Part shown: piece after piece, positions 1-64,000 of the stretch
Numbering within the stretch: the first letter of the stretch is position 1
How the letters are laid out: each line of letters opens with the position of its first letter
Assembly (NCBI RefSeq): GCF_025698545.1
Contig: NC_068576.1
Span: 56,270,094-56,334,093 of the forward strand
Source of the DNA: Gossypium raimondii
Taxonomy: Eukaryota > Streptophyta > Magnoliopsida > Malvales > Malvaceae
Direction: 5' to 3'
Length of the DNA stretch: 64,000 bases
The notes under the pieces: model-generated
The model's input: the letters and a program-made list of their open reading frames with translations, nothing else
The model's database searches: none
Told to the model about the DNA's origin: nothing
Position numbers and translations under genes: made by a program

Positions 1-699
1 CTGCCAAGAAATATTTGCTGTACTTACAAAATTAATAAAAGAAAAACAGCTTCTTCTATTTCCTGGATTTCTGGCTTAGAGTCTGTGGGATTCAACTGTT
101 GACCCCAAAGATTTATCAATTTAATATTTCTGATTTCCTTTGGATAAACCAACATTTTGTTACATTGGTTTCTGGAATCTTTTGTCCATATTAGTCGAAA
201 ATTGATAATTTGAATTTGGTTAAAGATATATGATGATGTGATATTTTAATATTGAAAAAATTTGGGCATCAAGTCATTATACTTTAATGAAATCTAAGGA
301 TTAAATTGGAAAATTTTATTAAATTTGAAACGAATGTAAATAACAAATCAGGAAATTAATTGAGAAAAGTTATAAAATTCAAAGACTAAATGTTAGTTTA
401 TCGTTTATTCTAAACCAAATCAAAAGTTGAATCAGGATTAAGGGGTATATTGAAATTTAGGGATGAATCTAGGGGTGTGGGGCGGTCGCTCCTCTTGAAA
501 ATTTCAGATTTTTGAATTTTATATATAAATTATAATGTATCTTAAATTTGGTGTCCACATTGTCTCCCTTGGCCCAATTGTATTTCATATAATTTGCTCC
601 CCTTAAGTCATAAAGTTATACTTTATATTGACAAAATATTTTTCACTTTTTTGTATATTGGAATTATAATGATATTTATGAAAATTTTAGTATAGTATT
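1..699. other. AT-rich intergenic DNA, no gene seen
   Basis: No reading frame or splice pattern here resembles a gene. A short stretch near 470-500, with a 'ggggtgtggggcggtcgctcc' type motif, resembles dispersed plant repeat debris also seen near 36190, 37075 and 54645. Bases 695-699 (GTATT) are the left target duplication of the next element. Confidence 0.5.
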
Positions 700-3305
700 T
701 GTAACACCCCTTAACCCTTATCCGTCGCCGGAACAAGGTTATGGAGCATTACCGGACTTTTTAGATCAAATATGAACACTATATAATCATCTAGCATACA
801 CATCATAATTTAATCATATTGTCTCTATTATGAGCCCTCGAGGCTCAAAATATGTGTTAGAAACAAATCGGGACTAAATCGGGTACTCTAGGAATTTTTT
901 GCAAAATTTCAAAAAATTTCCTAGGTGCGGAGGACACATGCCCATGTGTTAGCCATGTGTCTCACACAGTCCAATCACACGCCCGTGTGTCTGGCCATGT
1001 GGACTCAAAATGAACCTTAAACATCAAGTTTACCCTTCCCTGCAACCTTGAATACCAAGCAACTCAAAAACCAATTGTTCAATCACTTTAAAACACGATT
1101 TAATACCTTTAAAACATGTCAAAACAATCATCCTAGTTTCCTAACCAATGTACTCTCATAGGTACTTCACATATATTATCAAAACAATCAAATAAAACAT
1201 CATTTAAGCCAATTCTAAATTCATACCAATTTCAACCCAAATTTGCCTATATCACTCTCACTTATGCATCAACTTAAACATTCCATATTAAACCTCAACT
1301 TAACAAGTATAATAATGTATATAAGTAACCAATATAATCTTATAACGTCATTTACATTCACTTCCCAAAATGACAAGCATAAGACATCTTAGGTACATGT
1401 CGACACAAAAAGAAATATACATCACCACGTTTTGAGTTCGGGATCATTGACGGATGCTGAATCGACAATCTGACTTTAACCTAACTCGCGCATGGAAAAC
1501 AAACAGTATGCTAAGTATAAACTCAGTGGTATTTCTACAATCCGAATGTTTAAAAGTTAAATAATATAACATACAATAACTATAGTCATACAATTATTCA
1601 ATTCATAAATAAGATATTTATAACATATTCAATTTTTATCATTTGCTATCCCAGATAGCTTTTCACAATATGAACACAAAAACATTTGAACAACAATATT
1701 GTTCATTCATATTTAATTCATAAATACACAAATCATATGTCTCTAACCATATTTCCAATCACCACTCAATATCAATCATAACACTATTTTATTCAATAAC
1801 CCCTATTAACATGACACAGACTCGGACAGATACACGGATCCAACCAAAACACACCAGTTTGGCACCCAGTGCCTCATCGGATAATTCGAAGCAATAAGTT
1901 GACACCCAATGTCTTATCGGTCATGCCGAAGTAAATTGGTACCTAGTACCTCATCGAATTTATCCGAAGTAATAATTTGACACTAGGTGTGTCATCGACT
2001 CGAAGTCGAAGAAATCCCTGAACTCTTCCAATCCTATGGCATGATATCTATATTCGGCTCAGCCCGATACAATAGGGTTTAATTTCACTTTTCAAATACA
2101 ACCAATATTCAATTCAATTCAAATAATCAATATATAATCCATATATATACCAATTCAATCAATATAAATTTAATAAATTCGTTTCATTTCAATTGCAAAA
2201 CACAATAATTCTCACCTCAACACTTACCATATTAAATTGAATTATGACAATTAACAACTAAATTCGGATTATAGAAATACAAACTGGAAATTCCGAACTA
2301 TTCCTTGTCGACTTTATCTTTTTCCTTTTTAGTCGAGGGTTCCGGTACGACGTTAGCTACGGAATTAAAACAATTAAAATTCATCAATATAATACAATTT
2401 CACATTGAATATTTCAATTTTTATTCAACTTTTGTCTAAATTCTAATTTAGCCCCTAAACCGAGACTAACTTTATTTCTTCAAAACTAATTCCATATTTT
2501 CATTCAATTTCTACTTTAGACTAAATTCAACTCTCTAATTTCACTCAAATCCTTAAATTTCAAAATTTATACAATTTAGTCCATAATACTCAAAACTTAT
2601 AATTTATTTTACAATTCAATCCCCATTTTCATTTCTAACTTAAAATTCTATCAATTTAATCCCAAATACTTAAATTATTCAACATAAACAACATCTAAAA
2701 ATTCAATATTTTCTAAAATTTCAACATAGGTTAAGCAAGATTTAATACTAGGATTCTAAAATATAAAAATTACAAAAAAGAGACTAAATTAACTTAAATT
2801 AACTTACCAATTAAGCTTTGAAATTTAAAACCCTAATTTCTCCTTTCTTTCTTTCCCTTTTCTTTTCTTTCTTTTCTCCTATTTTGTTTCTATTCTGTTT
2901 CTTTCTATTTCTTTTTGTTTCTTTTATTTAGTATATTTACTTATTATAATATATAATATAATATATATACTTAATAATTAAGATATAATATTATAATATT
3001 ATAATATATATTTTAACTTTAAGTTTTATAAATATCAATGTTAAGCGGCCTCATTTATAAGCAATAGCATAATTGTTTACTTAGTCCCTTTAATTTTCTT
3101 TAATTTATAATTAAACTTTCACCCTTTTATGCAACTTAGTCCTTATCGTAATTTCTCTTAATTCATGCAAATTCACCTAACAAAAACTTAATTAACCACA
3201 CAGCTAGCTTCGTAAATATTTTTAATAAATCTTTACGAGTCCGATTTACGGTAACGGAATCTCCAAAATGCACTTCCCGATATCCGTGACTATCGAGTCG
3301 TTACA
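700..3305. mobile_element. Solo LTR of a Ty3/gypsy-like retrotransposon
   Basis: The sequence starts TGTAACACCCC and ends CGTTACA, and is flanked by the exact 5-bp duplication GTATT (695-699 and 3306-3310). That is the signature of an LTR element. It is about 2.6 kb long with no coding frame, so it reads as a lone LTR left by recombination between two ends. At about 1855-2010 there are four imperfect repeats of roughly 45 bp with a 'cacccagtgcctcatcgg' core, of the kind found in long gypsy LTRs (Tekay/Del type is my guess). This is a fossil with no coding capacity. The lineage is uncertain; the ends and target duplication are directly visible. Confidence 0.8.
1855..2010. repeat. Short imperfect tandem repeats inside the solo LTR
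   Basis: Four diverged units share a pattern of 'gg-cacc-agtg-ctcatcgg-...-gaag'. They lie within the LTR and are probably part of its own regulatory sequence, not host DNA. Confidence 0.55.
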
Positions 3306-3310
3306 GTATT

Positions 3311-4596
3311 AATTATTCTTTTTTGCACATTGAAAATTTTAATTTTAAATAGTGTGATTTTTTAAATTTTTTTACAGTTAGATCATTCATTTTTTTTAAA
3401 AAAACATTAAATTGATTTGTTTAATAAAAAAATTATCCGAGAAAAATTAACCTTTTTTACGTTAAAAAAATCGTTTAAATTAAAAAGTTTTGTCTCTTAG
3501 AGTAAAATTCCAAATCCAACCCTATTGAAATTAGTATTTGTTGTTTGCAGTGGTCACAAGTGGCGAAGTGTTATATTTGGGAGCAACCCAATGGCTCAGT
3601 AGGCTCGATCCGTTTAGATTTGAACTTGTGTTTATATTTTTCAATCTTGATTTGATTTAACTTGACTCATTTTACTATTTATAAATCATAAAATATATAG
3701 AAATAATGTTATATTAATATTAATACATTTTCATGATTAAGTTTAAATAAAAAAATAATTTTTAAACAATAATACAAGCTTTAGGGCAGGCTAGGTGGGT
3801 TGAGCTCAGGGCTGAAATTTTTTTAAAATCGGACCTTGATTCAACTTATGAACTCCTCTAAATAGTACAAATCTAATTGAATAACTGTCTAAAGATTGAA
3901 AATTAAATTTGTTATTATATATACATGTACAAAGACCAAAATAAGCACAATTTAACAGAGATCATTTTATGCCATCGTTTATCTTATTTTCCAATAGAAG
4001 AATCAAAATACAATATGGGATTGCTATGATGCACTAAAACAGGTTGTATGTTATGCAAAAGTATCCCACCATAAATGTGAGCCATATGTTTGTATTAAAA
4101 TTGTTCTTTTAGCATAAATTAATCGTACTACTTTTAATTTATGATTATTTTTTTTCATATAAAATCATTAAATTTAATGGACTAAAGTGAATAATAGCTT
4201 ATAAACTGATATTTATCGTGATATTTGACGTCAAAATCAATTATAAAGTACGAAGTACGAAGTATGTGCCACCAAGAATACTGAGCCTTCATCTATATTC
4301 CACATAGGTTTGCACTAAACATAATAGTGAAATACAAGTGTTCTGTAGACAGAAATGTAAGAACTTGTGACCCCAAAACAGACAATATGTTAGGGAGTTT
4401 TGTGTATATGTATACCTTGAAGAGCACCAGAACCTGACGCATGTCTTGATATGCGCAGCCTTTTATCTCTTAGACAATGACATTTAGAATGTTTGATTTC
4501 TCGTTGGCATTGATTTTCAAATTAAAACTATCCAACCAACCAATTTCTGGTATATATATGGCCTTTGTAGACAAGTCTCAACTAGTGTAGCTAGAA
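3311..4596. other. Intergenic, AT-rich, no gene seen
   Basis: I see no coding exon. The part around 3595-3860 ('ggctcagtaggctcgatccg ... ggttgagctcaggg') resembles the dispersed family with GGGCC-type ends also seen at about 17208-17900, 32820-32950 and 54840-55075. Confidence 0.4.
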
Positions 4597-5394
4597 CATG
4601 CTGTACAAGTCCAATTTTAGCCCGGGCCCAAAACCCAAACTAAATTAAACCTAACTTAAATAGACCCCAAAACAATTCACAGCCCAAATACAAGCCCAAT
4701 TACCCAAACCCTAATGGCCCACTACAGTAAGCTAGCAGGAAACCCTAGCTATTGCTCATGCGCCGCTCCCATGTGCTGCCGTACCCATTCCTTTGCCGCC
4801 GTCAGCGCAAATGGCGCTCCTGCCAACTGCTCCGCCTGACACTTCCGTCAACGCCTGCAAACACGGAAAAGGAAATAGAGACAGAAAACAGAAGAAAGCA
4901 ATATAGACAATAGCTTTTTTTATATTTCTTTATTTTTCTCTTTGGCTATTTAAAAGCCAAACACAAATCAGAGAAAAAAAAAGATTGTATCAAAAAGAAA
5001 TTTTTGAAAGAAGAGTAAGAGAAAAACAGTTTCTAAAGGTGATTGTTTTTTGATTTTTGATTTTTAGCGTTTTTTGTTTCTTCTTCTTTTTAATCGGTTT
5101 TTTTCCTTTTTTTAAAAAAAAAAACTATTTCTACAGTAAAAAGAAAAGAGGGTTACCTGAGTCGCCCCGTCGTTCCCCCATCCACGCCGTCGCCGGACCT
5201 CGTTCACTTCGTCGGAATTGAAGTTGAAGAGGGGCTGCTTCTTTTGCGGCGGTGATAAAGGCAGTTTTAGCCTTTTAGTTTTGTTAAAAAATGGGAGTGT
5301 CTGTTGAGGTTTAGGGTTTGTTAGAACCATTATTTTTCATTAAAACGGTGCCGTTTAGACTCTGTTTCAATGGTCTAAAACGGCGCCGTATTAG

Positions 5395-6610
5395 GGCCAG
5401 TTCTTTATTGCTTTTGAGAAGTGCTTTTCAGAACTGCTTTTGAGAAATTTGATTGTTTGACATTGCTGTCAAAAAGTGCTTATGAAGAATAAAATGTTCA
5501 TTTTAGACATGAGATTATAAAGTAACAAATATGTATTTAAATAATATTCAAATTAGTTAATATTATGATATTTTAGCAAAAATATAAAGAAATAATGTAT
5601 TATAACTTATTGTTAATATTTTAATACATAATATTAATTTTAAATATTTCTAAGTAATTAATATTAATTATTTATAAAATTTAATTAGAATATATAAACT
5701 ATATTTAAATATTTAAATATAAAATTAAATATTTGTAATTAAATATTGACACGATTGTATTATTATAAAATTATTTTTATTTTTAATTAATGCTTTTAAC
5801 ACATTTGTATTATTTTATTTTAAAATGTATTTGAATATATAACTCATATTATATACTAACATAACATAAAAAACATAAACCTAACAATTAAAATATTACA
5901 TATATTTGGATTAAAGTTTTAAAAGGGATAATATTTATATACCAAATATAAATACTAAAAATTTGTCAATAGCATTTACAATTTAAAGTGAATTCATTAA
6001 ACTAGATGCTATATTTGATAAGCATATGAAAATGATTTGGTTATATTCAATAAATGATTTGGTTAATACAATACTTATATTTGATAAGCATATGATTTGG
6101 TTAATACAATACTTATCTTTGATAAGCATATGAAAATGAAAGTCGAGACTGTCTGATGAAGAACGCAAAAAATAATATTTCATAGAAAGAAAATTGTTAG
6201 GATGAATTCTTCAATTCCAATCATTTAAATAACGGGTCTCAGGAACCAAGCAATATGCCAAATTAGTGGACAGTTCACATCATTAACATTGCATACTGTT
6301 TTAAGATGAACAATAATGAAACTAAAGTGTCTACCGAGGAGTAACATACTGCTATTTTTGTAAATAAAGTACAGAAAGTGTATAAATAGATAGTTGAATA
6401 ATACACATCCAGAAAAGATCATTGCCAATAAGCCACTAACAAAGTAGCTTCATAAACAAAGAAATAGTTCTTAGGTTCTACCTAAATTTCATGATAATGA
6501 CATAAAACTACATCAAAGATCAGAGTCGAACTCATAAGAACATAAAATAAATAATAGGCAAGAAACAATTTTGCAGCATGTCATATGTGTTGAGCATCCA
6601 AAGGAAATAA
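5395..6610. mobile_element. Possible nested non-autonomous DNA element (hAT-like?)
   Basis: Its composition shifts sharply to AT-rich from the flanking LTR. The left edge 'gggccagttctttattgc' looks like a hAT-type end. The right edge near 'ttgtcagccag' could hold a short duplication of 'gccag'. Terminal inverted repeats are weak, so both class and edges are uncertain. Confidence 0.3.
6018..6140. repeat. Tandem repeat, 'gataagcatatga...atttggtta' units
   Basis: The motif 'gataagcatatga' occurs three times (near 6018, 6082 and 6121), joined by copies of 'atttggttaatacaatactta'. This is a local direct duplication within the putative nested element. Confidence 0.7.
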
Positions 6611-7669
6611 GAAATTGTCAGCCAGTGGCTCTCATCTTACTCGCCAGCAACCCGCGTGTGACCCGACCCGCTCTAAGGAGGATCCGCGCGTTTTCATTGA
6701 ATGGGTTATTTCTGACCCTGGTCCCTCCGCATTTTTACTTCTTTTAATTTACTCCCTTCCTGTTCATTTTCATTGTTTTTCAAATTTGGCCCCAGAATTT
6801 TGTTTGGTTTTCAATTAGGTCCCTAACCCACCAACGAGCTGGACAATGAACACGTGTTTGGATTTGGGTTTTATTCCCATTTGGTCCTTGACCTTTGCGC
6901 GTCTTTTGATTTTAATCCTCTGTATTTATTTTATTACAGTTTCAACCTTTAAATTTTATTTTTATCCCTAATTAGTCTATTTGTGTTATTTTTGTTGTAT
7001 TATTAATTAATCTACTTATTATCATACTTGTATTTTCATTTTTATTTATTTATTCATTATTATATTATTATATTATACTATTAGTTCTGTATTATTATTA
7101 TTATTATAACTATTATTTACTCATTTATACCATTTAATTTTAGATTTAACTATATATATACATACACATCTTTGACTTATATATATCCTTACTTATTTTT
7201 TTATATACTTTATAATTTATATATACATACGTACATTTTTATAATATATATACATAAACATGTACATATTTTTATAACTTATTCATATATATATATATAT
7301 GTATATATGCATGTTCGTATTTTTTTATATATTTTATGTATATACACATACATATATATTTTTACTTTCATAATTTTATTCATTTTATTTATTTATTTAT
7401 TTATTAATTCATATTTTCATTATTATTTTGAAAGAATGTCTTAATTATTCATTTATTTACTTGTTCTGATATGATAGATTTGTCTCTTCTATTATTTATC
7501 TCATTTACGATGTCGTTCGTATTATTTATGCTTACATTATTGTGTTCAATGTTGTTTTGTTACGCACATTAACACCGTGTTTTATTTCTACCATTTTGTG
7601 TTAGATTAATTTTATTCAATGCATAAATTATGATTTTTGAATAAGTAATATCTCGTGTTTAGATTCCGG

Positions 7670-7980
7670 AAGGTCATACCCTAACTTACTGGGTTTCGAT
7701 TTTCACAATAGATCTAAATACACGAATCTTTTCAAACTCAAGTATTAAACGATCTCGGGAATCAAGAAGAGATCATGTCCTAACTTACTGGGCGTGATCC
7801 CCTTTTTTCTCAAGTTTTAAACGATCTCAGGAATTAAGAAAAGACCGTGTCCTAACTTACTGGTCATGATCCTTTTTTCAAATCCGAGATAGCTAAAAAT
7901 CTTCTAAATAAGTAAATTTTGGCGTTCATTCGCGCATTGGGAATTCAAGACATTGTGTCCTAACTTATTGGATATAATTC
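7670..7980. repeat. Four-fold 'cctaacttactgg' repeat in LTR
   Basis: The core 'cctaacttactgg' (once 'cctaacttattgg') recurs four times at spacings of roughly 80-110 bases, each followed by a GATCC-like or AATTC-like tail and a stretch mentioning 'gatctcggga'. It lies in the distal part of the Tat/Ogre-type LTR. Confidence 0.7.
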
Positions 7981-8601
7981 TCTTTATCGATTAACGTAAA
8001 ATATGCTCTTTTCCCGAAAATTTTCAACATTCCAATAAAGGATCGTATTTTAAAACTCTTTAAAGTTTTCAATCTTCGACACTAAGACATTAATTAATCA
8101 ACTAGGTACCAATTTTGGGCGTGTCGAGGGTGCTAACCCTTACTCGTATGTAACCGACTCCCGAACCCGTTTTTCTGAATTTCGTGGACCAAAATCGTTA
8201 TTTTAGTAAAATTAAATTGTTTATTAAAAGCAACCACATTTCAAATCAAAAAAGATTGGTGGCGACTCCCATTTTCGTTTTCATTTTTAAAAATCCAAGT
8301 CGACCCCGTTTTATCAAAAAAATGGTGTCAACACATGCCTTTGAGCACACTCTATGTACCTGTCTCTCCCATAACACAACAAAAAAAAATGTCTCCTACA
8401 TTATAAGGCAATGTCACATTTGATCAGGCACACTTGATTCTCACTAAATTTAACTTTTTTCTTTAATAAGTTGGAGGGTTGGATAATATTTAACTCGGTT
8501 TAAATACTGTGATTGCAAGTTTAGCATAATCTTTTAAAAAATTTAAGTTTTTTCCTTTAAATTATTATTGGGATTGGTTTTGCAAAAGTATTAAAAAATT
8601 A

Positions 8602-9117
8602 GGATAAATTACATTCAAGATCACGGAATTATTAGTAAATTTACGTTTTGGTTACTCAACTTTAAAAAGTTATAAATAGTCATTGTACTATTTGAAAGTT
8701 TTCATTTAAGTTACTTGATTGTTAAAATTTTTATGATATGACATTCTCTATTCAGACCACCTACATGGATTGAAAGTTCTCTTTATCCTTCTCTTCTATA
8801 GTTCAGATTTTTTTTGTGAAACAACTTTGAATGTTATGAATTTACAAACCAAAATGCAAATAACTTTCTTCTTTGATCTTCAACACTAAATGTCAGATCG
8901 ACTTAGATCTAAGGTATGTTCTACTTGGAGCTTAGTAGCCGAACTTTTTTTATTAAAAAAAACCTAGCAACCTAGTGACTCAATAAGAACTTTCAAATAA
9001 TTTAGCAACTTAAAAGAAAACTTATAAAATAGTCATTGAACTATTTGAAAGTTTTTGAAGTTAAGTGATCAGAACGTAAATTTACAAATAGTTTAGTGAC
9101 ATTGAATGTAGTTTAGC
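8602..9117. mobile_element. MITE with long terminal inverted repeats, GGGTAAATT family
   Basis: The left end reads 'ggataaattacattcaag' and continues to 'agtaaatttacgttttgg'. The right end is its inverse ('gaacgtaaatttacaaatag ... attgaatgtagttta'). The inside repeats the theme 'ctatttgaaagttt ... taagtcact' in both orientations, so the element can fold back on itself. It has no coding capacity. It is a diverged relative of the cleaner copy at 58508-58992. Exact edges are uncertain because poly-A flanks hide the target duplication. Confidence 0.65.
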
Positions 9118-9333
9118 AAAAAAAAAGAAAAGATTATCTGCACAGTACAGACCAGCCTAGAAATAACTCTAAATTCAACAAAACAGTTGATCTAACATTC
9201 AAGACAGATGCATACACTGGTAAGATATAGCTGGTCCATCATATATATATATATATATATGTAACTTGACTATGAAAGCACCTTACTAGTGAGTTGCTAC
9301 AGCTATGTTATAAGGGCAGCTTTGTTTTTCTGA

Positions 9334-9552
9334 ATGGTGCAGGGGTTAACAGTTTCAAATGATTCCCACTGTCATAAGAGTGACGCGTATGGTGAATCAC
9401 CACCGTTGATCAGTGGACACATTGATGATGATATGTTGACGGTTGCGTACACTAGCAATGCACAGCATCATGTTGTTCGTTTTGCGTTGATGGCCTGCAA
9501 AGGTAGCATGAAAAGAAACAATGCACCACCTCAAAAGACATGGATGGAATAG
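9334..9552 (+). CDS. Unrecognised open frame, possible terminal exon
   Basis: A 72-codon open frame starts VQGLTVSNDSHCHKSDAYGE and ends APPQKTWME before a TAG. It follows a plausible acceptor (tctgaatggtgcag, exon starting near 9343). Its GC content is higher than the flanks and its residue composition looks protein-like (HIDDDMLTVAYTSNAQHH). I do not recognise the family and cannot find matching upstream exons; the DNA on that side is occupied by a MITE and a solo LTR. It may be the last exon of an interrupted gene, a remnant, or chance. No function is proposed. Confidence 0.25.
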   Translation: MVQGLTVSNDSHCHKSDAYGESPPLISGHIDDDMLTVAYTSNAQHHVVRFALMACKGSMKRNNAPPQKTWME

Positions 9553-10862
9553 CAAAATTACTGTAATATGAGGAAGTGAAAGATATAAGAAGCCTAGTTG
9601 AACACTTACATTTTCTCTTTATATTTTTCTTTAAAATGTTGGGATCTGCTGCAGAGTCAAAGGTCAGAGAGTTCATTTTTGTGAAAGGATTAATTTTTAT
9701 GATATAATGAATTCCTACCAAATATGTATATTAAATTTAAGCGCCTGAATATTTTTTAATTGGGGTTTCGTTTTCAATGTATGCTTTGCGTATACTGTTG
9801 GGAATAGAAGTGGCAGTAAAGTAGGCTCTCAGTTTCTCTCCTCCATTCGAGATTTAGACTATGGTTCTAAGATATGTAGGCCATGCTGGTTCTTTCTTGA
9901 TATTTTCTTCTCAACTACTTCCATGTCGATGGCTACTGTCGCAAGCAATAGTTAGGAAAATATGTAAAACGGAAAGTTGTACTTATAGATGACGATCATA
10001 AGTGGGTTGAAGAAACTCATACAATTGAACTGGTGAATTTTCTTGATCGATTTTTGTTTCTTCATCAATGATGTGTAAAAATTGGGTTGAAATTATATAA
10101 GTCGGAGAAATATCTAATGCCAAATAACTAAGAGCATCATATTCTTCAAAAATGGTATCATAATATATAAAAATAAATTACAGTGTAGGGTTACGAGGGT
10201 TTGAAGGTTTGAAATGAAATGAAAAATTATTCCTTTCTTTTTTACTTTTTAATAGAATATATTCTGTGAATTTACCATTTTCTTGATTTCCAAAAAAGAA
10301 AATTTACTTTATAGATGAATGGGATATTGGATAGTTGTGTTGCAGTGGTTGGATTATATATAAAATATGTTTTTTTCAATTTAATTAGGATGATTAACAA
10401 ACAAAAGATGAATGGGATATTAGATAGTTATGTTGCAGTAGTTGGTACAAAACATTAATTAGACATAATGTTTAAGTAGGTGCTTAGTTACCTTTCATCA
10501 AACATAACTCACCTTCTAAATTTCAATACTCAAATACTTATACCAACTGAGTCATTAGTTATTAGTTATTAAATTTAAGTGCGTTAAAATATATTATCCT
10601 CTTGTAAAAAAAATCGAGATTTCTGAATGTGAAAGTTAGAAGAACCTGAAAAACAAAGAAGAGACCCAAAAAAGAAGAAAACAAAAAACAGTGTCCCACT
10701 CCCTTCACGGTCTTCCTCCATAACTCTCTAATTAAACCCCCTCTCACCAACTCCATCATTTAAAAACTGATCTTTTCAAAAGAAAAAACAAATAATCAAG
10801 TTAAAGTTTCAGGCTTTCAGGATACATAGAAGAAGCCAAATCCAAAAAAAAAGGACTCTTTT
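9553..10862. other. Intergenic region upstream of the rhomboid gene
   Basis: No coding exon is seen. A short direct repeat, 'gatgaatgggatattggatagttgtgttgcagt', occurs near 10315 and again near 10407. The last few hundred bases presumably hold the rhomboid promoter and 5' leader, but I see no clear TATA box. Confidence 0.4.
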
Positions 10863-10886
10863 TTGGTTTGGGGAAACAGAGTAAAA

Positions 10887-12775
10887 ATGGCAGGGGGTGA
10901 TATAGAAAACAGAGGAGGAGGGGCAAAGAGTTACAGCAATAGCATTAATGATAGCAGCGGCGGCAGTTTCATATCATCATCTACTTACATGATAGACGAT
11001 ACAGAACCTCAATGGACATCATGGTTGGTGCCTGTCTTCCTGGTGGCTAACGTTGCTGTCTTTGTAGTTGTTATGTATGTCAATAATTGTCCTAAGCACA
11101 AGCTTGTAGGCAAGTGCGTTGCCAGGTTTCTTGGTCGTTTTTCTTTCGAGCCTTTGAGAGAGAATCCCCTGTTCGGTCCCTCTTCTTCCACGTAAATTCA
11201 CTTATTCCCTTTCTTTTTGCTTTGATTTTAGTTGGATTTAATTGTTGGAAAATGTTTTCTAGCTGTGTTTGAGCTCTGGGTTATGTTGATTTTGCTGGTT
11301 TATTTTAACCTTTAATTGCTTGAATGATAATTAATTAGTTGAAATTTGAAATTAATGTTCATGGAATTTGTTAATTTGATCATGTTCTTTCCTGATATTG
11401 ATGGCTATCCTAGCAATTTCATTAGCTTGAATATTGGTAAAAATATAATGGAGGCCCTAATTTTAAGAGTTAGATTGTATTTTCTTCCCTCTACTCAAAT
11501 ATGAGTAAATTGGTTAATATAAATTACATCAAAGAGGTTATTTCTGTTAAAATTTTTATCCATTTCTATTACTAAAAACCAATATAGTTGATAGAATAAT
11601 CAGACAATTACACTTGGCAGTTGGCACACCATGTTTATCTCATTCTAACATCCAGGACTAGTTTTTAACAATAGAAATTGATGAAATTCTTAATAGAAGG
11701 ACTAGTTTGCTCTTTCATCTAATATATTAATTTGTCCACTTTTTGAGTAAATGAGGTAAAATGCAATCAACTCTTAATACAAGGGCTTCCGTGTTACTTT
11801 TATCGCCTGAATATTTATTTTCATTATTTTTATAGATTGAAAAAACTAGGAGCTCTTGAATGGACCAAAGTTGTAATTAACCATCAAGGATGGAGGCTTA
11901 TAACATGTATTTGGTTACATGCCGGTGTTATTCATCTTCTAGCCAACATGCTAAGCCTCATCTTCATAGGAATACGCCTTGAACAACAGTTCGGTTTCGG
12001 TACGTATCATATTCTAACACATTGAACTAAGTTTCGATGGCAGATCATGTGATATTTTGTTGTTACAACTTCACAGTACGGATTGGAATCCTCTATCTTG
12101 TATCGGGATTCGGCGGAAGCGTGTTATCGTCTCTATTTATCCGTAACAACATCTCCGTCGGTGCCTCCGGTGCTCTTTTCGGGCTTCTTGGCGCAATGCT
12201 TTCCGAACTTATAACAAACTGGACCATTTACACAAACAAGGTCTAACATTATTTAACTGTTCTGCTTTCATTGATCATTTAATCTCATGCTAGACAGCTA
12301 GTGTTATTAATGGTCTTATTATATCCCACAGGCTTCAGCTTTGCTAACACTTGTGGTCATCATTGTGATTAACCTAGCAATAGGGATTTTTCCACACATC
12401 GATAATTTCACGCATATCGGCGGGTTTTTAACCGGATTTTTACTCGGGTTTATTCTACTACCTCGGCCTCAGTTAGGGTGGTTGGAACATGGGAACATCC
12501 CGGTCAGGACTGGTTTGAAATCGAAGTACAAGCCTCACCAATATGTCTTGTGGGTAGCTTCCATTGTGCTGTTGGTTGTAGGGTAAGTAACCCACCATTC
12601 ATACATAGGGACGAGTTGAATTGGTTTGGGTTGTTGACATAATTGCTAAATTTGCAGACTCGCCGTAGCATTGGTGGTGTTGTTTCGGGAAGAAGACGGA
12701 AACGAATATTGCACATGGTGTCACTACCTCAGCTGTGTCCCAACCTCTAGATGGGATTGCAATCAAAACAACTAG
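10887..12775 (+). CDS. RBL: Rhomboid-like intramembrane serine protease (RBL1/RBL2 type)
   Basis: Five exons join cleanly: 10887-11191, 11836-11999, 12077-12240, 12332-12582 and 12658-12775. All introns are GT-AG and the product is 333 residues. Rhomboids cut transmembrane segments of substrate proteins within the membrane; plant RBL1/2 types sit in the Golgi or endomembranes. The N-terminal ~50 residues are polar and Ser/Gly-rich, then comes the first membrane segment (about 53-71). Family marks are WR at 121-122, HxxxHxxxN (His130, His135, Asn139), the catalytic GASGALFG with Ser187, and the partner His239 in [10 protein letters not shown] Cys/Trp-rich tail ([15 protein letters not shown]) is typical of this subgroup. 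The start chosen is the first ATG giving the usual N-terminus; an upstream GTG frame is not needed. No defect is seen, so the gene looks functional. The substrate is unknown. Confidence 0.93.
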
Positions 12776-12955
12776 CATTGGCTGTTTTCTGCTTTTGATC
12801 TCTTGTGTGTAAATGCAATTTATCATTTCATTGTTAAAGAGCTTATAGGGAATGTGAGTGAGTGATTTTGAGTGCTGTGGTATTTTTTGTCTTTGGGTTA
12901 CTTTTAAAATTAAAACACTACATTTATGATTTGTGTATAAATATAATCCCAACCA

Positions 12956-13387
12956 ATTTTGATTCAGTAATTTAGTCTCTCTCAAAAAAATCGAAGCAAT
13001 TTAATCCCTGCTAATTTTGAAGGTGAGCAACTAAGAACAATTAATTACGACGTTTATGTTTTTTGTTAATTTTACATAATTTGATTGGTATAATAACAAA
13101 TTTAGCTCTAATAATTTACAAATTCTATCAATTTGCTCATGATTTAACAAATTTAGCTTACAATATTTTTGTAAATACGTGAATGTTGAGGCTAAATTTG
13201 TTAATTTTTTAGAATCAAGATCAAATTAACTAAATATGTAAACATCAAGGGCTAAATTTGCTATTATACCAATCAAAATTATGCTTAATTGATGAAAGAT
13301 ATTAACTTAATTGCTCACTTTTAAAATTGACATAAATTAAATTACTTCGATTTTTTTAAAAGGGACTAATTTACTTATTTCCGAATC
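12956..13387. mobile_element. Foldback (long inverted repeat) MITE
   Basis: Two arms of about 140-150 bp (12956-13108 and 13247-13387) are inverse copies of one another; for example 'tgattggtataataacaaa' is matched by 'tgctattataccaatca'. A smaller inverted pair lies between them (aacaaatttagct / aggctaaatttgtt). It has no coding capacity and sits in the 3' flank of the rhomboid gene. Target duplications were not identified with confidence. Confidence 0.65.
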
Positions 13388-13834
13388 TTTTTACCAATAT
13401 ATATGTGTGCGCAAAATATCTCATTCCCACCATATTATTTTTATGCCAAAAAAAGGCTCGGTAGCAAAGAGACAATGGCAATCTAAATGGAGAGATCAAT
13501 CTATATATTTAAATGCATCTTTTGTAACAAATCTACTTAATGGTTTGACAAATACTAGTTGGAGTTGGTAATGTTGATGCAAGCAAAAATACATACATAT
13601 ATATATACATACATACAATCCCTATTTTCATCCCATAGTTTCTAACCGTAGTTTAAGTTTGAACTTTTATTGTATTGATTGAACTGGACTTAAAAAAAAA
13701 AGAAGTAAGATACTCATTCAACCTTCATGTAACCTCACACGTTTGTCATTGCACACCAACCCAAATTTAAATCAAGGATATATACTCACTCACCTGGAAA
13801 GACTGGCAGGGAACAGGTCCAAAAACAGATATGA
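13388..13834. other. Upstream region of the lipid-transfer-like gene
   Basis: This is AT-rich with a short (ATAC)/(TATA) microsatellite near 13588-13615. It probably contains the promoter of the downstream gene; a TATA-like 'gatatatact' near 13777 lies at a plausible distance, but the assignment is weak. Confidence 0.35.
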
Positions 13835-14265
13835 ATGGGGGCTCATAGAACAATGATACGAGTACTGATGTTGCTTTCATGGGCTACCTCAATAGGTGGT
13901 TCAGCAGTCGAGTGCACCACCGTGACAGAACTAATCTCGTTCTGTGCCACCTTTATCAGCAACGGTTCACCAGATCCTTACCCTGGTACACCATGTTGCG
14001 AGGCTGTCACGAACCTCTACATGATGACTCATTCCACTGACAATAGGAGATCACTTTGTGGGTGCTTAATGGGGCTTGTTACCGCTAACAATTCTAATTC
14101 CACCGCTATCGCTACGTTGCCTGGCTTTTGTGGTGTCCCGCTCGGTTTCACCATCGGCCCTGATACCGACTGCAACTTGTATGTATATCTTTTATGTCTT
14201 GAATAGTCACTGTTGGTTACCACTTTTTGACAATGACCGATTGTAATGTATGCAGCGTTCCGTGA
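13835..14265 (+). CDS. Non-specific lipid-transfer protein-like, secreted eight-cysteine protein
   Basis: Exon 1 is 13835-14178 and a tiny exon 2 is 14256-14265 (donor TT|gtatgt, acceptor tgcag|C), adding the last residues Val-Pro before TGA; the product is about 117 residues. A second ATG at 13853 may be the true start because it begins a compact signal peptide (MIRVLMLLSWATSIGG). The mature part has the eight-cysteine motif C-x9-C-x16-CC-x19-C-G-C-x21-C-x13-C, which forms the four-disulphide helical fold with a hydrophobic tunnel for lipids. Ending two residues after the last Cys across a short intron is typical of type I nsLTPs. The gene is tail to tail with the P450 pseudogene, 225 bp away, and both were copied in inverted form near 32 kb. 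It looks intact; ligand and expression are unknown. Confidence 0.82.
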
Positions 14266-14490
14266 CGATGAGTACACAAAGTGGTGGCAATGTGGCGTTG
14301 AAAGGAGAAGGTAATGAAATTTATGATTGCTTGATTATATTCAAACACGTTACATGCGTTTATATCTGAATTTCGGTTTATTTCATGCATCTGTTGCAGG
14401 CTAGACATAGCATCATTGTTTCATAGTATGTTCTTGATCAATGTCTGGTTTTTTTTTATCCAGGTTTTCTCTAACCATTCAACAGCAACT

Positions 14491-16516
14491 TCATATGAAT
14501 TTTTTGTTCAAGATTTGAACATGGAAACCGTCCGGAAACACCAGTCCCGGCTATCGAACAGCCATTCCTTCTTTCATCACTGTCCACCTAAATCACTTGT
14601 AATTTGTACTATATTATTACATGTTGAACCATTAATTATAGAATGTTATGTTTTAAGTTACTCGTATTACCTGTAATTTGTGACCGAATGGTGAAGGAAA
14701 CTAGAGATTTGCAGCTTCACAAATTCGGCACCAGCACGAAGTCTCACACCACTACCAAACCCCATAAAGAATTTAGAACCTGCATTCAATTCTCTCCCCT
14801 GCTTGCTTGTTTTCATGCTAATTAGTTTCTAAATCCAATAATATTAGAACCAAATTGTGTTCAAATTAGCTTTGGACTAATCAACTAAATCACCTTCCAT
14901 CGCCATGGATTGAATGTAAGTGGATCCTTGTATTTCGTGGGGTTCAAATGAACTGCTGTTGTACAAGCCAAAATGATCCAACCTGCAGGGATATTATAAT
15001 CTGTACCACCCACAATTCATACAAAATGAGCATATATACATTAAACATAGATGAATTTGGTTTATTGGACTTAAACCTGCCCTTTATTTCTATATCTTTG
15101 ACCACTTTCCTGAAAATTGTAGGAACAATATTTCCAAGCCTGATGGTTTCATTGATAACCTGATGAAAAGCCATTGATTTATTTATTAAACCTCTGTGTG
15201 AAGAAACAGTAGTGAAATCTATATATATAGTGTTAAACAAACTCACCATATGTGTGAAAGTCATTGATTTATATTCTTTCCAAGTGATCCCGGAATCCTT
15301 TGTTTCTCTTTCCCTTAAAATTGTTTCATGTTCTTGCTGGTGGGAGAGACATGCATGTCAATTATTCAAAGCAAGTCAACAAGTATAAGAATAGCAATCA
15401 AGACTTACTGTCAGTTCAGCTAGGGCCAGAGGGTTGCTTTGAAGATACTGAAGAGCTAATACAACAGCAGAAGATGCAGATTCAAAAGCAGCAAAAGGAA
15501 GTGCAAACAACAAATCTAATGCTGTCTGTTCTGATAGGATGGTTCCAGCTTTGTTCATCTCTTCCAATGCCACATCCAGAAAATCTTTGTCTTGTTTCTT
15601 TGTTAACGTCCCACGCCTCTCCTCCAACATGATTTTGATTACCCTCATTGCTTTGTTACGACCCTGTAAACATTTCCAGTAAGCAGTTCCCGGAATGTTT
15701 AGAGGAAAAGAAATTAAACCATCCAAGAAAGCTGAATAGCATCCTCTTAGCTTCTCATTATTACAACCAAATAGCTTCCTCACAGTAAAATCATATATCA
15801 TCTGTAAGAAAAGAGAAAACCTGTCATGAATCATGATTTTTAGCTAAATTTAATCAAATAAAATGTGTTGGAACTTGGAACCAAAGTTATAATAGAGTTG
15901 ATATAGCCCGTTTCAATTCCACTGAAGGTTGTTGACAAGACCATAACCGCAGATGTTTGCTTGTTAATTCCTCCATTTCAGAAACTTGTTTTTCTTTCAA
16001 GGACTCGGAGCCAAACAGGTTCAAAATCAAGTTTCTAAGGCACTTGTGGAGAAAACCATGACTGGATAAAACATTTTCCTTGCCGACAATATCATCAAAG
16101 CTGTCCATGTACCAACTTTGAACCAGTTTCCCTTTTTGTTGGAAAATGACACGGTTAACATCAGTATCAGTGGAAACAACAATCTGTCGACCAACCAAAC
16201 TAGTTTTAAACAACGAACCGTACCTGAAAATATAGAATTTAAAACGATTAAGACAATGATAAACGAACCTCACGTGTCATTACATAATTTACATTACCAA
16301 TTCATGCATTATATACACAACCTGTTGGTTCTCTTTTTGATGAATGGTGAAACATCGGAGATACTGAAGAGTAAAGAGCTGAAATGACTCACCCGCAACC
16401 GGTAAACCCATGGAACCTGGTGGGAGCTTGCCATTGCACCTTGGGTTCTCCCAGTGGTATATCCATAGCACAATGCTTAAAAACAAGACTATCAAGCAAA
16501 GCAGGGGATACAACAT
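14491..16516 (-). pseudogene. CYP87-type cytochrome P450 pseudogene (copy 1)
   Basis: Eight exons can be traced on the minus strand: 16516-16322, 16223-15896, 15801-15409, 15336-15247, 15159-15081, 15000-14894, 14798-14671 and 14587-14491. The order matches CYP87-family P450s: membrane anchor (MLYPLLCLIVLFLSIVLWIY), PPGSMG hinge, I-helix region (LLFALPFAAFESAS), ETIR of the ExxR motif, NPWRW and the heme loop. Four lesions argue against function. One base is missing in exon 1 compared with the other copy. The donor after exon 2 is CT, not GT. The heme-ligand Cys in FGSGVRLxAGAEF is Arg. The last exon has an in-frame TAG. The heme-Cys loss alone would abolish normal P450 activity. CYP87 enzymes oxidise sterol- or triterpenoid-like substrates, but nothing can be said for this gene. 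The intron after exon 5 uses a GC donor, shared with copy 2. Confidence 0.85.
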
Positions 16517-16552
16517 ATTTGGTTTCAATGGAGGTAAAGAAGAGGTACAGCT

Positions 16553-16562
16553 GTATAAATAG
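16553..16562 (-). promoter_or_regulatory. Possible TATA box of P450 copy 1
   Basis: On the minus strand the sequence TATTTATAC lies about 40 bases before the chosen ATG (16516). It would give a very short leader. This is suggestive only, and the gene itself is decayed. Confidence 0.35.
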
Positions 16563-16643
16563 CATTGCATTGTGACCAAGTTTTAATACAATTGTTATAA
16601 CATAATCTTAGTCTGAAATGGGGGCTGACGGCATTCATTATTG

Positions 16644-17069
16644 TCTCATTGGATGGTTTTGAAAGTAGATTTCATATTTACCGTCTTTTGAATCTCGATT
16701 GTCACCGGCGGCTATAGTTCATTCTTCTGCAAATTTAGGCTCCCTTTAGATTGGATTTTACCTATGGTGAAATGGAATATTGGGTGAATATTCCTTTTCA
16801 CTGGACTGGTTTCTCCATGACTATCCAAGCTAGCTTATCACAATCACGTTTACTGATTCTAGATCTTTGAACCATCCTAAACTACCAAAGAGCTGTATTA
16901 TTCTGCACTGTTGACTCAAAGATAGATACCATTCTATAAACGTTAAAAAAAAAGAAAATAAAAAAAAAATGCTTAAAAAGTATAGGGATTAGTTTGACTT
17001 AAATTTTTCATTTGAAATAATGATTAAAATGCTACATATGAAATCTACTTTCAAAACCATCCAATGAGA
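16644..17069. mobile_element. Small element with perfect 32-bp terminal inverted repeats
   Basis: The 32 bases beginning 'tctcattggatggttttgaa' at 16644 recur exactly inverted and end at 17069 ('ttcaaaaccatccaatgaga'). The ~360 bp between has no coding frame. A perfect inverted repeat of this length suggests a recent MITE or a recent local event. No clear target duplication was found. It lies just upstream of P450 copy 1. Confidence 0.6.
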
Positions 17070-17207
17070 GTATGATCAACAGCGTATTTCATACCATACA
17101 TAAGTGATTATTTTTATAGTTTATCTTAATACTAATTAGGAAAATGATTAAATTAGATAAACTCATAGTAATATTGGCCAACAAAAACTTGGTTTGTTGG
17201 TTAAGAC

Positions 17208-17900
17208 TAGAGGTGCTCATGAGCAACGCCAAGTTCGGATTAAACCCATGCCAGATATCTAAACCTATTTTTCAAGTCCATATCTAGATTGGTCCAAAAA
17301 AATGAGCTTACTCTTTTTCCCAAGCTCAACCCAATTTAAGAAATGTAAACTTGCGTTCGACCCGACCTACTCATATTTAATTTTTTTAGATTAGATTTTA
17401 TTTAAAAATATTTTTTAAGTATAATACACTAAATGCACTAAAAATGTTAAAATAAAAATTTTCTGACACATTAAAATAGATTAAAAATATTTATATTAAA
17501 AACACTACCATAAATATAATAAATATTTTATCATATTAAAAACACGAATAAATATAATAAATATTTTTAAATTAAATATTTTTTAAAATTTTATATTTTG
17601 AGTTGAGTTATCTAGTTAGGTAAGTTTTTTTAGGTTTTGAGTAATAAATTTAATTGTTAATGGGTTAGTGATTTAATATAAACATAAATATATAATTATT
17701 ATTTAACATATATAATTAACATAATTTTTTATAACATAATATATTCAGATTAGATCAAGTTTGAGCTAAAAATCTTCCCCAAAACTTAACCCATATAAAA
17801 TAAATTTTAAATTATACTTAAGCCCATTTTTAAGCCACATATTTTGTCTAAACTTTTCTATTTTTGAGCGAGCTTTTAAACTTGAACAGATGGCTCAACC
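17208..17900. repeat. Dispersed repeat with 'aggtgctcatg' end
   Basis: The left edge 'gactagaggtgctcatgagc' and the internal phrases 'gacccgacctactcat' and 'aagcccatttttaagcc' resemble the repeat at 54840-55075 ('gcccggcccatgagtacctcta', inverted) and 32820-32950. It is a non-coding, AT-rich plant repeat of uncertain class. Edges are approximate. Confidence 0.4.
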
Positions 17901-19252
17901 TATAAACATGTTTAATTAAGATAGAAACCCTAGGTCCTTTAAATATCAAGATTCGTGTCTTACCATACTTAAAAAGAAAAGTCATAGTAATATTGGAAAA
18001 CATTTTCTATTCATATGAATTCCTATTTATTATTTTAGATTAATTATTAATTAATGTCACACTTATACATCAATTAAAAATTAACATTTAACATAAAAAA
18101 ATAGATGTATTAGGTCAAAGGCAGAACAGGCATCTCAACCAGTCAGATAATATATGTAGTTTGAAAGGCATTCATTTCATTTTTCTTTACATTTAAGGAC
18201 CAAATATAAGATACAACACTATGGCACACCTAATCCAAGAAGTAAGACCGACACATACATGTTCCTCCATTGACAAATGACAAAGAATCAATCGCCGCCG
18301 ACTTGTCTCTTCCACGAGTCTTCCAGTATCAGCTCATCAACTCCCCGATCTTCATAACTGAAATGTTATACCAAAGGTTAGTCCGTCATGCTAAACCCTA
18401 AAGTAGAAAGCAATGGCATCAGTCAAGGCCAGATGATCAATCTCGCCTTCCATCAGGCAAGTAGTGCCGAATGGTGAAGGGTATTTTCCACTCTCGAAGC
18501 TCCTTCAAGGCAATCTATCATAAATGCCAAAAGAAAGAGAGTTATAGTGAAGTAAAAGCAATGTAATATTGGTTTGTAGGATATATAGGGAACGTTCTCA
18601 CGAATCATACAGCTTGGTATACAGGAACATAACCAAAAGAAAAAACCTTGCTTACGACTATTAAATTGCATAGCTGATGCAAGATCAGCCAAAACAAGAC
18701 AAAGAAGAAATAACAAGAACATGACAAGGATATATGAATGTCACAACCTTTGCATATAAAACTACAACATGGATATACATTTATAACATATCAAAATATA
18801 TATGAATATAAAACATCTAGGTGAAGCACAGGAAATTGGAAAGAAAGCTGGCAAATGAAGTAAAGGAGATAAATAAAAGCTCTTGTGACAATCAAGTAAA
18901 GGCCAAACAAGGAACGATAAGGGAAAACACCCGAATGAAACTAAAGCTGATCCTGTGTAAACCTTAGCAAGATAAAACCGATACACATAACATGTATTGC
19001 CAATAGTGATAGAGTGTGGCAATCTCATAAGTGTTCAAACCGCTAGCGCTTTAGTATCAAGCTCACGCACAGCCTTACCAATTTTCCAGAAGGAACAATA
19101 TAACAAAGAGAGCAGAAAATATGAGAAATATAGTTATTAACATAATCTTTACCTCGAGTGGGTCAGTCTCACCCTCCAACTCAACCATAACTGGAGCATT
19201 CATACTGTTGATGGGAAAATGATGTTCAAAAATATAATATAACAAGATCCAC

Positions 19253-20585
19253 TGATGCGGTCGTTGGAAGCACCAAAAATATCCTATCCCTAATAAATAA
19301 TGAAAAGAATAGTAAAAGGGAAGTAGGGTCAAATCCTCAGGGACTGGACTTGCAAAATATTTTGTTCCGTGATATCCCAGGTAGAGTTTTGCCCAAGACA
19401 ACCTGCGTTCCTGAAAAAAAATAAAAACAATAGCAGAATTAAATTGTTGGATTTAGAAACGAAAAATAAAATAAAAACAGAATTAAGAATATTGAATTGA
19501 AAATTTGAGAAATTAAAAATAAAGTTAAGAGAAAGAAAATTCTTATGGGAAATTCCAGCCTCCAGTTGTCTCGTTCCGCCTTGGGTTCAATCCTCGGCTT
19601 TTAGATGATCATTCCCAAACCAAATAAGCCAGTTATAGTGGAAGAGGACGCCTACGACCACCAGCTCCAATGATTTAGACTACGATTTGGTGGAACCTGA
19701 CTCTAGCTAACAATCGCTTCTGTGGGATCGTCTTATGCTAGATCAACGCTTCTCAATGGCGAATCCCACGCCATTTTGTCTCTTGGGCTCGCCAACCTCT
19801 GACGCAGTAAGCTAATGAACCGACTGTGCAACCTTCCCAAAACATACAAAGCGGCCGCCTTTTCATATGTTGAAAAACTTACTTCTTAAGGGACTTGGAC
19901 GGAAGCGTCAGCCCCGTAGTGCGGAGAAACGACGAATACTCAGCGAGAAGGCTAAGTACGGATTCTAAGCCTCAAGAACCTTTTTGGCGATTTTTGACAA
20001 CCTTCGGCTAGATGGGTTTAGTGGCTCATGGTTGTGGTAGAAAAGAAAATAAATAAAATAAAAATAAAGATTTTATTGAAAGAAAATATGAAAAGAACAA
20101 AAGCCTAGACTTTTGGGGAGAGGGTGTTTACAGAAAAAGAAAAAGATGAGATCCCCTTTTGAGTCACTTCACCCCCTATTTATAGTGCTAGAGGAGATAT
20201 TCTAATTCTACTTAAATTCCTAAAAGATAAATACATTTAATTGAAGATAAATAAAGATAAAATAAAATCCTAAAATAATCCTTAATAATTATCTCAATAT
20301 TAATTATCCTAATATAATTAAAATAGAGTTTAATAAAATAAAATCTCTTCTTTTGCATTTCAACCCTTGTGTCCTCCATGCTTACACTTTTGGCACCAAC
20401 TTTTCCTTGTGTCGCACATTGGCCCATTTTATCTCTAAATTCACGCTTTTGGCCCTTAATTTCACTTTTGCCTCAAATTTAGTCCCTATGAGATAAAAGA
20501 TCATAAATAGCTCAAATTAGCGGGATCATACTCAGAATAAATACATAATTAATACATAAAAATACGTTATTCTAGAGTGTTATCA
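19253..20585 (-). repeat. LTR (3' LTR in element orientation)
   Basis: This 1333-bp copy begins TGATGCGG and ends GTTATCA on the plus strand. It matches 24839-26149 along its length. Confidence 0.88.
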
Positions 20586-20894
20586 AATCCCCCTACTTAG
20601 CCCATGCTTGCCCTCAAGTATGGTTCCTATCTACTGTGAAAGTTAGATTCTGCCATAAAAGAAATACAACTCCAAAGTTTTATAAAATCACCAAAATGCA
20701 TATGAAAATAAAGATAACCCTAAGCTTGCTTTAAGTAAAACAGAAAAAGATTTCCAATTAATACACGCAAAAATTAGAATCAACTTGAATTATTTAATGA
20801 AAATTAGGTAAATTACCAAACCTACCAAGACACCCTATTTGTTTCCTCCTTTAGTCCCCAAATTATTATTATTATTTTTTTTTTACCTTAGGAA

Positions 20895-21160
20895 TATACT
20901 GAACCTTTTGACGCGAAGAGAGATGATGATAAGCACCCACCCGTTACTCAAATTTCACAGACTCTAATTTATTATAATTTTTCTTAAGAACACATCGAAC
21001 CTTTTGACACGAAGAGAGATGATAAAGCACCCCACCCCTTACTCATTAACATGTTCTTAAAGATTAATTCGGTTAGCGAGTTTTATCTAACACGCCACAC
21101 AACCTTTTGACGCGAAATAGGATGACAACCCAAGCACCCTACCCCTTACTTTCGATCGAT
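20895..21160. repeat. Three ~100-bp tandem units inside the LTR element
   Basis: The phrase 'aaccttttgacgcgaa' (once 'gacacgaa') followed by a 'gatga ... aagcacccacccctta' segment occurs three times, near 20902, 20998 and 21100. It is non-coding and lies between the integrase-end-like part and the 3' LTR. Confidence 0.7.
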
Positions 21161-24100
21161 CCACGTTTTAAGTCAGCACTCATAACCACGGAAACATTAA
21201 ATGACATTAATAATAACTTTTTTTGAAGGACTTTAGAGAAATAATAATAATAATCAAGTGTCAAAAATAAGTTTTAGTAATTACCTTAATAGTCATCAAC
21301 ATATTTTAGCATGCAAACATATTAAGTGTCCACTTTGTATTTAAACTTGATCAATTTTACGAAAAGCAAGATAAAGTTAACTTTATGAATCACAATTATT
21401 TTACTCTAATAAAAATAAAACAAAGGAGATGGCATCAATTATGAAAAATTCGTAATTTTCTCGAAAACAATAATCATGCTTGTAGATCAAACAAGAGACA
21501 ATTCTTGGTAAAATCTTGGGCATGAAAAGAGGCGGAGATTCCAAAAAATAAATATGGACAAAATAAAGCCTCAAGCGAAACACCACCAAAAATAATCACA
21601 AAGAATGAAGAACAATAACCAAAATCACAGCAGAAAATGATAGTAATAACGAAGAGTACCTCCCCCCTACTGAAAGCACATTGTCCTCAATGTGGACGAA
21701 AAGAAATAAATAGGTAGAAAAGTTTAGAAAAACTCCCCATGTGATCACAAATGATGGCAATGAGCTTGGTCAGTTGCTGGCCAAAGGTTTCAAGTCAGGC
21801 CTTAATGCGCTTTAAGTGTTGCTTAACGATTTGCTTCATTTTTTTTCTAAGCAAAAGAAGAAAAATTGATTAATATCCAAATAAGTAATAAATAATAAAA
21901 TAAAGTAATAAATAAAGTAAAGAAAAAAAATAATAATAATAATAAATAAAATAAAAATTGGGTTGCCTCCCAACAAGCGCTTGTTTAACGTCGTTAGCTC
22001 GACGCCGTTATTGGTTCTATGGTGGTTCCAACTAGATTTTCTTAACCGTGTGGGCTTGAAAATTCTCATAAAATGGCTTCAACCGCTGGCCATTGACTAC
22101 TAACCGCTTTCCAGATTCTTCACTCTCTATTTCAATCGCTCCATGTGTGAACACTTTAGTAACAATAAAATGTCCTTGCCATCGTGATCGAAGCTTACTC
22201 GAGAATAACTTTAACACGGAGTTATAAAGTAAAATTTTTTGTCCTACCGAAAAATGCTTCTGAGCTATTCTCTTATCGTGAAACAACTTTGTATTGTCTT
22301 TATAAATGCGAGCATTCTCGTAGGCATCATTGCGAATTTCTTTTAACTCTTGAATGTCTAATTTCCTTACCTTTCCTGTGGGTTCTAACTCCAACTCTGG
22401 TTCCTGTATAACAGAAGGTAACAGTTTAGTATTTGGAGATAATAACTCATTAACAAATTCAATTTCATCAAGTTCGAATTATCTCCATAAATTGATGAAA
22501 ATTTTCTTCCACCAAAGAGTCAATTATATCGATCGATTTACGCTCAAGATTTCGCTTGGATGGCTAATGGCGTCAGAGACATTAAACTTTACGATCTCCC
22601 CATCAAACTCCATCGTGAGAGTTCCACTTGAACATCAATTTTAGTACTAGTTTGTACTAAGGAACGTCGACCCAAATAGAGATCTCAAGATCCGAGTGCT
22701 ATCCTCCTCCATTTTGATCACATAAAAGTCTGCAGGAAAATAAGCTCGTTAACTTTTACCGTAACATCCTCAAGGACTCCTTCGGATGCACAATGCACTG
22801 TCCGCCAATTGAATGATAACACTGTTTTGTCAAAAAAACCCGCGTTAAGTGATTCATAAATAGAATATGGCATTACATTTATAGAAGCCCCTAGATCACA
22901 CATAGCCTTCTTAATTCCTAGGTGGCCTATTTTGCATGGTATTGCAAACATGCCCCTATTCTTGCATTTTGCCGGCATTTTTCGTTGTAACATCTGGATA
23001 CATTCTCACCAACATTCACCCTTTCATTACCGTTAATTTTCGCTTGTTGGTGCAAAGCTCTTTAAGAAATTTAGCATACCGTGGTATTTGCTTGATGGCG
23101 TCCAACAGCGGAATATTGATCTCGACATTCCTAAATGTTTTAAGGATTTCCTTGTCCTCTTTACCTCTTCGACACTGGTTGAATCGTTCGGGAAATGGAG
23201 GTTGAATTTTAGGCAATGGAGGCTTGGTCGGACTGTTCGTCTTTCTTGGGTTTTCTGGGCAATTTCTTGGGCAAGATTCTTGTCGATGAATCGATTCCAG
23301 ACCTTTTCGCCAGTAACGTCACTGCATTTGCATTTTGTCTAGGGTTTGGTTCTGTTTGTGACGGCAGCTTCCCTTGAGAGTTTAATTTCTCGATCGATGT
23401 AGTCAACTCTCTGATAGACGCCTCGGTTTTCTGTTGGAAATCCTTCATCTCCTTTTGGAAATTAAGATTTTGCTGCTGAAAATCAAGAACATTAGCTGCT
23501 AACTTATTGACCATGGTTTCTAGAAAATTACCTGAACCTTGCGGCTGTTGCGGAAATCGATTTTGGTATGGCTGGTTATTTCGTAGGTTGGCCCCATAAC
23601 TTAAGTTAGGATGGTCCCTCCACCCTGGGTTGTAGGTATTAGCGTAGGGGTCGTACTGCCTTTGTGGTGGCCCAGGGAAATTTCCAACAGCATCCAGATG
23701 GGCCGTGGTATCATCATACAAACTGGGACATGCATCAGTTGTGTGATCAGGTGTAGCACATATTCCGCATAATCGAGCTGTCTTCGCTTTTTCTGCAATA
23801 AGAGAATTCATCATATTAGTAAGTCTATCAACTTTATCCTCTAAGGTTAAATTACTTAGCTGATGAACCCTTCTAGGGGGTTCAGTATTGGCTCGGAACT
23901 GTTGAGAATTTGCAGCCATCGTGGAGATCAAGTCTCTCGCTTGTTGGGGAGTCATGTTGACCAATGCTCCTCCACTAGCAGCGTCTACCATATTCATCTC
24001 CATGGGCTTCAAACCTTCGTAAAAGTATTGGAGGAGAGATTGCTCTGTTATACCATGTTGTGGACAGCTTGCACACAACTTTTTAAATCGCTCCCAATAA

Positions 24101-24838
24101 TCGTAAAGGGACTCGACTTCTTTTGTCTTATTCCAACGATCTCTCTTCTTAGCTCACCGCCGAGATCTTGGAAAAACACATTCGAAACAAACGAGATAGA
24201 TCACCCAAGTTGTAATAGATCCAGGGGGTAAATAAAATAACCATTCCTTAGCGGAATCTGCTAGGGAGAAAGGGAAAGCACGCAATTTAATCTGATCCTC
24301 AGTTACCCCCTGAGGTTTCATGCTAAGACAAACCATATGAAATTCTTTCAGATGCTTGTGGGGATTTTCATTTTGTAACCCACGAAAAGTTGGCAATAAT
24401 CGGATTAAACGACTTCAATTCAAAATCGGTATCCATAGTAGGATACGCGATGCATAATGGCGGTTGTTCATTGGAGCTTGACCGATTCTTAGAATCGTTT
24501 GAGCCATTGGATCGTGTGCTAAATTTGGGTTTTCGTTAACCCTAGCGTTAAGCACTTCTTCTGGTGAGTCGACTTCTACTTTTTCACTTTCAATTGTTTG
24601 AGTAGGGTTTTCGTTAACCCTAGACTCAGTTTCGTCGTCGACTTCTATTTGTGGCGGTGGGTTACTTTGAGTTCCAACCACCGCTGACTGATTTTTTCGT
24701 AACTTTGTCTCCTTGCGATTGGCTCTAGCAGTCTTTTCAATTTCTGAATCGAACGCAAGAGTACCTGGAGCAGATCTGGTTATAAGAAACAAAAAAACAA
24801 GATTAGTACGTTGCGGTCCCTCTAGCGGCGCCAAAATT

Positions 24839-26149
24839 TGATGCGTCGTTGGAAGCACCAAAATATCCTATCCCTAATAAATAATGAAAAGAATAGTAAA
24901 AGGGAAGTAGGGTCAAATCCTCGGGACCTGGACTTGCAAAATATCTTGTTCCGTGATATCCCGAGCGAGTTTTGCCCAAGACAACTGCGTTCTGAAAAAA
25001 ATAAAACAATAGCGAAATTAAATTGTTGGATCTAGAAACGAAAAATAAAATAAAAAGCAAATTAAGAATATTGAATTGAAAATTCGAGAAATTAAAAATA
25101 AAGTTAAGAGAAAGAAAATTCTTATGGAAATTCCACCTCCGGTTGTCTCGTTCGCCTTGGGTTCAATCCTCGGCTTTTAGATGATCATTCCCAAACCAAA
25201 TAAGCCGATTATAGTGGAAGAGGACGCCTCGACCACCAGCTCAATGATTTAGACTACGATTTGGTGGAACGACTCTAGCTAACAATCGCTTCAGGATCGT
25301 CTTATGCTAGATCAACGCTTCTCAATGGCGAATCCCACGCCATTTTGTCTCTTGGGCTCGCCAACCTCTGACGCAGTAAGCTAATGAACCGACTGTGCAA
25401 CCTTCCCAAAACATACAAAGCGGCCGCCTTTTCATATGTTGAAAAACTTACTTCTTAAGGGACTTGGACGGAGCGTCACCAGTAGTCTGAGAAACGACGA
25501 ATACTCAATGAGAAGGCTAAGTCTGATTCTAAGCCTCAAGAACCTTTTGGCGATTTTGACAACCTTCGGCTAGATGGGTTTAGTGGCTCATGGTTGTGGT
25601 AGAAAAGAAAATAAATAAAATAAAAATAAAGATTTTATTGAAAGAAAATATGAAAAGAACAAAAGCCTAGACTTTTGGGGAGAGGGTGTTTACAGAAAAA
25701 GAAAAAGATGAGATCCCCTTTTGAGTCACTTCACCCCCTATTTATAGTGCTAGGGGAGATATTCTAATTCTACTTAAATTCCTAAAAGATAAATACATTT
25801 AATTGAAGATAAATAAAGATAAAATAAAATCCTAAAAATAATCCTTAATAATTATCTCAATATTAATTATCCTAATATAATTAAAATAGAGTTTAATAAA
25901 ATAAAATCTCTTCTTTTTGCATTTCAACCCTTGTGTCCTCCATGCTTACACTTTTGGCACCAACTTTTCCTTGTGTCGCACATTGGCCCATTTTATCTCT
26001 AAATTCACGCTTTTGGCCCTTAATTTTACTTTTGCCTCAAATTTAGTCCCTATGAGATAAAAGATCATAAATAGCTCAAATTAGCAGGATCATACTCAGA
26101 ATAAATACATAATTAATACATAAAAATACGTTATTCTAGAGTGTTATCA
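24839..26149 (-). repeat. LTR (5' LTR in element orientation)
   Basis: This 1311-bp copy begins TGATGCGTCG and ends GTTATCA on the plus strand. It is followed by the TCCAC duplication. The primer-binding-like site lies immediately inside it. Confidence 0.88.
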
Positions 26150-26779
26150 TCCACTATACCCCAAAAATCTAAAGTTTATTAAGTAAACCTGATTTGCAGG
26201 GTGCGGGTGCCCAAGATCCTAGCACGCTCTTATTTGGTCATATACTTCGATGTTTTGCGAGTTGTTTTGTCTTTAGCATCCTGGTCTTCTTTTTCCTCGG
26301 TTTCAATAGGTTCCGAAGGATCAACATCATTGTTATTGTTTTCCAACTCCTCCTCAGCTCCTTCCTGAACACCATAAAGATAATTTTTTAGACAATAACT
26401 CTTTTATCAATTATATGTCATTTCTTTCTCATATATATAAATCAATACTTCAATCTCAGGCTCTGGTGGCTCATCCTCGTAACTGTAGCAGCAATTTCAA
26501 CAACCCAAAGTCAGTTTTTGAGCTAAAAAGAAAAGGCTGAAATATTGACATTAAAGACGAAAGCAAAGCAGAGAAGACGAAAGGCATCTCCCTTTGTTTG
26601 ATTGCTTAGAAAAAGTTCATAAAAAAATCCCCATACCCAGCTAGAAATTTTGAAATTCGCAGACAACTGAAGAACAAATACTTAAAAGACACTTCTCAAA
26701 ATTTTCCTTTATTTATCAGAACTTCAACAGAAACTAGAAAAAAAATCCAATGGCCGAACCAAATGCATTAAAAAAAAAA

Positions 26780-26845
26780 AATACAGAGAACTATATATGC
26801 GCACGCGCACACACACACATATATATATAGAGAGAGAGAGAGAAC
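26780..26845. repeat. Compound microsatellite in RPB6 intron 1
   Basis: A (CG/CA)n stretch passes into (TA)n and then (GA)n and ends right against the first-exon donor of the RPB6 copy. Confidence 0.85.
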
Positions 26846-27344
26846 CCCATATCCATGTCATTATATTCATCGCCCGCCGTTGTAGATTTGACTAAAGAAA
26901 CTTGGGCGAGAGTGGATTCTCATAGTCTTTTGCTTAGAAAGCTTTTACTTTCCCTCCTCTGCTTCCCCCGCTCAAAAGCCCTCACCAAAAATACAAGAGG
27001 TTTATACTGTAGAAAACAAAGCATACATTCGTTGACTTTTTAATAAAGATGCCCCTCAGGTTTGCCAAAATACAGCTTGTTACCCTTGACTTCTACAAAA
27101 TATCCTCATGCGCCCATTTTTAATTTTTCTTTATTATTTTCTTGGGTAAGGAAATTCATGTTTTCATTTTCTTTCCTACACATTACAAATTGGAGCAGGA
27201 GATGACAAAAGGTTTATTTTTTAAAGCAGGGATGATAAAGGTTTAAACTTTGATTTTTGTGTAGTAGCAATGAACTTAATCATTGTTCTCTTAGATTTTA
27301 TATTATGAAAATACCAAAATTCATTTAAGAACTCAATTTAGCCG

Positions 27345-27490
27345 ATGCGACCTTGGTGTGGTTGGTAAAGGCGGATGTTTTAGATATTAAGTATTTAGAT
27401 TCGAGACCCACCATGTATATTATATGTATCAGTCTCCAAGTTCTATTATGTGCAATTATCATGTGTGATTTTTAGTTCAGTTAATTAAAT
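27345..27490 (+). mobile_element. SINE-like, tRNA-derived repeat
   Basis: An A-box-like 'ggtgtggttggtaaaggcg' (about 27354) is followed roughly 50 bases later by a B-box-like 'gattcgagaccc' (about 27409). This spacing is typical of the polymerase III promoter in tRNA-derived SINEs. The stretch does not fold as a tRNA gene as far as I can see. The 3' edge is uncertain. Confidence 0.5.
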
Positions 27491-27684
27491 TTGTCAAGTT
27501 TGGTTTGGATTGTACCAATTATTAATTTGTTTGTGTTGTAATAGTTTAATTCTACTTTGTAATTATTAGAATAATCTGTTTATGTTGTAATAGTTTGATA
27601 TTTGTGATTATTTGACATATATTTGTATTGTACTTTGATTATACTATACTTGTAATACTTTAAAAAAAACTCAATTTAAAGCCA

Positions 27685-27805
27685 ATTGAGGCTCATTTGG
27701 TATCGTTTCTGTTGTAACAAATAGAAGATATGCGTTTGAATACGCTTAAATGCACATTATATTTATCTTCCAATTTAAGGGTTTGAGGGATACCAATTGT
27801 AGTAA
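27685..27805 (+). mobile_element. Second SINE-like repeat
   Basis: 'gaggctcatttggtatcg' resembles an A box and 'gcgtttgaatacgc' a B box, at tRNA-like spacing. Only the first 100 bases or so are recognisable and the edges are approximate. Confidence 0.4.
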
Positions 27806-28727
27806 GAAATGTATTAAAAGAAAAACTCAATCAACTACAATAAATGTGAGAAAAATTCCACATCTTCATAAAATGAAATTTAAATATGAGATGTCGAGAT
27901 TTTTAAAGTCTTAATCTTACCATTGAGCAAAATCTCATTAACAAATTAAGTCTGATTTTATAATTTATTATTTATATTATAGATTTTCTTGTGGCCTTGT
28001 TGCCAAAACTTATAATATATTAGCTTGGATTGATATTTAATTTACAGGTGATAGAGTTTTTCAACTCTACAAGTAGAGTTAAAATCCAAAAACTCATCAC
28101 GTGTTTAATTTATTTATTACTTATTTTATAATCATTAATTAAAGATACATAACATTTTTAAACTCAATTATGAAATTAAAAAATTCTACTATTAATCTAT
28201 CAAATAATTGTCTTATTAACTACTAGCTCATTGCTATTGTTGCACTTGAACCGAAGCATATAATCTTAACATTAATTAATTTTAATCTCACAACTACAAT
28301 ATATATTCTGTATATCCTGCACTGAAAAATGCTAGCCATTATTATTGTTATTTTTAGTTGTTGATTTACTAATTGTTTTATATGTCTGAAGCAACCAAAG
28401 TTTTGTTTAGCATGGTTTTGGAATCGAATTGATGGTCGAATTGATTAGACTATTAATTTTCGGTTTAATTAATTTAATTGTTGATTCAATTTTAATTAAA
28501 TAAATTATTAAAAATCATAAAAATTAAAAACTAAAAAAATATTAAAAAATATAAAATCCCGATTCAAAACCGTTGGTAGTTTAACCAGGACAATGGATTA
28601 CTGTGATGTAATCACAAAGCAACGAGAAATGTAAGCCTTCACCTATCCCGAATTCAACAAAACTGTGATGTGCTAAAAGTTATTTAGGTAACTCATGCAA
28701 TGGATGACCGTCAGCCTCCAAATCCAT

Positions 28728-28735
28728 CTATAAAA
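28728..28735 (+). promoter_or_regulatory. TATA box of the A9-like gene
   Basis: CTATAAAA lies about 90 bases before the ATG at 28821, giving a predicted start site near 28760 and a short A-rich leader. Confidence 0.65.
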
Positions 28736-28820
28736 CAGTATAAAATCCCAAATGAACGAACAATTAAGAGACAAAACTGACCAAGAAAATTAACCAAAAT
28801 TTAGATAAAAAAAAACAGTC

Positions 28821-29120
28821 ATGGCGGTTGTGAAAACCCTGGTGTGTCACAGTTCACAAGCTGCAGTTTTGCTTCTGCTTCTGGTTGTAGCCTCAGTGCA
28901 GACCCGAACGAGTAAGGCACAGCTGAGCTGCACAAATCAACTCATCAACCTGAATGTGTGCGCACCCTTTATGGTGCCTGGTGCCACCGAGACCCAGCCT
29001 AGTTCCCTGTGTTGTGGTGCACTCCAAGCTGTGCAACATGATTGCCTCTGCAGCACTCTCAGGATTGCTGCTCAACTTCCTTCTCAATGCAATCTCCCAC
29101 CTCTCTATTGTGCCACCTGA
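28821..29120 (+). CDS. Anther A9/FIL1-like secreted eight-cysteine protein
   Basis: This single-exon frame of 99 residues starts with a clear signal peptide: a short basic N-terminus, then AAVLLLLLVVASV, with cleavage probably near residue 34 (SKA|QLS). The mature part has eight cysteines spaced C-x9-C-x16-CC-x9-C-L-C-x12-C-x6-C. The wording CAPFMVPGA, SSLCCGALQAV, DCLCSTLR and CNLPPLYC closely follows the Arabidopsis A9 and Antirrhinum FIL1 anther/stamen proteins, which belong to the protease inhibitor/seed storage/LTP superfamily. A9-type genes are expressed in the tapetum and the protein is secreted towards developing pollen; that is family knowledge, not visible here. A TATA box lies about 90 bases upstream. 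No defect is seen. Confidence 0.88.
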   Translation: MAVVKTLVCHSSQAAVLLLLLVVASVQTRTSKAQLSCTNQLINLNVCAPFMVPGATETQPSSLCCGALQAVQHDCLCSTLRIAAQLPSQCNLPPLYCAT

Positions 29121-29151
29121 CATATATGCATGCATGCAAGCAAACTGGTAG

Positions 29152-29178
29152 AATATATATATATATATATATATATAT
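29152..29178. repeat. (AT)n microsatellite
   Basis: About 13 AT units lie in the likely 3' untranslated region of the A9-like gene. Confidence 0.9.
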
Positions 29179-29819
29179 GGCTGCAGTTTTATTTTTCTTT
29201 TGTAATGTGTGTCATCATATGTGACAAAGCAAATGCAATGGAGATCAAAGTTATAATTAGTACTTGGAAATAAAAGTATCTTAAAAAATCAGTTTAGCTT
29301 CATTGATTCATACAACTATTTTTAAGAGACCACGTTAAATTTTGAAGTTTGTTTGATTGATTCGATTGTATCAATAATGACTTGAATCGGTAATAGATTA
29401 AACCAATTGAATTAAGTCTAAATTATAATGATTTTATCCTCACCTTACTAATGGCAACAAGTTATAACTTTGTTTTAAAAAGTATGGTGTTTAATTTGAA
29501 ATTTTGATTTAAATTTGTTGAATGAATTAATTGGATTAAAATAAATACAAATTAGTGACTTGTCATAATTTACAAACAATTTTGTAACTTGCTCAAGAAG
29601 TTAGTGTTTGAATCTTAAGAACTTGGGGTTGGAATCTTAATTTTATATTTGTTGAACAAAACAAAGAACTAATTGGAACAAAAACAGAATATTAATAACT
29701 TCATTAGGAATCTATAAAACTCTAAACAATAACCAGCATAGGTCAGGTTTTCAAGTTGTTATTAAATTTGCAAAAACTTCTTTTACATCATTATTTGTTC
29801 TATCTTCTGGACATTTAAA

Positions 29820-31648
29820 ACTTTACTCCTTACACCACCACCGATGTTTCACCATTCATCAAAAAGAGAATCAACAGGTCGTGTTATAATGCAAGAATTG
29901 ATGATGTATAATGCCATGTGAGGTTCGTTTATCATCATCTTAATCGTTTTAAATTCTATATTTTCAGGTATGGTTCATTGCTTTAAAACGAGTTTGGTTG
30001 GTCGACAGATTGTTGTTTCCACTGATCCTGATGTCAACCATTTCATTTTCCAACAAGAAGGGAAACTGGTGCAAAGCTGGTACATGGACTAATTTGATGA
30101 TATCATTGGCAAGGATAATGTTTTATCCAGCCATGGATTTCTCCACAAGTATCTCAGGAATTTGATTTTGAACCTGTTTGGCTCCGAATCCTTGAAAACA
30201 AAACATGTTTCCGAAATAGAGGAATTAACAAGCAAACATCTACAGTTATGGTCTTGTCAACAACCTTCAGTGGAATTGAAACAGGCTATATCAACTGTAT
30301 TATAACTTTGGTTCCAAGTTCCAACACACTTTATTTGATTAAATTTAGCTAAAAATCATGATTCATGACAGGTTTTCTCTAATCTTACAGATGATATATG
30401 ATTTTACTGTGAGGAAGCTATTCAGCTTTCTTGGATGCTATTCAGCTTTCTTGGATGGTTTAATTTCTTTTCCTCTAAACATTCCGGGACCTGCTTACTG
30501 GAAATGTTTACAGGGTCGTAACAAAACAATGAACAGACAAAGAAACAAGACAAAGATTTTCTGGATGTGGTATTGGAAGAGATGAACAAAGCTGGAACCA
30601 TCCTATCAGAACAGACAGCATTAGATTTGTTGTTTGCACTTCCTTTTGCTGCTTTTGAATCTGCATCTTCTGCTGTTGTATTAGCTCTTCAGTATCTTCA
30701 AAGCAACCCTCTGGCCCAAGTTGAACTGACAGTAAGTCTTGATCGCTATTCTTATATTTGTTTACTTTCTTTGAATAATTGACATGCATGTCTCTTCGAC
30801 CAGCAAGAACATGAAACAATTTTAAGGGAAAGAGAAACAAAGGATTCCGGAATCACTTGGAAAGAATATAAATCAATGACTGTCACACATATGGTGAGCT
30901 TGTTGAACACTATAATATATAGATTTCACTACTGTTTCTTCACACAGAGGTTTAATATATAAATCAATGGCTTTTCATCAGGTTAATGAAACCATCAGGC
31001 TTGGAAATATTGTTCCTGCAATTTTCAGGAAAGTGGTCAAAGATATAGAAATAAAAGGCAGGTTTAAGTCCAATAAACCAAATTCATCTATGTTTAATGT
31101 ATATATGCTCATTTTGTATGAATTGTGGGTGGTACAGATTATAAAATCCCTGCAGGTTGGATCATTTTGGCTTGTACACTAGCAGTTCATTTTGAACCCC
31201 ACAAAATACGAGGATCCACTTACATTCAATCCATGGCGATGGAAGGTGATTTAGTTGATTATTCCAAAACTAATTTGAACACAATTTGGTTCTAATATTA
31301 TTGGATTTAGAAACTAATTAGCATGAAAATAAACAAGCAGGGGAGAGAATTGAATGCAGGTTCTAAATTCTTTATGGGGTTTGGTAGTGTTGTGAGACTT
31401 TGTGCTGGTGCCGAATTTGTGAAGCTGCAAATCTCTATTTTCCTTCACCATTTGGTCACAAATTACAGGTAATACGAGTAAATTAAAACATAACATTCTA
31501 TAATTAATGGTTCAACATGTAATAATATAGTACAAATTACAAGTGATTTAGGTGGACAGTGATAAAAGAAGGAAAGGCTGTTGGACAGCCGGGACTGCTG
31601 CTTCCGGACGGTTTCCATGTTCAAATCTTGAACAAAAAATTCATATGA
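29820..31648 (+). pseudogene. CYP87-type P450 pseudogene (copy 2, inverted duplicate, N-terminus missing)
   Basis: This stretch repeats 14491 to about 16370 in the opposite orientation. Exons correspond one to one: partial exon 1 to 29877, then 29968-30296, 30391-30731, 30804-30893, 30982-31057, 31138-31245, 31341-31468 and 31552-31648. Similarity stops inside exon 1, so the membrane anchor and PPGS hinge are absent. Lesions differ from those of copy 1. Exon 2 has an extra base and a TAA (near 30090). Exon 3 has a 20-bp tandem duplication and lacks about 40 bases. Exon 6 has an extra base. Conversely it keeps the heme-ligand Cys (VRLCAGAEF), a GT donor after exon 2, and an open last exon ending KKFI-stop. 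It is a dead, 5'-truncated copy, with no function expected. The gene family and exon matching are clear. Confidence 0.88.
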
Positions 31649-31854
31649 AATTGCTGTTGAATGGTTAGAGCAAACCTGGATAAAAAAAAGACCAGACATT
31701 GATCAAGAACATACTATGAAACAATGACGCTATGTCTAGCTTGTAAGAGATGCATGAAATAAACCGAAATTCGGACATAAACGCATGTAACGTGTTCGAA
31801 TATAATCAAATCAAGCAATCATAAATTTCATTACCTTCTCCTTTCAACGCCACA

Positions 31855-32147
31855 TTGCCACCGATTTGTGTACTCACCATCACGGAACGTTGCATACATT
31901 ACAACCGGTCATTGTCAAAAAGTGGTAACCAACCATGACTATTCAAGACATAAAAGATAGACATACAAGTCGCAGTCGGTATCAGGGTCGATGGTGAAAC
32001 CGAGCAGGACACCACAAAAGCCAGGCAACCTAGCATAGCGGAGGAATTGGAATTGTTAGCCGTAATAAGCCCCATTAACACCCACGAAGTGATCTCCTAT
32101 TGTCAGTGGAATGAGTCATCATGTAGAGGTTCCTGACAGCCTCGCAA
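31855..32147 (-). pseudogene. Lipid-transfer-like pseudogene fragment (copy 2)
   Basis: This is the inverted duplicate of about 13993-14290. It begins abruptly at 'catgttgcgaggctgtca' (the CC of the eight-cysteine motif), so the signal peptide and the first two cysteines are missing. The reading frame is disturbed in the LMGL-TANNSNS segment. The acceptor before the tiny last exon is AA, where the intact gene has AG. It is non-functional. Its upstream neighbour at 32240 is a copia-type fragment, so the duplication edge lies next to transposon debris. Confidence 0.82.
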
Positions 32148-32234
32148 CATGAGTCATCAGAATCGCAAAATGCTACCAGTTTTGTTGATCCACATGCAGT
32201 AGAAAACAACCCTCTTCCTGGATTTGTTTTAACA

Positions 32235-32560
32235 TAACTAACTATTCAAAGTGCAGCCCCATAATGTGATCTTTTAGGTCTTTGCATAAACCGGCCCTAA
32301 GATGTTGCATTGAGAAAACAATGTCAGGCTGAGTACGTGTGAAGTATAAAAGCCTCCCAATTAGCCATTGATACAAGGCAATGTCTGTCATGTTCTCATC
32401 CTCTTTATTACCTTGTACCATCTCATCATATTTCACAGAAGTTAATATTGATTGTGTTCCAAAGGGGTAACTACCACCTTGGCTCCCCTTAAACCAATAT
32501 CCTCTATCAATTGAAGAACATATTTTCTTTGAGAAGATACAATCTCAACCTTTGACCTGT
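32235..32560 (-). mobile_element. Ty1/copia polyprotein fragment
   Basis: Minus-strand translation gives a short piece with the pattern YQWLIGRLLYFTRTQPDIVF, the well-known end of the copia reverse transcriptase domain. Only this fragment of pol is present, without LTRs. It is a broken fossil. Confidence 0.75.
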
Positions 32561-32576
32561 CAACTTCATGAGCATA

Positions 32577-32950
32577 TTTTGCTATTATATTATATTATTT
32601 TGTTGTTTTTATTTAGATATTGTATAATTTTTATTTTATTGTTAATTTTATTACTATTTTAGAAGTATTTGCTTGTCAAATTACAACTATCTTAACATTA
32701 TTTAAGTATAAAGATTTTTTTAATATATTTTCAATTTTATTGATAAACATTTATTTTAATGTTTTTAATGTATTTGATTTATTATATTTTTTTAAATTTA
32801 TTTTTATATATAAAAATAATTAATACGGGCAGGCCGAATGGACTCGGATTTAACATTTTTTATTTAGACTGAGTTTGAATAAAATTTTAAACCCATTTTT
32901 CGAGTTGGACCGGGCCCAAACTCAACCATGATTAGATTTACTTTTAACTA
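32577..32950. repeat. Dispersed AT-rich repeat with 'accgggcccaaactcaacc' end
   Basis: The right part ('cgagttggaccgggcccaaa ... aactacctctaa') belongs to the family also seen at 17208-17900 and 54840-55075. The left edge is unclear. It has no coding capacity. Confidence 0.4.
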
Positions 32951-35900
32951 CCTCTAACAATATTACTACCCTAAATTCTTTCTACACAGCCATTATTGCC
33001 TTTATGAAAGTTGTTTCACCGCATTGTTTATAATTTTACAAATGGATCTTTAAACCTTTGAAATTATTTCAATATTGGACCTTGGACATATAACAGTTCC
33101 GAATTGAATCTATTTAAAAATAAGATTTTTGTCTCATGGTTGCCTACTCTAATCCCCTTACGAAACTTTCGTTATTAGATTAGCCATACACTTCAAAATA
33201 AAAAAATTTATTATAGTATTGTTATTTAATGCTTGTAGTTGAAGCTCTCGAATCAACGGAGGGAAATTCAATTCAATTCGTTTGTTATAATCTAATTTGC
33301 AATGTTTTTTAAAACAGTTGTAGTTGAATCAATCAAGCTATTGGTTTTTAGATTTGATTAAAAATTTATTAAAATTTCAAAAATAAAAATAAAAATTCAG
33401 ATTCAACAACCAGTTCAATTAATATTTTAGTCGGTTCAATTAGTTCGTACCGTCTCCCAATCTAACCAGTTCAAAATCACTTTTCGGACTGATTTCCCAA
33501 CTGATTCTCGATTTGGCCGACTGATTCAATTTAGTTCAAACAACACTGCTAATATGTGTTTATATATAGAAAGTATTTGGTACATTGATAATGTACCTTT
33601 TTTTATTCCACAAACAGTCTTAAAAAAGTGTCATGTATCTCTTTTTTTAAAATATTTATTTTTTTAATATTTTACTATACTCTATGGGACAGTTGTCAAC
33701 CTCTAATTCTATTTGTGAAATCTAAAATTTTCACCCATAGTGTACCAAATATTATATATATATTAATTTTAGAAGTGAAATTAAAATTGTTATGTCTCAT
33801 CTATTTATTTTTAAATATTAATTAAAAAATGATAAACTGCAAATGAATCAAAGAATTTGCTGAGACAAAATGCAAAATGCATGCATGCATGTTTATTAAT
33901 TTGTTCATGGGGCTAAAAGAATCCACTACAATGAAATGATAGAGAAAAGGAGGATTCAATATCTTACATTGAAGTGACTAACTACAGCAACAATGCATGA
34001 ATTTGATTCTCTTCAACAAAAGAAATGTTGTTTTCATTTTTCCCCCTTTTAATTTAGAAAAATTTTACTTTTTGATCTTTATAAAATTTTGAGTTAATTT
34101 TAAAAATTATAAAAATATAAATTATTAAAATTGTGAAATTATATTTTATTCGAATCATTTAATATATATTTTTATAATCTCGAATATAATCAAAATTCAA
34201 CATAATCCGAATTTAATTTTTTAAAAATGACTTGGATAGCATTGCTGAGTCAGTGCCAGGTCAGGTATTAGTGATGAAGAATATGGTTTATGTGGATAAT
34301 ACCGTAAATTAAGAAGGAGTGGGGAAGGGCTAGGTCAGGGACCATCCCATGTCCTTTTCTTCCTTCTTTAATCTAATTTGGTGGGTTTTTTTAATAAAGA
34401 ATATTGTGATATGACAATGGTAAAGGATTAATTTTGAACATAAACTTTGTCGCTATTTTAAAAAATAATAATTAAATATTTAATTTTAAGCAGTGGGCAA
34501 CAATAATAGAAACAGATTGGTCCAAAAGAAAACATTCTGCTTTTCATTATTGCTCTTTGGTGACTAGAAATGAGAACGTGATACCTAATTACATTCATTC
34601 ATCCATGGCGGAACTGAGCTTTTCTTCTATTCCTTTCACACACACACACGCAGTTGTAGCTTAGACAAATTGTCAACCCATGTGAAATTTGTTTTATTTG
34701 TTTATTTATTTATTTATTTATAGAATCAATGTTTTTGGACTTTTAACTTTGCACCATTGATTAAAATATGATTTGATGAGGAGGACAGGGAATTACCAAT
34801 TTACCATCACTGACATTCTTATTAGAAGTTAAATTGTACTTTATTTTTTCTACATAAAAAATGGGTAAATTAATTCAAAGAGCAAACTGATCTTTTATGT
34901 TAAAATAAAATATCGTTCATTTGTATTGTTAAAATCTGACGTGGTTGATGGAACGAGGTTTGACTCCCTTCTATTACTTTTTTTTTGTTATTTTTTATCC
35001 GGTACAACTTTAATCACCATTTACAAGCATGATTTTGACAATTGATAGATGGATCCTACACATTTAAATGGTGATGATTATTGTATTGAAAAACCGTGGA
35101 TGAAAAAGTATCAAATAGGATCCCAATTTGACGAAATAATCAAACAATGATATTGGCGTGTCATGTATGCCTCATGCTAATGTATGGGAACCAGTTTTTA
35201 ATGGTAGAAATGGATGGAATTTTTAACAGAATGACCAATTTACTCTTTAATCTAACATTCAAAAACTAATTTATCTATTTTTTTTAATAGAGGAAACAAA
35301 ATACAATCCAACATTTCATCACACTTACAAATAATCATATTTAAACCCAAACCTTACCAAGAAAATGCGATTAGCAATTGATTATCATTTTTTAAAGTAG
35401 TATCATCATTAAAGAATAAGTGAACACATGGGTTATTTAAACAGGGAATTCATGTGCATAAGTCGAGCCAAATAATTAATGCTTTTAATTTCGATTTAGA
35501 AGATGGAAGAAAGGTTTTGTTTTATGATTGTGTCTTTTTATTAGTTAATTCAATTGCATCCTTCACAATGATATCTAAATTAAATCTTGTAGGGCCTGTT
35601 TTTTTGCTATTAATAATTAGGAAGGTATGCCGAAAGGTTGCCTACCTGCCGAAATACACTCACCGGCCATCCCCATGGCCAGCCAATCCCTCTTATTTCA
35701 CTTATTAATCATACATATAATATTTCATATTTTTAACATTTCAATTCAGTCCTCTATGTACTTGTCACATTGATGAGGTTTTGAATTAAATATATTAATT
35801 CACCTTATCAATCGATAATATAGTTTACCCTATGATTTGTGTATTAGTAATTTAAATAGAATTTGTTGAATTATGTATAGGCATTAGAATAAATTTAGTT

Positions 35901-37380
35901 TTAATACTTACATTTTGTCAATTTGGTCCTTATTCTTTTCTTAAGTTAGAATTTGTCATTTAATCTTTCAAAAAGAGTCGAATCATTTTTTTAACGGAGA
36001 TAGTGATTAAAACATTAATTTTTCTAATACTGTTGGCATGAAATTTGTATAGCATTCCATGTATACTTCATGCTGACATGACATTATTTTTCTTTTATAT
36101 GTCGTGTCAACAAATAATTCAAAAACATATTACAAACGGTTCATAAGAAATAAAAGAAAATTACATGAAGTATATATGGATTGTCATATGGACTACCATC
36201 AGGAGTGTATCTAAAAGGGGCAGATAGGGGTCTGGGCTTCCCTTGACTTAATGAGAGAACTGCATTTATAGTCTCTTTCTAAAATTACAAGATTCAATTT
36301 AATCCTTTTTAACCATTGATTAAATAGAAAAACTATAATTTTAGTCCTTTTGAAAAATTAATAATTTAATTTAAGTATTTTAATACAAAATTTTTAGCTT
36401 TAGTCCCTCCAAATTTAATAATCTTATCTTAGCCCCTAAACAAAATTCTTAGCTTCGTCCCTAGCTATCATGTTTAATAATTTAACGCTTTAATCAATAT
36501 TTTTAATAAAAAATAATCAATTTTATTTTTCGAAATGTAATGGACACAATTATAAATGCAAGTATAAACCAAAAATAATTTCTAAGCTTTGAACCGATTT
36601 AATTATTGGTTGGAATTTAAATGCATCAGCCAGTTTTCTCTCCTCCTGAAACCACAAAATTTGGCGTATGGATAACGTTTGTGTACATATTCCTCCAATC
36701 CATTTCCACTAGACAACATATATGGGTTAAAATCTACTGTTAATCCCTGTATTAGTATAGAATTTGAGACTTGGTATTTGTATTATAAATATTAAAAATT
36801 AAATTTGTTTATTTTTTTAATTTTTAATTTTAATCCGTACAACTTAATTAAAATTCTAAATTGATAATTTCTTTAAAAATTATGGCTTTAACATTTGAAC
36901 TGAGATTTTAAATAAAACAATAAGTACAGAGATTAAATCTTAAATTTTATCAAAATACAAAAACATATACTATTCTAGCCATTATTAATAAAGTAATAAA
37001 ACACTTTACAAACATATTTAAAATCACACCAAATGTTTTCTTTTAATTATTTTATCATTTTACTCCAACTAGGAGCGTAGCTAGAGGTTGGGTTTCGACT
37101 CTCCTATACAAAATTTTTATTTAGGTCCTTTAAATTTTTAAAATTTTAAAATAATAAAAATAAAATTATATTTTTCCTCTTAAAATAATAATAATTTAAT
37201 ATAATTTTAAAAACTATAAAAATATAAATTCTATTCAACTGATGAAATTAAATTTCTATTATTATAAAAATTAAATTTTAATTTTCACCCTAAAGAAATT
37301 TTCTGCCTTCCCCCGTCTCCAATACAAATATAACTATCACCTTACAGTAGGTAAAAAAAAAAATATTCCACTGAGAATAA
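32951..37380. other. Long gene-poor AT-rich region
   Basis: I find no convincing exon in about 4.4 kb. The open frames here are AT-rich chance frames. Diverged repeat traces occur, such as 'aggagtgtatctaaaagggg' near 36200 and 'taggagcgtagctagaggttgg' near 37072, both in the style of common plant dispersed repeats. The last part holds the promoter of the F-box gene. Confidence 0.4.
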
Positions 37381-37390
37381 TAATCCTACA

Positions 37391-37398
37391 TATATAAA
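37391..37398 (+). promoter_or_regulatory. TATA box of the PP2-type F-box gene
   Basis: TATATAAA lies about 310 bases before the ATG at 37705. It would give a leader of roughly 280 bases containing a CT-rich tract. Confidence 0.55.
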
Positions 37399-37505
37399 TG
37401 TATATATTCCATGCACACTCATATAAACGTGCCCTTTTTCGTCGTTGTCAAGTGGAGAATATTAATCAACTTTATCCTTTTTCTTTCCTCAAAGACTCCA
37501 TTAAC

Positions 37506-37550
37506 CCTTCTTCTTCTTCTTCTTCTTCTTCTTCTCTCTCTCTCTCCCTT
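37506..37550. repeat. (CTT)n(CT)n tract in the 5' leader
   Basis: About nine CTT units are followed by about six CT units. Pyrimidine-rich tracts in plant 5' leaders often affect transcription or translation; that role is inferred here. Confidence 0.85.
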
Positions 37551-37563
37551 AACCCTGAAGAAA

Positions 37564-37629
37564 ATGGTGACCTCTTCTTTCATCTCTCCTCAACTCTGCT
37601 TCATTTACCATCTTCTTCTCTACAATTAA
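37564..37629 (+). other. Upstream open reading frame, 21 codons
   Basis: An ATG in the predicted leader opens a 21-codon frame (MVTSSFISPQLCF..., ending LYN) that closes 75 bases before the main start. It could lower translation of the F-box protein. It is visible in sequence but its use is unproven. Confidence 0.45.
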
Positions 37630-37704
37630 AAACCCTTTCTCCATACCAAAAAAAAAAAAAATCTCCCGTTTGATCTTCTTCAAAGCTTTTTCCTTTTTTC
37701 TTTT

Positions 37705-39800
37705 ATGGGGGCTGGTGTTTCTTCTGATCTTGATGCTCAAAAGGGTACTGCAAATTTTCAATTAAAAACAGGTCTTAACGATGTCCCTGAAAGTTGCATA
37801 TCATCTATATTCATGTACTTAGATCCCCCAGAGATATGCAAATTAGCGAGACTTAACAAAGCATTTCGTGGAGCTTCGTTGGCTGATTTCGTATGGGAAA
37901 CCAAGCTGCCATCAAATTACAGGTATCTGGTTGAGAAAGTTCTTGGTCGAAACCCAGATTCTTTGTGCAAAAAAGAGACTTTTGCTAGACTTTGTAGCCC
38001 TAATCGTTTCGATGGTGGCAACAAGGTAGTCCTTTTTCTTTCTTTTTTTATTCTCTTTCTTGTTCATGCCATCACCGATAAAAAAAAAATGTAAAATGAG
38101 TTTTTTTTTTTTTTTTTGTTTCCGATTCTTAGGAAGTGTGGTTGGATAAAAACAGCGGTAAGCTTTGCTTGTCAGTATCGGCCAAAGCAATGAAAATAAC
38201 AGGGATTGATGATCGGAGATATTGGAATCACATTCCCACAGAAGAATCCAGGTAATAATACCATAATCATTTCTATCTTTTTCCTTCTTCTGTTTTTTAT
38301 ATCTCCTGAGGGTAGGTGTGTTTTTGGACCCTCCAACAAAATAAAAATATTGCACTCGGTTTATTCATGCTCACTCTTATTTCGGATTTTATCTCTTTTT
38401 TGAACTCACAAAGTTTAAGGCGAGTTTGAGGAATGTCTCACCACTAAAAAATGTGAACAATTCATTTTGATGGATTCGAACCCATACCTTTATATAATAC
38501 ATATTAGTGAATCACTGAATCCGAAACTGACCTCCCTCGACAACCTACCATATTGTATAGATTTGTTTTTTTAATTTAAAGCAATTCTATTTAGGATGTT
38601 CGTCATCAAGGGGTGTTGTCTATTTTGCCATGCCATTGTGATAAAAAGGGAATAAAGAAAACGACATTTCTAGTTTTCTGGATGGGAATCTAAAACAGAA
38701 AAAGAGATAAAAGCCATGTTTCCTTAATTTTATCTTTGAATTTTCTTTGGTTTACATTAATCTTAAAATTTTATATTTTTTTAGTTTAGTCCCTGAACTT
38801 CGATTTATGAAGTGGAATTTGAAGATTACGTGGCATCATCAACTGGAAATAAATAAAAAGAATTTATTAAAAAAATTCTAGGTGATGACATATTTTAGAA
38901 TATTACATCATCATATTTTAATTTTAATGAAATTTAAATTCAAAGATAAAATTAAGAAAAATTATCAAGTTTGATGAAAAAAAAGGGTTTTCGGACCAAA
39001 TTTTGAGACTAAATGTTGGCTTTTATCCCAAAGAAAAAATCTTCTGGATTTTCTGATCAACTTTTCCTTTCTGAGGGAAAACACTAATGTTTGCAACTTG
39101 CACTTGTGACCCTAAAAGAGACTAAAACCAAAAATATTATATTACATTGCAAAGTAGATGCCTCACCTAATGAAAGGTATGGATATATATTTTTATACAT
39201 CCCTAGAAGCTTGTAAAACTAACATTATCTAATTTTAGAAGCAAAAGTTAAGAGCTCCATTGTATATGAAAATTACACTTTCAATTTTTAATTCGCAACT
39301 TGTTTAATATCCTTACACATCATATAGATAAATATATAGTTAACATAGATATTAATTGTGTATCTGATATGTATATATATAGATTCGAGACAGTGGCATA
39401 TCTTCAACAAATTTGGTGGTTCGAAGTGGTTGGGGAATTGGAGTTCGAGTTTCCACCAGGATCATACAGTGTGTTCTTCAGGCTGCACTTAGGCAAACCC
39501 TCGAAACGATTCGGTCGACGAGTCTGCAATCTAGATCAAGTTCATGGTTGGAACACGAAGCCTGTAAGGTTCCAACTCTCAACATCAACCGGCCACCAAA
39601 TCTCGTCGGAATGTTATTTGTACGAACCTGGAAACTGGGTTCATTACCACGCGGGTGATTTCGTCATTGACGACTCGAATCCGACAACAAAAATCAAGTT
39701 TTCGATGATGCAAATCGATTGTACACATACAAAAGGAGGTCTTTGTGTAGATTCTGTATTCATATACCCTAGTGAGTTTAGGCAGATGAGATTTAAGTAA
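37705..39800 (+). CDS. PP2A13: F-box protein with PP2 (phloem lectin-like) domain, PP2-A13 type
   Basis: Three exons, 37705-38025, 38133-38251 and 39383-39800, join in frame (GT-AG introns of 107 and 1131 bp) to 285 residues. An F-box occupies about residues 24-70 ([24 protein letters not shown]...), which binds SKP1 in SCF ubiquitin ligases. The C-terminal two thirds is a phloem protein 2 domain: [22 protein letters not shown], the conserved [25 protein letters not shown] and [11 protein letters not shown]2 domains bind carbohydrate or act as the substrate-recognition side; the target is unknown. The N-terminus MGAGVSS carries a Gly2 and could be myristoylated, as in Arabidopsis relatives. 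The 1.1-kb second intron holds a SINE-like stretch. No lesion is seen. Confidence 0.92.
38410..38550 (-). mobile_element. SINE-like repeat in intron 2 of the F-box gene
   Basis: On the minus strand a B-box-like 'gggttcgaatcc' occurs near 38465-38476 with an upstream 'tatggtaggttgtcgagg' that could be a degraded A box. The stretch is non-coding and its edges are uncertain. Confidence 0.35.
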
Positions 39801-40695
39801 ATAATAAAATAGAAGATTTTATACTATTTAGTAATTAAATCAAAATGGTTTTTTTTTTACTCATCTTTATATTTTGTCCACAAGGATATAATTTGGGCAT
39901 TTTATTTTCATGTTTTTAATGTATCAAAAAAGTCCTTTTAGATGGGTTACTTTTGCAATATTTAAGTATGTTTTGTTTGGTGGGTTAACCCATCTTTTCA
40001 TTTACATTAAAAATATGATCTTATCTTCTTAAATATTGCATCTTTTCAAATTAAACAAACCATATGAATAAACATAAACATATTGAAATTTATATAAACC
40101 TATTGTGATCTTATAAATACAATATAAACATAAGAATTACAGGATTAAATTATGATTTTTTGCTCTAATATTTTAAATTTGGGATTTGGTCATTATACTT
40201 TAACTTAACATAATTTAATTAACTAATTTTACAGTTTAATTAATTATTCAAACTAGGTAATACCATTAACTATTCCGATTTAAATGTTGATATGGTTTTT
40301 TTTTGGAGACATTACTTTTTAGGAGAAAAAAAGGATTCATGTCAACATGATAAGTTGGAATGGGTGTTCCATGTTAATATTTTAACCAAACTAACTATTA
40401 GTGTTAAATATTTGGACTAATTAATTATATTATAAAAGTAGAAAGATCATGCTATGCGAAATTAAAGTATAGGGACTAAATCTCAATTTAAACATGGTAG
40501 AGGGACAAAATCATAATTTCACCTTTACCTTGGAAGAAATTTAGACAATTGGGTTTGAAATGGACCCAATTGGGCCCAATTATTGAGTGGTGAGGAACAA
40601 TTCAACCACGTTGGCGTTCTTATCTATAGCACCAATGGCCCGACCCCATCATTGTTCTTTGATTTACAGAGCTGCCTGTTAGCTAGTTTAACTTT

Positions 40696-41052
40696 GGTTA
40701 AAATATGCCATAGGTCCCTGTACTCTTTATAAATTTAAAATTTAGTCTATATTTTCATTCCTAAGAAGTTAGTTTCTCTACTTTTTATATTTCAAAATTT
40801 AAGTTCAATTGTTAACACTGTTAATTTTTTTTTAAAATTTGTTGGTTTGATATTTTGAAATAAAAAAAAATACTCACTTAGTAATAACGTAACTAAAAAA
40901 TTACATTGTAATGAACTCGAATAAAATAATCTTTATAACGTTAACAATTGGACTGAATTTTGAAATTTGAAAAGTAAAAACTAAATTCCTAAAAATAAAG
41001 TATAAAGACTAAATTTCAAATTGAGTATAGGGACTTATGGCACATTTGGCCT
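40696..41052. mobile_element. Foldback MITE
   Basis: The left end 'ggttaaaatatgccataggtccctgtac' is matched inverted by the right end 'gggacttatggcacatttggcc'. Further inside, 'aagttcaattgttaac' pairs with 'gttaacaattggact'. The whole 357 bp can form a long hairpin. There is no coding frame. Confidence 0.65.
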
Positions 41053-41091
41053 TTTACTTGTGTTGGATGATTTTCATCAAAGGGTAAAATT

Positions 41092-41439
41092 GGTTAAAAT
41101 ATGTCGTTAGTCCTTATACTTTGATAAAATTTGAGATGTAGTCCATGTACTTAAAACATTAAAAATTAAGTCATCCTACTTTTTTATTTAAAATTTCAAT
41201 CCACTCATTAAAGTCGTAAGTATTTTTAATCTAGATTTGTCAATTTAGCATGTTAAATTAGGTTGTTTTTATGTGACGTGACATATGATTGACGAAAAAT
41301 AAACATGTTAAGTTACAAAATTTAACATCAATTGCCAGCAACGATAATGATTAAGAAGGCTAAATTTTTAAAATTTAAAGTTTAAAGATCAAATCTTAAA
41401 TTCTATAGAAGTATAAGGACTAACAACAGAATTTGACCA
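41092..41439. mobile_element. Second foldback MITE of the same type
   Basis: The left end 'tggttaaaatatgtcgttag' with 'tccttatactttg' is matched inverted by 'agtataaggactaacaacag' and 'aatttgacca' at the right end. It is related to the neighbouring element at 40696-41052. Confidence 0.65.
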
Positions 41440-41647
41440 TGAAAATTTTACAATGAAAGAAACAAGGATCTTTTGTATGCTTTTTTAATGTTTTTTTTTA
41501 AAACAACCCATCAATGATTTCATGATCCAAAAGATGGACTAACTCACTTGTCTCTTCAAAATGTCAAATATTTGCTGGTGCCAAGTTTCTTTCATTTGAT
41601 AATTATTTATGGTGGGGAAGCAAAGGAAGCAAATTCCATTGTTTTAT

Positions 41648-43236
41648 GGGTAAACTATATAAATGGTGACCCAATTATGTTTGTGTTTCTGTTTTAGTTA
41701 TCTAATTTTAAATATTTTCAATTTAGGCACTAAAGTTTAAATTTGTTCCTATTTTGATCCCCACGAAAAGCTTTTTGTAAATGGTATGATAACACATTTA
41801 ATCCTCAATACTTACATATTTTATCAATTTGGTCCTACTACTAAATAATTCAACAAATTTAACTTTTCACGTTAATAAGTTCTATCAATTTTTTCCTTAA
41901 ACACATCTTCATCATAAATCGAAATTATAAAAATGACATCAAATTTAATTGGAAAATGTTTGTAAGGTGTCATTTTTGGGTGAGGAATTGCTTTTTTTTT
42001 TTTCAATTTCTTTAGCTGAGAAATTGGTAATCTCCTTCCTGCTGAAGCAAGTCGAGGAAATATTTTTTTTCATCAAATTGAAATTGAGACTAAACTTAAA
42101 ACAACCAAAGCACATCGAGAACAAAATATGGGTGTTCCAAAAGAAATAAAGGATAAGAGGTTCTTCAAGAACCTCTCAAAATTGATTAAGTACAACAAAA
42201 AAAAAAAAAACATTGTGCTTATTTATCCATTAAAAAAAATTAGAATGATAATACCCTTTCATTGCTCTTGGTGTTTTTTTTTTTATAGCAAGAAGACAGA
42301 TGATGATGATGTTGAACAAAAGGACCTTTTCTTTGGTATTCATTCAAGGTAATTTTGGAATGGTGAGACATTAAGTCCATAAATATGGATTAAGGAGGTG
42401 GTGGAGGAGTAAGTGGCTCTGACCTTTCTCGACAGAAAAACCCTTACATTCCACACCGCTCACCATATTCAGAGAAATCATAAGAACATTCTTCTTCTAT
42501 GTTTTTTTATGAAGGAATTGGTTTTGTGTTTGTTAGTGAAAATGTGAAGGATGTTCAAGGAATGTCCACACCCAAACGAGAAGCAAAAGTTGCAGTTGAG
42601 TAAGGAGTTGGGATTGGCATCGAGACAGATGATTAGGACCCAAATGAAGTGCTCTATCATCAGTGCAGTTATGGCCTATAGGGCTCATTATTTCATTCTC
42701 CTTTTATTCATACACTTTTTTGGTTATGATATTGATCAGGCACAACACGAAAGAGCTTATAATTGCACTCTTTTGATTTTGAAAAGGAATTTCCAGTAAT
42801 AATAATAATAAAGAAAAACAAATCAATTGAAAAAAAAATCCCCAATGCTCTTCAACAGGAAGGAGACTATCAATTTTCTCAACTCGAAAAAAAATTAAAA
42901 AAAGCAGTTCCTCACCCAAAAACAATGAGACCTTACCCTATTAAAATTTTTGTTGTTTTTATAATTTCTATTTGTGATGAAAATGTGCTTGAGGACTAAA
43001 TTAATAGAATTTACAGATGTGAAGGTTTAAATTATTGAATTATTTAGAATTAGGATCAAATTGATAGAATATGTAAGTAGTGATGACTAAATGTGTTATT
43101 ATACCATTCAATTTAACCGCAGGTGACCAAAACAGTAGCAAATTCAAACGTTAGTGCTTAAATTGAAAATTTTTAAAATTGAGTGACCAAAACAGAAATG
43201 CCGGCATAGTCGGGTGACCATTTGTAGAATTTACCC
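41648..43236 (+). mobile_element. Mutator-like foldback element carrying a captured HD-ZIP IV fragment (Pack-MULE)
   Basis: The 1589-bp element begins GGGTAAACTATATAAATGG and ends with the inverse ATTTGTAGAATTTACCC. It is flanked by the perfect 9-bp duplication TTGTTTTAT (41639-41647 and 43237-43245), the length expected of Mutator-like transposition. The two arms are inverse copies for roughly 450-550 bp: 'ttgggtgaggaattgc' on the left pairs with 'gcagttcctcacccaa' on the right, and 'ctccttcctgctgaag' with 'cttcaacaggaaggag'. No transposase frame is present, so it is non-autonomous. Between the arms lies a homeobox-type coding fragment (42551-42790). Elements that combine long inverted ends, a 9-bp duplication and host exon pieces are called Pack-MULEs. 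The ends and duplication are directly visible. Confidence 0.85.
42551..42790 (+). pseudogene. Captured fragment of an HD-ZIP class IV homeobox gene
   Basis: The frame reads MFKECPHPNEKQKLQLSKEL followed by GLASRQ, then MIRTQMK. This matches the homeodomain of GLABRA2/HDG proteins ([37 protein letters not shown]), except that the IKFWFQNR core of recognition helix 3 is missing. After an intron-like stretch ending 'gatattgatcag' (about 42740), the frame resumes with AQHERAYN, the start of the leucine-zipper/loop region (AQHERADN). The piece therefore keeps parts of two neighbouring exons and the intron between them, consistent with capture from genomic DNA and not mRNA. Without helix 3 it cannot bind DNA as a homeodomain. 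It lies inside the Pack-MULE and may be transcribed, but no promoter is obvious. Confidence 0.8.
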
Positions 43237-43245
43237 TTGTTTTAT

Positions 43246-43747
43246 TTGTTTATTTATTATTCTTTTCTCAGTTGTCCCGTTCATCTATTTCTTAAAACAA
43301 TGTCCTTTGTCTGTTTTTTGGGTTAATTTCAAAATTTCTTTCTTTCCAAGATAAGCTTTTTAAAATATTTAAAGACAAATAAAGTTCAATTACTTACAAA
43401 TCCCACATAAAAGTAGAAACTTTTTTTGTCCCAAAATAAAATTATTCAATTTTCTGTACTTTTAGCTTTTGGCTTTGGATCTATCGCTTGCCACCAATTC
43501 TTCTCCATTTAACTTCACCCTTTACTGAAATTTAGGATTTGGGTATTTCCTGTTTGTTCTGTTTAATTTTCCTTTTGATTAGTTTTAATATGATTTCAGC
43601 TTAGGGTAACAATTTTGTATTGATCTTCAATGAAAACCCAGAATACAGGTTCTCTTTTTTAATCTTTTGTTGCTTATTGTAGACAATTGTGAATTGGGGT
43701 TTCTGATATTTTACAGTTATTGCTGAAGCTATGCAAAGGATCCAAAA
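43246..43747. other. Promoter and 5' leader region of the F-box gene
   Basis: This contains the upstream region of the gene starting at 43748. A plausible 5' leader intron may end at 'gatattttacag' near 43715. A short uORF starts at 43731. Confidence 0.4.
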
Positions 43748-43772
43748 ATGGATTATTGTGGTGATTTTATAG
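43731..43772 (+). other. Overlapping uORF in the F-box gene leader
   Basis: An ATG 17 bases before the main ATG opens a 13-residue frame (MQRIQKWIIVVIL) that overlaps the true start in another frame and stops at 43772. Ribosomes using it would bypass the main start unless they scan past or reinitiate. This holds whether or not the upstream leader is spliced. Confidence 0.5.
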
Positions 43773-45193
43773 AATTGCTTGGACCTGATATTTCTACGAA
43801 GATTCTCATGAATCTGGTTAACCCCTCTGATCTCATTAGGGTTAGCTTGGTTTCTAGTTCTTGGCATCAATTTGGTAAGCAAATCAATGTCTTTGGTAGA
43901 ATTTAGCTTTATGTTCTATTAAATATCGAAGAATCAGCATTGATTAATTCGATAGGATCGGTTTTATTCATCTTGCAGTGATTGAAAATGGTCTTGGTAA
44001 ACAGCTTTGCCTGAAATTATTTCCTGAAATTTCCGGTATTGTTCATACCATTGAGATGAACAACTTGATAGATACCGTTGGACATAAACAGAATGATTGT
44101 GATGAGTTGGAATGTCTTAGGAAGAATCATAGAATCTATACCTTGTTGGCTCAAGCGTTTAACCCTTTCGTAAGAAAAGATTGTATATCGGAGGCCGTTA
44201 TTGCATCGAGCACAGATAATTACCCAGAGGAAAGCATCCATAATACTTTGGAGCCGTTTGATAGAATAGACACCAGAGCATCGTATTGGTCGAGTGAAGG
44301 GCAAAACAATCCTGCCGTCCCCGAGACTTTACTTTATAAGTTGATGACCAAGATGTGTATCGTTACAGAAATCCATGTTCAGCCATTCCAAGGTTTTAAC
44401 TCCAAATTGTCGTGCTCGTCTTTTGCCTGCCCAACTTGCCTATAGTGAAAGCCTTAGAATTGACAGAATTATGTTTGTGTATCAGCTTATTTTCAGTACA
44501 ACTTCCCAATATACTCGTCTAAGGCTGTCAGGTTTAGAATGGGTCATAAATTGCAGAGTGAAATGACGGATAGTTCGACTTCTAGTAATAAATGGGCAGA
44601 TGACGAGTTCATTTGGACATATACTTCACCAGAATTTCCAATGGTTCAGGTGAGCTTCGTGCCGACCAGCTGGATTAGGCTTTGGTTTTAAAGTTATCTG
44701 CTTCATTTAACGGATCCAATAATGTATTGCCAGGAAAATTGCTTACAAAAGTTCAAGCTACCAGAGCCTGTTCTTTGCATTGGAGGATACATGCAAGTTG
44801 AGTTACTCGGTAGAGTTCAGAGACAAGAAATGGATGGTTTATATTATATATGGTTCTCTCTCTCTCTCTTTTAACTTCTTCCAATCACTGAGATGTAAAT
44901 TGTAAATCATGCTTTAATTTAGGCTTTAACAAAATTTAGAATGATAAAAATTGATTTGAGCCTTGTGCAGTATCTCCCATGTTCAAGCTGTTGGACGACC
45001 GCTTTTACCAAGGTTTGATATAGAGATGCCTGATTCATCAGGGAGGTGTGCTTTGAAGTACTTGCCCGAAACAGGGAAACGTACACTTTCTTCACAACCA
45101 CTTACACGGGAAACGGTGCATCTTCTCGTTTTCGTACCTTCACTGCAAGATTATTACAGAGAGGCACAAGAGGTTGGGAACAAATGTTATTGA
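43748..45193 (+). CDS. F-box protein, At4g00755 type, with apparent C-terminal frameshift
   Basis: Five exons are 43748-43874, 43979-44392, 44486-44649, 44734-44852 and 44971-45193; all splice sites are GT-AG and phases agree, giving 348 residues as read. The N-terminus is an F-box (FIELLGPDISTKILMNLVNP-SDLIRVSLVSSSWHQF) that would join an SCF ubiquitin ligase through SKP1. The rest matches the F-box protein At4g00755 family (IHVQPFQAYFQYNFPIYSSK, VRFRMGHK, FPMVQENCLQKFKLPEPV, CIGGYMQVELLGRVQRQEMD, YICISHVQAVGRPLLP). Near 45080-45115 the family-like sequence changes frame: the expected tail, SSRFRTFTARLLQRGTRGWE with QMLLNTLL, is open in another frame and ends at 45264. Either this copy has a real one- or two-base change that replaces the last ~50 residues, or the assembly has an error. 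The molecular target is unknown. Confidence 0.85.
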
Positions 45194-45264
45194 ATACATT
45201 ACTTCAGGCAAGGGCAGGTCGTGCTAACGATGCAGATAATGAACCACCCCCCGCTTCACCCTAA

Positions 45265-46168
45265 GAATTGTTCATAACAGTTACAGTATGGTTTCTGTAT
45301 TTCTGCTTGCCCTGACATCAGATTCTGTTACTGCAAATAGGAAGATAGTGAACCTGAAAAAACTGACTGGCAATCCTGTATCGAAGTTTTTATACATTTT
45401 GTTGCTAAAGTGATGTAATTGAGCTGTGATGAGCAAAATATGAGCCATGCATGAATCAATTGGAGGGTAAATTTAATGATCATTTACTTACAGCCAAGTT
45501 CCTGTATTAAAAATCAATCAGATTGTATTATAGTTACGTGGATAAATTAATTTCTATATGTAAGATCAAAAAGTAAAATAAATTTTTATTAAAATTTTCA
45601 TTCATTCTACTATTAAAAGTTGATCACCATATATCAGCATGAGATACACTATCTAGTTGCTTTATCAGTCATACCATTTTCAGTAGTACAAATGGATAAA
45701 AGTTTTAGGAGAAAAATTAATTTGCTCTTTTATCAAAAGTAAAGAGATTAATTTGCAAAGTAAAGAGATTAATTTACTCATTTTTCGTAAAATATAATCG
45801 AACTCACTTTATATACTTTCACAACTATTTAACAACGGAGATTGCAAAGAAACATAAATGTGGGCAGTGAAACATGTAAAACATCAGATTAATAAGAAAC
45901 AGAATCTGTTCTCAAGTTCGTTCAATAGATTACACTTGCAAGACTTGAAAACTGGAAAACCTTGAAAAAGTAGGGGGATAAAGAAAGAAAATGATCACTA
46001 AATCCCTACTTAAAGCACAAAGTGATGTCACAACAATGCCATATTGAAGAGGCAGGGAAAGAAAAAACAATAGGGAAGAAAAGGGCCGTTGTTTCAAATG
46101 CTCTGTACATCGATTTGCCCGGTACTCACCCGACAGAAGAGCCATTAATTGGGGCCATATTACGTTAG
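45265..46168. other. Intergenic region between convergent genes
   Basis: It holds the 3' ends of the F-box gene (+) and the SLK gene (-). AATAAA-like signals are present, but I cannot assign polyadenylation sites with confidence. A direct repeat, 'agtaaagagattaatttgc', occurs near 45740 and 45759. Confidence 0.4.
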
Positions 46169-49100
46169 TCATGCTTTCCAGCCATAACCAATATTATCGT
46201 CGAGTTCGTTGTTAAAAAACCCGTTGTCGAGGAACTCTTGAGCTATATCCGAAACTATATCGTCCTGCAAATGAAGAGTCTGAGACAAATCAGGTGCTCT
46301 GTGGTTGAATCCAGTGTTGCCACCTGCTGCTGAGGAATCACTGTTCGAAGCAGCTTTAAAACTGTTGCTTCGACTCGGAGCAGGCCCTGCTACACTTCCG
46401 GATACATTAGAGGTAGCTGCAGCTGGAGCAGCAGTGTTGTTACCGTATCCCATTCCATTTCTTCCCACACTAGCATTCCCATTCTGCCCACTCAGGGACT
46501 GCTGTTGCTGTTGAACTGCAGTATTGTTATTAGACATATCATGGTACAGCTGTTGCATCATTTGTTGTTGTAAAACCTGGTTACCCTGAGGCGACTGTGG
46601 ATGGTTCTTCTGCATTAAGTTACCACTAAGCTGTTGCTGCTGCTGCTGTGGTGTTGGTAACAGGGGACTCGATAAGCCACTAACAGGCAGACTCTGCATG
46701 GATCCCGGTAAAATGGCAGCAGGCCCTTGGAAGTTTGAAGATGGACTCTGGTTAGAACTATTGAAGGAAGAGGCTTCCTGATGAAGCGAGTTAGGGTTTG
46801 AATTCATAGAGTTCTGCCTACTAAGCAGATTCTGGTAGTTAGTAAGTGCCAAAGCAGCTTGTGCTGAACCACTTAAAGTTCCTCTACCGACCATGTGATG
46901 GTTGTTGCCTAACGGGTTGTTTATTCCCGGATGTAATGCCATTAGCTTATTCAGCGTATTCCTATCGGTTGGCAGACCCTGAACGTTTGCTAACTGCTCC
47001 ATTTCCTGCATTTTTTGCATTTGGAGCTTGGCTGCACTGGCATGTCGAGGATAGTTTTTCAAGCCATCTGCAAATGTGGTTTTTAAGCAAACAAAATTAT
47101 TATGTGCCTTAACTGAATACCACCCAATCAACAACAGAAGAAAGCTTGAAATTATTATATTCTTGAAAGCAATAAAAAATGAAAACATGCCACATTATAA
47201 TTGGAGTTAAAAGCAGTCGCATATAAAGTACAATTCCATGATTTTAACAAGTTGGTTTGATGAACAAAATAAAACTATCAACATGTTAGAGGTCAGTAAG
47301 GCAAATGCACAACTTACCAATTGCCCCAACCTTGTGTTCCCGACAAAAATCTATTAGATCTTTCATGCTACTTACAACCTCAGCGATCTATAACAAATTA
47401 TGCCAAACTGTAAGGAAACTCAAAAATGAATATTTATTTACTGAAATATAAATGCAAAAGGCTAAAACTTTACCTGCAAACATCTGACATATCTTTTCGA
47501 AAAACCCAAGTCATTCAATGACTGTGACTCCAAACTCTTCACAAGCTGCCGTCCAGCCGTCAGGACCCTGAGAGAAGTAGCCATGTAATCATGTTGAATC
47601 AGCAAAATTCTAACGAGCAATGACCAGTAATAGCAAAAGCACTCACTTAAACCTGAGTTAAACAGAACAAAAAAAAAAAAGAGGGAGGGGGGTTCAAGAC
47701 CGTCCAAAATAACTTTTTGGATGCCTCTGGCTAAATAGCACTCAAGGACGGCTACAATTTTAAAAGAAATCGTTTTTTGGAGCAAAGTATCTCTTGAAAT
47801 CTCAAGGGCTCTAACAAAAAGAATCTGGTAAGTGACTATGTGACATTATTCATCACAAAGAATAATTTATATTAGTAAAAAATCAACTCACATATTGCTG
47901 TTTGTTTGCAAGTCCTGCTGAGAAACCCCCTCAGATCCACCTTCAGATATTGTGCTCTGGCATTTCTGTGCAACCTGAAGTAACTGGTTTACCTACATAA
48001 TTTACGAGGTTCAAGTTGCATCAGATGTCCTTAAAGAACTTAAACAAATGAGCATATTATCAAATATGTTAAGCCAATATAGATTTTAGGAAGTGTTTTC
48101 TGAACAGAGGCAGAATACATAAACCTGGTACACATACTGAATGCAATTTTTGAGATTATAGGAATAAAATAAAGCAACAAAAACAATGTAAATCTTTGTC
48201 CTGATAAAGGTGAACGTCAAGTCAATAACATTATTTTGGGCTTTCTTGTTAGTATCCCTAATATTATCAACATATTCAGAGCAATATTAACGTCGTATTT
48301 GGATGTGAAGCGGCTAAAATAGAGTAGAGCAGAATGGAGTAAAGGGTTTAACCTACCTTGTTTGGATTCTTTTATCCCTAACCTATCTTATTTGAACTAA
48401 ATCCACCTCATTTTGGAAGTTACCTCAATCGGAAGGGTTTGTATTAGAGTACTCACAATCCTTTGAAAACTTATTTTAGTTACGGTTTATATACAACATA
48501 ATAGCACGTAAACCCCTCTAGCTTTCACTGCTCTACTCTACTCTCCATTCCCAAATAAGGTAGAGAAGGCTTGTTATCTCTACTCCTCTCACTTTTCACC
48601 TCATTTACTCCAAAATCTTTTACCTTCAGATCTCAAAGACGTTGCTAAAAAGTTCTAACTCCTCTGTTTCCATTTTATAGGATTTAATTACCATTAAATC
48701 TTTCAGGCTTCCTCCGCTAGTTCTTTGTCTCTCAATTTCCTTTGTTCCTCCCTAACTGTTTCTGCCTATTCTATCTCTTTCCCCTACTTCTTCTACTCAA
48801 CTTGGCATCAGTGTTGGGCAAATCCAAATAAAGAAAACAAGGTAGGAATAAAATAACATCACTTGCTGATTATTCAAGTAAAGATGTTCGCCATAGTAAC
48901 TGACTTTCAGTTGTCCTACTCATACAATTTCTCTTCTTTCTTTGAAAACTCAACTACAACTGTGTACTAATATAAAACAATAATTAACTCTAGTACTAAC
49001 ACGAGTCTGATATCTACAAAAAAAAAAAGAGAGAGAGAATCATCTTAAGGAACGTAAACCAAACAATTTGCATCGTTACATTTATCATAGAAATAAAATT

Positions 49101-51766
49101 ACATTTCTTACAAATGCAAGAGAAATAGCAAAGGAGTAATTGTGTATTTGCAGAGGAATCATCGATAATAAGTTAAAGCTAATAAGATGCAAGTTTTAGT
49201 ACCTGAGGTGCAACCAAACGACGCGGAAAAAGTTCTTCATGTCTACGTGCGCAGAACTCCCAAGATAATATCTGCAAAAGGAAAGTGCCAATAGGTTATT
49301 CCCTAAAATAACAGCAATAAAACTGCAAAATGTGAAAAAAAAAATTTCGTTAACCTTTAAATCCTGAGTGAATATGATGCGAAGCTGCCCCTCACGAACA
49401 ACACGAAGCTGCTCATATACACTCTCCTGAACTGCTTTTCCATATTCCAACATCATTATTCCAGAAGGGAATCTAATCTCACGGGGCATGTCCAAAAAGA
49501 GAAGCTCATCAACTACTCCACTACCAAATTTGATTTCATTAAGTCTGGGAAGTACTTCAAAAGTAGCTTCTGTAAATATAAGAGTATTTATTTAGGTCAG
49601 AATCAAATGATCGGATGCCAAGTAGCAAGAGTGATTATAAGTAACTTCTAAAGTAAAAACACAGATAGAAGCCGCAAGCATTGGCACATATCCTCTAACT
49701 AATAAAATAAGCATAAACAATGGAGTCCATAAATCCAGAGATGTTATGAATCGATACATATTAACTTCAAGTCATTGGTATACAATATATTGTCTGATTG
49801 AGAAAACAAAAAAAAAAATGAGAGAGCTTATTTGAGAAAAGTTTTAAGGAGGAAAAAGAATCAGAAAATCCATAACCCTAAAAATTCAAAGAAATTCCAT
49901 CTCTCTCATCTATCCAGTATGTCCATACATAGAGAAAGAGAAAATGATCTTCTATAATCACAGAAATGTGAATGAGTTAAAAATGAAAATGAAAATAAAG
50001 TAATGAATTTACTGCAGATAACATTCTATAAAAAAACACAAGATAGGGACCATCTTTTTTTCATAGCATATTTCTAAAATGTATTTCCTACCAAAGTCAA
50101 CTAAAAGAATAATCTTTACAACAAAGCAAATGCTCATAAATCTCTTACCGAACCCCCTTCCAGATTTAGACCCACAAATATCACAATGCCAGGCATCCTG
50201 AAATTTACATAAAGAAAGTCAGATACTACTTATTATAAGACAAGCATATTAATTACGAAGCCAAGTGAAGGATGATATTATTTATACAGAAGAATGCATG
50301 CAATTTTACCAAATCAGTGCAAACAACTTAGCAAAAGGCTTAAACTTCAAGATAGAAAGATAATTTTCATGTGTTAAAAACTAGAGGGAAGAAGCACAAA
50401 GACTAACCATAGCAGCTTGAGGGAAAACACCAAGTGCATGACTCCCGACATTATCATACAGTGACAAACACCATCTCTTCTTTGCACGAGGAGAATAATA
50501 CTCTGCAACGAATTTCCTCCAGTATGCAAAAGTATTGTCCTACAAAATCAAGAAGACAAAACAGGATTCAACAACTTTGAACCTCAAATTATCAAGTTGA
50601 AAATAGTTAATGTAAAAGTCGGTAACAACAAGATAACCAAGTATGCATCAGAGCATATAGTAGATTTTTACACAAAAGCAAAAACTTCATGAAGGCAGGA
50701 AGCTAATTGAGCATGCATAAGAGCACAGAACATATTTTCCCCAAAAAAAATGCAGGTTTAAGAGGAGTGGAGCTGTTAAATGAAAGCAATTAAAATTCAA
50801 GATACTTTGACACGAGAGGCAGTAAAAAAATAAACTCACAGGTGGCCTTTGCCGTTGGTGATATAGGTACTGCATTAGCCGGCGGGCACATACACCACCA
50901 TCAAAGGGGCGCCTCATTGCAGCTGCTTGCTGCATTCCTTGTTGTTGCAATTGCTGCCTCAACTGCATCTGCTGTTGTTGCTGCTGCTGCAAGTGTGCTC
51001 TCTGCAATGGTGGCATTGACTGCAAAAGCTGCTGCTGTTGCCTAAGTCTCTGTTGCTGGAACAAAGCTTGTAACTGGGGGCTTCGACCTTGCAACTGCAT
51101 GGAATCCTGTCTTTGCAGCAACTGTTGCAACACCTGCTGTTGCAGAAGGTCTTCTTGCTTGATGTCTAATCGGGGTTTCTTCTGCAGCTGAGATAGATTA
51201 CTAGGATCTTGCATGAAGGACCCTGGGACTCGGGGACCCATGGGAAGTGAAACTTGCCCAGTTTGTGATGCAGGCAAAGACGTAGCAGTAGAGGCCCCTT
51301 GCTGCAGCAGCTGACTCTGCTGCATTTGTTGGACACTTGTGTCTTGATGAGAGCCCTGCTGGCCTACAGACGATCCATCAACAACTGATGAACCTGACAT
51401 GCTTATATTGTTGGAAGAAAACGACATGGGCGATGCTGGTAATCGCATATATGAATCTGTATTAAAGCTAGCACTTCTCTGCAAGTGGGGACCTCCTGAC
51501 AATGCCGAATTTGCATCTGTGACCAAAGAACTTGCCCCAACACTAGGTCCTGAGTTTGCCACACTGTTCAACACCGCACTGTTCATATCCCCCGAAACCG
51601 GACCCAGATTAGGACGCCCAGTTCCAGGAATTGAATTAGATGAGTTCTCATAAGGTGAGCTCAAGCGAGAGTTAACTACAGCCTGGGACAGCCCATCTCC
51701 TTGGAAGAAAATTCCAGAACTCGAGGAAGATTGGGTTAAACCCCCAGCCACCCGAGAAGGTGCCAT
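46169..51766 (-). CDS. SLK2: SEUSS-LIKE (SLK) transcriptional co-regulator
   Basis: Nine coding exons: 51766-50840, 50539-50408, 50197-50149, 49569-49355, 49271-49203, 47992-47892, 47567-47474, 47387-47318 and 47067-46169. All phases agree and total 851 residues (Arabidopsis SLK2 is about 816). SLK proteins are adaptors related to animal LDB1/Chip. With LEUNIG they repress genes such as AGAMOUS in flower and embryo development, in the nucleus. The N-terminus has the SLK phrase SGIFFQGD, then a Ser-rich part (LVTDANSALSGGPHLQRSAS), KKPRLD, and long Gln-rich tracts at about 215-300. The LDB/SEUSS core covers roughly 300-560: ARRLMQYLYHQRQRPPD, FAYWRKFVAEYYSPRAKKRW, CDICGSKSGRGFEATFEVLPRLNEIK, GIMMLEYGKAVQESVYEQLR, SWEFCARRHEEL, NDLGFSKRYVRCLQIAEVV. 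The tail is again Gln/Asn-rich and ends GYGWKA. The first ATG after an in-frame stop was chosen. SLK2 versus SLK1 is uncertain. Confidence 0.94.
48290..48640. repeat. Possible MITE in an SLK intron
   Basis: Within the 1.2-kb intron (47993-49202), 'gtagagcagaatggagtaaa' on the left and 'tcactgctctactctactctcc' on the right are roughly inverse, with 'ccttgtttgg' and 'ccaaataagg' near the ends. The inverted repeats are imperfect and no target duplication was found. Confidence 0.35.
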
Positions 51767-51823
51767 TGGAGGCACCGCCCCCTGGTGGCCGGTGTCTAAA
51801 TAGCTATCCAGAGCCAGGCCTTT

Positions 51824-52504
51824 CTAATAATAAATACGCCCTCAACAATTTGTTGCAGAGATCTAAAAACAATGTATAATAGAAAGAAAAAAAAAAACAG
51901 ATGACAAAAATTAGAATTTGAATTGCACGTGCTTCAAGAGAACAAAGTTTCAACTTTGCTAACACTATTCCACTCAGATAAATCAATCAAGACTAGAAAC
52001 ACAGAAAAAAAAAAGACCCAAAAAATTTCGAAGATTAATCCCCACAAATGTTAAAAAAAAAAAAACCTAATTTTGGAACCAACTCACTAAACCAAGAATC
52101 ACTAACTAGAATACTCGAAACTTAAAATCCTTTCACTTTAAAAGCACAAATAAACGTTCAAATCACTCAATACATAGAACTTAACTGATAATAAAAGTTT
52201 ACCCAAATTGATCACAAGCATCAAAATCCCATAGTGTTATCGAACTCAAATTAGAAAAATGAGAGACCAAAAAGAAAACCAGATTGACCTTAATTAAAGA
52301 CTTAATAGCAAGCTAAACAAGAAGATCAAGAAATAGCAAGCAAAAATCACTTCAAAATAAAACAAAATTCGCAATAAAAAAAGCAAAACTTTCCTTATTT
52401 TAGAGATCGATCGAAGCAGAATCGAACTAATAAAATCATTAAACAGCTTTAATTAAATAAAACGGATTAAACCAAAAAAAATTAAGCAAAACGAAGCTAC
52501 TAAC
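51824..52504 (-). other. Probable 5' leader intron of SLK
   Basis: On the minus strand a good donor (TTGAG|GTTAGT, 52504) and acceptor (TTATTATTAG|AAAGG, 51824) bracket about 680 bases of AT-rich DNA just before the coding start. Leader introns are common in this family. This is inferred from signals only. Confidence 0.5.
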
Positions 52505-52622
52505 CTCAAATCGCGAGCTGGAATGGGGAAAAAAAAGCGAAACTTTACTTTCTTTTAATTTTTATCACTTAATTTGAAAAAAAAAATGGTAGATAGAGAA
52601 GGAGAAATATTTCAAGGAAGCT

Positions 52623-52632
52623 GTTTATATAC
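52623..52632 (-). promoter_or_regulatory. TATA box of SLK
   Basis: On the minus strand GTATATAAAC lies about 30 bases before a likely start site near 52595 and about 120 bases upstream of the inferred leader-intron donor. Confidence 0.6.
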
Positions 52633-52694
52633 CTAGCGGGAATTACCGGTAGCACCGGTAACTTTGCCCTTTGTCACCTTTATATGTCGTTTGA

Positions 52695-52775
52695 GTTACC
52701 GACACGTGTCCAACCCAACGAGTCGGTGTTAGATCTCGCAGTGGCGATGCGAGCTTGTGACTGACGTGGCAAAAT
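52695..52775. promoter_or_regulatory. ACGT-core elements in the SLK promoter
   Basis: 'cgacacgtgtcc' (near 52700, a palindromic G-box type) and 'tgacgtggc' (near 52762) lie 70-140 bases upstream of the TATA box. bZIP or bHLH factors recognise such sites. Function is inferred. Confidence 0.45.
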
Positions 52776-52779
52776 CTAA

Positions 52780-55700
52780 TTCGTTTGATAGATCATGAGT
52801 TATGGGTAACTAGTAAGTAAGTACCTTTCAGGAAATGATCTGCTGTGGTTTGACGTAGAGTAAGGCTTTTTTGTTGAATAGGGTAAGTCGAGTTTAGAAA
52901 ACATGACGTGGGAGGAATTGATTGGATATTGAAAGTAGGTGTTTTTGAGATTCGAGAATATAGGATTAGATATTAATTTTAATTAATTAACTATATTATT
53001 ATACGGTTAAGGATAGGGATAAATCATCAGAGCGCCACGTGTAATGGAAGGATCGTAAATAGAAGCAATACGGTGCGTAGCCGTGTTTAAAATTGATATT
53101 TATAATCATATTTTAATTTATTAATTGATTTTGACACGTTGGTATTAATTTTATAATCAAATTTTAAAAGGACAATAAACAAATAATATCTCTTGAACTT
53201 TTATTTGCTTCGCGTTCGAGGAGGAAAGATATTATCACCTGTCGGTGTCACAGCAAATGAACAACAACACATTATTACCCATTATATGAACAACTTGCAA
53301 AAAATATACATAGATCGTATTTCATGGTTCCCTTGAGATGGTAAGTAATGATCCTCAATGCCCATCCCAATAAGTCTATCTATAAATCTAATTAATCCAT
53401 TTTGTTGTTGGCTGAGGCTCAGGTAGAAAAAGTGTTTATTTTTTGTACAAAAATACGTAACTTTTCTCAATTTCAAGTGTCGCATTTTAAAAATGGTTTT
53501 CTTTAAGGCTTTATATTTAAGTATTGAAGATATAAAAAAATAACGTGTGTGCTTACCTTTTATTTAATTACGTAACAAAAGTGCCGAAATTTACGAAAAA
53601 GGTAATTTTATTGGGATTATTTAAATACTGAATTTTGTTTAGATTTATTGGGCTTGGTCTCAAAAAAATAATATCATTGGGCTTGTTTTTGTATCTAGCC
53701 CAGCCAACAAGCGTTAATCATATGCACAAAGCCCATTCAAATATTGAAGGGATTGTTTACACTGGATGGAGTTTTTTAGCTCAGTTGGGCCTTAATAGTA
53801 GTCCCATTTGCTATTTAAAATAATATTTAATACTAAATTAGTAAGTTTTTTTTATCATTCAATTATAAATAGACCATAAAACTTTTAAAATTCACCTCCA
53901 CATTTATATATTACGCAATTAAATCTTGATTCTAAAAAAATTAACATTCTAACATTTATTAATTTGATTGTTTTTTGGACTTTTTTCTCAAAATTAAAAC
54001 CGAAAGGAGTGTTGTTGAATCATTTCTTATATTAACATGTTACATACCATGTATTGTTTTTAAATTTTATTACTTGATTAGACTTAAAATTTACCTAATT
54101 ACATAGTTAGAATATATATTAACAAACATGGTATAAAAACTAAAACATAATGAGTAAATTGCATCAAACAACTCTAAATTACAATTTTATTCTAGATTGG
54201 TTCTCAAATTTTAAAATATTTTAATTATATCCTCAAACTATCAATGTTATATCAATAAGCCCTTCCATTACTAAAATCATTGACTTAATTGTTAAATATA
54301 CATTAGATCTTATGTGATATAATTTAAAATTAATTTTTTAAAATGAATCATGTAAGAAATGGATGTTATACATATCTTGATTTTGAAGTTTTGAAGCTTT
54401 CATACAAACTATTGTCCTCTAGCTCTCTTTTATTTTTACCTTCTTTTTTTCCATTTTAAATTAAGTTACATAAGATTTTATATATCATTTAATGGTTTCA
54501 TGAATGGAAGAACATGATTGACATAAGATGTAATTGAGACATTCTGAAATTTAGAGACTAATTTAAAATGAAGATCATAATTTAAATTATAGTTTAGAAT
54601 TTTTTTGGGAAACATATCTGACATAAAACCTAAAGCACCTCTGTACCCAGTGGCGGAGCCGTATGGTTAATTTATACCCTTTATAATTTATAAAATTATA
54701 TTTTGATATTCAAAAATGATAAAATTTTGATTTAACCCTTTAAAAACTATAGAGATAGAGACTATAAAAATGATGAAATTATAATTTTACTATTGTAACC
54801 CTATATAATTTAATTCTAATCCTCCTAAAATTATAATTTTACTATTGTAACCCGGCCCGGCCCATTTTTATTTTAAAAATTTAAAAAAATTAAAAAAGTA
54901 TGTAAAAAATATTTTAAAATTAAAAAAATAAATATATTTATTATATCGGGCCGGGCCAAAAAAGTGGTGCCAACGGGCCTTATTTTTTGCCCAAACCCAT
55001 ATTTCGAGCCTATATTTTTACCCAAACCCTCCTATATTTCGAGCGGGCCGTCCAGCCCGGCCCATGAGTACCTCTAATCGATATTTAATGTGAAGGATAA
55101 AAACATCTTAAAAAGAATTGACCCGGTCTCCATAGGCCATTGGCGACAAAAGAAAAGCTGGCCTAATAATGATGAGATAAAACAATTAATTTATAAATTG
55201 GAACATGGCATTTAATCATATAGAAAACCAAAAGATTTAGACAAGTCGGGGGGCAACCTCAAAATCAAACCACAGAAGGTGTCCCAATTTGCACATAAAA
55301 AGTGTCACATGATGAGCTGAACTGAGGTTGATTTCTTTTTTCCTTTTTTTCTCCCCTTGACATGTTTGTCGCTAAATAAATACCCACCATATTACTTTAC
55401 TTGTGACTCATTGATTGAATTTATTGTAAGTTTGAAATTTGAAAAATTTTAAAATATATTTTTACGTTATATAAGTTAACAGAATAATGATAATATATGT
55501 TATATATTTTTGATATTTTCAATAGATAATATATGTTCTTCTTCCATGTTCATAAATTTCCTTTAATTTTTCTTTTTGTTTTATATTTTAAATATCAATT
55601 ACGAGTTTTTACTATAATATTTATACTTAATATCTGATATTTATTTTTTATTCAGAGGTTGTATTGTTTTATTTTAAACTGTGGCATGAGATTTAGGATT

Positions 55701-58499
55701 TAGGTTTTGTTTTTATTTTATTTTATTTTGCATGACATTTAGTTTCAATTTTAGGAAATCAAGTTATGATTATTAATTAATTATCGTGAACCCGATTTTT
55801 ATTTAAAGTAATTAAATATCACTTTTACGCTCTTGAATTGTAATTAAGATCTCGAGTAATAAATAAATTAGTAATCAATTAAGTCTTCTTCCAAAGATGA
55901 ACAAATGTTTTAAATTGAATGTTTCGAAACCCCAATAGCCAAAGCTTATACCGTTAAATTTAGTAGCCAAAGCTTTAGAATTACTTTTATTAATGGAATA
56001 TAAATTTTATCTAAATAATTAATTTATTCTTTAAGTATTTGGATCAAGTTCAAAATTTAAAATGCTTAGATCGTAAAATGGAGAACACCTTTGATGATAA
56101 AAAAAATCAATTTTTATATAAAAATTCAATTTTAAATAATCTATACTCTTTTCCCAGAAAAAAAACTATGCTTAAGTGATAACGAGTGATCTATGAATTT
56201 AGAGTTAATCATATAATGACACATCATTAAATAAATATTAAAAATAAATAAAATGACTAAATTTATAAATTTGTATTAAATGTAAATCTTATCAAAATGG
56301 AAACCTGCTTGAGGAAATGTTATATATATTTTTATTTAAGATATTTTAATATTTTTACAACAATTAAAATAATTAACATTTGTATATTTAATGTGAATTA
56401 TAGTTTTAATTTTGATATCAAACCTGTCAGTGAGTTATTGTAATTTTTCTAATTTTAAGACAATTACATTTATTAATTACATAAAATTTAAATATAAAAT
56501 AATGAACAAGTCAAACCTTTCATAATAGACTTAATAAATAACACAACCTTTGAAAGCGAAACTCCATGGCTTTTATATACGCAACTCAGGTTACATTTAA
56601 CCATAATTGGTTGAATGGTGTTCCAATAATTGGCTGATAATCTCTTTTCTTGGTTTTTCTAATGTTTTTTTTTCCCCAAAATTTGTTGTTAATTTCAAAG
56701 GTAAAAGTTTGATGGGAATTTTTGTATCGAAAATTAGATTATATTTTATTTCATCTACTTAAAAATGGACAAATTAATCTCATTAAAGAGCATACTAATC
56801 CTCTTATTATAAATTATATCAATTTTTACTATTAAAAACTTATCCACGTGCATTAACATAAAGTACACGTGTCACTGTCTAATTATTCCGCAATTACCCC
56901 AGTTTTTAACAACAGAAATAGATGGAATTTAAACATAAATGATGAATTTACTCTCTGATCAAACATATAATGACTAATTTACTTAATTTAATGTATTAAG
57001 TAGGGCAGTTATTTATTGAAATTCACGATGTTCCAACATTAAATATGGCAAAAATTTGAAACAACCAATTGAGTATAAAAATATAAAATATAATTAAGAG
57101 CAGGACATGAGGTGAAATACCCATTGCATCCAAGGTAGTTACTTAGTTCTCTTTCAATTCCCTTCTTTATTTCTTTATCATTTAAATGGTGGTTAGATTT
57201 TCATTTTCTAGATTAATAAAATTAAGACCTACCACCCCAAACTCTCATTTACCATTTTAATCAAATTAATCCCTCAATTAAGTAAATTAGTCCAGCACAT
57301 TCAAGGTTTTGTGAAGAACTTGATCACGAGTTAATTTGGATATTAATTCATCCAATACGTTAAAATTGTTAAAACTTTTAGTATGTAATTGCATTAATTC
57401 TCGTTTAAAAGAGTGCCAACATCTCTCTCTTTTTTTATATAATTTTAATAATAAAATTACTTAATATTATATGCTAATATATAACAAACTATCCCTTAAT
57501 TTTCAATGTTACCATATATATATAAAGGGTAGTAATTAATTTAAAATTTTAATTGTAAAAATAAAAGTAATTAATTTTGGTACATTAATAGACTCAGTCT
57601 AAAACTCATAGCTACTTCTACAATAAGTAACAATAAAACCATTTTAAAGAATGTTGGCTGGTTTTCAAGGTTTTAGAAAAATAAAATAATAATTGTAGAG
57701 CAAAATTTTGTTTATCACCCAAATGGAAAGAATTGAATGCAAAATTTTATTAGTATGAATTAAAGTGCAATCGCGCCAATTTTGATATTTGATTCGAGTT
57801 TGATTAAATATCAATTTTGAACTTGAATTTAACTCAATACTTTATTTATGTACTGAGCTCAATTAAATTTATTTATCAATTTTTATATTTAATCTTGAAT
57901 TCGTGCTCAATTAAGCTTATTTGTATTTAAACCTTTTCTATATAATAAAAGTGAAAAACAATTTTATAATAAAAATATATTATAATTGAAAACTCGACTA
58001 AACTCGCAAGTAATCCAAATTTAATTTAAAATTTCTTTGAGTTAAACTTGAATACCATGTCATTTAATTAATTTTTAAAAATAATAAAGTTTTATGATTC
58101 TACATATCATACTTTATAGAAAAAAAAAGACTTCAGTATTTACTTATTTTTAATTTATTCATTTAACAATTTTATATATTTTAATTTCCTGTTAATTAAT
58201 AATATATATAAACATGACATTTCGGATTAATATAATAGTAATTAAACATATTATCGTAAGAAAACATTTTTCTACGTAAATTATAAATATCATTATTTTT
58301 AGTTATAGTAAAGAAATAAATAAAAAACAATTATAATTATAAAGACTTTAAAATATTCTCATTGGAGTTGGGACAAAGCAATAAAACAAAAACAACAACA
58401 ACCGGCTTTCTTGAACTGGTTTTGGTTTGGTCTCAAGTCCAAACCAAGTGAGTTGCACCGTCCCAATCCTAAAACCTAAGCTCACGCACGCCACGCAAA
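52780..58499. other. Long gene-poor AT-rich region
   Basis: No exon or gene is seen in about 5.7 kb. It includes a GGCCCGG-type dispersed repeat (54840-55075, listed separately) and a 'cagtggcggagccgtatgg' motif near 54650, typical of the ends of common plant repeats. Otherwise it is AT-rich filler with many weak hairpins. Confidence 0.45.
54840..55075. repeat. Dispersed repeat with GGGCCGGGCC ends
   Basis: The stretch opens 'aacccggcccggcccattt', has 'tcgggccgggccaaaaaagtgg' in the middle and closes 'cagcccggcccatgagtacctcta'. It contrasts sharply with its AT-rich surroundings. Related, more decayed copies are at 17208-17900 and 32820-32950. The class is unknown to me. Confidence 0.6.
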
Positions 58500-58507
58500 T
58501 ATATTTT

Positions 58508-58992
58508 GGGTAAATTGCACCTAAAGTTACTAAGCTATTAATAAATTTATATTGACTACTCAATTTTTAAAAAATTATAAAATGGTGATCAAACTATTTG
58601 AAAGATTTCATTTAAGTCACATTACTGTTAAAATCGTTGATGTGTAGCCTTCTTTGTTCGCACCGCTTGAACCAATCAAAGTTTTTTTTTATAAAACAAT
58701 TTTGAATGTCATGAATCTACGAACTAAAATTTAAACAACGTTCCTCTTCAATCTCCAACATTGACTGTCAGATCAACATTGACTGTCGATGGATACTAAA
58801 CTACTATAATATTTGTCAAATAGTTGCTTGGAGTTCATTAACCTTACTTATTTTTAAAAAATAAACTTAACAATTAAGTAACTTAAATAAAAAAATTAAA
58901 TAGTTTAATAACTTAAATAGAAATTTTTAAATAGTTTAGTGACCTAAATATAAATTTATTATTAATTTAGTGCCTTTGAGTACAATTTACCC
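58508..58992. mobile_element. MITE with GGGTAAATTG termini and 8-bp target duplication
   Basis: This 485-bp element starts GGGTAAATTGCACC and ends with the inverse GTACAATTTACCC. It is flanked by TATATTTT on both sides (58500-58507 and 58993-59000). Long subterminal inverted repeats run inward ('taataaatttatatt' with 'aatataaatttattatt'-like sequence). It has no coding frame. An 8-bp duplication would fit hAT, while the GGGTAAATT ends resemble the 41648 MULE-type element; the superfamily is therefore open. It is the same family as 8602-9117, with partial copies near 59715-59880 and 60400-60500. Confidence 0.8.
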
Positions 58993-59004
58993 TATATTTT
59001 ATCG

Positions 59005-59080
59005 TCACTCACGTGGGAACACGTCTCCGTAAACGGCCACGTGTAAATTTTGGAACAGTCGTGTGTCACACACGTGTGAA
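59005..59080. promoter_or_regulatory. Cluster of G-box/ACGT elements
   Basis: Within about 75 bases there are four ACGT-core sites: 'cacgtggg', 'acacgtctcc', 'ccacgtgtaa' and 'acacgtgtga'. Two are perfect CACGTG. Clusters like this act as ABA-response or light-response modules in plant promoters. No gene start is obvious nearby, so the target is unclear. Confidence 0.45.
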
Positions 59081-59714
59081 GAAGTGTCGGTGGCTGACAA
59101 CAAAGTCAGACCCCTCATTAAAGAAGAAAAAAGAGTGGCAGTGAGTAAAGTGAAAAAAATTAAAAGCGTAGGAGAAGTCTCTGCAAACTGGCATTTTTAT
59201 TTGTACGGCTTGTGATTTGACACGTACCATCAGAAAAAATCTTATAGCATCACGCATTTTTTAATTTTTTTTTACCGCGGCTGCTTTTTTAAACGGGGTG
59301 ATTTTGACTGTATTATTATTTTTACCAATATATACGTAACTGGTATTTGGTAGCTAGTTTACGTGTACTTTTGAAAAAAATGGACAGTTTTAGTTAGAAC
59401 AACGACGTCGCCTTGATTTGGTAGAGTTCTTTTTTCTGTTGTAAAGCAAGACAAAGATATGTTTTTTTGGGTTAAATTTTGCAGTTTCAGTACTAAATAA
59501 CAACCACAAATCCCCATCCAGAAAGCTATTTTCAATTCTTTTATTATAATTACCGGCATTTTCGTCCATATGATGATTTTAAATTTACTTTTTCGGGCCA
59601 ATATGATATTTAAAAAAATTCTCTAGATAATAATAATTTAGATTCAAATTCAGATCGAATATCTAGAAAAATCTAATACCATATTTTCTAATTACTTTTT
59701 AACCTTATTCTTTT

Positions 59715-60520
59715 AGTAAACTACACTTGATGTTATTAAATTATTAGTAAATTTACATTTGAGTCGCTAAACTTCAAAAACTTATAAGATAGTTATTGAA
59801 TTATTTGAAAGTTTCCATTTAAGCCACTAGACTATTTAAAAGTTTTTATTTAAGTCATTGAATTTTTAAGTTTCTTATTTTTTAAAGTTCAACTAGTGAG
59901 TTTTAAGTGATGATTCAACAATTGAAAAGGTGGATCAATACCCATCGACAAGTAACAGAATATACCTTAGATTCAAGTCGATTTGATGATTAGTTTGATC
60001 GAGGAAAAAACTATGTGGATTTTGATCAAAGATTCATGATTTTAAAAATTGAATTGTAAAAAAAAATGAAGGGAGAGCTTTCGTTTAGTGTAAGTGATGT
60101 GGATAGAGAAGGCCAAACAACAATAATTTCAACTGTCCGGTGAATAAATTCTTTCATAATGATTAAAATTACAAATATCAAGGACTTAAAAACAATTTCA
60201 CCGAATAAAAAGGACCAAAACTTTAACCTGCCCCACCGGTGCCGCCCTGTCGTCAAAGTTTTGTTTGTTTGCTTTGAAGAAAGTTTAAAAAAGGAGGGCC
60301 TCCCCAAGTCTCGAACTTCTTGATTTTTTTATGAACAAATGCAATGCAAAAAATATTACTAAATTTGAATAATAAATACAAAAATAGGATAATAAAAAAG
60401 GTAAATTATACTCAAAGTCATTAAACTATTAATATACGTATTTTTTCTCACTCAAATTTTGAAAAATTACAGAATTATCATTGTATTATTCGAAGGCTAA
60501 TATTTAATATTTGTTTTAGG
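59715..60520. repeat. Partial copies of the GGGTAAATTG MITE family
   Basis: Phrases such as 'aaattattagtaaatttaca', 'cttataagatagttattgaa' and 'atttgaaagtttccatttaa' (59737-59880), and 'aggtaaattatactcaaagt' (60398), repeat the MITE at 58508 in degraded form. Between them is non-coding DNA. Confidence 0.5.
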
Positions 60521-62795
60521 ATTTGGTTTCTAGTACTTTTCTTGCCTCAGATAGTTTCGAGTTAACACGTGTCACTAACTCTATCAAGGATTTAATTTGA
60601 AATGAGAACCCACTTATGATTTACATATGATTTCAACTAGGGGTAATGGAAGGGAGGCTAGCAGGACCTCGATCCCCCTAAAATATGAAATTTAATTTTT
60701 AATCTTTTAAATTTTCTATTAATTTAAATTTATAAGTGATAAAATTACATTTTGACCCACAAAAAAATAAAATTCTGATTTGATCTTTTAAAAATTTGTA
60801 AAGATACAAGCTATTGAAACAATGAAATTACATTTTAACTCTCATAAAATATACAACTTAATTTTGGCCCCAAAATTTGTTTCTAATTTCACCTCGATCT
60901 CACCTCGTTGACGTATATTTTGATTTTTTTCCATTTTTACTAAATTAATTTTATTTTAAAACTTATTCAGATTATATTAATAAGTTTGTTGTATTTATAT
61001 ATTGATATATTTTACTCCAACTAGTATTTTATCTATTAAAGTCAATAATTATCACTAACTATATATTATCTCCGAATTAATTATTATAATAGTGTTATTT
61101 TCTTAATCCTTTACTCCTTTACCATTTTCTTAAAAAAAAAAATACAAGTCACTTAAAACAAATATTAACAATTTAATCAAAGCTAAAAAGCCTCCTACTA
61201 GTAAAAGAAAAAGGGTGAATGTCACACGTGTAGAAAGTTAAGAGGAAAAAAAAGAGCATGCGGCAGTATTTGACTGTGAACCATCACCGGTTCCGTTGGC
61301 CCATTCTCCTCAAACTTCCATAGCATCATATCATCCGCTCATCGCAGCCGTTCGTTATAATTATCTGGTCAACTATTGAACCATTGAATATTAGGAACTC
61401 CCCAATATACCCCTCGAGACCATACGTGTCTGACCATCCGCGTTTAGGCTTTGAAGCCCTTACTTTTATTAGTTAAACCATGTCGCAGCAGAGCAGCACC
61501 CAGAGTTGGTGAAACTCAAAAGACCTATGTTTCGTGTTCTTTTTCCAAAAAAATTTACACGGTTTGGCGGCTTCCTTGTTCTTCTAATTGTTTCCTGTAA
61601 AAATTATTTATTAGTCCTTATGTTATGCACAAATTATAAATTTAGTCTCACTAAATGATTATGGTTATGCTCATTAAGTCTTACTATTTTTAAAATTTAA
61701 TACTACAAATATATTATTATATATGTAATGTCATATTAATTTATTATTTTAACATATTATTTATAAAAAGTCAATTAATGAACTTAACAATTATTATTTA
61801 CTTTAAGACCGAAATTTTAAAAATTAAAAAGTATAAAGACTAAAAATAATTAAATTGAAGAACATAGAACCATAATACATTTGAATTAAAATCGAAATTC
61901 TAAAACTAAAAAAGGAAAGAAAAACTAAAATCGACCAAAATAAATAAATAAATAAAATTTACAACATATGCGTAATATAAAGATTCATAGTAAAATTTGA
62001 CCATGGTTTCTTTTTGTTTTTTTTCGTATTTTGGTTTTATAATTATTTTATATTATAATTTTTTTATTTATATAATAATGTTGATTCTTTTAAGTCACCA
62101 TAGCAGCCGAGTTAGCTGTCCACTCGTTTTTTATTCATTTTCTCTCATTTTTTTTTCCTTCTTCCGCGAGTTTTCCAGAGATTCATCGAAAATTCTGAAA
62201 AAAAGAATTCCACTTTTCTTTGAATTATAATTTTTTCGCTGTCCTCAACTCTTTGACATTGTTTTTTTTTTCCTGGTGATTTCATCGTGAAAAAATCGCA
62301 GATTCTTAGTCTCATCATTTTATTTTTTATTTTTAAATTCCGAGATATTTTTGTTTACATTATTATAGTTGTAAAGAGATCTGAAGCTTTTAATTTTTTT
62401 CCGTCAGCGATCTGAGAATTTTCTGGGAAAGAATCGAAGGTTTTTGCGCTTTGTTTTCCCCCCTTTCTTTTACATTGCCTTTACTAAGACGCCATTGGCT
62501 GTTCACTGAAATAAAGAGATAAAAAAAAAAGGTTGAAGAAGGTGAAGAGTCTCTGTTTCAGTTTCTTTTTCTGTCTTTGCTTAAAAAAATTATTTTTTCT
62601 TCTTCTTCTTTTTTTGTTGTGTAAATACGCGTAGGCGTAGGAATTGTTCTCCTATAATGCTGGGATCAGATTCTGATTTTTTTTTTTAACTTTGTCTGAA
62701 AAATACGTTTCTTCTCCTTGATTTTTGATACAGATCGTCTCATTTTCACCATTTCCAGAGATCCAAAACAATAAATATCCCTCTTTTTTAAAAAG
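60521..62795. other. Upstream region and 5' leader of the BAG gene
   Basis: No coding exon is found. A foldback-type stretch lies at about 61610-61870 ('attagtccttatgtt' with 'agtataaagactaa'). Single ACGT-core sites occur near 60569, 61224 and 61424. From about 62100 the sequence becomes T- and CT-rich, like a long plant 5' leader; a leader intron is possible but I cannot fix its borders. Confidence 0.4.
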
Positions 62796-64000
62796 ATGAT
62801 GAGGATGAAGACTAAAGCGACAGGACTGTCACCGGCGGTGACAAATGGAGAATCAGGTTTTGTCGGTGGCGGTGAACCGACTGCTCATGATTGGGAGCTT
62901 AGACCCGGTGGCATGTTGGTTCAAAAGCGAGACCTCGACACCGGTCGTCCCCCTATCCCACCGCCGACAATTAGAGTCAGAGTCAAATACAAGTCAATCT
63001 ATCATGAAATCAGCATCAATTCTCAAGCTACATTCGGTAAATCCCTAACTCTTTTTTTTTTTCTCTCTTTAAATCAATTAATTATTACTTAATTAAGCTA
63101 TTGAATGACTTTTTGAGGGTTTCAGGAGAGTTGAAGAAGATGTTAACAGGCCCAACAGGGCTACACCATCAAGACCAAAAACTTTTATACAAAGACAAAG
63201 AGAGGGATTCCAAGGCGTTTTTAGATACGGCCGGTGTGAAAGACAAATCCAAGCTTGTTTTAATTGAAGACGCGATTAGCCAAGAAAAGAGATTACTGGA
63301 AATGAGAAAGAATGCTAAACTGGAAAAAGCTTCTAAATCTATCTCTGAAATCAGCTTGGAGGTTGATAGGCTTGGTAATCAGGTACATATTATTGAGTAC
63401 TTTTTAACTTATGAGCTTCATAAATTGTACTTAGAAAGTGTTGGATATTGTGTAGGTGTCTACTTTTGAATCTATAATTACTAAAGGTGGGAAAGTAGCA
63501 GAGAAAGATGTGCTTAATTTGATTGAACAGTTAATGAATCAATTGCTTAAGTTGGATGGTATTATGGCTGATGGTGATGTCAAATTGCAAAGAAAAATGC
63601 AGGTATTGAAACTTCAATTTCTTGTTCATTATATGGTTTGAGTTTGATTGTATAAAGTTTGGGATTTATTTTGTTATTGTTGATGAAGGTGAGAAGAGTT
63701 CAAAAATATGTTGAAACATTGGATATGTTGAAGATTAAAAACGCCATGCCTAGTACCAATGGAGCTCAATCCGAAACACAGAATCGACATAAGCATAGTG
63801 TTCGAAAACAAGAGCAGCAATCCAGGCAAAGATTAGCACCAATCCAGGAGCAACAATCGAGCAACTCGGTTTCTCATTTGCCAATCCATCAACAATACCA
63901 GCACAAGCATCAGCACCAGCAGGCATCTGGGCCGGTCGTAGTTACTACGAAATGGGAAACATTCGATTCATCCCCGGCAACATTGCCGGTCACCTCGACA
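62796..64000 (+). CDS. BAG1: BAG family co-chaperone regulator (BAG1 type), cut by window end
   Basis: Four exons are visible, 62796-63036, 63126-63382, 63456-63602 and 63689-64000 (open at the window end), with GT-AG introns in phase. The N-terminus is a low-complexity lead (GESGFVGGGEPTAHDWELRP-GGMLVQKRDLDTGRP). A ubiquitin-like domain follows (about 57-125: IRVRVKYKSIYHEISINSQA, LKKMLTGPTGLHHQDQKLLY), ending KSKLVLIED. Next is the BAG domain (about 140-230), with VDRLGNQVSTFE and QLMNQLLKLDGI. Its three-helix bundle binds the Hsp70 ATPase domain and promotes nucleotide exchange. The last exon gives KYVETLDMLK and a Gln/His-rich tail containing VVVTTKWETFDS, a usual near-C-terminal motif of plant BAG1-4. 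The remaining residues and the stop lie beyond 64000. Arabidopsis BAG1-4 act in stress and cell-death control; which paralogue this is remains uncertain. Confidence 0.92.

Follow-up and report, generated by a model that had tools for sequence, protein, structure and literature searches.

The 1589-bp Mutator-type element at positions 41648-43236 of the window, the whole 64,000-nucleotide stretch of DNA that was analysed, is very probably a non-autonomous Pack-MULE that captured 5′ DNA with introns from an HDG11/12-type HD-ZIP IV gene, was moved in trans, decayed, and is now inert. The first-pass annotation had proposed a Pack-MULE, and this proposal is borne out by the Mutator-type ends, the target duplication (TSD) and the host gene fragment.

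The limits of the element are marked by a perfect 9-bp TSD, as had been claimed: TTGTTTTAT lies at 41639-41647 on the left and at 43237-43245 on the right, and the two copies are identical at 9 of 9 positions. Immediately inside these copies, the motif GGGTAAA was found reading inward at both ends (41648-41654 on the plus strand and 43230-43236 on the minus strand), again as first described, and 20 of the first 24 bases are identical between the left and right ends. These ends belong to long terminal inverted arms, which consist of approximately 425 nt on the left (41648-42072, plus strand, beginning GGGTAAACTATATAAATGGTGACCC) and approximately 409 nt on the right (42828-43236, minus strand, with a reverse complement that begins GGGTAAATTCTACAAATGGTCACCC). 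The earlier estimate of approximately 500 bp for the inverted arms is reduced by this alignment to approximately 410-425 nt. Of the 437 columns of the arm-to-arm alignment, 333 (76%) are identical, 64 are mismatched and 40 contain gaps; 300 shuffled elements scored 24 on average and 35 at most, far below the local score of 343 obtained here. An arm identity of 76% weighs against the Pack-MULE reading, as a recently mobile element would be expected to have a higher identity, although the TSD is perfect.

The whole window was scanned for paired ends that combined a 9-bp TSD with at least 17 of 24 identical end bases, the first three being identical, and a spacing of 150-6000 bp. Two hits were obtained, namely this element and an AT-rich pair with TSD copies from 1705 and 7407, while the 30 Markov-shuffled windows gave 0 hits. 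When the TSD was set to 8 or 10 bp, in scans run without a shuffle control, one hit each was found elsewhere in the window. The word GGGTAAA alone is not enriched in the window (12 occurrences versus 10.46 expected) and was rejected as evidence by itself; the GGGTAAA ends are significant only as a pair with the TSD, because none of the shuffled windows gave such a pair. A GGGTAAA pair at 34863-35830 was considered as a sibling and rejected, since it has no arms (best local score of 23, starting inside) and its flanks are unmatched. Elsewhere in the window the arms gave partial matches only, the best of which covered 84 nt at 76%.

The element carries a captured HD-ZIP IV fragment, a claim of the first-pass annotation on which tblastn, the PDB match to PDF2 and the Pfam Homeodomain profile agree. 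The HD-ZIP reference proteins used for tblastn and for the residue counts were provisional sequences and not database records. HDG12 matched over 42551-42772 (E 8e-12), within the interval proposed earlier, 42551-42790. HDG11 matched over 42431-42772 (E 2e-11), so that the alignment begins upstream of the fragment start of 42551 given before, and the captured pieces follow one another in the order HTAHHIQR, MFKECPHPNEKQKLQLSKELGLASRQ, RTQMK and AQHERAYNCTL. Two further results are independent of these references: the best PDB match of the fragment is the solved PDF2 (9lpe, E 8e-5), and the Pfam Homeodomain match has an E value of 2.9e-4 at 21.0 bits, just under the cut-off of 22.9. The Pfam match ends at profile position 43 of 57, as the loss of the recognition helix predicts. 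The best six-frame score of HDG12 was 120, compared to a maximum of 51 for 300 shuffled elements. The six class IV references scored 82-120 against the element, while those of class III and of class I/II type reached 51 and 45, which is no better than the HDG12 shuffle maximum.

The captured DNA can be read on the plus strand as three exon pieces preceded by a possible N-terminus. An intervening stretch (42073-42384) leads from the left arm to what may be the N-terminus of the donor, a Gly-rich sequence found by direct reading (MD*GGGGGVSGSD, 42385-42423), whose putative start codon precedes the homeodomain piece by approximately 67 nt. This possible N-terminus has a stop at codon 3, and its frame differs from that of the homeodomain pieces. 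Exon piece 1, HTAHHIQRN (42452-42478), corresponds to the homeodomain start and was located by tblastn with HDG11, in the alignment that runs from 42431. It is followed by probable donor intron 1 (42479-42550, approximately 70 nt with approximate edges), which is suggested by a gap in the protein alignment and by the sequence; ATAAGA is present where the GT start is expected, and an AG lies near the 3′ edge, beside the next exon piece. Exon piece 2, MFKECPHPNEKQKLQLSKELGLASRQMIRTQMK (42551-42649), was recovered with PDB PDF2, Pfam Homeodomain and tblastn. Probable donor intron 2 (42650-42739, 90 nt) is likewise suggested by the sequence and by a 30-residue gap in the protein alignment; its 3′ end is TGATCAG, and its expected 5′ splice site is without a clean GT. 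Exon piece 3, AQHERAYNCTL (42740-42772), is the leucine zipper start found by tblastn, with 9 of 11 residues identical to HDG12, and 42773-42827 separates it from the right arm.

All three exon pieces share one frame, and the loss within the recognition helix is also in frame. Around 42629-42634 the piece reads SRQMI and then, after a six-residue gap, RTQMK; only the two residues MI stand between RQ and RTQ where the references have eight, which means that six were lost in frame. The statement that the core of the recognition helix is absent was therefore correct, and a complete homeodomain with its recognition helix was not found in the element. No START domain was detected by Pfam in the 10 element ORFs scanned. 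The claim that a neighbouring intron had been captured holds in that intron-like sequence is present, but the gaps in the protein alignment indicate two probable introns and not one. Both were probably kept from the donor, as read from the protein alignment in place of a donor sequence. If they were kept, the template of the capture was DNA and not mRNA, and the capture thus probably took place at the DNA level. Taken together, the stop at codon 3 of the N-terminus, the change of frame, the loss of six residues and the damage to the splice sites suggest that the captured copy is not maintained.

The identity of the donor was judged from 50 aligned residues, a count that leaves out N, M and I beside gaps. 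Among the references, HDG11 and HDG12 were each identical at 38 of these residues, ANL2 at 33, GL2 and ATML1 at 31 each, and FWA at 26. GL2 was rejected as the donor on account of its lower identity, and the earlier description of a GLABRA2/HDG-type homeodomain is corrected towards HDG11/12, the probable branch of the donor. Exon piece 3 is also nearer to AQHERADNCAL of HDG12 than to the ERHEN form of GL2, ANL2 and ATML1. The N-terminus of HDG11/12 is short, which would suit the distance between the possible start codon and the homeodomain piece. In summary, there is moderate evidence from these comparisons that the donor belongs to the HDG11/12 clade; the support is only moderate because all class IV references were provisional sequences and the fragment is short. 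The element has in common with HD-ZIP IV genes of the HDG11/HDG12 clade (cotton GhHOX3) the homeodomain start, the second-helix region and the first zipper residues. In contrast to these genes, it is without the recognition-helix core, the START domain and most of the zipper, and its splice sites are decayed. The placement of cotton GhHOX3 in a clade with AtHDG11/12 is that of Shan et al. (excerpts of PMC4263147).

In excerpts of PMC4858842, Pack-MULEs are described as having terminal inverted repeats (TIRs) usually of 100-500 bp and a TSD usually of 8-11 bp, and as containing a fragment of a known parental protein and no transposase fragment. The element has arms of 425 and 409 nt, a 9-bp TSD that agrees at 9/9 positions, and a host protein fragment matched by PDF2, by Pfam Homeodomain (below cut-off) and by tblastn with HDG11. 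Of 35 listed stop-to-stop ORFs (at least 28 aa), 10 were scanned, and none of these gave a transposase family at any E value up to 1; the shortest ORF scanned had 50 aa, and the 25 left out included ORFs of 59 and 55 aa, each of which straddles one end of the element. Weak Pfam hits to Cobl, Competence and L71 in the element ORFs were each below the cut-off and were treated as chance. The element therefore has the long inverted arms, 9-bp TSD and gene fragment with probable introns of Pack-MULEs, with no transposase in the tested ORFs, but its arms are rather diverged (76% of columns). It is best read as an old, probably inert Pack-MULE in a plant genome, perhaps that of cotton. In a collection of viral contigs, which is not a plant collection, the element-end pattern had 0 exact matches, and the fragment protein had 19 pattern matches with 0 confirmed relatives. 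Among the matches listed from the literature on Pack-MULE/Mutator capture and on HD-ZIP/Gossypium, no title concerned the element at 41648-43236.

To the left of the element, on the plus strand, Pfam identified an F-box domain (37630-38094) and a PP2 domain (39270-39800), which are read as parts of a single gene of PP2-A type. On the other side, in minus-strand orientation, the ORFs at 50381-50539 and 49196-49591 match LIM_bind (Pfam) to the right of the element, and there are also glutamine-rich ORFs at 46169-47194 and 50687-51823 without a convincing Pfam match; we take these ORFs together to be a SEUSS-like gene. CpG depletion was considered as a sign of transposon methylation and rejected: the observed/expected ratio is 0.40 in the element and 0.69 in the window, and it does not discriminate because the large SEUSS-like exon is at 0.34. 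According to the proposed sequence of events, the donor would have been an HD-ZIP IV gene, most likely a member of the HDG11/12 clade, and a non-autonomous Mutator-like element would have copied genomic DNA, introns included, from close to its 5′ end. Transposase supplied from elsewhere may then have moved the element, whose insertion between the PP2-type F-box gene and the SEUSS-like gene would have produced the 9-bp duplication, and later decay most likely left it inert.

Several other repeats were observed in the window. A 410-bp near-palindromic element at 12966-13375 (self-alignment 68% identical) shares 84 nt at 76% with the main arms and is probably a related MITE. An inverted-repeat element of 485 bp at 58508-58992 has GGGTAAATTG ends (GGGTAAA) and is flanked by the 8-bp repeat TATATTTT. 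A related inverted-repeat element lies at 8635-9085 (mutual alignment of 276 columns, 69%). The elements at 12966-13375 and 58508-58992 have palindromic arms like those of the main element, and the latter also has its GGGTAAA ends, but no gene fragment was noticed in either by eye. Each strand of 11545-11695 matched the Rfam MIR7502 precursor, with scores of 82 and 76.3 bits, within a self-complementary region of approximately 11438-11803, and the region of this match may derive from a MITE. The MIR7502 family has been described in cotton (excerpts of PMC5471329), and one listed title on it concerns peanut; the match is indirect support for an origin of the DNA in Gossypium or a relative. On the minus strand, there is a retrotransposon gag ORF at 23209-24153 (Pfam Retrotrans_gag, E 1.5e-8), and the ORF at 22032-22478 resembles the end of a polyprotein, with no Pfam match at E 0.01.

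The presence of other palindromic elements in the window, one of which shares the 84-nt arm segment at 76%, would be compatible with a homeobox pseudogene fragment that was already at the site and came to lie between arms derived from two separate insertions or from chance. This is highly improbable, because the two matching ends directly adjoin the copies of a single 9-bp TSD, and such a pair occurred in 0 of 30 shuffled windows. If instead the captured piece is translated, then an ATG frame of 82 codons (42551-42799), which crosses probable intron 2 and the exon pieces on either side of it (2 and 3) without a stop, would give a small truncated-homeodomain protein that interferes with HD-ZIP IV proteins. 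The three exon pieces in one frame and the in-frame helix loss are consistent with such a product, but the frame reads intron sequence as protein, and the predicted protein would have only the first leucine-zipper residues and no START domain. In the excerpts of PMC4263147, the tested interactions of GhHOX3 are mediated by the zipper plus START fragment and not by the homeodomain. The open frame is probably due to chance, and its translation into an interfering protein is the sort of outcome that we would hardly expect at all.

The influence of the element on its parental gene through small RNAs was considered in light of its predicted folding. When RNA of the complete element is folded to minimum energy, the right arm pairs with 343 of the 425 left-arm bases; the longest arm helix is 29 bp when G-U pairs are counted, and exact inverted words reach at most 15 nt. 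In this fold, the stretch that holds the captured piece (42294-42775) has 0 of its 482 bases paired with the arms. The captured piece thus lies in the loop, and siRNAs from the hairpin would carry arm and not homeobox sequence; they would be predicted to match other elements having these arms. The earlier suggestion that the inverted arms give rise to small RNAs acting on the parent gene is therefore not supported. Small RNAs produced by read-through or antisense transcription could still tune the parental HDG11/12-type gene, perhaps GhHOX3 or a paralogue in cotton, and both the possible arm helices and the position of GhHOX3 in the AtHDG11/12 clade (excerpts of PMC4263147) can be cited in favor of this. 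Besides the lack of homeobox siRNAs from the hairpin itself and the short exact inverted word, however, it has been proposed that divergent TIRs may not form siRNA-producing hairpins (excerpts of PMC4858842), and the captured piece appears decayed, so that it may resemble the parent sequence only poorly. Such tuning is considered unlikely, with a small chance of being correct. The idea of siRNA cross-talk is reasonable in general, as work reviewed in PMC12030055 (excerpts) reports more siRNA at maize genes from which transposons captured sequence, and homeobox siRNA cross-talk by antisense transcription or RDR copying is conceivable.

The preferred reading of a decayed, probably inert Pack-MULE describes a gene capture by a Mutator-like element that can be clearly read from sequence. 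By itself the element is ordinary, as more than 3000 Pack-MULEs have been reported in rice (excerpts of PMC4858842). Its extra interest arises mainly because the likely donor clade, HDG11/12, includes GhHOX3, a regulator of cotton fibre elongation (excerpts of PMC4263147). If the DNA is from cotton, there is a very slim chance that the 5′ part of GhHOX3, or that of its nearest paralogue, is present in the element as a diverged genomic copy, and that the growth of fibres or trichomes is modulated by small RNAs or chromatin marks which copy and parent share; if this were true, the presence or absence of the copy between accessions would provide a natural test. The element would become more important only if the captured copy is transcribed and has small RNAs in common with its parent.
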